From Candidatus Synechococcus calcipolaris G9 (lineage in GTDB: Bacteria; Cyanobacteriota; Cyanobacteriia; Thermosynechococcales; Thermosynechococcaceae), in NCBI RefSeq assembly GCF_029582805.1, contig NZ_JAKKUT010000002.1:124001-188000 (forward strand): a stretch of DNA of 64,000 nucleotides, read 5' to 3'. Made by a program: the position numbers and the translations under genes. Each line of letters opens with the position of its first letter. Position 1 is the first letter of the stretch. This document shows, piece by piece, positions 1 through 64,000 of this stretch. A model generated the notes under the pieces. The model was not told the DNA's origin. It was given only the letters and a program-made list of their open reading frames with translations, and ran no database searches.

Positions 1-463
1 CGGAAAGGCCAATCCCGCCGAAGTCCTTAGATAGATAGACCTCAGGGAGTTGGTTGCCCGCAAGAACCGTACCTGATTCGTGGTAGATATTGCCGTCGGG
101 TAAGTCTACGTCAAATAGATGTACCTTTTGGTAGCGGGCTAGATCTTCACCATTGGGGCCCACCAGCAGAGCCGTATTATAGACCTTATTGTCGGTGGCA
201 GGAACCGGATAGCCGCCTCCCAATAGGGTGATTTGAAACCGCTGGGCCATGCGATGGAGAAATTTCTCACTTTTCTCGGCGATCGCCGCCGCCTGAGCCA
301 CCTTTACGCCATCATCCCCTAAAAATGGAAAATTTTCCGGCAGGCCAACTAACTCAGCCCCTCGCTGGACCGCTAGTTCAATAAACTCTTCTGCCTGGGC
401 CAGATTTTGATCAACATCCGGCAAACTGGTCATCTGAATAACAGCAGCAAGGTAGGGCTTCAT
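1..463 (-). CDS. Carbon-nitrogen hydrolase (nitrilase family), 5' part only
   Basis: The gene starts with ATG at 463 on the minus strand and runs off the left edge with no stop, so only about 154 N-terminal residues are visible. The reading begins MKPYLAAVIQMTSLPDVDQN, typical of the nitrilase/Nit1 amidase family. The catalytic Glu sits in GLPENFPFLGDD and the catalytic Lys in YQKVHLFDVDLPDG. The Cys of the Glu-Lys-Cys triad lies outside the window. By family it hydrolyses a C-N bond in a small amide in the cytoplasm. The YQKVHLFDVD signature fits the Nit1/Nit2 omega-amidase or deaminated-glutathione amidase subgroup better than AguB, but the substrate is not shown by the sequence. It is divergent from the putrescine genes that follow. 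Confidence 0.85.
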   Translation of the reverse strand, partial: MKPYLAAVIQMTSLPDVDQNLAQAEEFIELAVQRGAELVGLPENFPFLGDDGVKVAQAAAIAEKSEKFLHRMAQRFQITLLGGGYPVPATDNKVYNTALLVGPNGEDLARYQKVHLFDVDLPDGNIYHESGTVLAGNQLPEVYLSKDFGGIGLS

Positions 464-560
464 TGGAACGTGAATAATAGTAGCCCTTTATTTTAGTACG
501 GTTGAATGCAAGCCATCAATACAGATCACCATTGATCCAATCGTGGGATGGGTTGATTTT

Positions 561-791
561 TTACAAACTTGAGGGGCGATTATTTAGATTCTCCATCTGC
601 CGGCGGAGAATAGGATTGCGGTGGCTGGGCAGTTCATTCTCACGAACCTGCCGGAAGGCTAAAAAGGCGACGGTTAATAAGCTAAGATTAATCATCAGGA
701 CAATCAATAGCTTGCCTGTACCACAAACGGGCTGACCTTTGGGCAAAATCTGCCTAGGACGGACAAAGGATTTAATTATTTGACTGTCCAT
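561..791 (-). CDS. Small single-pass membrane protein, unrecognised
   Basis: This is a 76-residue protein. I chose the ATG at 791 because AAGGAG lies seven bases upstream. An open frame continues to 956, but that extension has no ribosome binding site and is rich in Lys and Arg read from a repetitive stretch. The N-terminal 30 residues are polar (MDSQIIKSFVRPRQ), a hydrophobic helix covers about residues 28-45 (LLIVLMINLSLLTVAFLAF), and the tail is charged. No family is recognised. It could be a small accessory membrane protein. The clear ribosome binding site and the helix are the only support. Confidence 0.5.
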   Translation of the reverse strand: MDSQIIKSFVRPRQILPKGQPVCGTGKLLIVLMINLSLLTVAFLAFRQVRENELPSHRNPILRRQMENLNNRPSSL

Positions 792-840
792 GGAACAACT
801 CCTTATATAATGAATAATTATTAATATAGTCATGGCCGCT

Positions 841-909
841 TTTAGGCTAAAAACGTAACGTTTAGGCCTAAGGTTGCTTTTTCGGTTTAGGGTTACTTTT
901 AGGTTTAGA
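841..909. repeat. Short TTTAGG-type repeat cluster
   Basis: The hexamer TTTAGG occurs at 841, 861, 886 and 898, followed by TTTAGA at 904, within 69 bases upstream of the small membrane protein gene. Spacing is irregular (20, 25, 12 and 6 bases). It could be a degenerate repeat or a binding-site array for the promoter of that gene. No function is implied by the sequence. Confidence 0.35.
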
Positions 910-1009
910 GTTAAAAGTCTCATCCTATTCCTTATTGGCCGCAGTCTATCATTCACACCTAGGAACCCTAGAGTTCCTAAATATTTCTTAACTCAAATGT
1001 CAACAAACC

Positions 1010-2068
1010 TTGATTTACAGTTCGCCAATTCTTAACTCTGTGGAGAGGGATGTTTGTCTGCCCGCGGAATGGTATCCCCACCGCGCCTGTTGGTTAGCCT
1101 TTCCCAGTCACGAAGAACTATGGGGGGTAAGTTTAGGTGAGGCCCAGCGGGAGTTTATTGATCTGTGCCGGGCGATCGCCGATGTGGATCCCCAGACGGG
1201 CCATTGTCGGGGTGAGCAGTTAAAAATCTTAGTCCTAGATAATCAGGGTAAGTCCCGGGCCTCTCAGGCTTTGGCAGGCCTCAATGCCGAATTTTACATC
1301 TGTTCTTTTGGCGATATTTGGCTGCGGGATACGGCTCCCCTCATGGTCTTCAATCACCAGGGAGATCGGGAAACCCGCTGGTTTCAGTTCAATGGCTGGG
1401 GGGGAAAGTATTCGCTGCCTGGGGATGGGGATCTGGCGCAGCGGGTGACAAACATTCTGGGCTGGCCAGGGAAACAACTGACCCTTGTCTTAGAAGGCGG
1501 TGCGATCGAAGGGGATGGCCAGGGGACGTGCCTAACGACAGAGCAATGTTTACTCAATCCCAATCGCAACCCCCACCTGAGTCGTGGCGAGATTGAAGCA
1601 GAACTGAAAAACGGCTTGGGATTTAAGAAAATTCTTTGGCTTGAATCCGGCCTCCTCAATGATCACACCGATGGCCATATTGACACCCTGGTGCGCTTTG
1701 TCGGGCCAGGGAAGGTCGTCTGTATGGCCGCCCAAACCGAAGCAGACCCCAATGCCGCCGTTCTGAAACACATTTACCAAACCCTAAAAAACCTAAGGGA
1801 TGCCCAGGGGCGATCGCTGGAGGTGGTTCAAATTCCCTCACCAGGCTTAGTCTGTGATGCCCAGGGAAACATTTTGCCCGCCAGCTACGTGAACTTTTAT
1901 ATTGGCAATACCACCGTCGTAGTTCCCACCTATGGCAGCGACTTTGATCAGCCGGCCGTTGCGGCGATCGCCCAGTTATTCCCCCAGCGACGTACCCTGG
2001 GATTGAGTGCCCGTACCATCCTGGAGGGGGGCGGTGCGTTCCATTGCATTAGTCAACAGGAGCCATGA
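1010..2068 (+). CDS. aguA: Agmatine deiminase
   Basis: This enzyme converts agmatine to N-carbamoylputrescine and ammonia in putrescine synthesis from arginine. The 352-residue protein shows the family blocks in order: PAEWYPH near the start, WLRDTAPLMVFN about residues 104-115, LEGGAIEGDGQG about 160-171, NDHTDGHIDTLVRF about 217-230, and the C-terminal GGGAFHCISQQEP with the nucleophilic Cys near residue 346. The start is uncertain. No ATG is in frame, so TTG at 1010 is used, and GTG at 1040 is an alternative that loses ten residues. The stop overlaps the start of aguB in ATGA, so the two genes are translationally coupled. No arginine decarboxylase is nearby. Confidence 0.95.
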   Translation: MIYSSPILNSVERDVCLPAEWYPHRACWLAFPSHEELWGVSLGEAQREFIDLCRAIADVDPQTGHCRGEQLKILVLDNQGKSRASQALAGLNAEFYICSFGDIWLRDTAPLMVFNHQGDRETRWFQFNGWGGKYSLPGDGDLAQRVTNILGWPGKQLTLVLEGGAIEGDGQGTCLTTEQCLLNPNRNPHLSRGEIEAELKNGLGFKKILWLESGLLNDHTDGHIDTLVRFVGPGKVVCMAAQTEADPNAAVLKHIYQTLKNLRDAQGRSLEVVQIPSPGLVCDAQGNILPASYVNFYIGNTTVVVPTYGSDFDQPAVAAIAQLFPQRRTLGLSARTILEGGGAFHCISQQEP

Positions 2069-2949
2069 GAAACTTAACGGTTGCGGCCATTCAAACTCGT
2101 CTGAGCGATGCAGCGGATCTGAATATCCAACGCATGGGGGATTGGATTCGCCAGGCCCATAGCCAAGGTGCCCAGGTGATTTTGCCCTCAGAGCTTTTTA
2201 TGGGACATTATTTCTGTAAGGAAGAACGGGCGGATTTTTTTGCACGGGCCCATCCGGTAGATAACCATCCGGCGATCGCCCATTTTCAGGTCCTGGCCGA
2301 TGAACTTCAGGTGGTTTTACCCATTTCCTTTTTTGAGAAAGCCGGCCCCACCTACTACAACAGTGTGGCGGTGATTGATGCTGACGGTGCGATCCTAGGA
2401 GTTTATCGTAAAAGTCATATTCCCGACGGCCCCGGCTATGAAGAGAAATTTTACTTTCGCCCTGGCAATACGGGCTTTCGCGCCTGGAAAACTCGCTATG
2501 GCTGCATAGGGGTGGGTATTTGTTGGGATCAATGGTTTCCTGAGGCGGCCCGGGCCATGGCTCTCTTGGGGGCAGAAATTTTGATGTATCCCACCGCCAT
2601 TGGCAGTGAACCCCAGGAACCGGAACTCGACACCAAAGATCCCTGGCAACGGGTGATGATCGGCCATGCCGTCGCCAATAGTCTGCCCGTCGTTGCTGCC
2701 AATCGTACCGGAACGGAAGGCTCTCAGTCTTTCTATGGCAGTTCCTTCATTGCAGATCCCCGGGGAGATAAATTGGCCGAATTGGGCCCGGATCAGGAGG
2801 GAGTGATCCTCGCCACCTTTAACTTAGATGCCCTAGAATCCCGCCGTGCTAGTTTTGGCTTCTTTCGCGATCGCCGCCCAGATTTATACCAAATTCTCCT
2901 GACGGCTGAGGGCGCGGGCCAACAGTCCCCACCATCGTTTTTGTCATGA
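2065..2949 (+). CDS. aguB: N-carbamoylputrescine amidase
   Basis: This cytoplasmic nitrilase-family enzyme hydrolyses N-carbamoylputrescine to putrescine, CO2 and ammonia, the step after AguA. The 294-residue protein has the whole triad: Glu43 in LPSELFMG, Lys116 in YRKSHIPDGPGY and Cys153 in GVGICWDQWFPEAAR. The SHIPDGPGYEEKFYF block is typical of AguB rather than of other nitrilases. It overlaps aguA by four bases (ATGA), so the pair is one transcription unit. With aguA it completes the agmatine branch to putrescine. Confidence 0.95.
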   Translation: MRNLTVAAIQTRLSDAADLNIQRMGDWIRQAHSQGAQVILPSELFMGHYFCKEERADFFARAHPVDNHPAIAHFQVLADELQVVLPISFFEKAGPTYYNSVAVIDADGAILGVYRKSHIPDGPGYEEKFYFRPGNTGFRAWKTRYGCIGVGICWDQWFPEAARAMALLGAEILMYPTAIGSEPQEPELDTKDPWQRVMIGHAVANSLPVVAANRTGTEGSQSFYGSSFIADPRGDKLAELGPDQEGVILATFNLDALESRRASFGFFRDRRPDLYQILLTAEGAGQQSPPSFLS

Positions 2950-2973
2950 TCGTTAATTGGACATGATCGTTAA
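2945..2973. repeat. Two direct copies of CATGATCGTTAA, 17-bp period
   Basis: CATGATCGTTAA occurs at 2945-2956 and again at 2962-2973. The first copy contains the aguB stop codon. With flanking bases the repeat unit is about 17 bp. It could be an operator for the next gene, a slippage product or the edge of a small insertion. Confidence 0.4.
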
Positions 2974-3114
2974 ATTGACCCTGGACGGCATAGCACAGTT
3001 GCGTAACTTTTAGTTAACTTTACCAATATCTACCTGTGACACTTGCTATTCTGGAATTATCGGCCTAGCGACGCGATCGCCAGCCAGGGACATCCATACT
3101 CAGGGAGTGAAGCC

Positions 3115-3969
3115 ATGAAAGCCTATTTTCGTCAAGTTCAGACGGTAACATCTTCCCTGGTTTCTGTCCTAGCTATTTTGTCCCTGGGTTCGGCGGCCTT
3201 TGCCCGTCCCCTTACCCCGCCCTGGCGATCCGTATCTCGATCTCGCCCCGCCCCAGTTTCCCAGGTGTCCTCTCCTAGTTCTGCCCAGGAAACCCCCAGT
3301 GTGGTGGCCCTAGAGCCAAAGGATCCCCTATCCAGTCCCTTCCCCCTGCCGTGGAACTGGGTCGAGGAAGCCCACACAATGGCTTGTCACCATAATCAAT
3401 CTTTTCAGCATACATTGGATTCCCAGCGATACCTATCACCGGATGGTACGTATGCGGCATCTGCTACCTTTGAACTCATTAGCCATCCAGAAGCCCATCG
3501 CCAACAGTTAACCAGTATCCTGGAAATTACCCACTTAGCCAGCGGTGAGCAGGAGCGATTTGAAAGTATTGCTACTGTTCCCCGCGACTATTTCAATGAC
3601 TTACCCCAGCGTGGTAGTACCGAAGGTCTGATTGCGGTTCTCATGCCCATAGGTTGGTCGGAAGGGGGCGATCGCCTACTCGTGCGCCAGTTCCAAGGAA
3701 TTTTCTCCTCAGATTTTGCCTCCGATGGTGCTTGGATTTGGGAACGGGACTTCGGCCACATTGCCACGGTCTATCCCACAGTCGATGACTATGATTTTGC
3801 GGTGCTGTTGGGCTGGAGTAGTGAACACCGCGATCAGGTACTATTTCACACCCAACTGATGGGAAATCCCCAGGGCCATACTTGGGCCGTGGATATTCAC
3901 GGTGATACCTTAGCCGCCCAAGATGTACGTCCTCAACTAGAGGGCTATTCGTTCAATCTCGAGTGGTAG
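3115..3969 (+). CDS. Secreted protein of unknown function
   Basis: I chose ATG at 3115 because GGGAG lies about eight bases upstream and the protein then begins with a normal signal peptide: MKAYFR, a hydrophobic stretch about residues 10-30, and a probable cleavage near SAAFARP. The open frame continues back to a TTG at 3043, but that part has no signal character. The mature protein has a Pro/Ser-rich linker (about residues 35-75) and a globular part rich in Trp and acidic residues, including SPDGTYAASATFEL and DGAWIWERDFGH. The latter resemble beta-propeller or WD-like strands, though no family can be named. It is probably exported to the periplasm or beyond. Confidence 0.7.
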   Translation: MKAYFRQVQTVTSSLVSVLAILSLGSAAFARPLTPPWRSVSRSRPAPVSQVSSPSSAQETPSVVALEPKDPLSSPFPLPWNWVEEAHTMACHHNQSFQHTLDSQRYLSPDGTYAASATFELISHPEAHRQQLTSILEITHLASGEQERFESIATVPRDYFNDLPQRGSTEGLIAVLMPIGWSEGGDRLLVRQFQGIFSSDFASDGAWIWERDFGHIATVYPTVDDYDFAVLLGWSSEHRDQVLFHTQLMGNPQGHTWAVDIHGDTLAAQDVRPQLEGYSFNLEW

Positions 3970-4015
3970 TGAACCTAAGCCCTAGCCCTAAATTCAACGT
4001 CAACCCTGAATTACT

Positions 4016-5371
4016 TCACCGCCCACCAAAGGGTAGGGCCAATTGATCCTTGGGATCGCTATTGGCTGCACCACGGTTAGAAAGTGTGCTAGGCTGGGAG
4101 CCTTGATTGGCGATCGTTTCCTGTAAGCTCAGGATGGCTTGACGGTAGGATAGATCCCCTGGAGTTGTCCAGAGTTGGGGATTTTTCTGTAGTTCCTGCT
4201 GTTGCTCCTTACTGAGGGGAACCAAAATATCTGGGACAATCCCTTTTTGGCTAATGTCCGTTCCCTTGGGTGTGTAGTAGTGGGCAACGGTGACGGCTAA
4301 ACCAGAGCCATCGGTAAGGCTATGGATGGATTGGACAAAGGCCTTGCCGTAGGTGGTGTTGCCGACAATAATGGCCCGTTTATGATCCTGGAGTGCGCCA
4401 GTGAGAATTTCACTACTACTGGCAGATTGACCATCCACTAAAACCACTAGGGGTAAATCCGTTAGGGCTGATTGGGTGGCGGTGGACTGCTCACTATGGC
4501 CACCGCGATCGACCATGCGTACAATGACCCCCTGATCTAACCATAGTCGGGCAATATCAATCCCTGATTGCAACAGTCCCCCTGGATTTCCCCGGAGATC
4601 CATGACAAATCCATGGACATTTTCGGCTTCAAGGCGGCGAATCGCCATGCGAACTTGCTCCGTGGCATGGGAGGTAAATTCACTCAGGTAAATATAGCCA
4701 ATTCGTTGCCCTCCCTCTTCTTTGACTTGATAGCGCACCGAGGGAATCTCAATCACGGCCCGAGTTACCACTAAACTAAATTGGCCCCGATTGGGTCGAA
4801 ATAGTTGCAGTTTAATGGGAGTACCTGCCTGCCCCCGAATGCGGTTGGAGGCCTCTTCTAGGGACATTTTGCTCGTGGGTTGATCGTCAATGGCTAGGAG
4901 GCGATCGCCCGCTTGAATACCTGCCTGGATTGCCGGCGAGCCATCAATGGGTTCCACAATGGTCAGTTGCTTGGTGTTTTGATCTAACCCTAGGCGAATG
5001 CCAATGCCCGAGAGTTCCCCAGAGGTTTGGGTCGTTAAGGCATTAAATTCCTGGGGTGTCATAAACCGAGTATAGGGATCATTCAAGAGTTTGAGGCTGT
5101 GGCGAATGGCCCGGTAGGCCTCTTCCTGGGAGCTATAGTGACGATTAAGGAGTTGTCGGCGGACGACTTGCCAATCTACCTGATTAAAGGAACCATCGAC
5201 GTAATGGCGATCCACCAGTTGCCAAACCTCGTCCACAATCTCCTTAGGACTACTGTGAAGGGAAGCAACGGCCACATCTCGTGGTGGCAGAATCATACTG
5301 GTCGAAGATAAGGCAAGAGTCCCTAAAACAGCCCAAGAGCGGGTCACAAGTGATTTAGAAAGCAGTGGCAT
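4016..5371 (-). CDS. Carboxyl-terminal processing protease (S41, CtpB/CtpC type)
   Basis: This exported serine protease cleaves C-terminal tails of target proteins in the lumen or periplasm. The 451-residue protein has an N-terminal signal sequence, an S41 N-terminal helical region (PKEIVDEVWQLVDRHYVDG), a PDZ domain about residues 105-190 (GELSGIGIRLGL to EEASNRIRGQ), and the protease core with the Ser-Lys dyad in DGQSASSSEILTGAL and NTTYGKAFVQS. The GKAFVQS variant, where CtpA has GKGLIQS, and the long C-terminal tail suggest the CtpB/CtpC subgroup rather than the D1-processing CtpA. It is convergent with the secreted protein gene. Confidence 0.88.
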   Translation of the reverse strand: MPLLSKSLVTRSWAVLGTLALSSTSMILPPRDVAVASLHSSPKEIVDEVWQLVDRHYVDGSFNQVDWQVVRRQLLNRHYSSQEEAYRAIRHSLKLLNDPYTRFMTPQEFNALTTQTSGELSGIGIRLGLDQNTKQLTIVEPIDGSPAIQAGIQAGDRLLAIDDQPTSKMSLEEASNRIRGQAGTPIKLQLFRPNRGQFSLVVTRAVIEIPSVRYQVKEEGGQRIGYIYLSEFTSHATEQVRMAIRRLEAENVHGFVMDLRGNPGGLLQSGIDIARLWLDQGVIVRMVDRGGHSEQSTATQSALTDLPLVVLVDGQSASSSEILTGALQDHKRAIIVGNTTYGKAFVQSIHSLTDGSGLAVTVAHYYTPKGTDISQKGIVPDILVPLSKEQQQELQKNPQLWTTPGDLSYRQAILSLQETIANQGSQPSTLSNRGAANSDPKDQLALPFGGR

Positions 5372-5853
5372 GGTAGTCGGTGGGGGAGGGGAATGGGTGG
5401 AAAATGGGGCGGAGAAAGGACGGCGTAAACCCTGAAATGATGCAGATGGAATGAACTATAGCTTATTTATTCTGTCTGTGGCTGTGATCTGGGCAGGGCA
5501 AGGACAAGACTTAAGAAATATTTACTTTTTGCTACTCTGTAGATAGATCAGACCGATGGAGCAGGCAACATAGATCAGTACCTAGGAATTGCGATCGCCC
5601 AGAAAAATAGCTTACCCCAGGGTTTCTTGCCCGCCCGATCCCATGAGTGTGGGGATACACAAGGCGATCCTCAGCACTTTTTGTCGCTGAACTAAGAATC
5701 CTTTGACTTTAGTCGGTAGGAATGTCAAGTAACTTAATAGTTAGGTTAGCTCTCTTTCGGCTTTAATAGATACGATCTGTTTAGTAACCTTTTGGGGAGA
5801 TCTAGCCCATTGCCCCCATGGTGCGTTTGTCATTCAGTTTAGGAGTCAAGGTT
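5372..5853. other. Intergenic region, divergent promoters expected
   Basis: About 480 bases separate the divergently read protease and SRPBCC genes, so promoters for both should lie here. One HIP1 site (GCGATCGC) is near 5591. No tRNA, convincing small ORF or strong terminator hairpin was seen. A small RNA cannot be excluded. Confidence 0.4.
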
Positions 5854-6363
5854 GTGGCTGAGTCCCGCCGCCCCCGCAAAAAATTTCGCCTTCCAGCCCA
5901 AGGGTGGCCATTAGCCGGGAACTATCAGGTGATTAGTTCAGCCTCCGTAGATTTAATCTGGAAAAAAATCGTGAATTTAGCGGATGTGTCCTGGCATCCT
6001 CTGATTGTGCGAACGGATATTCCCTACGGAATCATGCCGAAACCGGGGTTGATTTTCCAAGCGGTCAGTCGCCGCATTCCCTGGCCCATTCAAATCTTTG
6101 TTGAGCGGGTGTCCCCTGGGGAATTACTGAGCATTCGCATTTTACTGCTGCCTGGCGTAGAAGAACGAGTCACCTACCGGGTGGAGTCGAGTGTCTGTGG
6201 AACCCGCATTTCTTGCTCGGTGATGTTGCGGGGATGGTTAGCTCCCCTGATTTGGTCGTTGATTCAGGATTATGCCGCCGCAGTGGCCGCTCGATTGGCG
6301 ATCGCCGCTGAAAAGGAACCACCTGGAGCAAAACCTCCTCCCGATACCTGTTTAGGATTTTAG
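5854..6363 (+). CDS. SRPBCC (START-like) family protein
   Basis: The protein has the SRPBCC/polyketide-cyclase pattern: an opening strand with YQVISSASVDLIWKKI, then alternating strands such as GLIFQAVSRRI, GELLSIRILLL and EERVTYRVE, and a long C-terminal amphipathic helix ending in AARLAIAAEKE. Such proteins bind hydrophobic ligands in a helix-grip fold. The ligand is unknown. I favour the GTG at 5854, which has AGGAG eight bases upstream, giving 169 residues. An in-frame ATG at 5818 would add twelve residues but lacks a well-spaced ribosome binding site. Its gene ends eleven bases from the convergent next gene. Confidence 0.7.
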   Translation: MAESRRPRKKFRLPAQGWPLAGNYQVISSASVDLIWKKIVNLADVSWHPLIVRTDIPYGIMPKPGLIFQAVSRRIPWPIQIFVERVSPGELLSIRILLLPGVEERVTYRVESSVCGTRISCSVMLRGWLAPLIWSLIQDYAAAVAARLAIAAEKEPPGAKPPPDTCLGF

Positions 6364-6373
6364 AAAACTAAAA

Positions 6374-7348
6374 TTATCCCTGAAAAATTTTCGGATCAAA
6401 GATCTGACGCAGGGCATTGTAGTAGGGAGCTAAAACACGGGTATCCAATTCCGGCGATCGCTCCTGAAACTCCTTACCCATCAGATGCACCATTTGATAC
6501 ACCAATTCCCAGTTGACATTTAGGGAAGGATAGAGCATCAAGCAAAGGGGAAACAGTTCGTCTTGCAGGGCATCCAGCTTTTGCTCCAGCAGACAGACCC
6601 ATAGGTAGATCTGAAACATTTCCACATCCCGGATACTGGAGGTACGCACTGAAGGTTGGCTCAGCGGGCCACTATAGCAACGATGGCGTGGATATAACTC
6701 AATCACCCGCTGACAAATTGACCGAGCGATCTCCGTACTCTGGGGCAAAAGGTGGCGCACTAATTTTAGGGCTGGGGAATCATAATCTTGCTCTGCGGCC
6801 GCATCGTAGGCCCGATGGAGGGGCATATAGAGGTGATCGTCAATGACTTTGAAATAGTTGGCGACGATATCCTTCTGACTGGCGGGAGCACTCTGGAGCA
6901 GAAACAAGCCCGTGTGGTGAAACTGCATGCTCACAAAGCCAATCACCCGTGGATCCGTTGCCGTATATTTGCGGCGAATGTCACCGATTGCTGGCCCCAA
7001 CTTCACCGCAAGGCGACGCACATCTTGACCATCTCGATACAAATGTAACGTTTTTTGATAGGTTGCGTGAATATCCTTAGAAATCTCCCAGGGATCCACT
7101 AACTCACTGGCAATGCCGTGGCGAATCATTTCCTGACTCAGAAATCCCTCTGTCCGTTGCCAGGCCTGCACGCTGGCATTCCGTAGCTCCGCTAGTAGGT
7201 TTTGACTGACGACCGTGGGATCGTCCTCTTTCTTAGTGGCTGAATCTAGATTTTGAATGTAACGTTTCGCCCAAGCCTGGGCCAGACTTCCCATGGAGAC
7301 GGTATCTGGAGCCATCAGGTCAGGGGTACAAGAGGTATCTAAGAGCAT
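6374..7348 (-). CDS. Conserved hypothetical protein, mostly helical
   Basis: I do not recognise a family for this 324-residue soluble protein. It has no signal peptide or membrane segment. It is rich in predicted helices with many Leu, Gln and aromatic residues. Stretches such as DPRVIGFVSMQFHHTG, DDHLYMPLHRAYDAAA and IYLWVCLLEQKLDALQDE look like a globular all-alpha fold. The clean long frame, normal codon use and an ATG start at 7348 support a real gene. It reads toward the SRPBCC gene and away from the glycan cluster, so it is probably not part of the cluster. Confidence 0.65.
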   Translation of the reverse strand: MLLDTSCTPDLMAPDTVSMGSLAQAWAKRYIQNLDSATKKEDDPTVVSQNLLAELRNASVQAWQRTEGFLSQEMIRHGIASELVDPWEISKDIHATYQKTLHLYRDGQDVRRLAVKLGPAIGDIRRKYTATDPRVIGFVSMQFHHTGLFLLQSAPASQKDIVANYFKVIDDHLYMPLHRAYDAAAEQDYDSPALKLVRHLLPQSTEIARSICQRVIELYPRHRCYSGPLSQPSVRTSSIRDVEMFQIYLWVCLLEQKLDALQDELFPLCLMLYPSLNVNWELVYQMVHLMGKEFQERSPELDTRVLAPYYNALRQIFDPKIFQG

Positions 7349-7521
7349 AGTTGGGAATACTGAGTGAATTGTGTACTTATGTTAAGTATTGTATCGCATT
7401 AATAAAATCCATGCAAGCCAGCGCAATGTAGTAGCAGGGCAAACGCATACTAATTTTGACTATCCTGGCGATCGCTCTATGGTTTAATGAAGTTCAGTCA
7501 GAAGCATGGACTTTTCTTTTC

Positions 7522-8493
7522 ATGAATTTATCCGATGCTCGCATACTCGTTATTGGTGGGGCAGGCTTTATTGGTTCCCATGTCGTGGCGGAACTGTTAA
7601 AAACAGATGTGAGGGAAGTCCTCATCTATGATAATTTTGCACGGGGAAAGTATAGTAATCTTTCTCCCTATTTAGATGATCCCCGCTGCAATATCTATGC
7701 CAATGGGGGGGATATTCGGGATTTAGACTTGCTCAATGACGCCATGGAGGGCATTGATGGGGTTTGTCATCTGGCGGCAATGTGGCTCCTACACTGTAAA
7801 GATTTTCCACGGACGGCGTTCCATGTCAATATTGAAGGCACATTTAATGTTCTGGAAGCCTGTGTCAAACATCAGGTTAAACGCCTAGTCTATTCGTCCT
7901 CAGCTTCAGTCTATGGCGACGCGGTGGATGTTCCCATGACTGAAACCCATCCCTTTAATAATCGCAATTTCTATGGAGCCACAAAGATTGCTGGTGAGGC
8001 AATGGCTCGCGCCTTTTACGATCGTTATGGCCTTAGCTATGTGGGCTTACGCTACATGAATGTCTATGGCCCCCACCAGGATCAGACGGCAGCCTATACA
8101 GGGGTGATTCCCATTATGCTGAATAAGATTGATGCCAATGAGGCTCCCATAATTAATGGAGATGGCAGCCAAGCCTACGATTTCATTGATGTGGAAGATG
8201 CAGCCCGCTGCAATGTGTTGGCCCTAGAGGCAGAGGTGAGTGATGAATTTTATAATGTGGGCACAGGGGTTCAGACCAGTATTCGGGAGCTATGTAATTT
8301 AATTCTCAAATTAAAGGAATCTCCCCTAGAAGTTACCTATAAGCCCTACAGTGCTGATGATGCACGGCGATTGGTGCAAAATCGGATTGGCTGCCCTAAA
8401 AAAGCGGCCCAAGAGTTAGGCTTTACCTATCGCTATTCCTTGGCTGAAGGCCTGCAAAAGTTGATTGACTGGCGTGATGCCCACCACGAGTAA
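7522..8493 (+). CDS. NAD-dependent sugar-nucleotide epimerase/dehydratase (extended SDR)
   Basis: This is a 323-residue extended short-chain dehydrogenase acting on nucleotide sugars. The N-terminal Rossmann motif GGAGFIG is at residues 12-18, the SSSAS loop at 125-129, and the catalytic Tyr151 and Lys155 are in NFYGATKIAGE. The middle RYMNVYGPHQD and C-terminal SLAEGLQKLIDW blocks are those of UDP-hexose 4-epimerase-like enzymes. I chose ATG at 7522 because residues upstream of it precede the Rossmann fold and look non-coding. It opens the glycan cluster and is five bases from the aminotransferase gene, which suggests a shared pathway to an amino sugar. The exact substrate cannot be told. 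Confidence 0.9.
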   Translation: MNLSDARILVIGGAGFIGSHVVAELLKTDVREVLIYDNFARGKYSNLSPYLDDPRCNIYANGGDIRDLDLLNDAMEGIDGVCHLAAMWLLHCKDFPRTAFHVNIEGTFNVLEACVKHQVKRLVYSSSASVYGDAVDVPMTETHPFNNRNFYGATKIAGEAMARAFYDRYGLSYVGLRYMNVYGPHQDQTAAYTGVIPIMLNKIDANEAPIINGDGSQAYDFIDVEDAARCNVLALEAEVSDEFYNVGTGVQTSIRELCNLILKLKESPLEVTYKPYSADDARRLVQNRIGCPKKAAQELGFTYRYSLAEGLQKLIDWRDAHHE

Positions 8494-8498
8494 GAGTT

Positions 8499-9638
8499 AT
8501 GGAACATCCTCCTATTCCGATTGCCTTACCTAGTACGGGGGAAGAGGAATGGCGATCGCTGCGAGATCCCTTAATGAAGGGTTGGCTCACCCAGGGGCCA
8601 CAGGTTGCGGCCTTTGAACAGGCTTTTGCTCAGCGGCATCAGACCAAACATGGGATTGCCACGACCAGTTGTACCACCGCTCTCCATCTGATTTTAGTCG
8701 CCCTAGGGATTGGCCCTGGCGATGAGGTAATTGTGCCTGCCTTTACCTGGGTCTCTACAGCTAATGTAGTGCGTTACTGTGGGGCTACGCCAGTACTTGT
8801 AGATGTAGATCGGCAAACCTTTAACTTAGATATTTCCCAGGTGCAGAACAAACTAACAGTACGAACTAAAGCAATTATGCCGGTGCATTTATTTGGTCGC
8901 TGTGTGGATATGGATTCCCTAGAAGCGGTGACACCAGGGATTCCCATAATTGAGGATGCGGCCTGTGGGGCGGGCAGCCTATATCGGGGGAGATCGGCGG
9001 GATCCCTTGGTTTAGCTGGGGCATTTTCATTTCACCCTCGCAAGACCATCACCACTGGCGAAGGGGGCATGATCACCACCAACAATGATGAGTTGGCAGA
9101 AACCCTCCGTATTTTACGGAATCATGGAGCCAGTATCTCAGAAGAGCAGCGGCATCTAGGCCCAAGACCCTATATTTTGCCTGATTTTAATTTACTCGGC
9201 TTTAATTATCGCATGACAGATCTACAGGGAGCGGTCGGGTTGGTGCAATTAGGTAAATTAGATCGATTGATTGCAGAACGGGAGGAATGGGCAGGCTTTT
9301 ACCAACGGGAATTAGCAGAACTGGACTGGTTGCGTACTCCAGAGATTCCAGCGGCAGATCGATCTGGCTGGCAGGCCTATGTTTGCTATGTGGATGAAGC
9401 AAAAGCACCCATGGCCCGTAATCAGATAATGGAGGCTTTACAATCTCAGGGCATTAGTACCCGTCCTGGAACCCATGCCGTGCATTTATTAGGTATTTAT
9501 AAAGATGAATTTGGCTTCAAACCGGAGGATTATCCTGCGGCTAGGGATTGTGATGCCTATTCAATAGCCCTTCCCCTCCATAATCGGATGGAATCTGCGG
9601 ACTATCACCATATTGTCAAAACATTAAAAAAACTATGA
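8499..9638 (+). CDS. DegT/DnrJ/EryC1/StrS sugar aminotransferase
   Basis: This PLP-dependent enzyme transaminates a keto nucleotide sugar to an amino sugar. The 379-residue protein has the family blocks: TQGPQVAAFEQAF, the TSCTTALHL loop near residue 56, VPAFTWVSTANVV about 79-91, IEDAACGAGS about 151-160 with the cofactor-binding Asp, and the PLP Lys182 in FHPRKTITTGEGG. The C-terminal GISTRPGTHAVHL is also typical. It follows the epimerase by five bases. Together they suggest an amino or diamino sugar in the surface glycan built by this cluster, perhaps the acceptor of the formyltransferase-like protein encoded downstream. Confidence 0.93.
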   Translation: MEHPPIPIALPSTGEEEWRSLRDPLMKGWLTQGPQVAAFEQAFAQRHQTKHGIATTSCTTALHLILVALGIGPGDEVIVPAFTWVSTANVVRYCGATPVLVDVDRQTFNLDISQVQNKLTVRTKAIMPVHLFGRCVDMDSLEAVTPGIPIIEDAACGAGSLYRGRSAGSLGLAGAFSFHPRKTITTGEGGMITTNNDELAETLRILRNHGASISEEQRHLGPRPYILPDFNLLGFNYRMTDLQGAVGLVQLGKLDRLIAEREEWAGFYQRELAELDWLRTPEIPAADRSGWQAYVCYVDEAKAPMARNQIMEALQSQGISTRPGTHAVHLLGIYKDEFGFKPEDYPAARDCDAYSIALPLHNRMESADYHHIVKTLKKL

Positions 9639-9814
9639 TGCAACTCAATTCCAAAATATCTTCTCATCAAGTAGATATGATGTACGATGAGAGCATTTCG
9701 ATAGAAACACAACAATATTGGTGACAATATATTTATTTACTTTTTGCAATAAGAAAAAGATAATTTCTCTCTCTACCTACTACCTAAATCTTTATTGTGA
9801 TTTGTTCATTAAGC

Positions 9815-10975
9815 ATGATTATTGGAAATAAACAGATATTAATTTCTGCTCTTGTCGGTTTTTTCTTAGGATATGGTTCCCTAGCCCTTGGTATTATGTT
9901 CGATCGCCACCAGTGGCAGCAGTTAGAGCACGCCTCTAAAGAAATTAATGAACGTTCTAGTCATCTGGCTCTCAATGATCGGGAAATACAGGTGATTCCT
10001 GCCTACGAGGCTAATGCAGAAATTCTTCAATATGCTTTTACGGATGAAATCATTGATACAGAGATGCTTTATGCATCAATCATGACCTTTGATGATATTC
10101 AATCTTTTAATTCTAGTATTTTTATAAATGTGGATAATTTTGAAAGTGCCTATAAAAACCTAACTATTCTCAATATTAATCACCGCATGTTAGATCAGGG
10201 GAAAACCCCACTTTTAGAGATTAAGTTCTCATTAGAAAATCAAACTTATTATGCCTATGCCTATGGTGAAATATCTAAACATTGTGGCGATCGCCCTGTG
10301 GCCTCACTTATTATCCCAGGGAGTGGCTTAAATCAGTCCAGTGCTATTTACCACCAAGATCAAGAGAATTATCATTATGGCATTATCGAATCTCTTGACA
10401 GTATTGATGGAGATACGTTTGTTTTCATCAAGCCTAATGAAGATGGTTTAGCTTGGCATAATGGCGAATATAAACTGAATAATGATTTCATTATTAATTA
10501 TCATTTAAATCGCGGTAGTTCCTATTCCGCTAGCTATATTGTTCAAAGTTTAGCAATAATGAAATACTTGAATGAATGTTATGAAACAACGATTGTTGCA
10601 GGCTTATCTCAGGGAGGAGGAGCAACGCTTCTGAATGCACTACAATCAAGACCAGATATTGCCATTGTCGCTTCTGGTCATAGTGTTTTAATGAACCAGT
10701 TTGAGTGGTCGGGCCATAATCAAATTATTATTCCTACAGGTGTTTATGGACGAGTGACCGATCCCGATCTCATTACTCAAAAATTAAGGGTATTACCAAC
10801 TCAGTTTCTTTTCACCTACGGTAAAGATGAGATAGGTTTATTTAAGATTGAAGCAGAGGAAGAAGTCACGTGCCAGCTACTATACACCCTGGAGAATGTA
10901 ACGTGCTTGATCCATGGAGATGGCCATATCTTTCCCCAAATAGAGATTAAAGAGTTTCTAAGTCAATTTTTTTAG
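9815..10975 (+). CDS. Membrane-anchored alpha/beta-hydrolase-like protein
   Basis: The 386-residue protein begins with an uncleaved signal anchor (about residues 5-27, ILISALVGFFLGYGSLALGI), followed by a soluble domain outside the membrane. The nucleophile elbow is GLSQGGG in VAGLSQGGGATLL. An upstream strand is SLIIPGSGLNQSS, and a C-terminal HGDGH block could give the catalytic His. This arrangement fits an alpha/beta serine hydrolase, possibly an esterase or deacylase of the glycan. I chose ATG at 9815; GTG at 9797 adds six residues. Its base composition is more AT-rich than the genes before it. A second protein of this layout is encoded at 17627. Confidence 0.6.
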   Translation: MIIGNKQILISALVGFFLGYGSLALGIMFDRHQWQQLEHASKEINERSSHLALNDREIQVIPAYEANAEILQYAFTDEIIDTEMLYASIMTFDDIQSFNSSIFINVDNFESAYKNLTILNINHRMLDQGKTPLLEIKFSLENQTYYAYAYGEISKHCGDRPVASLIIPGSGLNQSSAIYHQDQENYHYGIIESLDSIDGDTFVFIKPNEDGLAWHNGEYKLNNDFIINYHLNRGSSYSASYIVQSLAIMKYLNECYETTIVAGLSQGGGATLLNALQSRPDIAIVASGHSVLMNQFEWSGHNQIIIPTGVYGRVTDPDLITQKLRVLPTQFLFTYGKDEIGLFKIEAEEEVTCQLLYTLENVTCLIHGDGHIFPQIEIKEFLSQFF

Positions 10976-10993
10976 GATGGACAAGGGAACAAA

Positions 10994-11113
10994 ATGTGTG
11001 GGATCACGGGACTTCTGAATTTCAACCATGAACAGATTTACGCAGACGTATTGAAAAAAATGACCGATGCGATCGCCCGCCGTGGCCCAGGACTATACTT
11101 AAGAGGAGCGTAA
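10994..11113 (+). pseudogene. Truncated 5' copy of asparagine synthase gene
   Basis: The first 97 bases match the start of the full asnB gene at 11659-11755 with only about six differences. They translate as MCGITGLLNFNHEQIYADVL and onward to RRGPG. Homology then stops, and the frame ends after five more codons (YLRGA) at TAA 11111-11113. That end resembles the last codons of the full gene (LGGVL stop), so this looks like an asnB copy that lost its middle. It lies just upstream of a DUF29 gene, while the full asnB lies just upstream of another DUF29 gene. Confidence 0.8.
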
Positions 11114-11132
11114 TGTACCCAAGGGGGTAATA

Positions 11133-11612
11133 ATGCAAGCTCCTGCGCCTATCCTCTCACTATATGAGGTTGACTTTCATGCCTGGACAGAGCAACAAGC
11201 TGAGGCCCTAAGGTCTGGGCAGCTAAACCAACTGGATATTGAGAACCTGGCGGAGGAGATTGAATCCTTGGGAAAGCAGCAGCGGCAGGAACTTGAAAAT
11301 CGTTTGGGGGTTTTATTAGGGCATCTCTTGAAATGGTACTATCAACCTGAACGACAATCCGTTAGTTGGTTTTGTACTATTTGCCATCAACGAGAAGAAA
11401 TTGCATTGCTGATTAAAAGAAATCCTAGTCTCAAACCTTACCTAGAGGAAGCAATCGGCATTGGCTATCGTAAGGGTTTATATCTTTTTGCTAGTGAAAC
11501 GGGTCTAAATCCGCAAACAGTCTTCCAAGCCTGTCCCTTCTCCATTCAGCAAATTTTTGAGGAGCCGATAGATTTTCCTGAACTCTCACCCACGAAAAAT
11601 TATGACAAGTAA
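11133..11612 (+). CDS. DUF29 family protein (first copy)
   Basis: This is a 159-residue cytoplasmic protein of the DUF29 family, which is common in cyanobacteria and of unknown function. The diagnostic parts are LYEVDFHAWTEQQAEALRSG at the start, NLAEEIESLGKQQRQELENR, and LLGHLLKWYYQPERQS. It is helical with no membrane segment. The start ATG at 11133 has AAGGGGG close upstream. It shares the family pattern with the protein at 13558 but the two differ at many positions, so the DUF29 genes are old relatives, unlike the nearly identical asnB starts. Confidence 0.88.
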   Translation: MQAPAPILSLYEVDFHAWTEQQAEALRSGQLNQLDIENLAEEIESLGKQQRQELENRLGVLLGHLLKWYYQPERQSVSWFCTICHQREEIALLIKRNPSLKPYLEEAIGIGYRKGLYLFASETGLNPQTVFQACPFSIQQIFEEPIDFPELSPTKNYDK

Positions 11613-11658
11613 GAATATAAAAATCTAGAATACTGAACAAGTGGAGAACCATTCATAA

Positions 11659-13545
11659 ATGTGTGGGATCACGGGCCTTTTAAATTTCAACCATGAACAG
11701 GTTTCCGCAGACGTATTGAAAAAAATGACCGATGCGATCGCCCACCGTGGCCCCGATAGTGAAGGTGTTTTTATCGATGGGTGTGTTGGTTTAGGCCATC
11801 GGCGTTTGGCTATTTTGGATCTTTCGGCGGCCGGCCAGCAGCCCATGGTGAGTGCCGATTATCGGTTTATTTTGAGCTATAACGGTGAGGTTTATAATTA
11901 CCAAGAGTTGCGATCGCAGTTAGAAGAACGAGGCTACTGGTTTCGATCTCAAACAGATACAGAGGTAGTGTTATATGCCCTTGTGGAATGGGGAGTCACA
12001 GCCTTTGATTTCTTTAATGGCATGTTTGCCCTAGCTCTCTGGGATCGAAAGGAAAAAACGTTACTATTGGGGCGCGATCGCTATGGCATCAAACCCCTGT
12101 ATTACACAACCCTGGGAACAACATTTCTCTTTGGCTCCGAACAAAAAGCAATTCTTGCCCACCCCACCGCTAAGCCTGAACTGGATAAAGAGGCACTCCT
12201 AGAATATTTTACATTTCAAAATATTTTTACTAATCGCACCCTGATCAAGGGGATCAAGTTATTACCAGCGGGCCATTATGGTCGTTTACACTTGGCTGAA
12301 TCACCGGAATTGAAGCTCAGTCGCTATTGGGATTATCGTTTTCGGGAACCCGATGGCCATGTGGATCTGCGGGAGTACCGCGAAGAGTTGGATCGACTCC
12401 TTCAGCAAGCGGTGAATCGGCAGCTAGTGGCAGATGTGGAAATGGGAGCCTACTTGTCTGGGGGCATGGACTCAGGAACATTGACGGCCCTAGCTGCGCG
12501 GCAATTACCCTATATTAAAACCTTTACCTGTGGTTTTGATTTAAGTTCCGCGTCTGGAATTGAACTGGCCTTTGATGAGCGGGTAAAAGCGGAAGCTATG
12601 TCAGCCCGATTCAAAACTGAGCACTACGAAATGGTACTCAAGGCCGGGGACATGGAGCGGTGTCTACCCAAACTTGCCCGACATTTAGAGGAGCCACGGG
12701 TGGGACAGAGCTATCCCAATTATTACGTGGCCCAGTTAGCCAGTAAATTTGTTAAGGTAGTCTTATCCGGTAGTGGGGGTGATGAACTCTTTGGCGGCTA
12801 CCCCTGGCGGTATTATCGGGCGGCTAAAAACCAAGATTTCGAGCATTATATTGATCAGTATTATCTCTATTGGCATCGCCTAGTGAGTAATTCTGATTTA
12901 AGACGCATATTTGCCCCAGTGTGGTCAGAGGTCAAAGATGTGTGGACGCGGGATATTTTCCGAGATGTGTTTGCCACCCATGATAATGCCCTGGATTGTC
13001 CCGAAGATTATATTAATCACTCCCTGTATTTTGAAGCTAAAACCTTTTTACATGGTTTGTTTGTCGTAGAAGATAAACTAAGTATGGCCCATGGTTTAGA
13101 GAGTCGAGTTCCTTTCATGGACAATGATTTGGTAGAGTTTGCCATGGGATGTCCTGTTGAGTTTAAACTCAATAATTTAGTTGAGGTCATCCGGATTAAT
13201 GAGAATGAACCAGGGAATAAACCACAAAAATATTTTCAGAAAACCAATGATGGTAAACAAATTTTACGAGATGTGATGGAGCGATATATTCCCACTGAGA
13301 TTACCCAGGCTGTGAAACAGGGGTTCTCATCCCCAGATGCAAGTTGGTTTAAGGGAGAAAGCATTGAATTTGTAAAACGCTGTTTGCTGGATTCCAACGC
13401 CCATATTTATCAGATTCTAGATCGTCAAGCGGTGAGTTTACTGATTGAAGAGCATTTAGAGGGAAAACAAAATCGGCGATTGTTAATTTGGTCGTTATTA
13501 AATATTGAGCAATGGTTACAGGAGTTTCTAGGAGGAGTTCTCTAA
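11659..13545 (+). CDS. asnB: Asparagine synthase (glutamine-hydrolysing)
   Basis: The 628-residue enzyme has an N-terminal class II glutaminase domain with the nucleophilic Cys2 (MCGITGLLNF, then IAHRGPDSEG) and a C-terminal ATP-dependent synthetase domain with the pyrophosphate loop GAYLSGGMDSGTLTAL and the block LSGSGGDELFGGY. Lengths and motifs are complete, so both activities are expected. In surface-glycan clusters such enzymes often amidate a sugar carboxylate (for example a hexuronic acid) rather than make free asparagine. That role is inferred here from context only. The first 97 bases are duplicated upstream at 10994. Confidence 0.93.
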   Translation: MCGITGLLNFNHEQVSADVLKKMTDAIAHRGPDSEGVFIDGCVGLGHRRLAILDLSAAGQQPMVSADYRFILSYNGEVYNYQELRSQLEERGYWFRSQTDTEVVLYALVEWGVTAFDFFNGMFALALWDRKEKTLLLGRDRYGIKPLYYTTLGTTFLFGSEQKAILAHPTAKPELDKEALLEYFTFQNIFTNRTLIKGIKLLPAGHYGRLHLAESPELKLSRYWDYRFREPDGHVDLREYREELDRLLQQAVNRQLVADVEMGAYLSGGMDSGTLTALAARQLPYIKTFTCGFDLSSASGIELAFDERVKAEAMSARFKTEHYEMVLKAGDMERCLPKLARHLEEPRVGQSYPNYYVAQLASKFVKVVLSGSGGDELFGGYPWRYYRAAKNQDFEHYIDQYYLYWHRLVSNSDLRRIFAPVWSEVKDVWTRDIFRDVFATHDNALDCPEDYINHSLYFEAKTFLHGLFVVEDKLSMAHGLESRVPFMDNDLVEFAMGCPVEFKLNNLVEVIRINENEPGNKPQKYFQKTNDGKQILRDVMERYIPTEITQAVKQGFSSPDASWFKGESIEFVKRCLLDSNAHIYQILDRQAVSLLIEEHLEGKQNRRLLIWSLLNIEQWLQEFLGGVL

Positions 13546-13557
13546 GTAGAGTTAGAT

Positions 13558-14004
13558 ATGAGTGATACGCCAATGCCATTATCCCTTTATCAAAAAGATT
13601 TTTATGCTTGGACTCAGGAGCAATCCCATGCGCTAGCAGGGCAAAATTCTGAAAATTTAGACTGGAAAAATTTAGCCGAAGAAATTGCAGATTTGGGAAA
13701 TCGACATTATGATCAGTTAAGCTATCGTTTAAGCATTTTAATTGGTCACTTACTTAAATGGAAATATCAGCCTAATATTCAAAGTAATTCCTGGAAAGCA
13801 ACTATCCGTGAGCAACGCCGTAAAATCATACGATTACTCCAGCGTAATCCAGGATTAAAGAACCGTTTGGAAGAAGCATTTGCAGAAGCCTGGTTGGATG
13901 GTCGGGATTTGGCTATTCGTGAAACTGGATTAGATGATGGAGCGTTTCCTGAAGACTGTCCGTTTTGTTTATCACAAATTCAAGATGACCATTACTGGCC
14001 CTAG
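13558..14004 (+). CDS. DUF29 family protein (second copy)
   Basis: A 148-residue DUF29 protein starting twelve bases after asnB, so probably co-transcribed with it. It shares with the first copy the blocks LSLYQKDFYAWTQEQ, NLAEEIADLG, IGHLLKWKYQPNIQS and RNPGLKNRLEEAF, and also a conserved CPF near the end. No catalytic motif is evident and the family function is unknown. The repeated association with asnB starts suggests the two gene types have moved or duplicated together in this cluster. Confidence 0.88.
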   Translation: MSDTPMPLSLYQKDFYAWTQEQSHALAGQNSENLDWKNLAEEIADLGNRHYDQLSYRLSILIGHLLKWKYQPNIQSNSWKATIREQRRKIIRLLQRNPGLKNRLEEAFAEAWLDGRDLAIRETGLDDGAFPEDCPFCLSQIQDDHYWP

Positions 14005-14012
14005 GAAAATAA

Positions 14013-14960
14013 ATGAATATTGTATTTATTGGAGCAAGTCAGTTTGGCCTTCGTTGCCTTAATAAGATTGTTGAATTAAATTGTTGCAATATTACTGGTG
14101 TTGTCACAGCACCTGAGACTTTTTCCATTTCCTATCGCCCTGAAGGTGTTACAAATGTTTTATACGCAAATTTTTACAACTACTGCCAAATTCATAAGAC
14201 CAATTATATTCAAATTAAGAATGGAATGAACGACTCCACACTCTTTGAAGTTGTTCAATGCTGGAAGCCTCAGATGTTTATCGTTTCAGGCTGGTATCAT
14301 AAAATTCCTAAGGTATGGCGTAAATTAGCACCTGCCTATGGACTTCATGGATCATTATTGCCTGACTACAGTGGTGGTGCTCCATTGGTATGGGCAATAA
14401 TTAATGGAGAGAAAAAAACAGGCATTACATTTTTCCAACTAGAAGATGGTATTGATAATGGGCCTATTGTGGGGCAAAAAAGTGTAGAAATTGATGCCGA
14501 AGATACAATTAAAACTTTATATCAGCGTGTTGAAATTTTAGGTCTTCAGCTTATTGAAGAGTATATTCCAGAACTCATTCAAGGATCAGCAACTCTCATG
14601 CAGCAGGATGAAACAAAACGTAGAATTTTTCCACAACGCTCTCCAGAGGATGGACTTATTAACTGGGAGTGGACGGCAACTCAAATTTATAATTTCATTC
14701 GTGCTCAAACCCATCCTTATCCTGGAGCATTTACCATGTTTAATGGAAACAAATTAATTATTTGGAAGAGTCGCTTAGTAAATGATATTTATGAATCAGA
14801 TGACTTAAAAACCGGTGAGGTTTTACAAGTAAATGGATCATTTTTTGTACAAACAGGAAGAGGAATTATTGAGCTGCTAGAAATTAATTATAATGGGAAT
14901 GATATTTCTAAGAATGAAATTGACATAAATATTCCTAAAGAAACTATATTCTATAGTTAA
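14013..14960 (+). CDS. Formyltransferase-like protein (methionyl-tRNA/sugar N-formyltransferase fold)
   Basis: The 315-residue protein has the N10-formyltetrahydrofolate-dependent formyltransferase fold: an opening Rossmann-like strand MNIVFIGASQFG, the active-site block YGLHGSLLPDYSGGAP about residues 109-124, and GITFFQLEDGIDNGP about 137-151, then a C-terminal OB-like domain. His112 and Asp148 of the usual Asn-His-Asp set are present, but the Asn position is Gly110. By context it would formylate an amino sugar made by the DegT enzyme rather than initiator tRNA. The changed residue leaves the activity in doubt. It starts the strongly AT-rich part of the cluster. Confidence 0.82.
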   Translation: MNIVFIGASQFGLRCLNKIVELNCCNITGVVTAPETFSISYRPEGVTNVLYANFYNYCQIHKTNYIQIKNGMNDSTLFEVVQCWKPQMFIVSGWYHKIPKVWRKLAPAYGLHGSLLPDYSGGAPLVWAIINGEKKTGITFFQLEDGIDNGPIVGQKSVEIDAEDTIKTLYQRVEILGLQLIEEYIPELIQGSATLMQQDETKRRIFPQRSPEDGLINWEWTATQIYNFIRAQTHPYPGAFTMFNGNKLIIWKSRLVNDIYESDDLKTGEVLQVNGSFFVQTGRGIIELLEINYNGNDISKNEIDINIPKETIFYS

Positions 14961-14986
14961 AATAATGCTGTAATAATAAAAAACAA

Positions 14987-15094
14987 ATGAAATTCAGTCA
15001 AATGAGTAAAATAAAACTAGAAATAGAAGTAACTTGGCAAAATCGTATTTTTCAACACTTCTTTATTAATACATCTCAGATAATTAGAAACTGA
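14987..15094 (+). CDS. Possible 35-residue protein
   Basis: An open frame from ATG 14987 to TGA 15092-15094 fills most of the gap between the formyltransferase and glycosyltransferase genes. It reads MKFSQMSKIKLEIEVTWQ and onward. No family or ribosome binding site is clear. AT-rich DNA gives such short frames by chance less often than GC-rich DNA because stops are frequent, which is the only positive argument. It could also be a remnant of a lost gene. Confidence 0.2.
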   Translation: MKFSQMSKIKLEIEVTWQNRIFQHFFINTSQIIRN

Positions 15095-15099
15095 ATACA

Positions 15100-16365
15100 A
15101 TGAAGATAGGTTTTTATGGTGGTTTAGCCAACAACACATATGTGGCAGCAAAGTCATTTCATCGACAAGGTATAGATGTTGTATATATCAGAGATATTGT
15201 AGATACTTTTCCTTTTAGTCAGCCTGTTTGGGAAGATGTATCATTCACTCTGTCTTATGAAGATATATCTAATTGCCATTTTACACGACAAAAATGGACT
15301 GAAATAGAAGAAAAACTTGGCTGGCAATTACCAGAATATATGCTTGACCCAAGTAAAATAGATGGAAAACTAACAGAGTATTATCAAAATAACCTTATTC
15401 TAAATTTCTGGTATTTACGAAAATCTGAATATAGAAAAAAAATAATTTTAGCGATGCAGTCAGTTGACTGTTTAATTGTTTGTGGTATTGAAGCAACAAT
15501 ATTGGCATGGGCATCAGGTAGACCATATATAATATGGCCACATGGGGGAGATATTCGCTTCGCTTCTGATTTTGATCAAAAATGGACATCAACGTTAAAT
15601 AATATTAAGAAAGAATTACAAAGATATGTTCTAAAAGAAGCATATAAAAAATGCTTGTGGATTGGTTCTCACGATCCAACAGGAATCGGTGGTCATGTTA
15701 CTCCTATCAACTACTCCATTGAATATTTTCCTCTACCATTGAAAGGAAAGAAAAGATTACCTAAAAAAGAACGCTCAAATAAATTAAAACAGTGTCTAGA
15801 AAAACTGCAAATTAACGTGTCAGAAAACAGCTATTGTGTATTTATACCATCCCGTATAGACTACTATTGGAAGGGAACAGATCGTTTACTTGCTGCTATA
15901 GAACATATCCAGCCAAATAATATACATTTTCTTTTTAGTGGTTGGGGTAAAGATTATTACAAGGCTAAAAATAGAATGAAAGAATATAGTTGCTGCACAT
16001 TTATGCCCTGTGCTATTTCCAAGCCCATTCTTTACGAATTATTTTCCTCCGTCGATTTGGTAATAGATCAATTTTGCTTGGGAACCTATGGAACATCTGC
16101 ATTAGAGGCTATCAGCGTAGGAACACCAGTTATGATGTTTATTAAAAATGAAGCATTTGCTCACAAAGAATGGTTGCCACCACCTGTTTTAAATGTTAAA
16201 TCCGCAGATGAAATTACTAAGTTCTTAATCAAGATTGATACGGGATGTCTTGATTTTGATTTCTATAGCTCTGAGATTACTCGGTGGTTTAATAAAACGC
16301 ATAATGAAACTATTGCCGTTTCTAAAGTTTTTTCTAAGATTGAAGATTCCTTAGCTGCTCTATGA
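15100..16365 (+). CDS. Glycosyltransferase (GT4-like, GT-B fold)
   Basis: A 421-residue cytoplasmic glycosyltransferase. The N-terminal half opens MKIGFYGGLANNTYVAAKSF. The C-terminal donor-binding half has SRIDYYWKGTDRLLAAIE, then VDLVIDQFCLGTYGTSALEA, followed by VGTPVMMFI. The conserved Glu of the EX7E-like region is in the ALEA segment. Two more proteins in this cluster share the same unusual DQxxxGxY signature, so the three form a paralogous set. The donor and acceptor sugars are unknown. Its stop overlaps the next start by four bases (ATGA). Confidence 0.85.
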   Translation: MKIGFYGGLANNTYVAAKSFHRQGIDVVYIRDIVDTFPFSQPVWEDVSFTLSYEDISNCHFTRQKWTEIEEKLGWQLPEYMLDPSKIDGKLTEYYQNNLILNFWYLRKSEYRKKIILAMQSVDCLIVCGIEATILAWASGRPYIIWPHGGDIRFASDFDQKWTSTLNNIKKELQRYVLKEAYKKCLWIGSHDPTGIGGHVTPINYSIEYFPLPLKGKKRLPKKERSNKLKQCLEKLQINVSENSYCVFIPSRIDYYWKGTDRLLAAIEHIQPNNIHFLFSGWGKDYYKAKNRMKEYSCCTFMPCAISKPILYELFSSVDLVIDQFCLGTYGTSALEAISVGTPVMMFIKNEAFAHKEWLPPPVLNVKSADEITKFLIKIDTGCLDFDFYSSEITRWFNKTHNETIAVSKVFSKIEDSLAAL

Positions 16366-17636
16366 AAAGCTACCTTCATAAAATTGAACCTCTCTCTCCA
16401 CTAATTAGATGCTGGCCCTATCCTTATCTTGCAGGACTATCATTATCTAATGATGCAGAATTTATGAGTTTTGATTTTTTTGATACATTAATGAAATTCT
16501 TGAATACTAAAACTTTAACTCCGTTAGGAAAAGGTTTAGGACTAGATATTTCTTCTAGTTTTTTCTTTTATTCTGCTCATCCGTATAATTTTTCTTACTT
16601 TGATGGACATAATATAAATGCTCCCTGTAAAGATTACTATTCTAGAATAAATGAATATTTACAATCAGGATGGTTGGATACTATTCACGCCTATGGTGAC
16701 TTTGATACTGTTGGTGGTTTTTCTAGAGCACATGCTATTCGATGCTTTGACATACTTGCCAATATTGGGGTTTCTATACCCATTTTCACTAACCATGGTG
16801 GAGTTGAAAATATTCAAAATATTGGCCGAGATGCACTGTATCATCAAGGAGATATTAAGCACAGTCAAGCATATCATGCAGATTTGTTAGCTCAACATGG
16901 CATACGTTATGTTTGGACAGATTCAATGTTGACACAGCAAATAGAGAAACAGAGAATAAATTTACGTTTACGGTTGTCTTTGATAAAAAAAAGCATTTTG
17001 AAAAAAAAGATGCAAAAAAATACAGCTTACTTTATTGAGTCCAATGATATTTCCTGTCCTATTAAATTACAAGATGAATCTATTTTTATAGGCTTTCAGC
17101 GTTTTCGTTCAACTGGTAAAAACGCTCCCAATCTTTCCTCATTAGCTTATCAACTACATCAAATTCCCTGGTCGGATTTTTATAAATACCATATGGGAAT
17201 TATATTTTATCAACACTTTGGTGTAATCTATCGCAATGCTGGCAAATGTTTTCCTGCAACAATTGATGCTATCAAGGAACATCCAGAAACCTATTTAACC
17301 CCATTTTATTTTTTGAAAAATGAGAAAATATCAGGTAAACTCTGGATAGCCTCACTAGAAAGCTTTCTTAATTACGTAAGCATGATCAGAACAACTACAG
17401 TAACTCAAGAAGTTGATGGAGTTTACTGCCTGCATAATGAAAATTTAAAAAATTGCTTTAATGTAATGGAAGCTCAAAAATATTACATGGGGCTAACAAT
17501 TTATATCGATCCATCAAAGTCTATACAAATTAAATCGGAAAATAAAAAATTAAAAATTGATTATAATGGCCCTGATGAAATGGGACGTTATTCTTGTACA
17601 GTTTCCTTTTTAAGGAAAAATAATATATGGTTATAA
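16362..17636 (+). CDS. Uncharacterised protein, possibly polysaccharide-deacetylase-like
   Basis: I do not recognise this 424-residue protein with certainty. Its first half has FFDTLMKFLN, a region IHAYGDFDTVGGFSRAHAI, then IPIFTNHGGVENIQNIG and IRYVWTDSM. The order of an Asp, a His-rich strand and a downstream NHGG block recalls NodB-like metal-dependent carbohydrate deacetylases, but I cannot match the classical motifs. The second half is AT-rich and has no motif I know. It overlaps the previous gene by four bases and the next by ten, so it is tightly coupled in the glycan operon. Confidence 0.6.
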   Translation: MKSYLHKIEPLSPLIRCWPYPYLAGLSLSNDAEFMSFDFFDTLMKFLNTKTLTPLGKGLGLDISSSFFFYSAHPYNFSYFDGHNINAPCKDYYSRINEYLQSGWLDTIHAYGDFDTVGGFSRAHAIRCFDILANIGVSIPIFTNHGGVENIQNIGRDALYHQGDIKHSQAYHADLLAQHGIRYVWTDSMLTQQIEKQRINLRLRLSLIKKSILKKKMQKNTAYFIESNDISCPIKLQDESIFIGFQRFRSTGKNAPNLSSLAYQLHQIPWSDFYKYHMGIIFYQHFGVIYRNAGKCFPATIDAIKEHPETYLTPFYFLKNEKISGKLWIASLESFLNYVSMIRTTTVTQEVDGVYCLHNENLKNCFNVMEAQKYYMGLTIYIDPSKSIQIKSENKKLKIDYNGPDEMGRYSCTVSFLRKNNIWL

Positions 17637-18715
17637 ATAGTCAACATTCTGGTTTTAAATTAATTAAAAGACTATTGATTCTTTCGATTCCTATAATATT
17701 TTTTTTTCTTGGGTTATTTATAGGTCATTATAGATTTGCTTCATTTATAGAACTCATAAACCTTCATAGATTGAAAGTAAATACTCCTACAACTAATCAA
17801 GTGAAGTATCCACATCGTCCAAACCTTAATGTTATTAATGACTCGGATATATTGCTTTATAGTGATTTACTCTCAAAAAATCAAGAATACAAATTTAAGT
17901 ACAAGGAAATCTTATTAAATGATTTTGCTTACGATATAGGACTTGATTTCCCAAATTCCTGTTCTTCCATGCAATATAAGTGCTTGATAAATAACGAAAA
18001 TATTTTAGCGGCTTATATTGATAAATTGCACATGTCTCCCACTGAAGAAGCTGTACTGCTTATTCATGGAAATTCTCTTGTTCCAGATGATTTTTTTAAT
18101 GACCATGATAAATTTTATTCAAACCATATAGGATTGTTTCTGTTTCAAAAACAATTTGATGTTGTTGCTCCTTATGTAACTCATAATTCACGTTTTCAAA
18201 ATGCTAGAAGACGATTAGCTTCACGTTTTCAGCAATCATGGATATATCTTGATATACAGAGGCTTAAAATTATTTTGAAGGATTTAGCTACCAAGTATAA
18301 AACTATTCATATAATTGGAACATCATACGGTGCATATCTTGCTGGAAATTTAATACTTGATCTTCAAGAGTCTAAATCACTTTTAATAGACCAATTAGGA
18401 TTAGTTTTATGTATTGAAGGATGGGTTGATGAAAGAAGTTATTATACAGATGAAAACAACTTGTTTGCATGGAACTGGGAAATGGTTTTTCCTGGAATTT
18501 CTCGAGAAATGATGATTTCTGCCTTTGATTTTCCTTACTTTATGGTTGCGTATGGAACAAATCAAAAACAATTCTATAATAATGTATACAATGAAGTAGA
18601 AAGTTATTTTCCAAATAGAATCATTCAATATGAAGGTGGTCACGAATTTAATGCAGCTGCAATTAATATTGCATTCTCAAAATACAGAACTCACTTAGAA
18701 AATAAAAATAAATAG
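17627..18715 (+). CDS. Membrane-anchored alpha/beta-hydrolase-like protein
   Basis: A 362-residue protein with an N-terminal signal anchor (about residues 14-32, LLILSIPIIFFFLGLFIGHY) and an outer hydrolase-like domain. The motif VLLIHGNSLVPDDFF gives the oxyanion-side HGN strand, and the nucleophile elbow is IIGTSYGAYLAGN. A late YEGGHEF is a candidate for the catalytic His. The layout repeats that of the protein at 9815, although the sequences are only distantly alike. In a glycan cluster it may act as an esterase, acyl- or deacyl-transferase on exported polymer. It overlaps the previous gene by ten bases. Confidence 0.65.
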   Translation: MVINSQHSGFKLIKRLLILSIPIIFFFLGLFIGHYRFASFIELINLHRLKVNTPTTNQVKYPHRPNLNVINDSDILLYSDLLSKNQEYKFKYKEILLNDFAYDIGLDFPNSCSSMQYKCLINNENILAAYIDKLHMSPTEEAVLLIHGNSLVPDDFFNDHDKFYSNHIGLFLFQKQFDVVAPYVTHNSRFQNARRRLASRFQQSWIYLDIQRLKIILKDLATKYKTIHIIGTSYGAYLAGNLILDLQESKSLLIDQLGLVLCIEGWVDERSYYTDENNLFAWNWEMVFPGISREMMISAFDFPYFMVAYGTNQKQFYNNVYNEVESYFPNRIIQYEGGHEFNAAAINIAFSKYRTHLENKNK

Positions 18716-18722
18716 TAAAAAA

Positions 18723-19526
18723 ATGAGTTATCTTCAAAAAATTATAAACCTACATGAAGCTATTACATTGGCTGGATGGAATATTCCTGCAGAAATCTTG
18801 AACTGTCTTTCACCTTATGAACAGGAGTTCATGGGAATTGAACTGACTGGTAATCGAAGCCTAACTTATTATGAACAACGTTTAAAAAACTTAGGATTTA
18901 CTCAACTAGATACAGTTATCGATGCAGGATGTGGAATCGGACAGTGGTCAATAGCTTTGTCCAAAATGAATTGGCAGGTTAAAAGTATTGATATAAATAC
19001 AGGTAGACTTCTGGTAGGCCAATACTTGGCTCAAGCTATGAAAGTTGACAATATCGAATTTCAATATTCATCATTAGAAAATATGCCTTTTCCTGAGCAA
19101 TCTGTAGATGGTATTTTTTGCTATGGGGTATTTATGTTTACTCAGATGCCTATTGTCATGAAAAAGTTTTCTCAAGTATTAAAACCTGGAGGTAGGCTTT
19201 ACCTTAATGCTAATTCTTTGGGCTGGTATTTTCATTTATTATTGGATCGTGGCTTTAAGCAACGTAATTATGGGCTAGTCAAAACTACTCTGAGGATGAT
19301 ATTTAGAACGATCACTGGCAAGAAGCAGAATATTGTTGTTGGTCAAAAATGGTTGAGATTTCTATTAGAACAGCATGATTTTTCTCTTACTGAAATAGGT
19401 CCAGAAGGAAGTATTATGATTCATAATGAAGGTTCATTAAAAGTTATACCTGCATATTCAGATAGTTTTTATGGGTATCCTGCAATCATTGAAGTTCTTG
19501 CAATTAAAAAGCCACGCATATCATAG
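18723..19526 (+). CDS. Class I SAM-dependent methyltransferase
   Basis: A 267-residue cytoplasmic methyltransferase. SAM-binding motif I is TVIDAGCGIGQWSIALS (about residues 63-79), followed by the acidic residue at the end of strand 2 in VKSIDINTG, and a post-I region with VDGIFCYGVFMFTQ and LKPGGRLYLNANSLGW. This is the pattern of ubiE/type-11 methyltransferases. It probably methylates a sugar or a glycan end in this cluster, though the substrate is unknown. It begins seven bases after the hydrolase gene. Confidence 0.85.
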   Translation: MSYLQKIINLHEAITLAGWNIPAEILNCLSPYEQEFMGIELTGNRSLTYYEQRLKNLGFTQLDTVIDAGCGIGQWSIALSKMNWQVKSIDINTGRLLVGQYLAQAMKVDNIEFQYSSLENMPFPEQSVDGIFCYGVFMFTQMPIVMKKFSQVLKPGGRLYLNANSLGWYFHLLLDRGFKQRNYGLVKTTLRMIFRTITGKKQNIVVGQKWLRFLLEQHDFSLTEIGPEGSIMIHNEGSLKVIPAYSDSFYGYPAIIEVLAIKKPRIS

Positions 19527-19548
19527 CCACTTAATTTTATATTATAAT

Positions 19549-20481
19549 ATGTGGATAAAAAATATCAAAAATAAAATGAACTTTATTCGTCAATCTAAAT
19601 TACGAGAAGAGTTAAAAAGTTATATAAAACCATGTAATAGTCTACTCTATGCATATAAATGTTACAAAGGAGGGGTAAATCGTCTCCATGCGATTAATAA
19701 CGAAAATATTGTAGTTAACAATTTATCGTCAGATATTATCCAGTCTCCTGGTTATGTAATAATTGAGCGTTCAGTTTATGATCTAACAGAATCTGGGCTT
19801 TATCGTTTTTATAAACTGAATACTTTTAATGAGCAACGAATTGTTGTTAAAACCCCCTTTGATATTTTTAATTTTATTGGTTATCTTTGGGAATATGGGT
19901 TTTTAGATTTCCTGTCTTCTGAATTACAAATTGAGCGTCAAAAACTAAAACATGGAGTTATTACAGCTGCTTGTAGTGATCTATCCCGATTGGCCGCTAT
20001 GTTATTAAATCAAGTGGGTATAGAAACGCGACTTGTTGCATCAGCAACCTTGGAGTCTTGGAATGGATTTGATGATGGACACACATTTTTAGAAATTAAG
20101 AATGACTTTGGAGAATGGATTGTATATGACCCTAGTTTTTCAGTTTTGTTTTATTTAAAGGAGCAACCTACAAATCTAATTAATATATGTAAATATCTTA
20201 AACACAATAATGTGACGTTACATCTCTTACCCGCAAATCGTGGTCATTCCCATTTTATAAATCAAGGCTATGATTATGGCTTTTGGGTTGATGAACGCAA
20301 CATCAATAAAGAAGCATTACTCGAGTGGTACAAGCATGTTATTCAAGTGCCAATTATTATTGGTTTAAGCAAATATGAATTTCCTGCTACTTTTATCTCA
20401 AATAGTGATTTAAAAAGATTTTTATTAAAAAACTATACGCCCTTGTCAGATGATAAATTTTATCAGTTATACTATCCATAA
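19549..20481 (+). CDS. Transglutaminase-like superfamily protein
   Basis: A 310-residue protein with the Cys-His-Asp arrangement of the transglutaminase-like cysteine-protease fold: Cys142 in ITAACSDLSRLAAMLL, His178 in DDGHTFLEIKN and Asp194 in WIVYDPSF. Bacterial members cleave peptide or isopeptide bonds or transfer acyl groups. No signal peptide is seen, so it may be cytoplasmic. I chose ATG at 19549, just after the methyltransferase stop. The open frame continues back to 19471, but that part overlaps the methyltransferase gene. Its presence in a glycan operon is unusual. Confidence 0.72.
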   Translation: MWIKNIKNKMNFIRQSKLREELKSYIKPCNSLLYAYKCYKGGVNRLHAINNENIVVNNLSSDIIQSPGYVIIERSVYDLTESGLYRFYKLNTFNEQRIVVKTPFDIFNFIGYLWEYGFLDFLSSELQIERQKLKHGVITAACSDLSRLAAMLLNQVGIETRLVASATLESWNGFDDGHTFLEIKNDFGEWIVYDPSFSVLFYLKEQPTNLINICKYLKHNNVTLHLLPANRGHSHFINQGYDYGFWVDERNINKEALLEWYKHVIQVPIIIGLSKYEFPATFISNSDLKRFLLKNYTPLSDDKFYQLYYP

Positions 20482-20502
20482 TTACTGTAATGAGTTAAAA
20501 AT

Positions 20503-21672
20503 ATGAAGAGGTTATTGCTGCTATTAATTGAGTTGTTGTATTTACCATGCTTATTTATTTTATGTTTTATCTCTCGTTTTATTAACAAGAAAATTGATAT
20601 TGGATTAGGGCCAGAACCGTTAATTAATAATATTTATCACAAGAAGGCACTTCAAGCTTACAATTATACTGCTGAAACTTTCGTTACACAAACTTATTTT
20701 ATTGTAAAGGATTTTGATAGGAAATTCATTTTTAGTAATAAGTTTGCTTCTATCTTTTTTTTAAGAATATTGCATATAGATTTTTTATATTTAATTTTTA
20801 CGTATAAATGTTTGTACTCTTATTTTAATGGATGTTTACTTAATTCAAGTATACTTTGGACTTTCGAACCTTATTTATTAAAAGTAGCAAACATCAAAAT
20901 CATATTAATGCCCTATGGTGCTGACATACAAGACTTAATTCGCACTCCAAATCTTGTTTTTAGACATGCTATGTCCAGTGATTATCCACTGCATCGATTG
21001 AAAAATAAATTAATTTCTCGAAAAATTGATTTCTGGATAAAAAATGCTTCCCACATTATTTCAGGATGTGATTGGGTAGATTATATGTATCACTGGGATA
21101 CCCTTATGGTTGCTCATTTTTCCATTGATACTTCTCTATATAAATATCTCTCTCCATTAGAGAAAACTAATAATAGTAAATTTAGAATTCTTCATGCTCC
21201 TAATCATCGCAATATTAAAGGTACGCAATTTGTTATTGAGGCAATTGAGTCTCTTCAGAAAGACGGTGAAGACATTGATCTTATTCTTTTAGAAAAAGTC
21301 TCTAATCAAGAAGTACTCCATGAAATTCAAAAAGCTGATTTGGTGATTGATCAGTTAATTATTGGTTGGTATGCTATGTTTGCCATTGAGTCCATGGTAT
21401 TATCTAAGCCTGTCATTTGTTATCTTAGGGATGATTTGCTTTACCTCTATCGGTGTGCTGGACTTATTTCCTCAGATGAGCCACCACTTATTAATTCCAA
21501 TCCTCTTTCATTAAAAGCCGACTTAAAAAGAGTGATTCATGATCCTAATTATTTATCGCTAATGTCAAAAAAAGGTAAAGCTTATGTTGAAAAAGTTCAT
21601 TCGATTCACGCAGTTGGTGCAGTATTTGACACAATTAATCGATCTATTGACTTACATCCTTCTACAAAATGA
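20503..21672 (+). CDS. Glycosyltransferase (GT-B fold), paralogue of the gene at 22556
   Basis: A 389-residue protein beginning with a hydrophobic segment (LLLLLIELLYLPCLFILCF), so it may be membrane-attached. The donor-binding half has RILHAPNHRNIKGTQFVIEA and DLVIDQLIIGWYAMFAIES, then LSKPVICYL. This matches the protein at 22556 block for block (HAPSNRKAKGTQF, LVDQLLLGWYGGLAVEAM). Sugars are unknown. It overlaps the next gene by four bases (ATGA). Confidence 0.8.
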   Translation: MKRLLLLLIELLYLPCLFILCFISRFINKKIDIGLGPEPLINNIYHKKALQAYNYTAETFVTQTYFIVKDFDRKFIFSNKFASIFFLRILHIDFLYLIFTYKCLYSYFNGCLLNSSILWTFEPYLLKVANIKIILMPYGADIQDLIRTPNLVFRHAMSSDYPLHRLKNKLISRKIDFWIKNASHIISGCDWVDYMYHWDTLMVAHFSIDTSLYKYLSPLEKTNNSKFRILHAPNHRNIKGTQFVIEAIESLQKDGEDIDLILLEKVSNQEVLHEIQKADLVIDQLIIGWYAMFAIESMVLSKPVICYLRDDLLYLYRCAGLISSDEPPLINSNPLSLKADLKRVIHDPNYLSLMSKKGKAYVEKVHSIHAVGAVFDTINRSIDLHPSTK

Positions 21673-22529
21673 ATATCATACTGACTGGCGCAAATGGTCT
21701 TTTAGGTAAAGTATTACAAACAAGTCTAGTTAGAGAGCATCAGGTTTTTGCTTTAGTTCGTCAGTCCTTAAAAGTTCCCATCCCAGGCATTCATTATATT
21801 ATTACTGATTTTAGCCAACAATTTTCATATTCACATTTACCTAAACAAGTTGATGCGATTATTCATTTAGCTCAATCTACTTATTTTCGGGAATTTCCTG
21901 ATAAGGCGTTAGATATTTTTAATGTTAATATTGCCTCTACAGCTTACCTGTTAAACTATGCCCGTCAAGCTAATATCCGTATATTTATTTATGCTTCCTC
22001 TGGTGGTGTGTATGGAAATAGCCATCAACCCTTTCATGAAAATTCACCCATTGTCCCCCCTGGGAAACTTGGTTATTATCTAGGAAGTAAACTATGTAGT
22101 GAAGTTTTAGTGCAAAGCTATGCTGCATTTTTTCAAGTGATTGTTCTCCGTTTCTTCTTTATGTATGGCCCTGGGCAAAGACGTTCGATGTTAATTCCAC
22201 GCTTAATGGATAGTGTTAAATATCATCGTCCAATTACATTGCAAGGGGTTAATGGCATTCGTATTAATCCGATTCATGTTCTAGATGCTGCTGCCGCTGC
22301 GATCGCCACACTTAATAGTTCAGAAAGTGCCACCTTTAATATTGCTGGACCAGAAGTTCTCTCACTTCGCCAGATTGCTGAAACCATGGGCAACTATCTT
22401 AATATTGAGCCACAGTTTCAAACTATCTCAGGAGAGCCACGAGATTTAATTGGTGATAATACAGCAATGTGTGAAAAACTACAAAAACCTACAAGGCAAA
22501 TTAAAAATTATTTAAATGATATTATTTGA
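21669..22529 (+). CDS. NAD-dependent epimerase/dehydratase (extended SDR)
   Basis: A 286-residue SDR with the dinucleotide motif TGANGLLGK at residues 6-14, YASSGGVYG about 111-119, and the catalytic Tyr and Lys in GYYLGSKLCSE about 136-146. The later LRFFFMYGPGQRRSMLIPRL block is standard for nucleotide-sugar epimerases and reductases. It is a different enzyme from the epimerase at 7522. The cluster therefore has two sugar-modifying SDR enzymes. It overlaps the previous gene by four bases. A HIP1 site at about 22296 marks the end of the long HIP1-free stretch. Confidence 0.88.
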   Translation: MNIILTGANGLLGKVLQTSLVREHQVFALVRQSLKVPIPGIHYIITDFSQQFSYSHLPKQVDAIIHLAQSTYFREFPDKALDIFNVNIASTAYLLNYARQANIRIFIYASSGGVYGNSHQPFHENSPIVPPGKLGYYLGSKLCSEVLVQSYAAFFQVIVLRFFFMYGPGQRRSMLIPRLMDSVKYHRPITLQGVNGIRINPIHVLDAAAAAIATLNSSESATFNIAGPEVLSLRQIAETMGNYLNIEPQFQTISGEPRDLIGDNTAMCEKLQKPTRQIKNYLNDII

Positions 22530-22555
22530 ATCTGATTAATAATGAACTTTGTTTT

Positions 22556-23683
22556 ATGAAAGTCTTGCATTTACCTAGTGCCGTAGGTGGTAATCCTCAA
22601 GGTTTAAGTAAACACTTAAATCAGCTTGGTATTCAGAGTGAAACATGGGTGTTTAAGCAAAACTACATTCAATATCCCGTAACCAAAGTTCTTTTTTCGC
22701 AAAATGATTTTCTTATATCCCGTGAAATGAAGCGCTTAAAGGCTTTCTTGTATGTTTTTGCAGACTATGATGTTATTCATTATAATTTTGGCTCTACATT
22801 GTACAGTTGGGAGTCTATGTATCCTAACGATAACTCCTTTCTTAAAAAAAGATTTCGCTCCTTTTATTCAGCCTATTTAAGTTTTATGCAACTATTTGAG
22901 CTTAATATCTTAAAATGGCGCAAAATTTTAGTTTTTGTTCATTATCAAGGAACAGACGCTCGCCAAGGAGATTACTGTATAGAGCATTTTGGCCCTGAGG
23001 TTGGTCCCCAGGTTAGTTATCAATTTTATACCCCTGAATCAGATGTTCGGAAACGAAGAGAGATTCAGCGTTTGTCCAAATACTGTAAAAAAATTTATGC
23101 CTTAAATCCAGACTTAATGTATGTATTGCCTCCCCAAACTGAGTTTATTCCCTATAGCCATATTTCATTGAATGAATGGACTCCTAACTATACCCAACTT
23201 CAGAATCGGCCTCTAAAAATTGGTCATGCACCTAGTAACCGTAAAGCAAAGGGAACTCAATTCCTCCTTGATGCCCTAGATAACTTAAAACAAGAAGGCT
23301 ATAAATTTGAGTTAATTCTTGTTGAAGGAATGAGTCATGCAGATGCGAAAGCACAATATCAAGATATAGATATTCTAGTTGATCAATTATTATTAGGATG
23401 GTACGGCGGATTAGCAGTAGAGGCTATGGCCTTGGGTAAGCCAGTTATCGTCTATATTCGTGAGCAAGATTTAGGATTTGTTCCACCTGAAATGGTCAAT
23501 GATTTTCCTTTTATTCAATCAAGCTTAGAGACAATTGAAGAAACACTTCGCCTGGTTTTGAAAATGCCAAGGGAAAAGTTATGGGCGATCGCTCAGCAAA
23601 GTCGAGCATATGTTGAGAAATGGCATGATCCTCTCAAAATCGCATCAAAGATTCTCAAGGATTATGAAAGTTTTTTGAGTTGA
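22556..23683 (+). CDS. Glycosyltransferase (GT-B fold), paralogue of the gene at 20503
   Basis: A 375-residue protein, last of the glycan cluster. I chose ATG at 22556, where the protein starts MKVLHLPSAVGGNPQGLSKH in the usual GT-B way; the open frame goes back ten codons to a TTG. The donor-binding half has HAPSNRKAKGTQFLLDAL, DILVDQLLLGWYGGLAVEAM and LGKPVIVYIREQD. These match the proteins at 20503 and 15100. The acceptor half has FVHYQGTDARQGDYC. Sugar specificity is unknown. Base composition becomes less AT-rich toward its end. Confidence 0.85.
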   Translation: MKVLHLPSAVGGNPQGLSKHLNQLGIQSETWVFKQNYIQYPVTKVLFSQNDFLISREMKRLKAFLYVFADYDVIHYNFGSTLYSWESMYPNDNSFLKKRFRSFYSAYLSFMQLFELNILKWRKILVFVHYQGTDARQGDYCIEHFGPEVGPQVSYQFYTPESDVRKRREIQRLSKYCKKIYALNPDLMYVLPPQTEFIPYSHISLNEWTPNYTQLQNRPLKIGHAPSNRKAKGTQFLLDALDNLKQEGYKFELILVEGMSHADAKAQYQDIDILVDQLLLGWYGGLAVEAMALGKPVIVYIREQDLGFVPPEMVNDFPFIQSSLETIEETLRLVLKMPREKLWAIAQQSRAYVEKWHDPLKIASKILKDYESFLS

Positions 23684-24001
23684 TATATTCCTATAGCTAC
23701 GATTGAATTAAAATTAATGGATTTTACCCTTGACATAAAATTTGTCGCGTTCCCATCGGCTTGCTTCATTTAGCAGTGTCCTACACTGAGCCAACTAATC
23801 TGTGACCGTCCCTGAATAACCATTCCTCTATTGATCCGCAGCAATATCCGAAGTGTCCGCTGCTGGGCCGCTTCTTTAGCATACAGAGAACTGCATTCCC
23901 AGTCAGATATGATTTGGTTTAGCTATATATTTCTGGAATCATTCAACGTTAAAATCACAGATAAAATAAGATTCACGAATCAGGCTGGGGGTAGTTCGAG
24001 T
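23684..24001. other. Intergenic region after the glycan cluster
   Basis: About 320 bases with no gene I can support. An open frame crosses it from 23831 into the next gene, but its translation lacks any family signal. The middle part (about 23740-23920) has ordinary composition, unlike the AT-rich cluster before it, and may be remnant coding DNA. TTGACA at about 23730 could be a promoter -35 element. Confidence 0.35.
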
Positions 24002-24184
24002 ATGGGTAGTATCATCGGTTTTGTAGCGATCATTGCTTACTTTATTGGTTTTTGGCGGTTTTGGCAGGGGTTCGATCGCACCCACTATAGTCAATATCGT
24101 CTTCCCCTTGCGGCCCTATGGCCCCTACTCCTCATCGCCAATAAATCCTATCGGGAAAATTTTAGCCGCGCCCTGAAAGGATAG
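24002..24184 (+). CDS. Small membrane protein, conserved-looking
   Basis: A 60-residue protein starting at ATG 24002, preceded by a G-rich ribosome binding site (CTGGGGG). Residues 3-20 (SIIGFVAIIAYFIGFWRFW) form one membrane helix, followed by a basic stretch FDRTHYSQYRLP and a second hydrophobic part ALWPLLLIA. I recall similar short proteins encoded beside other genes in cyanobacteria but cannot name the family. The longer frame back to 23831 looks non-coding. It ends seven bases before cobK. Confidence 0.65.
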   Translation: MGSIIGFVAIIAYFIGFWRFWQGFDRTHYSQYRLPLAALWPLLLIANKSYRENFSRALKG

Positions 24185-24191
24185 TTTTTCC

Positions 24192-25016
24192 TTGAGCAAT
24201 GCCCATCTAGGGTTGGGCCAAGAGCCTTGGGGTGATCGCGGGTATCAGGTCTGGCTCATTGGTGGCACCCAAGAAAGTCGGGAGATTGCCCACCTCCTTT
24301 TAGAGTATGGTCTTTCCTGTGTTGTGACGGTAACAACGGCAGCGGCTCGTCATCTCTATCCGGTTCATCCCCAATTGCATATTGTTGTAACAACGCTGCG
24401 GCAGGAAGAGGCTAAACCCTTTCTGCAATGTCATCGTATTCAAGTCATAATTGATGCGTCTCACCCCTTTGCGGTGGCCATCTCCCAACTGGCGATCTCC
24501 CTGAGTCAGGAGCTATCCTTACCCTACCTGCGTTTTGAACGGCCGTCGGCCCCATCCGCCATTGGCGCATCTATCCAACTGGCCACCATTGATGAGTTGA
24601 TTCAGGGGGATTATTTGAATCAGCAGCGGGTCTTACTCACGTTGGGATACCGATTTTTAGCCCACTTTACGTCTTGGCACGATCGCTCCACGTTGTTTGC
24701 CCGCATTTTACCCTCCATTCCCGCCCTGACGGCTGCATTAGCCGCTGGCTTTTCTCCAAATCGATTAGTTGCCCTGCGGCCGCCCATTAGTGAGGATTTA
24801 GAACGGGCATTGTGGCAGCAGTGGCGTATTTCCCTGGTGGTTACTAAGGCATCGGGGGCCCCTGGCGGCGAACAGATCAAACAAAACATTGCCGCCCAAT
24901 TGGGGGTGCAACTGATTACGATTAACCGGCCAGAGATCGCCTACCCGCTTCAGACGAGAGATCGCCAAGGGGTGATCCAATTTATTAAAACCTTGGGCTG
25001 GAAACCCGTCTCCTAG
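24192..25016 (+). CDS. cobK: Precorrin-6A reductase
   Basis: CobK/CbiJ reduces precorrin-6A (or its cobalt form) with NADPH in cobalamin or pseudocobalamin synthesis. The 274-residue protein has the family blocks VWLIGGTQESREIAHLL at the start, VTTAAARHLYP, VIIDASHPFAVAIS and LPYLRFERPS, then RVLLTLGYRFLAHF and VTKASGAPGGEQIK near the end. TTG at 24192 is the only reasonable upstream start seen, and its assignment is tentative. It is a single cob gene here with no other cobalamin gene beside it, as is common in cyanobacteria where the pathway genes are scattered. Confidence 0.9.
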   Translation: MSNAHLGLGQEPWGDRGYQVWLIGGTQESREIAHLLLEYGLSCVVTVTTAAARHLYPVHPQLHIVVTTLRQEEAKPFLQCHRIQVIIDASHPFAVAISQLAISLSQELSLPYLRFERPSAPSAIGASIQLATIDELIQGDYLNQQRVLLTLGYRFLAHFTSWHDRSTLFARILPSIPALTAALAAGFSPNRLVALRPPISEDLERALWQQWRISLVVTKASGAPGGEQIKQNIAAQLGVQLITINRPEIAYPLQTRDRQGVIQFIKTLGWKPVS

Positions 25017-25027
25017 GGTAAAGAGAG

Positions 25028-25600
25028 TCAGGTTTCCAGGGGAAACTGGCCCCGCTGCTTGCGGGACTCTAGGGCTTGGGCAATGAGATCCAATAGTCCA
25101 GGGGCCTCTTCTTGAATCGTCAACAGGAGCCGCTCTCCAATGGCAACTTCCGCACTATCCGCCGAAGATTGGGTGGTGCCAAGGCGAATCAATTCCCGTA
25201 AACGGGGTACGGTTGTATCCACAATTTCCACTAATGCCCCCAAACAGCGGAAAAACTGCCGTTCCGTCAAGGTGCCATCCTCTAGGGGAAATTCAATAAT
25301 GGCCCGAACTTCACCATCCCGGGAATCGTATTCCCATTGCAGCATTTTCGTTTCCCAGGAAATACAAAGGAGGGTCTGTAAAATGGCTTCCTTGTAGCGG
25401 TGATGCTTCACCCCAGGCAAGATGTCAGGACTGTAGATCTTGAAAAACTCGCCATCTTCATCGAGTTGGATAATGACAATAAAACGATCCAGGTGATCTC
25501 CGGTGACACCCGTAATAATCTGATTATCGCTGAGGACAACTTTGTAGTTGAGCTTGTGGTTATCCAGATAACGGGAGATTTGATTCAGGGTAATAGCCAT
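25028..25600 (-). CDS. YbjN domain-containing protein
   Basis: A 190-residue cytoplasmic protein whose N-terminal 130 residues follow the YbjN pattern (a type III secretion chaperone-like fold): ITLNQISRYLDNHKL, FKIYSPDILPGVKHHRYKEA and WEYDSRDGEVRAIIEFPLED, then TLTERQFFRCLGALVEI. The C-terminal part is helical and charged. Cyanobacterial members are common but of unknown function. Some YbjN proteins are linked to stress tolerance. It reads convergently toward cobK, eleven bases away. Confidence 0.82.
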   Translation of the reverse strand: MAITLNQISRYLDNHKLNYKVVLSDNQIITGVTGDHLDRFIVIIQLDEDGEFFKIYSPDILPGVKHHRYKEAILQTLLCISWETKMLQWEYDSRDGEVRAIIEFPLEDGTLTERQFFRCLGALVEIVDTTVPRLRELIRLGTTQSSADSAEVAIGERLLLTIQEEAPGLLDLIAQALESRKQRGQFPLET

Positions 25601-25708
25601 CGATCAATACCGGAGCAGGTATGTTGATCATCTGGCCACAGCCTCCCCTTCCACAAGCCTCAATTAGGGTATCTTAAACAATTAGACCTGTTAATTTTCT
25701 TTACAATT

Positions 25709-26485
25709 ATGATTGCTCCCCTCCCACCCACCCCAGAAACCCTGCCCCTGGAAACAGAATTTGCCCTCGATCAGTCCGCTCGGCGGAGTCGATGGATGCA
25801 GCGGGTGTTAACGCCAGCCCTACGCTGGTGGCTATTATCCCAAGTGGAAGGGGCCGCCGAACTGGATATTACCCTAGGAGCCGGCGATCGCCAATTACTT
25901 TCAGGTTATTTGCCCCTAGTGCAGGTTAAGGCAAAACAGGTAATTTATCAGGGCCTCCACCTGAGCCATTTAGAGTTACAGGGGCAAAATATCCGCGTCA
26001 ATTTAGGTCAAGTGGTGCGAGGGAAGCCGCTCCAACTCTTGGAAGAGGTTTACGTCCAGGCCCAGCTATTCCTCAATGCCACAGACTTGCAGGCCTCCCT
26101 GGGGTCAGATTTAATGCGGTCAGCCCTGACAGATCTACTGCGGATTTTAGAGGTACAGGATCGGCGGGCATCGGGCATGGGCCTCGAACAGTATGGTGTT
26201 CAGGAGGCAGAATTGAGTCTAGGCCATGGGGAGGTCAGCGGTGTATTTGGGTTGCAAACGGCGGAAAATGGCCCCCGTTCCCTGACCTTTCGCAGTGGCT
26301 TAACCCTGGAAAATGCCCATACCCTTTGTTTTCAAGACTTTACTTGGTTAGAAATGGATTTACCGCCCCGTAATATTGCCATTGATCTGGGGCCCGGAGT
26401 GAACTTAGAAACCCTTTCCATCCAGCCCGATGGATTAGCCTGTCAGGGGGCGATCGCTATTGATCCTGAAGCCCATTTATCCTGA
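25709..26485 (+). CDS. DUF2993 (LmeA-like) lipid-binding domain protein
   Basis: A 258-residue protein of the DUF2993 family, whose actinobacterial member LmeA binds phospholipid. The typical strands are VEGAAELDITLGAGDRQL, GYLPLVQVKAKQVIYQGL, HLELQGQNIRVNLGQVV and EVYVQAQLFLNATDL. No signal peptide is obvious, because the N terminus LPPTPETLPLE is polar, which agrees with cytoplasmic or thylakoid-surface cyanobacterial members. The start at ATG 25709 follows directly after an AT-rich stretch. Function is unknown beyond possible lipid binding. Confidence 0.8.
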   Translation: MIAPLPPTPETLPLETEFALDQSARRSRWMQRVLTPALRWWLLSQVEGAAELDITLGAGDRQLLSGYLPLVQVKAKQVIYQGLHLSHLELQGQNIRVNLGQVVRGKPLQLLEEVYVQAQLFLNATDLQASLGSDLMRSALTDLLRILEVQDRRASGMGLEQYGVQEAELSLGHGEVSGVFGLQTAENGPRSLTFRSGLTLENAHTLCFQDFTWLEMDLPPRNIAIDLGPGVNLETLSIQPDGLACQGAIAIDPEAHLS

Positions 26486-26866
26486 AGTAATGTCCTAGGG
26501 ATGGAGAGAAACGTAAGGTGAGGAGAAGTAAGATATTGTAAAAACGTGAAACATCTTGAACCAGATACAGTCAAGGCATACAAGTACATACAGGTAAAGT
26601 CAAAACATAAAAGAATTTCTAAGCCAATGATTTGCATATTTCTGGGAACCCATGGGTTGTACACTAATGCCCATAGACTTAGAATCTATAGACTAGGAAA
26701 TAGTAAGAATAGGGGAAACAGTTAAAAATAGGGAAAGGATAGACATCAATCAATTGTAGATCAAGGTAGTTGAACTGTAACAATTAGGCTCTAAATGTCC
26801 CTGTGCCGATTGTATTTTAAGAGTTGTTTTAAGAGTATTGTGTTTTAGGAATATGAGGAGTGTCTT
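26486..26866. other. AT-rich intergenic region
   Basis: About 380 bases with no supportable gene; a short antisense frame at its left end looks accidental. The composition is AT-rich and there is no HIP1 site. The region probably holds the promoter of the SpoIID gene. Short self-complementary runs near CTTAGAATCTATAG (about 26677) were seen, but no convincing terminator or riboswitch. A small RNA is possible. Confidence 0.4.
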
Positions 26867-28072
26867 GTGCTGCGAATCCTGTGGATTACTCAACTCAACT
26901 TTAAGAATTTGAATGTTCGTCCCAAAACGGCATTCTCTAGTTTCGGTGTGGGCTTACTGTTCTGGTTAGCCTTGATTTGGCAATTGCCCGCCCTAGCCGT
27001 AGAGTTACGGGTTGCCATTGTGGAAGCGGCGCGGCAGGTGCGGGTTGGTAGTTCCACTTCAGCCCGACTCCGGGATCATTCCGGTCAAGTGGTCTCCACC
27101 CTAGGGGCGCGACAGGGGCTAACGGCAACCCTCAGTGGCGGACAAATTCAGGTTGGTGGAGTTCGGAGTCCACGGGTATGGCTACAACCGGATGATGGCG
27201 GCTATGTCCAAATTGGCGATCGCTGGTATCGGGGTCGGGTGCAATTGGTGAGTACCAGCCGAGGATTGGCGGCCATTAACTATGTTCACCTCGAAGATTA
27301 TCTACCCAGTGTCGTTGGCAAAGAAATGTATGTGTCCTGGCCCCAAGAGGCCCTAAAGGCCCAAGCCGTCGCCTCTCGATCCTTTGTCCTATTTCGCCGC
27401 GATCGCGAACTACGGCGAGGCAACACCCTCTATGACGTTGGGGCCACAGTCACCCATCAGGTGTATCCCGGTGTCAGTAGCGAGGCCCCCAGCACCCTAG
27501 CTGCCGTTGCTGCGACCCGTGGCCAAGTTCTCACCCACCATGGCCAAATCATTGAATCCGTCTTCCATGCCTCCGCAGGGGGCCATACCGAAAATTCCGA
27601 GCATGTGTGGAGTGGTGCTGTGCCCTACCTCCGGGCGGTTCCCGATTTTGATCAGGCGGCCCCCAATTATCAGTGGACGGTGCGCTTTACGGCGGCCCAG
27701 ATGCGTCAACGAATTCCTGGAATTGGCAATATTTTGGCCCTGCGCCCCGCCCAAACCACGCCCAACGGCCGGATCATTTCCATGCAGGTGGTGGGGGATG
27801 CCGGTAGCCGCACGATTACGGGGGCAGAATTACGGCGGGTCTTAGGCCTGCGAAGTACCCTGCTGATGGTCAATCCCGAACTGGGTCTGATGGCAGATAG
27901 TCAGCAGCGATCGCCGACTCCCGTTGCCTTCCAAATCATTGGCCGCGGCCATGGCCACGGATTAGGCATGAGTCAGTGGGGAGCCTTGGCTCTGGCGAAT
28001 CAGGGCTACAGCTACGATCAGATATTGCGGCATTATTACCAGGGAGTACAACTTTCATCCCTGGGCTACTAG
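26867..28072 (+). CDS. SpoIID/LytB domain protein (amidase enhancer type)
   Basis: A 401-residue exported protein. After an N-terminal hydrophobic segment (about residues 24-40, FGVGLLFWLALIWQLPALA) comes a middle domain, then the SpoIID domain with YLPSVVGKEMYVSWPQEALKA, the SRSFVLFRRDRE region, and the catalytic-type HASAGGHTENSEHVW. It ends GRGHGHGLGMSQWGALALA, a hallmark of the family. SpoIID is a lytic transglycosylase in Bacillus and its cyanobacterial relatives probably act on peptidoglycan. The start is GTG 26867, with GAGGAG six to seven bases upstream. Confidence 0.92.
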   Translation: MLRILWITQLNFKNLNVRPKTAFSSFGVGLLFWLALIWQLPALAVELRVAIVEAARQVRVGSSTSARLRDHSGQVVSTLGARQGLTATLSGGQIQVGGVRSPRVWLQPDDGGYVQIGDRWYRGRVQLVSTSRGLAAINYVHLEDYLPSVVGKEMYVSWPQEALKAQAVASRSFVLFRRDRELRRGNTLYDVGATVTHQVYPGVSSEAPSTLAAVAATRGQVLTHHGQIIESVFHASAGGHTENSEHVWSGAVPYLRAVPDFDQAAPNYQWTVRFTAAQMRQRIPGIGNILALRPAQTTPNGRIISMQVVGDAGSRTITGAELRRVLGLRSTLLMVNPELGLMADSQQRSPTPVAFQIIGRGHGHGLGMSQWGALALANQGYSYDQILRHYYQGVQLSSLGY

Positions 28073-28118
28073 CTCCCATAACTCTAGCTCGTAGTAAATA
28101 TTAAATGCTAGATGTCAG

Positions 28119-28874
28119 CTATAAAACCGCTCGGGCCGGGCGGGAATGCTTGGCCACTGCTGTCGTCATTTGATGGTGGTGACTGACGTTGAGGGGTTCA
28201 AGGTTGAGACGATAGCCCACATTCCGCACCGTTTGAACCAGGCGGGGTTGTTGGGGATCTACCTCTATTTTTTTCCTGAGAGCTAAAATATGGGTGTCCA
28301 CGGTACGGGGATTGTCGATATTATCGGGCCAGGCCCGGTTGAGCAATTCCTGGCGACTCAAGGGATTGCCCCCTGCCTGAGCTAAGACATAGAGCAGACT
28401 AAATTCCTGGGGGGTTAGATCCACGGGACTATCCCGTACCAACAGACGGCGTTGCACCAAATCAATTTGCATATCCCCACAGTTCAGGTATGCCGGTAAT
28501 AGGGGACGACTGCGACGACTCAGGCAATCGATACGGGCTAGAAACTCCTGCATACCAAAGGGTTTCGTTAAATAATCATCGGCCCCGGCCCGCAAACCGG
28601 TGACAATATCCACCTCCGTCGCTCGGGCAGATAGCATAAACACCAAAAGTTCCTGCTGCCGCTTCAGCCAACGACAGAGTTCGAGGCCATTCCCATCGGG
28701 CAGATCCGAGTCCAAAATCACTAAATCAGGATGACGAAGTTGAAACACTTCCTGGGCCTGTTGACAGCCGCCGGCCAAGTGAACCACATGCCCTGCCTGC
28801 TGAAGATGCCAGCCCAGTAGCGATCGCAAATGGGGATTGCCTTCTACGATCTCAATATGTACCGAGGTCTGCAA
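28119..28874 (-). CDS. OmpR-family response regulator
   Basis: A 251-residue two-component regulator with a receiver domain (residues 5-115) and a winged-helix DNA-binding domain (about 132-230, LTPQEFSLLYVLAQAGGNPLS, then VDTHILALRKKIE and TVRNVGYRL). The phosphorylation site Asp55 is in VILDSDLPDG, Ser82 and Lys104 (LTKPF) are also present. The acidic pair that normally binds Mg is E11 followed by G12 (VEGNPH), so one acidic residue is lost. No cognate kinase gene is in the window. The start TTG at 28874 is assumed, as no ATG lies in frame near the start. The target genes are unknown. Confidence 0.88.
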   Translation of the reverse strand: MQTSVHIEIVEGNPHLRSLLGWHLQQAGHVVHLAGGCQQAQEVFQLRHPDLVILDSDLPDGNGLELCRWLKRQQELLVFMLSARATEVDIVTGLRAGADDYLTKPFGMQEFLARIDCLSRRSRPLLPAYLNCGDMQIDLVQRRLLVRDSPVDLTPQEFSLLYVLAQAGGNPLSRQELLNRAWPDNIDNPRTVDTHILALRKKIEVDPQQPRLVQTVRNVGYRLNLEPLNVSHHHQMTTAVAKHSRPARAVL

Positions 28875-29109
28875 GGTTCATGCCCCCGTGGTAATCGTCA
28901 CTACATTTTAGAGATGGAAGCTAATCTAGCAAATTTATCTCGACCATTTAGTAACTGTTAAGACAAAAAGATCAACCCGTTCAGCATAGGTCTCAAAATA
29001 CTTCTCAAAACCCATACTCAAAACGAGTCGGGAAATGGCCAAGGCGATCGCCGGGTCTGGCTAGGATAAAATAGAGGTTCTGTCTATATTATCCGTGGTT
29101 TAATTGCCT

Positions 29110-30948
29110 ATGCGTCTGTCCCAGATGCTTTTTGTCACCCTGCGGGATGATCCTGCCGAAGCAGAAATTCCCAGCCATAAGTTACTGGTGCGGGGGGGGT
29201 ATATCCGCCGGGTTGCCAGTGGTATTTATGCTTACCTACCCCTGATGTGGCGGGTGTTGCAGAATGCCAGTCAAATTGTCCGGGAAGAAATGAATCGCTC
29301 CGGTGCCATGGAATGTTTGTTGCCCCAACTACAACCGGCGGAGCTTTGGCAAGAATCGGGTCGCTGGGATACCTACACCCAGGCGGAAGGGATTATGTTT
29401 GCCCTTGGCGATCGCCAGGAGCGGCAACTGGGTTTAGGACCCACCCACGAAGAAGTGATTACGACCATTGCTAAGGAATTAATTCGCTCCTATCGGCAAT
29501 TACCCCTCCATCTCTACCAAATCCAAACAAAATTCCGGGATGAAATTCGGCCGCGGTTTGGTTTGATGCGGGGACGAGAGTTCATTATGAAGGATGGCTA
29601 CTCCTTCCATCGGGATCAGGAGAGCCTTAAGGAAACCTACGCCGTCATGTATGAAACCTATTCACGGATTCTAGTCCGCTGTGGGTTGACCTTTCGGGCG
29701 GTGGAAGCGGATTCCGGGGCGATCGGTGGCTCCGGTTCCCATGAGTTTATGGTGCTAGCCGATGCGGGGGAAGATGAAGTCCTCTATACCGAGGATGGCC
29801 AGTATGCCGCCAATGCGGAAAAAGCTATATCCCAACCCCCTCCAGCCGTTCCTAGTACCACAAAGAAATCCGCCACGGTGGAAACCCCAGACGCAACCAC
29901 CATTGCCGACTTAGTGGCTTGCTTGAATTGTGATCCCAGCCAAATTATTAAAAATGTGCTCTATCGGGCGATTTACGACAATGGCACGATTGTTTTAGTT
30001 TTGGTGAGTATTCGCGGCGATCAGGAGATCAACACCGTCAAACTCCACAATGAACTCAGTCGTTTAGCACCAGACTATGGGGCCGAAAAAGTGTTGGCTC
30101 TCACCGTTGCCGATGCCAATGCAACTGACTGGGCCGCCAAGCCCATTCCCCTGGGTTCTATTGGCCCCGATCTCGCCGATGATTACATTGCCCTGAACGC
30201 GGCGATCTCCCCGGCATTTTTACGGCTGGCGGATCAAACAGTGGTGGATTTGAAGCATTTTATTACGGGAGCCAATCAGGCGGGCTACCATCGCGTCGGC
30301 CTCAGTTGGGGGAAAGCCTGTGCCAAGCCTAAGCGGGTGGTGGATATTCGCCTTGCCCAAGGGGGCGATCGCGCCTGCCATGATCCTGAACAGACCCTCC
30401 GGTCGGCCCGGGGGATTGAAATTGGGCATATTTTTCAACTGGGCACCAAGTATTCCCAAGCCTTGGGGGCCACCTATACCAGTGAGGCGGGGGAAGAGCA
30501 TCCCCTGGTAATGGGCTGTTATGGCATTGGCGTGTCCCGGCTAGCCCAGGCAGCGGTGGAGCAAAACCACGATAAAAACGGTATTATCTGGCCCCTAGGA
30601 ATTGCCCCCTATAAGGTGATCATTGTCATTCCCAACTTGAATGATGAATCCCAGGTGGCGATCGCCCATCAGCTTTATGAGCAACTGTGGGCGGCGGGCA
30701 TTGACACCCTCCTCGACGATCGCGACGAACGGGCGGGGGTTAAATTCAAGGATGCAGACCTCATTGGCATTCCCTATCGCATTGTCACCGGCCGCTCCCT
30801 AGGGGAAGGAAAGGTGGAAGTGGTGGAGCGATCCACGGGGCGATCTCAGTTGATTCCGGTTGCTGATGTGACTGGGGAGATTAAATCCTGGGTGAGTGCC
30901 ACCCTAGATATTGCCCATCCAGCTTACCCCCTAGAGCTTCCTAGGTAG
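29110..30948 (+). CDS. proS: Prolyl-tRNA synthetase
   Basis: The enzyme charges tRNA-Pro in the cytoplasm. The 612-residue protein has the class II motifs: motif 2 region [22 protein letters not shown] with the conserved Arg, the insertion (editing) domain about residues 225-390 with VTHEE-like THEEVI earlier, and motif 3 with YGIGVSR (residues about 470-476). The C-terminal anticodon domain is about 495-590. The start ATG at 29110 gives [15 protein letters not shown], the usual start; an in-frame TTG six bases earlier is less likely. The gene is standard housekeeping. Confidence 0.97.
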
Positions 30949-30961
30949 GAGAAGAACCACC

Positions 30962-32179
30962 ATGCCCTCCCCTAGTCAGATTAGTGATGCGGTGCGCCAA
31001 CTCTATAACACCTACCCCTTTCCGCCGGAACCACTGCTGGACGAGCCACCCCCTGGCTACAATTGGCGATGGTCCTGGCCCAGTGCCTATGGCTTTTGCA
31101 CCGGAGCCTATCCGCCCCGTTTGGATGTGAACATCTTGGATGCGGGGTGTGGTACAGGGGTGGGAACCGAATACCTGGCCCACCTGAATCCAGAGGCCCG
31201 GATTACGGCAATCGATCTGAGCGAAGGGGCCCTAGGGGTTGCCCAGGAGCGGTGTCGGCGATCGCGGGCCGAGAATGTCACCTTTCACCATCTCAGCCTC
31301 ACCGAGGTGGCCCAGTTGGGCCAGTCCTTTGATTTCATTAATTCTGTCGGTGTGCTGCACCATCTCCCCGATCCAGAGGAGGGTATCCGTTCCCTGGCCC
31401 AGGTTCTTGCCCCCGGTGGCTTGATTCATATTTTTGTCTATGGGGAATTGGGCCGCTGGGAAATTAAGTTGATGCAGCAGGCGATCGCCCTACTCCAAAA
31501 TCAGAGAGATCAGCTCCGGGATTATCGCCAGGGTGTGGCCACGGGCCGGGCTCTCTTTGATCTTTTGCCTGCCACGAACCGGATTAAACAGCGGGATCAG
31601 GAACGCTGGGGCCTGGAAAATCAACGGGATGAATGTTTTGCCGATATGTATGTCCATCCCCAGGAAATTGATTACACCATTCCCAGTTTATTTCAGTTGA
31701 TTGCCGCCTCAGGCTTGGAGTTTGTCGGCTTTTCTAACCCCAAGGTGTGGCAACTGGAGCGACTCCTGGCAAAAAATCCCCAGCTTTTAGCCCAGGCCCA
31801 AACCCTAAGCCAAGTTGACCAATATCGCCTGATTGAACTCCTGGATCCGGATACGATCACCCACTACGAGTTTTTCCTGGCCCGCCCACCCCGCCCCCAA
31901 TACCACTGGCAGGAGGATACCGATTTGTTGGCGGCCCGGCCCCTTCGCCACCCCTGTATTGATGGTTGGCCCGCCGCCTGTGTATTTAATGCCCAGTACG
32001 AGGTGATCCACTTGGGCGATCGCGATCAGGCGTTTCTAAAAATGGCCACCGGCGAACATACCGTAGCAGACATCCTTGGGCAGTTAAATGAAAAACCTGG
32101 CCATCCCCCCAGTTCCCTGGATTTAACCGCTGTGCGATCGCTCTTGAACCAGGAACTCATTCTCCTGAAACCCCATTAA
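30962..32179 (+). CDS. Class I SAM-dependent methyltransferase, two-part protein
   Basis: A 405-residue protein. The N-terminal half is a methyltransferase: YNTYPFPPEPLLDEPP precedes motif I at NILDAGCGTGVGTEYLA (about residues 57-73), then ITAIDLSEGALGVAQ and FDFINSVGVLHHLPDPEEG. The C-terminal half (from about 300) carries a different region, with YEVIHLGDRDQAFLKMATGE near the end and no motif known to me. Such long cyanobacterial proteins of this pattern are common and of unknown substrate. It starts 14 bases after proS, with AGGAGAAG just upstream. Confidence 0.85.
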   Translation: MPSPSQISDAVRQLYNTYPFPPEPLLDEPPPGYNWRWSWPSAYGFCTGAYPPRLDVNILDAGCGTGVGTEYLAHLNPEARITAIDLSEGALGVAQERCRRSRAENVTFHHLSLTEVAQLGQSFDFINSVGVLHHLPDPEEGIRSLAQVLAPGGLIHIFVYGELGRWEIKLMQQAIALLQNQRDQLRDYRQGVATGRALFDLLPATNRIKQRDQERWGLENQRDECFADMYVHPQEIDYTIPSLFQLIAASGLEFVGFSNPKVWQLERLLAKNPQLLAQAQTLSQVDQYRLIELLDPDTITHYEFFLARPPRPQYHWQEDTDLLAARPLRHPCIDGWPAACVFNAQYEVIHLGDRDQAFLKMATGEHTVADILGQLNEKPGHPPSSLDLTAVRSLLNQELILLKPH

Positions 32180-32230
32180 TTGAAGCCTCTGGGGTACAAT
32201 TGTCTGGAAAACTTGGCCCCAGTAGGAGTC

Positions 32231-34258
32231 GTGGAAAAAGGTACCTTAGTTGAATTCCGGCTGCAAAATCAGCGACGTTTAGGCGTATTCGATCGCCCTG
32301 AAGGGAAAAAGCATTGGATTCTCATTGATCAAAATCAGCAATCCCACACCGTCCATCCCCGCCAAGTAACCTACGTGGTTAACGGCAACCCTTACCGGCC
32401 CCAAGACATTGCCGCCTTTATCGCAGACGTGACTCCTCTGGTGGAGCCAGACAGCCTAGAAATTGCCTGGGAAATTATTGCAGAGGAACGCCGCCCCATT
32501 ACCGCCACGGATCTGGCTCTAGTTCTTTTCAGCGAAACCTTACCCAACTATTGCTATGCTGCCCATTGCCTATTAGCGGAAGATAAACTTTATTTCAAAC
32601 AAAAGGGGGAGGTCTACGAAGCCCGCTCCCCCGCCCAAGTCACCGAACTCAAGCACCAGAGCGAAAAAGAACGCCTGCGTCAAGAGGAAGAAGCGGCCTT
32701 TCAGGAGCGAATCACCCAGGCCCTCCAGGGCGAAAACGTAGACTGGGCCCCCAGCGATCGCCGCCGCCTGGATCTTCTAGAACGCTATGCAGCGGCCCTA
32801 GAGTTAACCCCCCAACTTTCTGGAGCCAATGACCTTCTTCAACAGTTAGGCCGTCCCTCCGGTCAAGGTTCAGCTTTTCAACTTCTGGTAGATTTGCAAC
32901 TATGGAGTGAACACGAGAATCTCTTTCTTCGCCGTAGTCAAATTCAAACCAGTTTTCCGCAAAAGGTTGTAGACGTGGCCCAACAATGCCTCCTGAATCC
33001 ACCCCCCGATTTTGATGCGGCCCATCGCCGTGATCTGACCCATTTGAAGGTCTACACCATTGATGACGAGGGCACCCAAGAAATTGATGATGGCTTGAGT
33101 ATTGAATCCTTGCCCGAAGGCCGGGAACGCCTGTGGATCCATATTGCCGATCCCAGTCGTTGGCTCGATCCAGGGGATATTCTGGATCAAGAAGCCCGCC
33201 GCCGCGCCACCACAGTTTATTTACCCACGGGCATGATTCCCATGTTTCCCTCCGAGTTAGCCACGGGCCCAATGAGTTTGGTGGAAGGGGCCACCTGCTG
33301 CGCCCTTAGTTTTGGCGTAATCCTAGAGGCCAACGGCGCAGTAAGCGAGTACACCATTTGCCCAAGTTTGATCCGTCCCACCTATCGCCTCAGCTACGAA
33401 GACGTGGACATGATGCTGGAATTAGCCGTACAAGCGGAAGCGGAATTGTTGGCGATCGCCCAATGGGGCCAAATTCGCAACCAATGGCGACACGGCCAGG
33501 GAGCGATCCAGATCAATATTCCCGAAGCCAGTATCAAAGTCAATGGTGATCAGGTGCAGATATTGCCCCTCAATGATTCTCCCGCCCGGGAACTGGTAGC
33601 GGAAATGATGATTTTAACCGGGGAAGTCGCTGCCCGCTTTGGTACCGATCACGGTGTTCCCCTGCCCTTCCGTTCCCAATCCCAGCCCGAACTGCCCCCG
33701 GAGCAGGAGTTAATGCTATTACCGCCGGGACTGGTGAGGGATTCGGCCATTCGTCGCTGTATGCCCCGCAGTGAGATGGGAACCAATCCAACCCCCCACG
33801 CCAGCTTAGGATTAGCAGCCTACTGCCAAGTCACCTCCCCCATCCGCCGCTATAGTGATCTATTGGCCCACATGCAGATTAAGGCCCATTTGCGCGGTGA
33901 AGCCCCCCCCTTTACCCCCCAAGACCTAGGGGAAATTCTGCTGGGTCTGGTGGCATCAGTGCAGGAGTCCATTTTAGTCGAGCGGCAAACCACTCGGTAT
34001 TGGTGCCTGGAATTCCTCCGCCGTCACCGTAACGAAGTATGGCGGGGTATTCTTCTTCGCTGGTTGCGCCCCGATGATGCCCTAGGCTTAATCCTGTTAG
34101 AAGATCTGGGGGTAGAATTAGCCATGCGATTTCAACGAACCCCGATATTGGGGGAATCCCTGGAGGTGCGTGTCAGCCGTGTGGATCCCCGTACCGATCA
34201 AATTTGGCTGGAAGAAGTCCGGGAAACTCCCGCCACCGCCGAAGCGATCTCACCCTGA
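32231..34258 (+). CDS. RNase II/R family exoribonuclease
   Basis: A 675-residue 3'-5' exoribonuclease of the RNB family, acting in RNA decay and rRNA maturation. The catalytic Asp-rich block is TIDDEGTQEIDDGLSIE (about residues 274-290), followed by IHIADPSRWLDPG, FRSQSQPE and the hallmark YCQVTSPIRRYSDLLAH near residue 530. An S1-like C-terminal part may be short. I chose GTG at 32231 (MEKGTLVEF), because cyanobacterial homologues as I remember them begin VEKGTLVEF. The frame extends to a TTG at 32180, right after the previous stop. The ribosome binding site AGGAG is close to the GTG, so the start is uncertain. Confidence 0.9.
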   Translation: MEKGTLVEFRLQNQRRLGVFDRPEGKKHWILIDQNQQSHTVHPRQVTYVVNGNPYRPQDIAAFIADVTPLVEPDSLEIAWEIIAEERRPITATDLALVLFSETLPNYCYAAHCLLAEDKLYFKQKGEVYEARSPAQVTELKHQSEKERLRQEEEAAFQERITQALQGENVDWAPSDRRRLDLLERYAAALELTPQLSGANDLLQQLGRPSGQGSAFQLLVDLQLWSEHENLFLRRSQIQTSFPQKVVDVAQQCLLNPPPDFDAAHRRDLTHLKVYTIDDEGTQEIDDGLSIESLPEGRERLWIHIADPSRWLDPGDILDQEARRRATTVYLPTGMIPMFPSELATGPMSLVEGATCCALSFGVILEANGAVSEYTICPSLIRPTYRLSYEDVDMMLELAVQAEAELLAIAQWGQIRNQWRHGQGAIQINIPEASIKVNGDQVQILPLNDSPARELVAEMMILTGEVAARFGTDHGVPLPFRSQSQPELPPEQELMLLPPGLVRDSAIRRCMPRSEMGTNPTPHASLGLAAYCQVTSPIRRYSDLLAHMQIKAHLRGEAPPFTPQDLGEILLGLVASVQESILVERQTTRYWCLEFLRRHRNEVWRGILLRWLRPDDALGLILLEDLGVELAMRFQRTPILGESLEVRVSRVDPRTDQIWLEEVRETPATAEAISP

Positions 34259-34294
34259 ATGCTTTACTATAAACTTCCACAGAATAATTAATTC

Positions 34295-34390
34295 ATGAGT
34301 CCTAAGAATCTCGATAGCATTGACCTGGCAACCTATATTGAGCATACCCTACTGGATCCCCTAGCCACGGAAGTAAGTGGCGATGGTTAG
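34295..34390 (+). pseudogene. deoC: Truncated start of a deoC (deoxyribose-phosphate aldolase) gene
   Basis: ATG 34295 starts a frame with DSIDLATYIEHTLLDP and LATE, matching the N terminus of deoxyribose-phosphate aldolase. Homology ends around 34370 and the frame stops at TAG 34388-34390 inside the start of xisH. The catalytic part of the enzyme is absent and is not found further downstream in the window. The simplest reading is a gene cut by insertion of the xisH-xisI segment. Confidence 0.72.
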
Positions 34391-34817
34391 GGATTTATTT
34401 CATAATCAAGTTAAGACAGCCTTGATCAAAGATGGCTGGACAATCACCCACGATCCTTACTCCGTCAAAATCAGTGAGGCAATTAAAGTGCAGATAGACT
34501 TGGGTGCGGAGAGTACTATTGCAGCCCAGCGGGATCAAGAGAAAATTGCTGTTGAAATTAAAAGCTTTATTTCTGACTCAGATATCAGCGAATTCCATGG
34601 TGCCCTAGGGCAATATCTCAACTATCTACAGGCATTAGAACTCAAGGATCCACAACGAATTTTATACTTAGCAATCCCAATAGATACCTACACCGAATTT
34701 TTTCAAATTCCATTCATTCAGTCATCGATCAAAAAATATCAAATCAACCTAATTGTTTATAATCCTATCCAAGAGGAGATTCAGCAGTGGATAAAATTCA
34801 GCACTACCGAAAATTGA
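34383..34817 (+). CDS. xisH: XisH family protein (fdxN element excision controlling factor)
   Basis: XisH is one of the proteins reported to control excision of the Anabaena fdxN element, and homologues are widespread in cyanobacteria without heterocysts. The 144-residue protein has LIKDGWTITHDPYSV at the start, then VQIDLGAE and KIAVEIKSFISDS, with the Asp39 and Glu58-x-Lys60 arrangement of the PD-(D/E)XK nuclease fold, and LGQYLNYLQAL. ATG 34383 is used; an in-frame GTG at 34377 is possible. It overlaps xisI by 31 bases and the broken deoC by eight. A nuclease-like role in a mobile or defence-like cassette is an inference. Confidence 0.9.
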   Translation: MVRDLFHNQVKTALIKDGWTITHDPYSVKISEAIKVQIDLGAESTIAAQRDQEKIAVEIKSFISDSDISEFHGALGQYLNYLQALELKDPQRILYLAIPIDTYTEFFQIPFIQSSIKKYQINLIVYNPIQEEIQQWIKFSTTEN

Positions 34818-35122
34818 TTCGTGACATTTTAACCGAGCAAGCCCATCCCTATAACCATTCTCAGGAAGTTGAGCCAAGTATTATCTGTGATGCAGAAAAT
34901 GATCATTACCAACTCGCTTACATTGGCTGGGAAGATCAAAGGCGTATTTTTGGTATTATTTTACACTTCGATATTAAAGACGGCAAAATCTGGATTCAAT
35001 ATAATGGCACAGAACTGTCCATCGCTCAGATGTTAATAGAAAAAGGCGTATCTGCTACCGATATTGTCATCGGTTTTCACTCTCCCTTTAAGCGTCAATT
35101 TGATGGTTATGCCGTAGCTTAG
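34787..35122 (+). CDS. xisI: XisI family protein
   Basis: The partner of XisH. The 111-residue protein carries the family blocks MDKIQHYRKLIRDILTEQA, YQLAYIGWEDQRRIFGII and HFDIKDGKIWIQYNGTE, then VIGFHSPFKRQFDGYAVA at the end. It begins at GTG 34787 inside the end of xisH, so the two are translated together. As with other solitary xisHI pairs, no fdxN element or XisF-type recombinase is visible, so its role here is unknown. Confidence 0.93.
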   Translation: MDKIQHYRKLIRDILTEQAHPYNHSQEVEPSIICDAENDHYQLAYIGWEDQRRIFGIILHFDIKDGKIWIQYNGTELSIAQMLIEKGVSATDIVIGFHSPFKRQFDGYAVA

Positions 35123-35214
35123 CTTTGATGGACCTTAGATCAGCATTTAGAGGATATCTGATCGGCTAAATAGCCACAGGGATGATGAATGCCTGTTATT
35201 CTCAGGAGAAACCC

Positions 35215-35448
35215 ATGAGTTCATTTCCAGATTTACTGAGTCGGATTACCCAAACTCCTGGACAATGTGGAGACAGACCTTGTATTCGTGGTATGCGGAT
35301 TTGAGTAAGCGATATTTTAGAAATGTTGGCAGAGAATGTATCTGTGTCTGAGATATTAGAAGACTTCCCTGATCTCAATGCTGCTGACATTCAAGCCTGC
35401 CTTTTATTCGCAGCTCGACGGACTGATTTCACTCGGCTTACGGCATGA
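35215..35448 (+). pseudogene. DUF433 antitoxin gene with an internal stop
   Basis: From ATG 35215 the frame gives MSSFPDLLSRITQTPGQCGD and RPCIRGMRI, then TGA at 35302-35304, then continues in the same frame as VSDILEMLAENVSVSEIL and further to TGA at 35446-35448. This is the DUF433 (VapB-like) pattern GxPxIRGMRIxVxDILxxLAxG. The family normally has Arg after MRI, so CGA to TGA is the likely change. It has AGGAGAAA upstream. It overlaps the broken DUF5615 gene as in intact pairs. Confidence 0.83.
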
Positions 35449-35543
35449 AACTGTGGATTGATGCTCAATTGCCACCCGCCCTCGCCAATTGGCTTGCGGT
35501 CACATTCTCACTAGGACAACGTGCCATGCTCCTCAACCGCTAA
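35445..35543 (+). pseudogene. Truncated DUF5615 (PIN-like) toxin gene
   Basis: The frame starts at ATG 35445 inside the DUF433 stop (ATGA) and reads MKLWIDAQLPPALANWLAVT, the usual start of DUF5615 proteins, with its first PIN-type Asp6. It ends after 32 codons at TAA 35541-35543, and the last ten residues do not look like the family. Full members have about 110 residues, so most of the toxin is lost. Confidence 0.78.
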
Positions 35544-35573
35544 AATATTGAGGTGGAATTTAATAGGGCTGAA

Positions 35574-37556
35574 ATGATGTTGTATTGGTTGACCTTTCTC
35601 CAGGCCCTACCGGCCCCTGCGTTACCTTCTCAACGGTCTACCTCTACACCTCCATCTACATCACCTAGTTCATCAATATCTACTAGCCTGGGAATCGCCA
35701 CTCCACCAACAGCCCCCATTGCCTTCACTAATCCCGCTGGCCTGCTCTTCTTTCCCGGATTAATTGCTGGCTTAGTCATTTTGCTCCTTCTAAGTGTCTG
35801 GGCCTATACAAGGGTCTATGTCATTACCCCCAACAACGAAGCCTTTGTCCGCACGGGAGGAGTATTTGTCAAAAAGAAAATGGTGATCCTCAATGGTGGC
35901 TGTGTAGCCTTACCCGGATTCCATGAACTCACCCGCGTCCCGCTGCGGGAAATTTCCATTGATGTGGAGCGCACCGGTAAGTTAGCTGTACGCACCCAGG
36001 ATTACCTGCGGGCGGATATGCGGGTGACATTCTATGTCTGTATTAATGCCACGGAAGACGATGTACTGACTGCGGCGGCGCGTCTGTCCCAAAACAATCG
36101 GATTACCCCCGATGATATTAAAAATGCCCTGGAAAAACGGGCCGATGATGCTATTCGGGCAGCGGCTAAGCATAAATCCCTGGCGGAAATTGACTCCGAT
36201 AAGCTGGGATTTGCCCAGGAGGTCTTGAATCTGGTGCAGCAGGATCTGCAAAAAGTCGGCCTGACCCTGAACAATATTGCCATTTCCGAGGTTCAGGAAA
36301 GTGATACCTACGATGAAAATAACTTCTTTGATGCCCAGGGGGTACGCCTGCGCACGGAAACCATTCAACGCTCCATTCAACAAAAGCGGGAAGTAGAACT
36401 CTCGACCCAGGTGGCGATCGAGCAAAAAGAACTGGATGCCCGCAAGCGATCGCTGCAAATTGAACAGGAAAAAGAATCGGCCCAGTTGGATCAACAGCTA
36501 CAAATTGAAGCCACAAAGGCCCTCCGGGAACGGGAAATTGAGGAAGCCAAGGCCACGGAGTCTGCCATGACCCAGCGCACCAAGCTCCTCCAGTCCCAAT
36601 CTGTGGAAGAAGAGGAAATTGGTAAACAACTGGCGATTCAGCAAAAACAAATTGAGGTGGATATTCAACTGGAAACCCGCAGCAAGGAACTGAAGGTCGC
36701 CAAAACCCTGCAACAACAGGAGGCGGAAATTGTGGAAATCACCCGTCAACAACAGGTGGAATCCAATCGGCTCCATGCCCAGGTTGCTATTGCCGAATCT
36801 GAACGCCTGGCCCGCCTGGCCCAAGAAGATATGGCGATCGCCGTTGCCACCAAGAAAAAAGAGAGTTTAATTGCCGAAGCAGAGCGGGCCCGGGCCGAAT
36901 CGGCCGTAACCACTGCCATTGAGGTCGAAAAAGCCGATCGCCAGAAAAACCTTGCCGTCATTGCCGCCCAGCAGGAAGCGGAAGAAAAACGGGTACTGGA
37001 TCAAAACGTGATTGAACTGGATGTTTTCCGCCGCCGTCGCCAAGCGGAAATTGCCCAACAAGCGGCGGAACTAGAAGCAGAAGCCATTCGTACCCTGGCC
37101 AATGCGGAGCGAGATAGGGCCCTGGCTGAAGCGGAAGGGATTGAAGCCGTTACCGCCGCAAAAAATGTGATTAGTAATGCTAATCTCATTGCCCATGTGA
37201 TTATTACCCTGTGGCCCCAACTTTCAGAGCAGTTACCGGAAGTCTTGCAGGCCCTAGCTCCCCAACCCGGCGTGATTGGCGATGCCAAGATCTATTCATT
37301 CCCAGGGGCAAATGGCGGTAGCGCAGCCCAGGATATTAATAAATTGCTCTTATCCACCAGTGGCTTAACCCTGATTAATGCCCTCTTTGAGGAGGGAAAA
37401 CTGGGGGAACTCCTTGGTCAAGTCAAAACCTTGCTCACCAACCATTCCCCCAATCTAGAATCTCCCCATCTACAGTCATCACTGACACCACCGATGGACT
37501 CCCTGGAACAGAAAGGAGAAGCCGTTTCTTCAGATTCTCCGGATCACTCTGCTTAA
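35574..37556 (+). CDS. Flotillin-like SPFH-domain membrane protein
   Basis: A 660-residue protein. Residues about 45-85 have Pro/Ser-rich linkers and a membrane helix (LLFFPGLIAGLVILLLLSVW), followed by the SPFH/PHB domain (about 90-250, with YVITPNNEAFVRTGGVFVKK and RVPLREISIDVERT). A long Glu/Ala/Gln-rich coiled coil from about 250 to 530 has repeats such as QKELDARKRSLQ and REREIEEAKATE. Flotillins scaffold membrane domains. ATG 35574 has AGGG five bases upstream; GTG 35553 is less likely. It begins just after the broken toxin gene. Confidence 0.9.
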   Translation: MMLYWLTFLQALPAPALPSQRSTSTPPSTSPSSSISTSLGIATPPTAPIAFTNPAGLLFFPGLIAGLVILLLLSVWAYTRVYVITPNNEAFVRTGGVFVKKKMVILNGGCVALPGFHELTRVPLREISIDVERTGKLAVRTQDYLRADMRVTFYVCINATEDDVLTAAARLSQNNRITPDDIKNALEKRADDAIRAAAKHKSLAEIDSDKLGFAQEVLNLVQQDLQKVGLTLNNIAISEVQESDTYDENNFFDAQGVRLRTETIQRSIQQKREVELSTQVAIEQKELDARKRSLQIEQEKESAQLDQQLQIEATKALREREIEEAKATESAMTQRTKLLQSQSVEEEEIGKQLAIQQKQIEVDIQLETRSKELKVAKTLQQQEAEIVEITRQQQVESNRLHAQVAIAESERLARLAQEDMAIAVATKKKESLIAEAERARAESAVTTAIEVEKADRQKNLAVIAAQQEAEEKRVLDQNVIELDVFRRRRQAEIAQQAAELEAEAIRTLANAERDRALAEAEGIEAVTAAKNVISNANLIAHVIITLWPQLSEQLPEVLQALAPQPGVIGDAKIYSFPGANGGSAAQDINKLLLSTSGLTLINALFEEGKLGELLGQVKTLLTNHSPNLESPHLQSSLTPPMDSLEQKGEAVSSDSPDHSA

Positions 37557-37608
37557 TTCCCTAGGCAGGAGTGATGGGGATCAATTCCTTAGATGGACTC
37601 AAGGGAGA

Positions 37609-38862
37609 TCACCGTTCTTGGGGAATATCATTTCCCGAAGAGATATTATTCTGGTCAACTTGACTGGCTTGGCGAAAACTCACTGCTGGAATCTCTCCCA
37701 TGGCATTGAGCATGGGCTTCATCGTCAGGCCTTGCACAAACACCGAGAAAGCGACCACCCCAAACGTCACTGTAATAATCTCCGATCGATGGGGTAGCGT
37801 CGGGGGCAACCCTAGGGCCAAAGCCAGGGACAAGGCTCCCCGTAAACCACCCCAAAACAGGGCATGTTGGTGGGTCAGTTTCACCCGCAATGGCGAAAGG
37901 AAAAATAGGTTACATAGGGGATAAATGGCAACGGCCCGCCCCAGCAAAACCAAGAGAATGGCAATGGAGATCGGCAGTAGTAATAAACCAAAATTTTCAT
38001 GGGATTCACGGATGCCAATCAGGATAAAAATCAACGAGTTGGCGACAAAGGCCGCATATTCCCAAAACGACTCAACCGAGAGTCGCCCCTGATCGGAAAT
38101 TGATCCCAGGGATCCTAGGTTCCCAATCATTAATCCCGCTGTCACCGTTGCCAATACCCCAGAGCAATGAAAATGCTCTGCCAATAGGAATGAACCATAG
38201 GCCGCCACGGTGGTAAAGGTGATTTCCACTAGGGGATCTTCGGTTTGCCCAGCTAACAGTAACAGGCTACCGGCGACGGCTACACCACAGAGAATGCCTC
38301 CCCCCACAGAAATTGCCAGAAAATTAATGGTGCTAGAGACTGTAATCGCCTGTCCCATGGCCAGGGCGATCGCCACCCCAAAGCCCACTGCCGCCGTGCT
38401 GTCATTAAATAGGCTTTCTGCTTCAACTAAAAGTCGCAGTCGCCCTTGTACCCCAGTTTCCTTAAAGGTGGCAATGACGGACACTGGATCCGTTGCCGCA
38501 ATCAGTACACCAAAGACCAGGGCAATGGGCCATTCCCAACCCACAAAGTAGTGCATTCCCGTGGCGGTTATGGCAGCGGATAAAAGCACCCCCACCGTGG
38601 CTAAACTGAAAACCACTAAAAAATCTTTCTTTAACTCTTTCCAGCGAATGTAAAACGCCGCTTCAAAAACAAGAGCCGGTATGAAAATAACAAAAATCAG
38701 TTCCTTGGATAACTCCACCTGATTCGAGAAGGGAATAAAGGAGAGGGCAATTCCCGCCAGAACTAACGCTACCGTATAGGGAATATTAATTAACCGTGCC
38801 ACCATTGCGGCGATCGCCGCCACAAAGAGGAAGAACTCAATTTGCTCAATATTTAGATTCAT
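37609..38862 (-). CDS. Na+/H+ antiporter, CPA1 family
   Basis: A 417-residue integral membrane protein with about twelve hydrophobic segments. It exchanges Na+ (or K+) for H+. The CPA1 family signature is the region IAATDPVSVIATFKETG and LLVEAESLFNDSTAAVGFG, with the Asn-Asp pair that binds the cation. Later, HALFWGGLRGALSLALALGLP is also a family block. Its start (CAT at 38860-38862) touches the last base of the PBP2 stop, so the two genes are read together. The link to PBP2 is only co-transcription as far as can be seen. Confidence 0.92.
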   Translation of the reverse strand: MNLNIEQIEFFLFVAAIAAMVARLINIPYTVALVLAGIALSFIPFSNQVELSKELIFVIFIPALVFEAAFYIRWKELKKDFLVVFSLATVGVLLSAAITATGMHYFVGWEWPIALVFGVLIAATDPVSVIATFKETGVQGRLRLLVEAESLFNDSTAAVGFGVAIALAMGQAITVSSTINFLAISVGGGILCGVAVAGSLLLLAGQTEDPLVEITFTTVAAYGSFLLAEHFHCSGVLATVTAGLMIGNLGSLGSISDQGRLSVESFWEYAAFVANSLIFILIGIRESHENFGLLLLPISIAILLVLLGRAVAIYPLCNLFFLSPLRVKLTHQHALFWGGLRGALSLALALGLPPTLPHRSEIITVTFGVVAFSVFVQGLTMKPMLNAMGEIPAVSFRQASQVDQNNISSGNDIPQER

Positions 38863-40637
38863 TATTTAGATGAATTGTGCTTAACATAGGCCTGAATCAC
38901 ATTCAAGACCATGGGCCCGCCCACAGAGCCACCCCCACCCCCAGAATTTTCCGCGAAGGCCACCACCACAATTTCCGGCTTATCCGCTGGTGCGTACCCA
39001 CCAAACCAGGTGTGATGGGGACGAGGTGGATCTTCCCCCGTTCCACTTTTGCCCGCGATCGCAATATTGGGCACATTTAAGGCGGCTCCAGTTCCCCCCG
39101 TTACCACTTGCCGTAGGCCTTGGCGGAGAACAGACACCGTAGACGGCTGCAAATTCAAGGATTGCCGCCACTTGTCTGGATTTTCCGTTGAACGAATTAA
39201 GTGGGGCCGCACTCGATAGCCATTATTGGCCGGCACGGCAAACATCACCGCCGCTTGCAAGGGCGACACCTGTAATGCTCCTTGGCCAATGGATGTGATC
39301 AACGAATCACCATCATACCACCCTTCCCCAAACACCTCTTCTTTCCACTCCGGGGTGGGGATAAAACCAGCGGCTTCCCCAGGCAGATCAATGCCTGTTT
39401 TTTCGCCCATACCATAGCGACGCGACCAATCAATCAAGCTTTCTGGGCCAATGCGCCGGGCCACCTGACCAAAAAATGTATTGCTACTCCAGGCTAGGGC
39501 TCCGGCAAAGCCCAAGGAGCCAAACCCGGCTCGATTCCAGTCATGAAAGGCAAAGCCACCGGTATTGAGGGCTGAATAGGTCATGAGGACGGAATCCGGG
39601 CCAAAGTACTCTGACTCTAGGCCCGCCGTAGCGGTGACAATTTTATAGGTACTGGCGGGGGGAAACCCTTGGAGAGCGCGATTAACAAAGGGATTCTGCC
39701 GTCGCTGAAGTTCCTGCCATTGGCTTTCGCTCATTCGCCGAGCAAACCAATTGGGATCAAAGGCTGGGCGGCTGACCAGGGCTAAAATACTGCCATCTTC
39801 AGGATCCATGGCAACAATGGCACCGGTACGATTTCCTAGGGCCGCCTCCGCTGCCCGCTGAACATCCAGATCAATACTGAGGGTAATATCATTCCCAGGG
39901 CGAGCAATTTTTTGGCCAAGGATGCGGATGACCTTACCTTCGCCGTCCACTTCCACCTGTTGCCCCCCCCAGGTGCCCCGCAGAGTTTCCTCGTAGCTGG
40001 CTTCAACCCCCATCTGGCCAATGACATCACCGAGGCGATACCCCTGATCTCGACGTTCCTCTAATTCTTCCGCATTGAGTTCGCCAATATAACCGAGGAT
40101 ATGGGCAGCAATCTCGCCATGGGGATACAGTCTCATGGCTTCCCGATCGATCTCAATCCCTTCTAGTTCGGCCCGATGCTCTTCTAGGGCAACAATTTGA
40201 GCCTGGGAAATCCCCTGGGCAACCCGGATCAGGGATGGAGAGTTGACACCGGCCTGTTGTACCCGATGGTTGATTTCTTCTTCAGGAACCTTTAGGATTT
40301 GGGCTAATAGCTCTAGGGTACGCGGCCAGTTAGACTTTTTCGCCGCCATGGGCCAAACAAAGACCGAATAGGAAAAGCTATTGCCCGCAAGAACCCGCCC
40401 CTTGCGATCGAGTATCTTACCCCGCTCCGGTGGTTTTGGGATTAACCGGATGCGGTTTTCATCGGCCAACTGGCGATTGCGCTGCCCTTCGACAATTTGT
40501 AGATAGGCCAAGCGACTGCCCATCCCTGCCACCAATAGCAGGCTGACAATAACTAGGAGAACAATACCCCGCCCCTCTTTACCAACGGTGCGAAAGTAGG
40601 CCTGAAAGCCAGTAGAGCGCGTTTTCAGCATTGTCAT
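38862..40637 (-). CDS. mrdA: Penicillin-binding protein 2, peptidoglycan transpeptidase
   Basis: PBP2 cross-links peptidoglycan during lateral wall growth. The 591-residue protein has an N-terminal membrane anchor (about residues 20-45), a dimerisation domain, and the transpeptidase domain with the Ser-x-x-Lys motif in PPASTYKIVTA, the SxN motif in WSSNTFFG and the KSG motif in GKSGTGE. Its blocks and order fit PBP2/MrdA rather than PBP3. The gene has a single close neighbour, the antiporter, in the same direction. RodA is not in the window. Confidence 0.93.
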   Translation of the reverse strand: MTMLKTRSTGFQAYFRTVGKEGRGIVLLVIVSLLLVAGMGSRLAYLQIVEGQRNRQLADENRIRLIPKPPERGKILDRKGRVLAGNSFSYSVFVWPMAAKKSNWPRTLELLAQILKVPEEEINHRVQQAGVNSPSLIRVAQGISQAQIVALEEHRAELEGIEIDREAMRLYPHGEIAAHILGYIGELNAEELEERRDQGYRLGDVIGQMGVEASYEETLRGTWGGQQVEVDGEGKVIRILGQKIARPGNDITLSIDLDVQRAAEAALGNRTGAIVAMDPEDGSILALVSRPAFDPNWFARRMSESQWQELQRRQNPFVNRALQGFPPASTYKIVTATAGLESEYFGPDSVLMTYSALNTGGFAFHDWNRAGFGSLGFAGALAWSSNTFFGQVARRIGPESLIDWSRRYGMGEKTGIDLPGEAAGFIPTPEWKEEVFGEGWYDGDSLITSIGQGALQVSPLQAAVMFAVPANNGYRVRPHLIRSTENPDKWRQSLNLQPSTVSVLRQGLRQVVTGGTGAALNVPNIAIAGKSGTGEDPPRPHHTWFGGYAPADKPEIVVVAFAENSGGGGGSVGGPMVLNVIQAYVKHNSSK

Positions 40638-40829
40638 AATTTAAGGTACGCCATACGATCCGGTGAGGACAAACTCGTTCTATCGGGGGATTACGATTCT
40701 TGGGGAATTGGCCCACCATGGACATCATAGCTCTAGAAAATGAATAACTTTCTGGGATAAATGTAACAAAACATTGCAGATTCTCAGAATTCTAGCTATA
40801 GTCTAAATCAATGTGGTAATTAATGGATT

Positions 40830-41027
40830 ATGCAAACACCACGCTGGACACGTCTAATTGAATTTCTGCAACGGGATTTGGCCCTGCCCAATGCCGCCAT
40901 CACCTTTGGACTGAAGCATTGTGAAGAAAAGGTGAATCTCTTGCCAATTGTCCTGTGGCAGTATGGCTTAGTCAGTCTGGAACAACTAGATCGGATTTTT
41001 GACTGGATGGAAGCAAGCCACCTCTAA
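40830..41027 (+). CDS. DUF2949 family small protein
   Basis: A 65-residue cytoplasmic protein of the cyanobacterial family DUF2949. It reads RLIEFLQRDLALPNAAITFG, then EEKVNLLPIVLWQYGLVSLE and QLDRIFDWME. The length is normal for the family. The function is unknown. It stands alone between divergent PBP2 and the convergent receiver-like gene, with about 190 bases upstream where its promoter should lie. Confidence 0.88.
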   Translation: MQTPRWTRLIEFLQRDLALPNAAITFGLKHCEEKVNLLPIVLWQYGLVSLEQLDRIFDWMEASHL

Positions 41028-41121
41028 ATAAGACTAGGCAAGATTAATCTTCGGAATGGGATTTTTATAAAACTTAATACTTCTCACTTTCCTAAAAGAG
41101 CCAGAATAGAAAGTCGATATT

Positions 41122-41754
41122 CTAGTAGCTAGAGCCACGGTAGCGCCGGCGGGGTTGACCGTCATCTTCAGGTTTAGGCAAGGCTGTAGGTTGTTCCGTT
41201 GATACATCTGTGCCCCGATACTTTCCATGGGTAGGTTGGGGGAGGCTGGGGGGAGGTGGTATAGGGGTGGGAACATCTGCGGGGGCTTCTTGACGATTCA
41301 CGGTTAGATGACTCAGGGCCGCCATTAGGGCATCTTGTTGCAGGGGAAGGGCATTGAGAAGTTCCATAATCCGCGTCAAGTGGGAGACGACACTGGCAAC
41401 TAGGGTACTTTGTTGAATGCCGGGCAACAGATCCGCTGCCCCTTGGCGAATGGCCCAGCGTCGTTCTGCACTGGTGATGGCTCGTTCTTCCCCCACCGTA
41501 ATCACAATCGTTAACCCCGGAAAATCTTGCTGGGCTAATTGGCAAAAACGGTAGGGATTGGTGATCGCCATGCCCATATCAATCAAAATTAAGTCGGGGA
41601 GGGTGAGGCCCGCTGCTTGCATCTGGCCTAAAACATGAACTAGATCGGCATCATTCCCTTCCCAAATCACCGTAAACCCTTGGGAGGTGAGGATACTATG
41701 CCAAATCTCTCCCTGGCGTTGTACAGATTGGGTCATGAGGACAGTTTTAGCCAT
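41122..41754 (-). CDS. Degenerate receiver-domain protein with YRG-type C-terminal tail
   Basis: A 210-residue protein. The first 130 residues follow a receiver fold: MAKTVLMTQSVQRQ, DLILIDMGMAITNPYRFC with an aspartate near residue 59, and GLTIVITVGEERAIT. The acidic pair near residue 10 and the conserved Lys are missing, so phosphorylation in the usual way is unlikely. After a Pro-rich linker (about 155-175) come two short motifs, KYRGTD and RRYRGSSY at the very end, like the YRG motif of DUF4278 proteins. The tail may be a docking motif. The function is unknown. Confidence 0.72.
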   Translation of the reverse strand: MAKTVLMTQSVQRQGEIWHSILTSQGFTVIWEGNDADLVHVLGQMQAAGLTLPDLILIDMGMAITNPYRFCQLAQQDFPGLTIVITVGEERAITSAERRWAIRQGAADLLPGIQQSTLVASVVSHLTRIMELLNALPLQQDALMAALSHLTVNRQEAPADVPTPIPPPPSLPQPTHGKYRGTDVSTEQPTALPKPEDDGQPRRRYRGSSY

Positions 41755-41937
41755 GCCGGAAATCTTTCATTCACAAATTACGGTAAGGACAGTACCCTAG
41801 AATCTCAGTTTTTACGCTTCGGAGTTGTTCACCACTAACAGTTTGCCTGGGCTAAGATGGGCTAAGGGGGCGATCTCCGGTGCAGAAATATCCCTAACAA
41901 TCCCTAAAATAGGGAAAAGCATGGAAATAAGGACGAC

Positions 41938-42321
41938 TTGATTTTGAGCCAAGTGGATCGCACAGCCCTAAACAATAAACTCTCTCAACGCTTTATTCAC
42001 CTGGATCCGGGGGGATACTTTATTATTTATTTGGATCCTGACCAAGAACTGATTTACGTTAAGCATTATACCAACGTTATTAATGAGAAGGGTTTGGCGG
42101 CTGATCCGGACACCGGTCGTCCCATTCCCACTCGTGGTAAAGTTGAGCGTCAACCCTCCTTCGTCGTCAGCGGGCGCACGGCCAAGGAACTTTGTATCAC
42201 CCTATTTGAGTCATCTACCCCTAGCCCTGTAACGATGCTCGACCATGCAGCCTATTTGGGGCGGGAGCTAATGCGGGCCGAACTATGTCTAGATTTGGGT
42301 TGGGACTATATTCAGGATTAA
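41938..42321 (+). CDS. DUF4346 family protein
   Basis: A 127-residue cytoplasmic protein of the DUF4346 family found in cyanobacteria. The blocks are RFIHLDPGGYFIIYLDPDQE, VKHYTNVINEKGLAADPDTG and LDHAAYLGRELMRAEL, ending LGWDYIQD. TTG 41938 has AAGGA upstream and no better start is in frame. It precedes the diheme cytochrome by 23 bases. The function is unknown. Confidence 0.85.
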   Translation: MILSQVDRTALNNKLSQRFIHLDPGGYFIIYLDPDQELIYVKHYTNVINEKGLAADPDTGRPIPTRGKVERQPSFVVSGRTAKELCITLFESSTPSPVTMLDHAAYLGRELMRAELCLDLGWDYIQD

Positions 42322-42344
42322 ATATTCAGGATTAAAGGGGAACT

Positions 42345-42872
42345 ATGGCACGGTTGGGGTTGAAATGGCTAGGGACTAAGGGGCGATCGCTCTGGGGGAC
42401 GTTCCTAACACTCATACTGCTGTGTAGTGGCGTGGGTTGGGGATTGGCTGGCTTGACCGCCTCCCCTAACTTTTCCGGAACCGTGGATGTCCTGCCCATT
42501 AATGCCCAGCTAGGAGCCGAGCTTTATCTGAAACATTGTGGTGGCTGTCATATTGGTGTGCCACCGGAAACGTTACCCACGGAATCTTGGCGAATTTTAA
42601 TTCAAGATACAAATCACTACGGAGCGCGATTAGAACCCATTCCCCGCATTGAACTCACGCCGGTTTGGAACTACCTACGCACCTACTCCCGGGAATTACG
42701 ACCGGGTGAACAAACGCCCTTTCGGGTGGGGCGATCGCGCTTTTTTCGGATTCTCCATCCCCGGGTAGACCTTCCCGACCCCATTAACCTAGGGGGCTGT
42801 GTTAGTTGCCATCCCCAGGCAGCGGCCTATAATTTTCGTCAACTGACACCGGAATGGCAAGAGTCTCCCTAG
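42345..42872 (+). CDS. Exported diheme cytochrome c-like protein
   Basis: A 175-residue electron-transfer protein, exported by an N-terminal signal segment (about residues 15-38). Two heme-attachment motifs of type CxxCH are present: CGGCH about residue 66 and CVSCH about residue 153. Between them is a region with IPRIELTPVWNYLRTYSREL. It probably carries two hemes in the periplasm or thylakoid lumen. It is not a standard photosynthetic cytochrome; I recall related diheme proteins in cyanobacteria. The partner is unknown. Confidence 0.85.
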   Translation: MARLGLKWLGTKGRSLWGTFLTLILLCSGVGWGLAGLTASPNFSGTVDVLPINAQLGAELYLKHCGGCHIGVPPETLPTESWRILIQDTNHYGARLEPIPRIELTPVWNYLRTYSRELRPGEQTPFRVGRSRFFRILHPRVDLPDPINLGGCVSCHPQAAAYNFRQLTPEWQESP

Positions 42873-42877
42873 TTTCC

Positions 42878-44011
42878 CTAAATGGTCTCCCTAAATCGTC
42901 CATAGGAAAAGGCCCCTAGGAGCGGATGCCGATGGTTCCCTAGGAGTAAATCGGTGATGACGTGGGCAGTGATTGGTGCTAAAAGAATGCCATTGCGATA
43001 ATGGCCTGTGGCCAGGTAAAGATTCTGCCAAGGACTCTCTCCTAGGATCGGCCCTTCATCCGGGGTAGCTGGTCGGTAGCCCCACCAGGTATCCATCAGT
43101 TCAAAATCCGCTAGGCCGGGGTATAGGGTTAATGCTTTAGCTAGGAGAGCATGGATCCCTTCTACGGTATTGCCCGGTTTAAAGCCAACGGTTTCACTGG
43201 TTGCGCCAACAATGATCTTCCCCGATCGCCGTGGTACTAGATAAATTTGATCCCCATAGATGACCTGGGAAAAGGGCAGGGGGCGATCGCCCGGGGTCTG
43301 TAAGGCTAACATTTGTCCCTTGCGGGGGGTGACGGGGATGGGTAAAAGGTTTTGGCTCCAAGCTCCGGTTGCAAGGACATAGCGATCGCCCGCCCAAGTG
43401 CCTTGATTGGTCAGCACAGACTCTACTCGTCCCTGGGTTGTCTGCCATCCCTGCACCTCAATCCCTTCAATTAAAGGAATCCCTAAGGTTGTGACCGCAG
43501 TGCGTAACACTTGGGCCAGGGCCCGATTATCCACCTGGCCATCGGCGGGAAACCACCAGGCCCCCTCCACTGTCTCTCCCAAACCTGGCTGCTGATGATC
43601 GAGAGCGGCACGATCTAACCAACGACTTCCCGACTCAAGGGCTGGCTCAAGGATAGGGGACTCAAGGGTAGGAGAGACTTGGTGGGATGATTGTTTCAGG
43701 ACGGGAGCTAAAATCCCACAGGGCCAATAGCCAGCATCTAGACCCGTTAACTGTTCTAATTTGGTGATCCAGGTTGGGTAGCGATCGCGACTTTGGCAAC
43801 ACAGGTCTAAGAGTGGCCCTGGGGGTAAATCTTCTGCCTGGGGTGCTAACATTCCGGCGGCGGCATGGAGGGCAGCCTCTTGAAAATTACGACTGAGTAC
43901 CGTGGGATGGGCCCCTGCCAAGGCCAGTTCAATGGCAATGGCCAACCCCATGGTTCCACCGCCAATAATTAAAACATCGTGATGATCGTGATGACGTTGA
44001 CTAGGGGACAT
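42878..44011 (-). CDS. thiO: Glycine oxidase / ThiO-type FAD-dependent oxidase
   Basis: ThiO oxidises glycine to dehydroglycine for thiazole synthesis in thiamine biosynthesis. The 377-residue flavoprotein has the dinucleotide motif VLIIGGGTMGLAIAIELALAG (about residues 13-33), a middle region with NRALAQVLRTAV, and the C-terminal TWWGYRPATPDEGPILG and YLATGHYRNGILLAPI, which are diagnostic of ThiO. It is convergent with the cytochrome gene, five bases away. No other thiamine gene is nearby, so this is a lone ThiO. Confidence 0.9.
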   Translation of the reverse strand: MSPSQRHHDHHDVLIIGGGTMGLAIAIELALAGAHPTVLSRNFQEAALHAAAGMLAPQAEDLPPGPLLDLCCQSRDRYPTWITKLEQLTGLDAGYWPCGILAPVLKQSSHQVSPTLESPILEPALESGSRWLDRAALDHQQPGLGETVEGAWWFPADGQVDNRALAQVLRTAVTTLGIPLIEGIEVQGWQTTQGRVESVLTNQGTWAGDRYVLATGAWSQNLLPIPVTPRKGQMLALQTPGDRPLPFSQVIYGDQIYLVPRRSGKIIVGATSETVGFKPGNTVEGIHALLAKALTLYPGLADFELMDTWWGYRPATPDEGPILGESPWQNLYLATGHYRNGILLAPITAHVITDLLLGNHRHPLLGAFSYGRFRETI

Positions 44012-44171
44012 AAGCAGACGTAGGGACTGAGATAGGACGCATTAACCAGCAAACTTACGGCAAACTAAATTATCTAAAAATCAAATTATATAAAAATCGT
44101 TAACATCCTCCCCCATCTAAAATTTTACTGATATACTTTCTAAGTTTCTAGATTGATCAAGGATTAGGTCA

Positions 44172-45431
44172 ATGGCAGACTGGCAGAAAATCTCCGGTGG
44201 TATTACTGCGCCCAAGGGGTATCGGGCCGCCGGGATACGCGCTGGCTTAAAGCCCTCTGGACTACCCGACTTAGCCTTGATTGTCTCCGATGTCCCCGCG
44301 ATCGCCGCCGGGGTTTTTACCACCAGCCATGTTTGTGCCGCCCCAGTACAGTACTGCCGCGAACGTTTACAGGCCAAGGCCAATGCCCAGGCCATTCTCT
44401 GTAATGCCGGCCAGGCCAATGCGGCCACCGGTGCCCAGGGCTGGACAACGGTTCTAGATCAGGCCCAGTTGGTGGGGGATGCTCTCAATCTGCCACCCGA
44501 GTCGGTGTTTGTCGCCTCCACCGGAGTCATTGGTAAACCCATTCCCCTCGATAAAATTCGCACGGCCCTACCAACACTCATCGATCAATTAACGGACAGC
44601 GGCTCTGACGCAGCAGCCCAAGCCATTATGACCACGGATTTAGTGCCCAAGGCGATCGCCCTCGAAGCAGACTTTGATGGCCATCCGATTCGGATTGGTG
44701 GCATTGCCAAAGGGTCAGGGATGATTCACCCCAATATGGCCACCATGCTAGCCTTTGTTACCTGTGATGCCGCCGTCTCCCCCCACCTCTGGCAAGAAAT
44801 GGTCAGTCGGGCCAGCGATCGCAGCTTTAATCAAATTACGGTGGATGGTGATACCAGCACCAACGATACCCTATTGGCCCTGGCCAATGGACAATCTCGC
44901 ACTCCAGCCATTATCGACCCGGGGCCCATTGCCGAGCGTTTGGAAGCCATGCTAACGGACGTTTGTATGTACTTAGCCAAATCCATTGCCCGGGATGGAG
45001 AAGGAGCCACCTGCCTACTGGAAATCCAAGTGCAGGGAGCCAATGATGATGCCTCTGCTCGGGAAATTGCCCGCACAGTAGCCGGTTCCATGTTATTCAA
45101 GTCCGCTGTTTTTGGCCGTGATCCCAACTGGGGAAGGATTGCTGCCGCCGTGGGACGCGCCGGAGTCTATTTTGATCAAAATAACTTAAGCATCCAACTG
45201 GGAGATATTCTGATGATGGAGCAGGGGCAACCCCTCAACTTTGATCGTGCCGCCGCCAATGCCTACTTGGTTCAACAGGCCCAACGGGCAAATCAGTCCG
45301 AATCAGGCCAGTCCGTTTCCCATCCCGTCGTCATTCAGATTAGTATTGGTCAGGGGGGTGGCCAGGGAATCGCCTGGGGCTGCGATCTAAGTTACGAATA
45401 TGTCAAAATCAATGCCGAATACACCACCTAA
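44172..45431 (+). CDS. argJ: Glutamate N-acetyltransferase / amino-acid acetyltransferase
   Basis: ArgJ moves the acetyl group from N-acetylornithine to glutamate in arginine synthesis, and may also use acetyl-CoA. The 419-residue protein has the family blocks GITAPKGYRAAGIRAGLK, VCAAPVQYCRERL, and the autocleavage and nucleophile site KGSGMIHPNMATMLAFVTCD with the Thr of MATMLAF. The C-terminal GCDLSYEYVKINAEYTT is the conserved end. It self-cleaves into alpha and beta chains just before that Thr. Confidence 0.96.
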   Translation: MADWQKISGGITAPKGYRAAGIRAGLKPSGLPDLALIVSDVPAIAAGVFTTSHVCAAPVQYCRERLQAKANAQAILCNAGQANAATGAQGWTTVLDQAQLVGDALNLPPESVFVASTGVIGKPIPLDKIRTALPTLIDQLTDSGSDAAAQAIMTTDLVPKAIALEADFDGHPIRIGGIAKGSGMIHPNMATMLAFVTCDAAVSPHLWQEMVSRASDRSFNQITVDGDTSTNDTLLALANGQSRTPAIIDPGPIAERLEAMLTDVCMYLAKSIARDGEGATCLLEIQVQGANDDASAREIARTVAGSMLFKSAVFGRDPNWGRIAAAVGRAGVYFDQNNLSIQLGDILMMEQGQPLNFDRAAANAYLVQQAQRANQSESGQSVSHPVVIQISIGQGGGQGIAWGCDLSYEYVKINAEYTT

Positions 45432-45482
45432 AAATGTGCCAAACTAGGAAAAATGTAAACACTGGCGTGGGTCACAAACGAT

Positions 45483-46832
45483 ATGAATGCCCAGGAGTTA
45501 CTCAAGCGTTATGCCGCCGGTGAACGGGACTTTAATCGGGCTAGCCTAAGTAATGCCGAATTGATCAATGCAGATCTGCGGGGAGTCAACCTAGCGCGGG
45601 CCGACTTGGAATGGGTTAACTTGAGTGGGGCTAAACTGACAGGAGCCAATCTCAGCGGAGCCGAAGTCGTCAATGCAACCCTGATCAAAGCAGACCTCGT
45701 GGATGCCAATTTAGGGGGAGTCAATCTGGGTCGTACAGATCTGAGTTGGGCCAATCTCACCCGAGCCAACCTGAGCCGTTCAGAATTAGGGGAAACTACC
45801 CTGCGGGGAGCCAATCTTCAGGGGGCGGATTTAAGCCGGGTGGATCTGGCGGAAGCGGATCTCCGGGGACTGGGCTTAAATGGGGTCAATTTGCGAGGGG
45901 CGAACCTACAGGGAGCTAACCTCCATGGCAGCGAATTGATTCAGGCAATTTTAGCCCGTGTTGATCTGATTGAAGCGGATGTGAGCAATGCCAATCTCAC
46001 GGGAGCAAACCTGAGTGGGGCCAATCTCACACGGGCCAATCTATCTGGCGCAAACTTTACCGGAGCGGATCTCAGCCGCGTCGATCTCACCGAGGTCACC
46101 CTAGCCCAAGCGAATTTAACCAAGGCCAATTTAAGTGGGGCAGAACTGGCCCAAGCGGATCTGTCTTCCCTAGAACTGTGTGAAGTGAATCTGGGGGGGG
46201 CAAACCTGAGTGGGGCCAATTTAACGGATACCAATTTGAGTCGGGCCGACCTGAGTGGGGCCAATCTGCGGGGTGCAAACCTGAGTCGGGCGAAACTGGT
46301 GGGCACAAACCTGCGGGGCACCAATTTGCAAGGGGCGAATCTCAACGGGGCCCTGCTGGATGGGGCCGATTTAAGCCAAGCGGATCTCCGCAGTGCCAAC
46401 TTAAGTGGCTTAGTGCTAAGTGGTGTCACCCTGCGAGGAGCAAACTTGAGTGGGGCCAATCTCCGGGAAGTGGAGCTAACGGAGGCTAATTTTAGTCGGG
46501 CCGATTTAGTGGAGGCCAACCTGAGTCGGGCCCGATTGATTGGGGTCAATTTAAGTCGAGCTACCTTGAGCGAAGCTAATTTAAGCCGAGCCACCCTGAG
46601 CGGTGCCACCTTGAGTCGAGTTACCCTTAGCGGTAGTTTAATGGGAACGGTGGATCTCAGTGGTGTGAATTTAGGGGGAGCAGATTTAGGGGATGCAAAT
46701 CTATCGGGGTCTAATTTGTCTAGGGCGGATTTAACGCGGGTGAATTTAACCGCAGCAGATATGAGTGGGGCGAATCTGAGTGAGGTAGATCTGCGGGGAA
46801 CCATTATGCCCGATGGCCGTCGCCGAGGTTAG
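45483..46832 (+). CDS. Pentapeptide-repeat protein
   Basis: A 449-residue protein made almost wholly of A(D/N)LXX five-residue units, from residue 15 to the end, with variants such as GANLSGANL and RADLSRVDL. It would form a right-handed quadrilateral beta-helix about 80 turns of five residues long. No signal or membrane segment is seen. The underlying DNA repeats at 15-base spacing produce long antisense open frames, which are not genes. Its stop is two bases before the GIDE gene. Function is not known for most members. Confidence 0.93.
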   Translation: MNAQELLKRYAAGERDFNRASLSNAELINADLRGVNLARADLEWVNLSGAKLTGANLSGAEVVNATLIKADLVDANLGGVNLGRTDLSWANLTRANLSRSELGETTLRGANLQGADLSRVDLAEADLRGLGLNGVNLRGANLQGANLHGSELIQAILARVDLIEADVSNANLTGANLSGANLTRANLSGANFTGADLSRVDLTEVTLAQANLTKANLSGAELAQADLSSLELCEVNLGGANLSGANLTDTNLSRADLSGANLRGANLSRAKLVGTNLRGTNLQGANLNGALLDGADLSQADLRSANLSGLVLSGVTLRGANLSGANLREVELTEANFSRADLVEANLSRARLIGVNLSRATLSEANLSRATLSGATLSRVTLSGSLMGTVDLSGVNLGGADLGDANLSGSNLSRADLTRVNLTAADMSGANLSEVDLRGTIMPDGRRRG

Positions 46833-46834
46833 CC

Positions 46835-47635
46835 ATGGAAGGACTTGTGATCTTTGGCAGTATTTTACTGATTGCGGCGATCGCCCTGTTTTTTGTTCAG
46901 CGTCACTACAACCTAAAGTTACGCAGTCTGAAGCTGGCGGATGCCATGACCACGGTTGAGCTTCACCAATTAGCCGATCATATCGCCCACGAAATTGGCT
47001 CCGGTAGCCTGCGCCGCTACGTTAAGGTTTCCGGTGTCATTACCTGTGAAAATCCCCTGATCTCCGAGTTGAAGCAAATGCCCTGCGTGTATTACACCAT
47101 GAGTGTCACCCGTGAGTACGAAGAAGATGTGCGAAAGACCGATAGTGATGGTAAAACCTACTGGTCAACGGAACGCCGTTCCCAAACCATGAGTAGTAAT
47201 AGCCAATCCACCCCCTTTTTTGTCCGCGATCGCCACGGTGATGTCCAGGTTAATCCCAGTAACGCCGCCATCGACACCGTATCTGTTCTGGATGAATTTC
47301 GCTCCGCTGGCTCTAGCAGTTCCTTTTCCGTGGGGGCATTCCAGATGAATCTGAATATGTTCTCCCAATCTGGAAGCCGTACCATCGGCTATCGCTACAA
47401 AGAGTCTATTTTGCCCCTCAATCGCCACGTCCTTGTAGTTGGTCTAGCCAGTGATCAAACCAGCGTACTCCAAATTGAACAACCCACGGAGTCCGGCAAA
47501 AAGTTTTTTATCTCCCTTAAGTCTGAAGCATCCCTGAGTCAGGAAACCAAAAATACCATGACTTATGCTGGCGTTGGTACGGCTGTTTCAGGAGTATTAG
47601 GTGTTATTTTTCTACTGATTGCTTTGTTGTCCTAG
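46835..47635 (+). CDS. GIDE-domain membrane protein
   Basis: A 266-residue protein with a membrane helix at residues 4-22 (LVIFGSILLIAAIALFFVQ) and another at the C-terminal end (about 243-266, VGTAVSGVLGVIFLLIALL). The middle is the GIDE domain, seen in mitochondrial ubiquitin ligase MULAN/GIDE, with GVITCENPLISELKQMPCVY, VTREYEE, TPFFVRDRHGDVQVNP, then ILPLNRHVLVVG. No RING domain is present, so it is not a ligase. It starts two bases after the pentapeptide gene and is probably translated with it. Confidence 0.87.
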   Translation: MEGLVIFGSILLIAAIALFFVQRHYNLKLRSLKLADAMTTVELHQLADHIAHEIGSGSLRRYVKVSGVITCENPLISELKQMPCVYYTMSVTREYEEDVRKTDSDGKTYWSTERRSQTMSSNSQSTPFFVRDRHGDVQVNPSNAAIDTVSVLDEFRSAGSSSSFSVGAFQMNLNMFSQSGSRTIGYRYKESILPLNRHVLVVGLASDQTSVLQIEQPTESGKKFFISLKSEASLSQETKNTMTYAGVGTAVSGVLGVIFLLIALLS

Positions 47636-47691
47636 TTTACCGTTTTAGCTGAGTCTTAGTGTCTTCGTTTTCTAAACTAATCATTCCCAAG

Positions 47692-48246
47692 CTAATCATC
47701 TGGGGGAGCGGGTTTAATGAGTTCCACCGCATCCCGTTCATCGAGATCGTAGAGCCATACTTTCACAACCTCCTCCCGGGCCGTGGGCAAGAGTTTGCCA
47801 ATAAAGTCGGGGTGAATGGGGAGTTCCCGATGGCCCCGATCCACCAGAACCAAGAGCCAGATCGCCCCGGGCCGGCCATAATCATGGACTGCATTTAAGG
47901 CCGATCGCACCGTTCGTCCGCTGTAGATGACATCATCCACCAAGAGAACAACCTTCCCCGACAGATCCACCGGGATCGATGTCCGCTGGGGAGTCCGGGG
48001 GCCAATGCGATCTAAGTCATCCCGATAGAAGGTAATATCTAGCTCCCCCACCGGGATAGTTTCTCCCTCCAGCAGTTCCAGTTGATTCGCTAGGAGGTTG
48101 GCCAGGGGAATGCCACGGGTATGAATTCCCAATAACACTAAATCCTCTAAGCGGCCACGGCATTTTTCCACCACCTGGGAGGCTAACCGAGTGACGGTTC
48201 GACGCAGATCATCCGCATTCAAAATTTCAATGGTTTCAGAAGACAT
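47692..48246 (-). CDS. pyrR: PyrR bifunctional protein / uracil phosphoribosyltransferase
   Basis: A 184-residue protein of the PyrR family. It has the phosphoribosyltransferase fold, with a uracil- and PRPP-binding site in [19 protein letters not shown] and an N-terminal [17 protein letters not shown] region, plus the C-terminal [15 protein letters not shown]. In Bacillus it is an RNA-binding attenuation regulator of pyr genes. In cyanobacteria the regulatory role is less clear, and no pyr gene is adjacent here. ATG 48246 is used; upstream frame extension to 48288 lacks support. Confidence 0.93.
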
Positions 48247-48424
48247 GGCCCTATATCTCTCCCTTATATTTGCTACTTTAGGGCACAAGTGTCTGGATCG
48301 TGGTTACATATTTCCCCGAATATGCCAGTATTAAGCCCATAGCCTATAGGCCAACCTGCTATGATGAGCCTGAGGTTTTATACCTATTGACAAGTGTGAG
48401 TGAGTGCGCGTAAAGGAGTCTCCT

Positions 48425-49879
48425 GTGGCAAGCAAGGTCGTCATGGACTTTAGCGGTCGTCCGTTTCATTTCATTGGTATTGGTGGGATTGGTATGTCGG
48501 CCCTGGCCCATATCCTTGCCAAGCAGCAACTTCCCGTTTCTGGGTCAGATCTTCGCTCCAGTAACTTGACCCAACAGCTACAGCAACTAGGAGTAACGGT
48601 TTTTTTAGGCCAGGAGGCGGCAAACTTAGAGGCCTACCCCTTGGGAACCCGGGAGTTTGATTTACCCCAGGTGATCTGCTCCACTGCCATTCGTAAAGAT
48701 AATCCTGAATACAAAGCTGCCCTAGACCTCGGTTGCCCCATCTTCCACCGCTCCGATGTGTTGGCTGCCCTGATGAAGCGATCTCAAAGTATTGCGGTTT
48801 CAGGAACCCATGGCAAAACTACCACCAGTAGCATGATTGGCTATATGCTCCTCCATGCCGGTTTAGACCCTACATTGATTATTGGCGGTGAAGTTTCTGC
48901 CTGGCAGGGCAATGCACGGGTGGGCAATAGTCGCTATCTGGTGGCGGAGGCGGATGAGTCCGATGGCTCTCTGCGGAAATTTGGGGCGAATCTGGGCATC
49001 ATTACCAATATTGAACTGGATCACCCCGATCATTATCAATCCTTGGATCAGGTCGTTGATATTTTTCAGCAGTTTGCCAATGATTCAGAAATTATTATTG
49101 GTTGCTATGATTGCCAAACGGTGCGCGATCGCATTCACCATCCCCGCCTCCTCTCCTATAGCCTGAATCGCAGTACTGGCGCAGATTATTCCGTGGATCA
49201 TATTCAGTACGGCTGCCATGGAACCACGGCACGGGTTTGGGAACGGGGTATTTCCCTGGGCTTACTGCAATTAAAAGTTTTAGGGCAACATAACCTCCAA
49301 AACGCCCTAGCTGTGATTGCGGTGGGTCGGTATTTAGGAATTGACTTTGCCACCATTGCCGCTGCTTTAGCCACCTTCGAGGGGGCACGTCGCCGTTTTG
49401 AGGAACGGGGCCAGGCCAATGGCATCCGCTGTATTGATGACTATGCCCACCATCCCAGTGAAATTTCAGCAACCTTGGCTTCGGCTCGCCTCCAACTGGG
49501 CCGGGACTCCCAATGGAAACGGATTATTGCTGTCTTCCAACCCCATCGCTATAGCCGCACCTTCACCTTTCTGGAGGAGTTTAGCCGCTGTTTTGGTGAT
49601 GCAGATACGGTGATTTTGACCGACATTTACAGTGCCGGAGAGGCCAATTCGGGATTGGTCACTGGCCAAGACTTAGCCGATCGCCTCAGTGAGCATCATG
49701 ATCAGGTCTTTTATAGTCATAGTTTTAGCCAAGTAGAAACGACCCTAGAAAATATGTTACGGCCCGGGGATCTGGTCTTATTTTTAGGAGCCGGCAACCT
49801 CAATCAGATTATTCCCAATGTTCTCGCGGCGCAAAACTGTATGGGTGTGAGTTCACGCACGGAGGCCATTGCCCTATGA
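48425..49879 (+). CDS. murC: UDP-N-acetylmuramate-L-alanine ligase
   Basis: MurC adds L-alanine to UDP-MurNAc in the cytoplasmic stage of peptidoglycan synthesis. The 484-residue enzyme opens [18 protein letters not shown], has the ATP loop [13 protein letters not shown] (about residues 123-135), the [12 protein letters not shown] block and RYSRTFTF near the end. GTG 48425 has AAGGAG six bases upstream; a GTG at 48404 and an ATG at 48443 are alternatives. Its stop overlaps murB by four bases. It and murB act in the same pathway. Confidence 0.96.
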
Positions 49880-50793
49880 CCCTTTCATCTAGCCCGATTA
49901 ATCCGTCCGCTGGTCGTTGCCCCATTCGCCCGCAGGTCTCCTTGGCGGATCTAACGACCCTGAATGTGGGGGGGCGGGCCCAGTGGTTTGTTGCGCCCCA
50001 AACCATTCCAGAACTTCAGGCGGCCTATCAGTGGGCCCGGGAACAGGCCCTAGAGATTACGGTACTGGGGGCAGGGTCTAATCTTTTAATTAGCGATCGC
50101 GGCCTGTCAGGGTTGGTCATTTGTACCAAATATTTACGCTACATTAAAGCGGACGAGCAAACGGGGCAATTGACAACCGGAGCCGGCCAACCCCTACCCA
50201 AACTGGCCCACCATGCGGCTAAACTGGGCTGGCGGGGTCTAGAGTGGATTGTGGGTATCCCCGGAACCGTGGGCGGTGCGGTGGTGATGAATGCGGGGGC
50301 CCATGGGGGTTGCACCGCAGAGCATCTTGTTTCCGCCTTGGTACTAGAACCCGATGGTGGACTCTCATTATTAACGGGACGGGAACTGGCCTATGGCTAT
50401 CGTCATTCCTGTTTGCAAGGAACGCAGCGACTGGTGCTACAGGCCACTTGGCAGTTGGAGCCAGGACACGATCCAGCCCTCGTTAAGGCTGATACCCAGG
50501 AGCATCTAAATCATCGCTTGAGTACCCAGCCCTACCATTTACCCAACTGTGGCAGCGTCTTTCGCAATCCCGTGGGCCATGCCGCCGGTAACCTGATTGA
50601 ACGATCTGGACTGAAGGGCTATCAAATTGGCCAAGCCCAGGTGGCTGAACGTCACGCTAACTTCATTCTGAATCGGGGGGGAGCCAAGGCGTTAGATGTT
50701 TATCAGTTGATTCAGCATATCCAGGCCCGTGTCGCCGATCGCTGGGCAATCATCTTACAGCCAGAAGTAAAAATGCTTGGGGACTTTGCCTAA
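49876..50793 (+). CDS. murB: UDP-N-acetylenolpyruvoylglucosamine reductase
   Basis: MurB reduces the enolpyruvyl intermediate to UDP-MurNAc with NADPH and FAD. The 305-residue protein has the FAD-binding [19 protein letters not shown], the [19 protein letters not shown] block and YRHSCLQG with the conserved Tyr, and [16 protein letters not shown] with the Ser that protonates. It is the short (type II) form. The start ATG overlaps the murC stop (ATGA). The order murC-murB is the usual one in cyanobacteria. Confidence 0.96.
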
Positions 50794-50801
50794 GGGTTCC
50801 T

Positions 50802-51893
50802 ATGTCTTTGGGCCTGTGCATGATTGTTCGCAATGAAGCTGAGGAACTGGCGGCATGCTTGGCCAGTGTCCAAGGGGTGGTGGATGAAGCCATTATCCTG
50901 GATACCGGGTCAGAGGATAGCACCATTGAGATTGCCCGAAATTGGGGGGCAAGGGTTTATGAAGCACCCTGGCCAAACGACTTCGCCGCTGCCCGTAATC
51001 TTGCTCTAAGGTACGTAACAACGGATTGGGTTTTGGTTTTAGATGCCGATGAAACCCTGATACCAGCGGTGGGGGCTGTTCTACCCAACATTTGCCAACG
51101 TCCTGATTTGCTGGTTGTCACCCTTGTCCGCCAAGAAGTGGATGCCATTCCCCCCTATTCCCAAGTGTCCCGCCTCTTCCGTCGCCATCCAGAGCTTTAC
51201 TTTCACCGTCCGTACCATGAATCAATAGACGACAGTGCCCTTGCCCTGATTGAGCGGGAACCCCATTGGCAAATTGCCCACCTGGAAGATATTGCCATTC
51301 GCCATACGGGCTACCGCCGCGATCGCCTAGTGGCCCGGAATAAACCAGCCCTAGCCACAAAAATCATGGCCACCTATCTGGCCAAGCACCCGCAGGATGC
51401 CTATATCTGTGCTAAGTTGGGCGGCCTCTACCTCGGTCAAGGCGAATTACAGGAGGCGGAGAAAACCCTGAAGCAGGGCCTCAGAGTTGGGGAACGACCC
51501 GCCCAGGTGTCCTTTGAACTGTATTATCAATTGGGGAATCTTTACAGCTATCAGCAATTGTGGCCCGAGGCGATCGCCCACTATCAGCACTGTTTAGAAA
51601 CCGGCATTCCACCCCTCACCCAAGTGGCAGCCTACCTGCGCCTAGGGGAGGCTCAAAAATACGCCAAACAATGGCCCCAGGCGATCTCTTCTTATCAAGC
51701 GGCCATCGATCGGGATCCAAACCTGGCGATCGCTTACCAAAATCAGGCGGTATTACTGTTTAGATTGGGGCAAATTCCCACGGCCCTAGAGCAATTTCGC
51801 CGGGCGATCGCCCTGTTTGACGATCAAAACCCTGAAGAGGCCCAACGACTACGCCAAGAACTAAGGTCGATAGGGTTTTCCCTGTTGAGTTAA
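50802..51893 (+). CDS. GT2 glycosyltransferase fused to TPR repeats
   Basis: A 363-residue protein. Residues 1-130 are a family 2 glycosyltransferase: LCMIVRNEAEELAACL, DEAIILDTGSEDSTIEIA and FAAARNLALRY, then VLVLDADETL with the DxD-like catalytic site. The C-terminal part (about residues 190-350) is helical TPR repeats (AKLGGLYLGQGELQEAEKTL, AYLRLGEAQKYAKQW, AYQNQAVLLFRLGQ). This fusion is common among bacterial glycosyltransferases. Substrate unknown. It starts eight bases after murB, so is probably in the same operon. Confidence 0.88.
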   Translation: MSLGLCMIVRNEAEELAACLASVQGVVDEAIILDTGSEDSTIEIARNWGARVYEAPWPNDFAAARNLALRYVTTDWVLVLDADETLIPAVGAVLPNICQRPDLLVVTLVRQEVDAIPPYSQVSRLFRRHPELYFHRPYHESIDDSALALIEREPHWQIAHLEDIAIRHTGYRRDRLVARNKPALATKIMATYLAKHPQDAYICAKLGGLYLGQGELQEAEKTLKQGLRVGERPAQVSFELYYQLGNLYSYQQLWPEAIAHYQHCLETGIPPLTQVAAYLRLGEAQKYAKQWPQAISSYQAAIDRDPNLAIAYQNQAVLLFRLGQIPTALEQFRRAIALFDDQNPEEAQRLRQELRSIGFSLLS

Positions 51894-51935
51894 ATTCGTT
51901 AGATATTAGGCTACTAGCTGCGCAGTCTCACAGAT

Positions 51936-52355
51936 TTATCCGTCTTTTGGGCAAACTTCAAAAGCCAACTCATGGCGGTAAAAACAAACGTTGAACTCTG
52001 CAAAGAAGTTCATGTGGCCTAAAATAACAGGCACATCTCTCATCTCAGTCCAAGCAAATCCTAGCAGAACAGGAGGGAATTGAGAGATCTGACCCGCGAC
52101 AACCAAGCCGCGCGACTCACTCCGCGCTAAATTCCCGCTTAATGGAATAGAGACCCCTTGATTTTCCCATACTGCGCCTAGCTGTAAACCAATCTCGTAG
52201 GGCAAAACATTAACACTCGCACCTGTGTCTAACAATCCTGTCACTTCTAGAGAGCGATCGCCCAGTGTGAGCATTAAAGGAATATATGGCATGATGACCG
52301 ATCTGCCCAGATTATCTATTCGTTCAGTGAATGAATAGATCTGCCCATCACGCAT
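51936..52355 (-). CDS. Retropepsin-like aspartic protease (clan AA)
   Basis: A 139-residue single-lobed aspartic protease. The active site DTGASVNVLP lies in TGLLDTGASVNVLPYEIGLQ (about residues 42-60), with the second conserved region VPVILGHMNFFAEFNV and ILG block near the end. It would work as a dimer. ATG 52355 is chosen because it overlaps the upstream partner's stop by eight bases; the frame extends to 52376 inside that gene. No signal peptide is seen. I recall such proteins being common beside small genes in cyanobacteria. The target is unknown. Confidence 0.85.
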   Translation of the reverse strand: MRDGQIYSFTERIDNLGRSVIMPYIPLMLTLGDRSLEVTGLLDTGASVNVLPYEIGLQLGAVWENQGVSIPLSGNLARSESRGLVVAGQISQFPPVLLGFAWTEMRDVPVILGHMNFFAEFNVCFYRHELAFEVCPKDG

Positions 52356-52608
52356 TAGATGCTTCCTTTGCAGCACCTAAAAGATCTGCCAACGCTTGAA
52401 CAGAGGCACTATCGGTTTGAGGCGACCAGACCACGGCTTCAGTGGATGCAAGCTGTTGGAGTAACTCCTTTGCTGGATCAGTTTCTCCAGATAGTTCTAA
52501 GTTACATCCTTCTTCCTTGGCAACCGCCAGTAGGAGGACATGAATCAGTCGAAGCTTGTCTTGAAGAGATAACTCATGAACGGTCGGCAATAGATCGCTG
52601 AGGGACAT
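52348..52608 (-). CDS. Small partner protein of the retropepsin
   Basis: An 86-residue soluble protein. The N-terminal third has LPTVHELSLQDKLRLIHVLL, an amphipathic helix like those of small antitoxin-like proteins; the middle and end have DPAKELLQQLASTEAVVWSP and ALADLLGAAKEASNA. No family name is certain. It overlaps the retropepsin gene by eight bases and is translated first, so the two may form one unit, perhaps a regulator or substrate of the protease. Confidence 0.6.
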   Translation of the reverse strand: MSLSDLLPTVHELSLQDKLRLIHVLLLAVAKEEGCNLELSGETDPAKELLQQLASTEAVVWSPQTDSASVQALADLLGAAKEASNA

Positions 52609-52637
52609 ATTACTTGCTCCAGAGAATACGCCTATAG

Positions 52638-53150
52638 TTAGTAAGCCTCCTGAAGTTCATAAAAATCAGGGGTAATATAATCCTTCCGCATTGGCCAACC
52701 CACCCAGTCTTCGGGCATGAGTAACCGCTTCAAGTGGGGGTGCCCCTCATAGACAATGCCATACATATCGTAGGATTCCCGCTCCTGCCAATCCGCCGTC
52801 TTCCAAATCCAATAGACCGAAGGAACACGGGCATCATCCCGGGGTAGAAAAACTTTGAGCCGGACTTCCGGCGGGCGATCGCCCTCATCCGTGAGCTTAA
52901 TCAGATGATACATGCTCACCAAATCCTGACCTGCCCCCAAGTCGTAGGCACATTGGCACTGAAGATAGTTAAATCCATCTGCCACTAGGGCCTGACAAAC
53001 CGAGAGTAAATCATCCCGATCTATCTTCACCATTTCAATGGCCGAGGCATCCACACCCAGGTACTCACAGGTGAGACCATTTTCCGCCAACTTGCGGGAA
53101 ACCGGCCCAGCTTCAACAATGGGGGCATCACTTGCAGGGGTATCAGTCAC
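52638..53150 (-). CDS. ndhJ: NAD(P)H-quinone oxidoreductase subunit J
   Basis: NdhJ is part of the hydrophilic arm of the photosynthetic NDH-1 complex (30 kDa/NuoC type). The 170-residue protein has [40 protein letters not shown] and the conserved [20 protein letters not shown], then [15 protein letters not shown]. It lies 28 bases downstream of ndhC. ndhK, which usually lies between them, is missing. Confidence 0.97.
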
Positions 53151-53178
53151 CGGACATCTCCATAGATCGTGGGAACAA

Positions 53179-53541
53179 TTAAGACCATTCTAAAGCCCCT
53201 TTTCGCCAGGCAAAGACAAGGGCAATGATCAAAATTGCAATGAAAATCAAGGCTTCAATAAAGGCCAACACCCCTAAGCGGTGAAAGGCAACGGCCCAGG
53301 GATAGAGAAAGACCGTTTCCACATCAAAGATGACGAAGACCAAGGCGAACATATAGTAGCGAATATTAAACTGAATCCAAGCCCCGCCAATGGGTTCCAT
53401 CCCAGACTCGTAGGTGGTCAAACGGGTGAGAACCTCTCCCTTGGGTCGGACTATTTTGGATGCAACCAACGCTAAAACCGGCACTAAGCTGCAAATGAGC
53501 AGAAAGCCTAAGAAATATTCGTAGCCAGAGAGGACAAACAC
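53179..53541 (-). CDS. ndhC: NAD(P)H-quinone oxidoreductase subunit 3
   Basis: NdhC is a small membrane subunit of the NDH-1 complex with three helices, involved in the quinone-site region. The 120-residue protein reads [20 protein letters not shown], then [20 protein letters not shown] and [16 protein letters not shown], and ends [13 protein letters not shown] at 53541 gives the usual start and the normal length; a GTG at 53547 would add two residues. It is transcribed just before ndhJ. Confidence 0.97.
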
Positions 53542-53645
53542 TATCACCTAGGGGATAATCGAACGCCCCCCATTATAGAGCCGGTCAGGGTTCAGGGCAA
53601 GGGATTAGACTAAGGTTAGATCAGTCCCAGCCCCATAGGATTCCC

Positions 53646-54050
53646 TTGAAAAAACGAGTCACCCTCACCTTTCCCCGGCGTGCAATCCAGATGCCCATTA
53701 CCTATCGATTGGCGAAAGATTTTAATGTGGCAGCTAATATTATCCGCGCCCAAGTGGCCCCCAACCAAGTGGGAAAACTGGTCTTGGAACTGGCGGGAGA
53801 TATTGATCAGCTAGAAGCGGCCATGGAGTGGATGCGAAGTCAAAGTATTGATGTATCCTTGGCTAGCCGTGAAATCATGGTGGATGAGCAGATCTGCGTC
53901 CATTGCGGCCTCTGTACAGGGGTTTGTCCAACCCAGGCCCTTTCCCTCCAAACCGAAACCTTTCAGCTTCAGTTTAGTCGCTCTCGCTGTATTGTTTGTG
54001 AACAATGTGTCTCTGCCTGCCCCGTAGAAGCCATTTCCACGAACTTCTAG
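53646..54050 (+). CDS. NIL-domain 2x[4Fe-4S] ferredoxin-like protein
   Basis: A 134-residue protein. Residues 1-75 are a NIL domain ([20 protein letters not shown] and [20 protein letters not shown]), a ligand-binding ACT-like fold. The rest carries two [4Fe-4S] sites: [12 protein letters not shown] about residues 85-96 and [12 protein letters not shown] about residues 116-127. TTG 53646 is used, with no better start in frame. The family is widespread in cyanobacteria; its redox partner is unknown. It is divergent from ndhC and its end overlaps pdhA by four bases. Confidence 0.9.
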
Positions 54051-55078
54051 GTATCCTCGGCAAAGATATAGTTCCGCAATTCACTGGGGTCTGGCTCAGG
54101 GCTGGCATCGGCAAATTCCACAGCCTCTTCAACGAGGGCCTCAATTTTTTTATCAATGGCCTTGAGTTCATCTGCCGTCGCAAGTTTTTGCTCAATCAAA
54201 TAGGCCCCTAATTTCTTGATGGGATCCCGCGTCAACCAGAATTCTTTTTCTTGCTTGGAGCGCAACTCATCAGGATCCGCCAGAGAATGGCCGCGGAAGC
54301 GATAGGTCAAGGCCTCAATCAATGTGGGCCCCTCCCCTGCCCGGGCCCGGGCAACGGCCGCCTCCGCCACGGTGCGTACTGCTAACACATCCATGCCATC
54401 TACTTCTTCGCCAACCATGCCAAAGACTTTAGCTTTTTGGTAAATTTCCGTTTCCGAGCTAGCCCGCTCGTGGGCCATACCGATCGCCCACTTATTGTTT
54501 TCCACCACAAATAGAATGGGGAGCTTCCAGAGGGATGCCATATTCAAGCATTCAAAAAACTGTCCATTGTTACTGGCCCCATCCCCAAAAAAGCAGGCGG
54601 TCACTTGATCGGCGTTGCTGTCCCCCATCACCTGACGGCGATACATGGTTTGAAAAGCGGCCCCCGTTGCCACCGGAATTCCCTCAGCAACAAAGGCAAA
54701 GCCCCCCAATAAATTATGCTCGGCGGAAAAAAGATGCATCGATCCCCCCCGCCCCTTGCTGCATCCCGTTGCCTTGCCAAATAACTCCGCCATCACCTGT
54801 CGGGCCGGAACCCCTGCGCTCAGGGCATGGACGTGATCTCGATAGGTACTACAGACGTAATCATCGGGGCGCATGGCCTTAATTACGCCCGTGGAGACGG
54901 CTTCCTGGCCGTTATATAAATGGACAAAGCCAAACATCCGCCCCCGGTAATACATCTCGGCACATTTATCTTCAAAGGAACGGCCAAGAACCATATCCTC
55001 ATAAAGGACAAGCCCTTGCTCCCGATTGATGTGGGTTTGGGGCAGCGATAAAGTTGGCAGGATACGCTCTTGAACCAT
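54047..55078 (-). CDS. pdhA: Pyruvate dehydrogenase E1 alpha subunit
   Basis: E1 alpha binds thiamine diphosphate and takes part in oxidative decarboxylation of pyruvate to acetyl-CoA. The 343-residue protein has [38 protein letters not shown] and the thiamine diphosphate-binding motif [20 protein letters not shown], then [16 protein letters not shown], and [15 protein letters not shown] with the phosphorylation-loop region. Length is normal for cyanobacterial PdhA. The beta subunit is not next to it, as is common in cyanobacteria. Confidence 0.96.
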
Positions 55079-55455
55079 AGGGCAAAACCGGAAGCTAGGA
55101 TGGATCGATGGAAATAAACTCAGACCCTAGGGAAGGGCACAAACGTGAGGAAACGTTTTATGTTATGAGCATCACATATTCTACCCTAGAATCTCCGCCG
55201 CTTTTGTAGAGGGCCAATACCAAATTTTCGTATTTTGGGCAAAGATGCTTTAATCTTGATCTAAACATCAATATTTGCCACCTAGGGTTTTAGAAATCCG
55301 GGAACTTATAGCAGACAAATTGATTGAAGGTGTGATACCCTAAGTTCTTCAGGAATGAGTGCTGTAATGGAGTTTTACTCCTAAACTTGCCCAATGCTAC
55401 ATACACAGTTTCAGCATTTGCAGTTTATTATTTATTGAGGTTAGGGGTAAGGTTT
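55079..55455. other. Intergenic region between pdhA and zipN/ftn2
   Basis: About 380 bases, with promoters for both divergent genes expected. One short hairpin, GGAGTTTTACTCC at about 55369-55381, is seen. An upstream extension of the next frame begins at 55387 but looks non-coding. No small gene or RNA is convincing. Confidence 0.4.
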
Positions 55456-57711
55456 GTGCGAGTGCCACTTGATTGTTATCGTATCTTAGGGGTTCCTATT
55501 CAGGCAACGCCGGAACAGATCGAAGCAGCCTACGGCGATCGCCTGCAACAGTCCCCCTCTCCCCAGCATTCCCCCACAACCTTAACCACGCGCCATGAAC
55601 TGATTGATCAGGCCTATGCCATTCTCAGTGAGCCGGAACAACGGCAGGCCTACGATCGCACCTGTCAGGGGCAACGTCTCAACCCAATCAAGACCGGGAA
55701 GACAACCACAGCCGTTACCCAATCCCTTGGTTTAGAGATTCAGGATAAACAATTGCCCGGTGCCTTGCTCTTGCTCTACGAGTTAAGGGAGTTTGAACAG
55801 GTGGTGAATTTGGGGCAGGTCTATCTCCGCACTGATATTTCTGACTTGCGGCGGCCCTACACTGGCACTGCAATTTCTGAGGCAGATATTACCCTTACCG
55901 TGGCCTTAGCCTACTTAGAGATGGGGCGGGAGCAGTGGCAACAAAAACACTACGAACAGGCCGCCTATTCCCTGGAGTCCGGTCTAGGAGTTTTGCGACC
56001 CTCTAGTTTTTTTCCTGAGCTACAACAACAGTTCCAGAGCGAGTTGGATCGGCTTCGCCCCTATCGAATTCTAGAGTTACTGTCCTTGCCCTTAACGGAG
56101 GAGGATAGCCGAGAGCGGGGATTAATGCTCCTCAAGGATATGCTCGGCGATCGCGGTGGCATTGATGGTCGCCATGACGATCGCTCGGGACTAGAGGTGG
56201 AAGATTTCCTCAAGTTTATCCAGCAGTTACGGGCCTATTTGACCGCCGCAGAGCAACAGGAATTATTTGAACGGGAAAGCCGTCGCCCCTCTGCCGTTGC
56301 CAGCTATTTGGCGGTTTACGCTCTGATTGCCCGTGGATTTGCCGAATCTCAACCGGGATTCATTCGCCGAGCCAAGGGGTTGCTCCAGCGGTTGTTACCC
56401 CAACAGGATATTTACCTAGAACTGGCCAGTTGTACGCTTCTGCTGGGCCAGCCCCAGGAGGCCCTAGAGGTTCTAGATCAAAGTAAGGATCACCACGCTA
56501 TTCAATTTATCTATAAATACTCTAGGGATGCCCCGGATGCCTTACCAGGGCTGTACCACTACACGGAACAGTGGCTCCAACAGGATGTCTATCCCTCCTT
56601 TCGGGATCTGGGGACAATGCCGGTGTCCTTGGATGCCTACTTTGCCGACCCGAAAATTCAAGCCTATCTGGAAGCCCTTGTGGCGGAAAGTGAGCAGCCC
56701 CTGACCTCTTCCCCTGCAGTTTCTACCCTGGCTGCCCCCAGTCACTACCCCCAATCCGTGGCATCCACTGAGGTGGCTGCCGCACCCCAACCCGTGGCGG
56801 ATCCCTGGGAAAATCGTCCCTCCCCAGGGCAATCCTCCCGCCAATCCTTCGTGAGTCCACCGTTGACGGCCCCCACGACCTCAACAACCGTGAATCCCTG
56901 GGAATTTCCGAAGATAGCCCAGCCCTTAGAATCACCCCAGCCCAGTTACCATCAGGTTAATTCTGGGTCAACCCCTGCGCCCATTGAATCCCCAACGGGT
57001 TCTGAGTATCCTACATCTCATTCCATCTCTGCGGGCCCCACTGAAGCCCCACCGAGGCGATCGCCCCGGAAAGAATCTCCAGGAAAGTCTCCTCTCCCCA
57101 AACCTTCCAGTAGTTCCAACGCCCAAAGGTGGCCGTGGTTGGCTTTCGCCCTAGGTAGCGTCATCGTTGTTTTGGGTTTAGGGATGGGTGCCCATCACGT
57201 CATGACCCGTGAGCAACCCAGCGAAGTCCCTGAACCGATACCCCCGGAGACGGAGGTTGAATCCTTCCCCTTACCTGTGGCAACGACGATTCCGCCAGAA
57301 GTGTCTCCCTCCCCCACACCGGAGGCAACCCTAACGGAGGCCATTGCCCGCGATCGCCTACGAACCTGGCAAAAAATGAAGTCCCTTGCCCTGGGTTCGG
57401 AGTATCAAACCCAAGGATTAGAGAGCATTTTGGCGGAACCGACCCTGAGCCGTTGGCAGGATTCTTCGCGGCAGAATCAATCGGCCAAGACCCATTGGCA
57501 ATATAAACGCCAGGATGTTGAAATTACGGAGGTGCGATCCCTGGCTCCCGATCGGGTAGAAGTCGTCGCCAAGGTTGAGGAGGAAGCTAACCTGTACCAG
57601 AATGGACAACCCCGGAATGACGGTTCCTATATTGATAGTTACCAAGTCCGATATATCTTTGTACGCCAGAATGATCAATGGTTAATTCAAGATATGCGGG
57701 TGATTAGCTAG
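55456..57711 (+). CDS. ftn2: Cell division protein ZipN/Ftn2 (ARC6 homologue)
   Basis: ZipN/Ftn2 anchors FtsZ at the septum in cyanobacteria and is the ancestor of plant ARC6. The 751-residue protein begins with a J-like domain (MRVPLDCYRILGVPIQATPE to about residue 65), then a long helical region, a Pro/Ser-rich linker about 450-570, one membrane helix (LAFALGSVIVVLGLGMGA about 584-605), and an IMS/DUF4101 C-terminal domain (DRLRTWQKMKSLALGSEY to the end). GTG 55456 is preferred as homologues start MRVPLDCY; the frame extends to 55387. The linker is longer than in some relatives. Confidence 0.92.
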   Translation: MRVPLDCYRILGVPIQATPEQIEAAYGDRLQQSPSPQHSPTTLTTRHELIDQAYAILSEPEQRQAYDRTCQGQRLNPIKTGKTTTAVTQSLGLEIQDKQLPGALLLLYELREFEQVVNLGQVYLRTDISDLRRPYTGTAISEADITLTVALAYLEMGREQWQQKHYEQAAYSLESGLGVLRPSSFFPELQQQFQSELDRLRPYRILELLSLPLTEEDSRERGLMLLKDMLGDRGGIDGRHDDRSGLEVEDFLKFIQQLRAYLTAAEQQELFERESRRPSAVASYLAVYALIARGFAESQPGFIRRAKGLLQRLLPQQDIYLELASCTLLLGQPQEALEVLDQSKDHHAIQFIYKYSRDAPDALPGLYHYTEQWLQQDVYPSFRDLGTMPVSLDAYFADPKIQAYLEALVAESEQPLTSSPAVSTLAAPSHYPQSVASTEVAAAPQPVADPWENRPSPGQSSRQSFVSPPLTAPTTSTTVNPWEFPKIAQPLESPQPSYHQVNSGSTPAPIESPTGSEYPTSHSISAGPTEAPPRRSPRKESPGKSPLPKPSSSSNAQRWPWLAFALGSVIVVLGLGMGAHHVMTREQPSEVPEPIPPETEVESFPLPVATTIPPEVSPSPTPEATLTEAIARDRLRTWQKMKSLALGSEYQTQGLESILAEPTLSRWQDSSRQNQSAKTHWQYKRQDVEITEVRSLAPDRVEVVAKVEEEANLYQNGQPRNDGSYIDSYQVRYIFVRQNDQWLIQDMRVIS

Positions 57712-57767
57712 GGGCTATCGCACCTGAAATCAACCCTTAATAAGCTTAAAATTCATCGTCAAGATTC

Positions 57768-58769
57768 ATGATCACAGTGGCACCATCTCCCAGGGGCTTT
57801 GAGTCAGTGGTGGGACAGGATCAGGCCCTTACCCTGTTGCGCCAAGGTCTTCGCCGCGATCGCATTGCTCCCGCCTATTTGTTTACTGGCCCGGAGGGTG
57901 TGGGCCGATCCCTGACGGCACGATTATTTATTCAAGAAATTTTATGCTCCCATGCACCACAGCAGCAGCCGCACCTAGAAAATCACCCCGATGTGCTGTG
58001 GTTGGAGCCGACCTATTTACACCAGGGTAAACTCTATACCAAAACCCAACTCCTTGCCCAAGAACAAACTCTACCGAAAACTCGTCCCCAAATCCGCCTG
58101 GATCAAATTCGCCAACTCGGCCAACACCTAGGCCGCCCGCCCCTTTCTGCGCCGCGATCGCTGGTGGTCATTGATCAGGCGGAAACCATGGCGGAAGGAG
58201 CGGCTAATGGTCTACTAAAGACCCTGGAGGAGCCAGGGCGGGCCACAATCATTTTAATTGCCCCCAGTGACACCGCCCTCTTACCCACATTGGTGTCCCG
58301 ATGTCAAAAAGTGCCCTTTTATCGGTTAAGTCACAGGGATTTAGAGCGTGTCCTCAGCCAAGTGGCCCCCCCGGAGTTTATTCAGGCGGATCATCCCTAT
58401 CTCATGGATTTGGCGGCGGGTAGTCCTGGGGCGGCCCTTCACCACTGGCAGGTATGGCAAGCCATTCCAGGGGAAATTCTTGAGGCGGTCTTGGCCCTCG
58501 ATCGCCCCCAACCCCTACGGGATCGCCTAGAACTGGCCAAAACCCTGGGTCAAACCCTGGAATTAGACCAGCAAATTTGGCTTCTGGGTTTAATGCAGCA
58601 GGTTCTCTGGCAACGGGCCCTGGATCACCACTGCCCCCACCAATGCCAACCCCTATTGACTCTCCTTGAGCAGGCCCGCCAGCATTTAATCCACTATGTG
58701 CAGCCGCGTTTGGTGTGGGAAGTCACCCTACTGGGGTTGAATCTGGAGCACCCGTTCTTGGGGGTCTAG
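57768..58769 (+). CDS. holB: DNA polymerase III subunit delta'
   Basis: The delta' subunit of the clamp loader. The 333-residue protein has the AAA+ fold: [19 protein letters not shown], a Walker A-like [46 protein letters not shown] and the sensor region [18 protein letters not shown], with the SRC motif. The Walker A Lys is replaced by Arg (GVGRS), a change to expect in a subunit not needed for ATP binding. The last 42 bases overlap the convergent topoisomerase gene. Confidence 0.92.
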
Positions 58770-61223
58770 GGGGGCGATCGCTTCCCCGGAGCCGTCTTTG
58801 TTTTGGATGACGATTTTACTGGGTTGGAGTCGGTAACTGCGCTCCTGATTCGTGACCAAGGTAAGGCTATCCAGGGGCGGGATAAGGGCCACCAGAGCAT
58901 CTTTTTTGGTTCGTAGGGGCATGGCCATTAAGCCCACATGGCCTAAATCCATCAAAGGGACGAGGGGCAGGGGCAGATTTTTGCCATAGCCGAGGGCGGT
59001 GATCAACAGGAGATTATCCATGGACTCAAGGGCGATCGCCCCGACGATCGTCTCTGCCCGACCCAAGCGAAGGGCCACCTGGCCCTGATTGAGCCGACCA
59101 GTTTGGGGAATCTTTTCCGGTAAGAGGTGGAGGAGGCGACCACGGGATGTGGCAATGACAAGGTGCTGCTCCGGTAGCAGCGGAATTACCCAACCGAGGC
59201 GATCGCCCGGTTTCAGCTTGGTCAGTTGTAGGCCGCGCCCACTAATATCCTCCAGTTCAGCGGCAGGAATTCCTTTGATCCGGCCCTGGTGGGTCAGGAG
59301 TACCATTAACACCTCGTCCAGCGATTTCGGGGCAATCGATTCCGGTGGTGGTAAATAGTAATCAATCAATGGGTCTGCCTGGGCCGAATCCGACAGTAGG
59401 GTGGGCAGGGGTAAACCGCGATCGCGGCGAGAGCCATAGGGCAAACGATCCAAGGGGAGGGGATAGACCTTACCCCCATCACTAAAGACCCAGAGGCGAT
59501 CGCTTTGGCTGGCCCCCTGCTGCCACACCACATACTCACTGGCCAAGGGTTGCCATTCCCCTAGGGGAGCCAAGGAGCGGGCGGTGGCGGGGCCCGATAC
59601 ACAACGACCATAGCCTTTGTTATTAATTTCTAGCCAAACAGAGCGGGCCTCCGGGGAACTCAGTTCAATGCCCAGATCTGCGTCCTCATTGTCCATGGGC
59701 ATTTCTGCCTCGGTTTCTTCCCCGACCCCCAAAATACGAGTCCGGCGGGGATCCCCATGGCGACGCTTGAGTTCCCGCAGTTCTTTTTTCAGAGCCTTTA
59801 GACGTTCTTTGCGACTAGATAGCAGGGTTTCCAAGGCTTGAATCCGCTCCCTAAGTTCTTGGTATTCCTGATTGAGTCGCTCTTGCTCCAGGTGGGTCAA
59901 TTGCCGCAGGGGTAGGGCCAACAGGGCCGCCCCTTGGCGATCGCTGAGATTAAATTCCTGGATCAGGGTATGCTTTGCCGTCGCACCATCGGCGGATTGA
60001 CGCAAAATTTCAATCAGACGATCCACATTCCCTAGACCCTGAAGGAGTCCTTCCACTACATGGGCCCGCTCCTGGGCCTGGGTCAACTCATGGCGGTAAC
60101 GGCGGCTGAGGGTCTCTTCCCGAAAGGTTAGAAATTCTTCCAAAACCTGCTTGATGGATAACTGCTGGGGTTGATTGTCCACCAGAGCCAAAACATTCAC
60201 ACCAAAATTCGTCTGTAGGGCCGTCAAGCGGTACAACTGCTCCAGCAAGGGTTGGGGTTGGGCATCCCGCTTTAGTTCAATCACCACCCGCATACCATCG
60301 CGATCGCTCTCATCCCGCAGATCCGCAACTCCGTCAATCCGTCCCTGGTTCACCAATGCGGCTATTTTTTCAATCCAGGCCGCCTTATTCACTTGGTAGG
60401 GCAGTTCGGTGACAATCAGGGCTTGCCGCCAATGGCGACCCCGGCCAGGTTGGATATCCTCAATGTGAACCACCCCCCGCAGGGTAATGCCACCCCGGCC
60501 CGTTGCATAGGCCTGGTGAATATCCTCGGCATTGGTGATGATGCCCCCCGTGGGAAAATCTGGCCCCGGTAAATGGAGTAACAATTCCCCTAGGGTTAAA
60601 TCCGGGCGATCGATGAGGGCAATCAGTCCATCCACCACTTCCCCTAGATTGTGGGGGGGAATATTGGTGGCCATGCCCACGGCAATGCCGGAGGAGCCAT
60701 TTAACAACAGGATCGGCAACTGGGCTGGCAACACCAGGGGTTCCTGTTGGGAATTATCAAAGTTGGGAACAAAATCAACGGTGGATTCCCCCACGTCCCC
60801 AAGGAGGGTTTGGTGGGCAATGGGGGCCAGGCGGGTTTCCGTATAGCGCATTGCCGCTGGGGGATCGTCATCCACGGAGCCGAAATTACCATGGCCCGCC
60901 AAGAGGGGATAGCGACTACTAAAGGTTTGAACGAGGCGGACGAGGGCATCGTAAACCGCTTGATCGCCGTGGGGATGGTATTTACCTAGGACATCCCCAA
61001 CAACACGGGCACATTTCCGGTAGGGGCGATCGGGGGTTAATCCCAGTTCGTGCATGGCATAGAGAATGCGGCGATGCACAGGCTTGAGGCCATCTCGCAC
61101 ATCCGGTAGGGCCCGTCCCACAATGACGCTCATGGCGTATTCCAAGTAGGATTGCTGCATTTCAAGGTGCAAGGGAGTGGAAATGACCTGTCCTTGGGAG
61201 AGAAGATCTAACTGTTTTGCCAT
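58728..61223 (-). CDS. DNA gyrase/topoisomerase IV subunit A
   Basis: The 831-residue subunit cleaves and rejoins DNA. The N-terminal winged-helix part has [20 protein letters not shown] and [14 protein letters not shown], and Tyr127 of the catalytic site is in [15 protein letters not shown] coiled-coil and tower region (about 430-490) precede a C-terminal beta-pinwheel. I do not find the GyrA box (QRRGGKG), so this is more like the ParC-type second GyrA paralogue seen in cyanobacteria. ATG 61223 starts [14 protein letters not shown]; the frame continues back to 61292 without support. The gene's end overlaps holB by 42 bases. Confidence 0.93.
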
Positions 61224-61388
61224 AGGGGTTTGACGGGGGCTGTGATCACTGTTCCCCAACATACAGCGATTTTTAGGGGAATGGCCCAGCAAGATTCCTT
61301 TTCCCCGGTCTAGTTAAAGGGAATGGTTTACCCTAGGGGTGGTATGAAATCTGTTAGGTTCTGGTTATTGTAGGCCGCTTCTTTTCCC

Positions 61389-62789
61389 TTGAACAGTCCA
61401 ATTTTGCCGATCCAACTGCCCCCCATCGCGCCGGATGAGACCTTGGAGGAGGTGATTTGCCAAGCCTTTGTCCAACCGGTTTTGTATGCCCTTGGCTTTG
61501 GCGATCGCGACATCATTCGTTCCTTTGAAACGGGGGCAGGAACGGTGGATTTTGCGGCAGCCTATCCCTGTGCTGATGATCCTCCCTTTGGGGACACTCA
61601 GAAGCAGCCCTACCTGATTGTGGAAGTGAAGCCACCGGCCAAGCGATCTCGCAATACTCCCAGCCAAACTGTGCCATTAAGCCTAGAGGAAGGAACGGCC
61701 CACCAGATGCGGGCGATCGCCCAACTGAAGGAGTATCTTTTTGGCCCAAACTGTCAGTCAACCCAATGGGGTCTGATCACCAATGGTCGCCACCTGCAAC
61801 TCTTTCGCCGCCATGGGATTGTCATTTATCCCGTTACCCCCAGCCTGGAAATTTTCCCCCAGGGGATGCCAGGGGTGATCAAACAATTGAAGCAATGGCT
61901 CCAGGAGCCGCCCCGTGCCCTAACGGTTTCCGTTTACAACAATAAAGGAGGCGTGGGTAAAACCACCACCACCATTAATCTAGGGGCCACCCTGGCGATC
62001 TCGAATCAAAAAGTGCTGTTAATTGATTTTGACTCCCAGGGGGATCTGAGCCGTTCCCTAGAATTAACCCCCACCGAAACCTGTTTATCCCAATGCTTAA
62101 CGGAGGGCGATCGGGATATTTACCAAACCATTCGCCCCTTTAATCTACACATTAAGTCTGGCCAACGGGTCAAAACTGCCCATATCTTTGATGTCATTCC
62201 CGCCGATAGTCACTTAGATCACGTCATTCTGCAAACAGCGATCGCCCCTGACCAAGGCATGACCCAACTGCGGGAAAAGATTAAACCACTCCAAAATGAT
62301 TATGACTATATCCTGATTGATTGCCCCACCCAATGGCTCTTTTTTAGTAAAAGCGGCCTCTATGCCAGTGATGTGGTTTTAATTCCCACCCGCCATACGG
62401 ATCTGTCCTCCCTCAATAATGCGGCACGGGTCATTCGCCAATTTATTCATGGTGAAATGCGCCAATGTCGCCAGGATGGTGGCCCCCTCGCCCTACCCAT
62501 TTTCTTTAATGGAGCCCCAAATACGGGCAAGGCCATCGAGGTGGCCCAAACGGAAATTCAGGAAATGATTGCCAAGTCCAGCGAACTTATCCCCTACTTT
62601 TGGCCCCAGAAGCGGATGGGTCAGGATAACCGCACGGTCTTTAATCTGCCGGAATACGCCATTATTGCCCGTGCCGCCTTTGCCCGCGTACCAGCGGTGT
62701 TCAAAGATAAGCGCGTGCTAGGATTTTATCAAAATTTAGTGACTGAGTATTTTCTGGACATTGCCGATAGCAATGGCGATCGCCCTTAG
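61389..62789 (+). CDS. Nuclease-like (HsdR_N-type) domain fused to ParA/MinD-like ATPase
   Basis: A 466-residue fusion. Residues about 15-165 resemble the N-terminal endonuclease-type domain of type I restriction HsdR proteins: LYALGFGDRDIIRSFETG, then GTVDFAAAYP with Asp54, and PYLIVEVKPPAKR with Glu79 and Lys81, the PD-(D/E)XK arrangement. Later WGLITNGRHLQLFRRHG is also seen in that domain. Residues about 176-460 are a ParA-family ATPase with the deviant Walker A NNKGGVGKTTTTINLG (Lys186 and Lys191), VLLIDFDSQGDLS, and DYILIDCPTQW. No ParB gene, methyltransferase or specificity subunit is near. The start TTG 61389 is tentative. It lies divergent from the topoisomerase gene. Confidence 0.85.
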   Translation: MNSPILPIQLPPIAPDETLEEVICQAFVQPVLYALGFGDRDIIRSFETGAGTVDFAAAYPCADDPPFGDTQKQPYLIVEVKPPAKRSRNTPSQTVPLSLEEGTAHQMRAIAQLKEYLFGPNCQSTQWGLITNGRHLQLFRRHGIVIYPVTPSLEIFPQGMPGVIKQLKQWLQEPPRALTVSVYNNKGGVGKTTTTINLGATLAISNQKVLLIDFDSQGDLSRSLELTPTETCLSQCLTEGDRDIYQTIRPFNLHIKSGQRVKTAHIFDVIPADSHLDHVILQTAIAPDQGMTQLREKIKPLQNDYDYILIDCPTQWLFFSKSGLYASDVVLIPTRHTDLSSLNNAARVIRQFIHGEMRQCRQDGGPLALPIFFNGAPNTGKAIEVAQTEIQEMIAKSSELIPYFWPQKRMGQDNRTVFNLPEYAIIARAAFARVPAVFKDKRVLGFYQNLVTEYFLDIADSNGDRP

Positions 62790-62801
62790 AAACTGAGTTC
62801 C

Positions 62802-63608
62802 CTAGATAGCCCGATGGAGGTACTGCACGCAGGTCAAATCCACATGGGTCGCTGCCCCCGCCTGGCCCTGTAAGACCTGAAATGGTGCATCTGGTTCCCC
62901 TAAACAATCCAGAACCAGCAGGGCCCCATCAAAATTATGGTGGCGGGTGTAGTCCGTAACGGTAACAATGGTCGCCAAACCACTGGCTTGGGCAGACACT
63001 AAACCATTGCGAGAATCCTCAAAGGCAAGGCAGGCCTGGGGGGGAAGGGCCATTTTTTCTAAGGTATAGCGATAAATATCTGGGGCCGGTTTTTTGGCAG
63101 GAACCATATCTCCGGCGGCGATCACTTCAAACCAGGAGAGACTATCGTCACCCAGGGTGTGCTCTAGGAGGGCGGTCACATTGGCCGGGGTGGTCGTAGT
63201 GGCGATCGCCAATCGCAATCCAGCTTGCCGTGCTTCCATTAGGAGTCGTTTCACCCCCGGACGCAGGGGAATAACTCCTTCGGATAATAGTCGAGTATAG
63301 TGGTGAGTCTTGGCTCGATGTAGCTCTGCAATCATCTCCTGAAGATGGTTGGGGCGGGGCCAGTCCGGGCGAAATTGATCTAGATAAAACTGCATCCGCT
63401 CCTTGCCCCCAGCCACCGCCAAGAGCTTGCCATAGAGATCAATATCCCAGTGCCAATCCAGTCCGGACTCTTCAAAGGCTTGGTTAAAGGCAAGGCGATG
63501 GCCATCTCGCTCCGTATCTGCCAGCGTGCCATCGACATCAAATATCAATGCTTCCAAAGTATTTAGTTTGTCAGTATCTAGCTTGTCTAAATCTTGCAAA
63601 TTCGCCAT
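62802..63608 (-). CDS. HAD-family hydrolase, CbbY/phosphoglucomutase-like
   Basis: A 268-residue phosphatase or phosphomutase with the HAD catalytic site IFDVDGTLADTERDGH, whose two Asp residues start and stabilise the phosphoenzyme, motif II Thr region AIATTTTPANV, motif III Lys in PAKKPAPDIYR, and ACLAFEDSRNGLVSAQ at motif IV. The blocks fit the CbbY subgroup (xylulose-1,5-bisphosphate phosphatase in phototrophs). ATG 63608 is preferred to the longer frame to 63713, which overlaps the next gene. It is convergent with the fusion gene. Confidence 0.88.
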   Translation of the reverse strand: MANLQDLDKLDTDKLNTLEALIFDVDGTLADTERDGHRLAFNQAFEESGLDWHWDIDLYGKLLAVAGGKERMQFYLDQFRPDWPRPNHLQEMIAELHRAKTHHYTRLLSEGVIPLRPGVKRLLMEARQAGLRLAIATTTTPANVTALLEHTLGDDSLSWFEVIAAGDMVPAKKPAPDIYRYTLEKMALPPQACLAFEDSRNGLVSAQASGLATIVTVTDYTRHHNFDGALLVLDCLGEPDAPFQVLQGQAGAATHVDLTCVQYLHRAI

Positions 63609-63637
63609 GGCAGAACCTAAGGGTGACCATTGGGATT

Positions 63638-64000
63638 TTAATGGAGAGCTTGGATTTTCAGTAAGCGTACCCGACTGGCTAGGGGGTTGGAAATGGCTTC
63701 CCGAAACTGCCACGTCTCTTGGGGCTGCATTTGATAAACCTGAACAGCAATCTGGCCAATCCGCTGCCCTTCATCATCATAGAGTTCAAAATCAACCTGC
63801 ACTAGTTTATAAAGGTTGGGACTGTGATTTTTGACCACACCAATCAGGTAGGGAACTCCAGATTCTAATTGCCATTGATAATCAATCAGGCTAATCGTAT
63901 CCTGGGGTGGCATTTGCATGGCCCGTTCAACATTAGCCTGGCGATGACTCCATTGACCCATGTGGTAGCTGAACACGACTAAAAAGCTGCAAAGGGCGGC
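63638..64000 (-). CDS. FxLYD domain protein, 3' part
   Basis: The frame runs to the right edge without a start, so the N terminus is missing; 120 residues are visible. At the edge the reading is ALCSFLVVFSYHMG, a likely membrane anchor. The rest holds an FxLYD domain with YLIGVVKNHSPNLYKLVQVD and FELYDDEGQRIGQ, and ends RVRLLKIQALH. A GTG at 63976 is inside the hydrophobic segment, so it is not the true start. Such proteins are exported or membrane-anchored beta-sandwiches of unknown function. It precedes the HAD gene on the same strand by 29 bases. Confidence 0.8.
   Translation of the reverse strand, partial: AALCSFLVVFSYHMGQWSHRQANVERAMQMPPQDTISLIDYQWQLESGVPYLIGVVKNHSPNLYKLVQVDFELYDDEGQRIGQIAVQVYQMQPQETWQFREAISNPLASRVRLLKIQALH

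Follow-up and report, generated by a model that had tools for sequence, protein, structure and literature searches.

Gene content and organization of the locus

The window, a 64,000-base stretch (G000:C2:124001-188000) of a 3.3-Mb cyanobacterial genome, contains an overlapping xisH-xisI gene pair that stands, together with a copy of the start of deoC, between rnb and a flotillin gene (Table 1). The ORF that runs into xisH starts MSPKNLDSIDLATYIEHTLLDPLATE, and its first 26 residues are those with which the product of the genome's full-length deoC begins. The original prediction, in noting that a deoC start is joined directly to xisH-xisI, was accurate on this point: all 26 residues agree, and xisHI follows directly behind.

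Table 1. Features from rnb to the end of xisI, in window coordinates
Feature	Coordinates	Strand	Remarks
rnb	32180-34258	+	upstream neighbour; stop codon 124 bases before the xisH start, same strand
Copy of the deoC leader	34265-34294	+	24/30 bases identical to the full-deoC leader; TACTAT (-10-like) box at 34265-34270
Duplicated deoC codons 1-26	34295-34373	+	26/26 residues as in full deoC; all five base differences synonymous
31-codon leader-like ORF (deoC start plus junction sequence)	34295-34390	+	its last 8 bases lie within the start of xisH (34383-34390)
xisH (144 aa)	34383-34817	+	PD-(D/E)XK nuclease fold family; PF08814; homologous to 2inb and 2okf
xisI (111 aa)	34787-35122	+	GTG start; PF08869; homologous to 3d7q and 2nlv; 31-base overlap with xisH

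The neighbourhood of rnb is rearranged in the source genome. Here, a methyltransferase gene precedes rnb (window 30962-34258), and the commonest rnb neighbour in the other cyanobacteria scanned is ribosomal protein S18 (10 proteins).

A partial duplicate of deoC

Positions 34265-34373 of the window match full deoC at 98 of 109 bases (E 6e-36), including 30 bases of leader, and a nucleotide match of this quality is not due to chance. A Pfam scan of the deoC' peptide, which is very short, gave no match. The complete deoC lies ~1.17 Mb from the window piece (G000:C2:1327420-1328109), encodes 230 aa with no internal stops, and is followed by recO and then an MFS gene, an order that many relatives share. 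What the window carries is an additional, incomplete copy, and the resident deoC is not interrupted; the earlier claim that a deoC gene had been cut at this site is not borne out, given the uninterrupted 230-aa gene beside recO. A simple assembly error does not explain the duplicate, as 11 of the 109 bases distinguish the copies. Of the 39 genomes searched, only the source genome showed a further, partial match to deoC. The possibility that the leader is a repeated element was rejected, as the genome holds just two places that match it.

It had also been proposed that xisHI inserted into a deoC that once stood behind the RNase gene, and that relatives with an intact deoC in this position, as well as the missing 3' part of the gene, should be sought. 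No deoC adjoins rnb (within 1.5 kb) in 29 relatives, and none lies near it in 80 named cyanobacterial loci with flanks of up to 10 kb per side; an ancestral rnb-deoC order was rejected on these grounds. The interval from xisH to the flotillin gene contains nothing that matches the 3' part of deoC (codons 27-230), and the sole complete deoC is the uninterrupted one elsewhere. With rnb lacking a nearby deoC in relatives and the 3' half absent, the proposed insertion is not supported. Of the pair of observations that the original prediction had named together as speaking against it, a full deoC elsewhere was indeed found, whereas the 96-base frame, which was to have lacked homology, is homologous to deoC.

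The differences between the copies are informative as to the origin of the piece. In the coding part they occupy five of 78 positions, all of them third positions and all synonymous, and if changes were random, five of five would be synonymous with a P of 0.0007 to 0.004, a range that is set by the transition bias assumed and that is based on just five differences in 78 bases. The leaders differ at six of 30 positions. Moreover, the MSPKNLDS protein start is seen only in the source genome among those compared. The synonymous-only differences, together with this lineage-peculiar start, suggest divergence as part of a working gene, and the piece probably diverged within a functional deoC of its own lineage, either as a full duplicate since lost or as the gene of a related strain.

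Junctions and the search for a mobile unit

At the left junction, the two deoC copies begin to resemble each other only a few bases from the rnb stop codon; CCTGA is present at both places. At the right junction, the match stops at GGAAG (34369-34373), nine bases 5' of the xisH ATG; past this break the native deoC continues CGGCGATCGCC, which contains a HIP1 site, while the window continues TAAGTGGCGATGG. GGCGAT is common to both sequences near the break, occurring in the HIP1 site of deoC and at the start of xisH, and could represent microhomology or a chance resemblance, as the hexamer has a frequency of 2.4 per kb over both strands.

Neither a target-site duplication nor a terminal inverted repeat was found at the junctions, where repeats occur only at chance level, and no direct repeats of the kind that border the fdxN element were found at the two junctions. 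No transposase ORF was found between rnb and the flotillin gene. The locus thus lacks the terminal inverted repeats, target-site duplication and transposase of its own by which an IS- or cassette-like mobile unit would be recognized. Carriage by a virus was considered and rejected: phage records contain no XisH, and viral contigs contain neither a confirmed case of it nor the exact deoC'-xisH junction. The earlier suggestion that xisHI is itself the cargo of a small mobile unit therefore survives only in the loose sense that the pair is accessory and often plasmid-borne, as target-site duplication, inverted repeat and local recombinase are all lacking.

XisH and XisI proteins and their relation to excision systems

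Both proteins are ordinary members of their families, with solved structures among their homologues (2inb and 2okf for XisH, 3d7q and 2nlv for XisI). XisH matches PF08814 over its full length (185.6 bits, E 5.7e-55) and XisI likewise matches PF08869 (147.3 bits, E 2.6e-43), each against a cut-off of 25 bits, and the two are encoded by adjacent genes that overlap by 31 bases. The E-x-K pattern that had been pointed out in XisH is present: D39, E58 and K60 (D...E-x-K) are common to all 15 aligned XisH proteins and to 2inb. With its PD-(D/E)XK residues intact, XisH is a putative nuclease. PADLOC returned no match for either XisH or XisI.

In Nostoc/Anabaena PCC 7120, xisH and xisI act with XisF in excision of the fdxN element (PMC4874684; PMC2674450), and both protein families occur in the window in the order found in that element. 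The window differs in having no adjacent xisF, no element, and no gene for excision to restore. The genome's sole match to the recombinase family in question, that of xisF-type large serine recombinases, lies ~0.98 Mb away (C2:1136280), and this family also occurs in S. elongatus. Neither an xisF within the same element nor a host gene split with short direct repeats at its borders, both hallmarks of fdxN-type elements, was found here. Because there is no split gene, there are no element borders, and the recombinase-family match is so distant, the locus does not qualify as an excision element; the proteins are nonetheless members of the XisH and XisI families.

Free-standing pairs have been described previously. 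Genomes with xisHI that lack xisF have been published (PMC4853749), and the function of xisHI in strains without heterocysts has been called undisclosed (PMC2674450). In Lyngbya majuscula CCAP 1446/4, xisH-xisI is located upstream of hoxW and has a mapped transcription start 33 bases 5' of xisH (PMC2674450). This pair resembles that of the window in being free-standing and in residing in a host without heterocysts, but it has its own mapped start, and no captured gene start has been reported for it (PMC2674450).

Distribution and genomic context of xisHI

XisH is present in 170 of 291 sampled cyanobacterial genomes of the class, often in several copies per genome, and was found on 38 plasmid records. 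The closest relative of the window pair (79% DNA identity, 84% and 86% protein identity) is found in a genome of the same cyanobacterial family (G008) and has the same 31-base overlap, but there it occupies another genomic site, between the type III mod and res genes with a PIN-domain gene behind, and has no deoC piece. Comparable arrangements occur elsewhere. For example, the gene order in a further genome (G206) is mod-xisHI-Uma2-res, and on a Euhalothece plasmid xisHI lies between hsdM and a Uma2 gene, followed by hsdS and hsdR. A plasmid of Picosynechococcus PCC 7002 carries xisHI between DUF1156 and helicase genes, among HigB-, VapC- and MazE-type genes. Of further plasmid copies, that of Pseudanabaena is found beside DUF4007 and a phosphorothioation-associated gene, that of Nostoc adjoins CRISPR genes, and that of Planktothrix adjoins VapC.

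In the surroundings of 30 further xisHI copies, recurrent neighbours were Uma2 (6), type I specificity subunits (3), HepT (3) and HsdR (2), and with rnb of relatives as the single control gene, the same scan returned none of these among families with at least two members. The number of PADLOC models hit was 332 near xisHI versus 11 in the rnb control, a ratio that is no measure of enrichment, as the models are highly redundant. Seven loci from unrelated cyanobacteria (L217, L224, L259, L260, L262, L264 and L265) have xisHI within or beside restriction-modification, phosphorothioation, CRISPR or toxin-antitoxin groups.

Damaged copies also occur: one locus has a stop inside xisH (L219), and another has a large gap between its xisH and xisI matches (L234). 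Judging from these, xisHI seems to be a pair that genomes readily gain and lose.

Probable origin and possible expression of the chimeric unit

The reading that we favour, with reasonable though not strong confidence, is that a chimeric accessory unit lies between rnb and the flotillin gene, composed of a ~110-base deoC 5' end and an intact xisH-xisI; most likely, an accessory gene pair became joined to a deoC start acquired by chance. The source would have been a deoC that was functional while it diverged, whether a full duplicate since lost or a related strain's deoC that recombined in with xisHI, and illegitimate recombination could have produced the join, perhaps at GGCGAT, which the HIP1 site of deoC and the start of xisH have in common. 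XisH would adopt a nuclease fold and have XisI for a partner; the two would make up an independent accessory module, such as occurs among restriction and toxin-antitoxin genes, with no element to be excised at this site.

That xisHI instead works here as an excision system as in Anabaena, with a serine recombinase removing a DNA element, is highly improbable. Its appeal is that excision of the fdxN element requires a pair of the same protein families (PMC4874684), yet the split gene and element borders are absent, the only recombinase-family match is remote and belongs to a family that S. elongatus has too, and other genomes are known to carry XisHI but no XisF (PMC4853749). It is also conceivable that the target of an xisHI insertion was an additional deoC copy, since lost, or a donor strain's own deoC. 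The explicit version of this, in which a second complete deoC stood behind rnb, received xisHI, and later lost its 3' part by deletion, would account for the abrupt join at codon 26 and, through long service of a functional second copy, for differences that are synonymous only. We consider it unlikely, as codons 27-230 have left no trace between xisH and the flotillin gene, the junctions lack a target-site duplication and terminal repeat, and no relative has two deoC genes or a deoC near rnb.

As regards expression, several features of the deoC piece suggest that it could now drive transcription of xisH and supply it with a coupled translation start: its leader frame runs into xisH, GGAAG precedes the ATG, and both deoC copies retain the TACTAT box. 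The -10-like box, together with the leader ORF that stops at the xisH start, may now aid transcription and translation of xisHI. A consensus promoter/terminator scan, uninformative in that its hits were at shuffle level, reported no promoter in the leader, the TACTAT box included. This null result is compatible with the deoC piece being a neutral scar, and with xisHI being transcribed by read-through from rnb, whose stop codon is just 124 bases away on the same strand, or not at all. Such an outcome is a real but lesser possibility, against which stand the box retained in both copies, a leader ORF that stops exactly at the xisH start, and the position of GGAAG nine bases before the ATG.

A broader proposal would have XisH-XisI be mainly a toxin-antitoxin-like module of nuclease and partner that belongs to defence islands and spreads singly, and that is expressed here by way of an acquired housekeeping promoter, leader and start codon. 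The genes of the pair are small and overlap, their distribution is patchy, and restriction or toxin-antitoxin neighbours were seen in several loci, with one control gene for comparison; these observations might point to such a module. As a whole, this scheme is quite doubtful; the idea that xisHI belongs to defence islands instead of acting in excision is best treated as a lead, not a result.

The locus itself is a modest curiosity, and an apparent gene disruption has been corrected. More generally, annotations routinely label xisH and xisI as excision factors of an element, yet there is no element for the window copy, or for many others, to excise. That several cyanobacteria have xisHI within restriction-modification operons or amid toxin-antitoxin genes suggests another, testable role, and the captured deoC start offers one clean case of how xisHI might gain expression at a new site.

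A neighbouring gene remnant

Beside xisHI, the remains of a DUF433-DUF5615 gene pair are found at window positions 35215-35543. An in-frame TGA (35302-35304) replaces one arginine codon, and the second gene of the pair is truncated, with 32 of ~116 codons left. Intact DUF433-DUF5615 pairs occur in relatives (L004-L006), with ~75% DNA identity.
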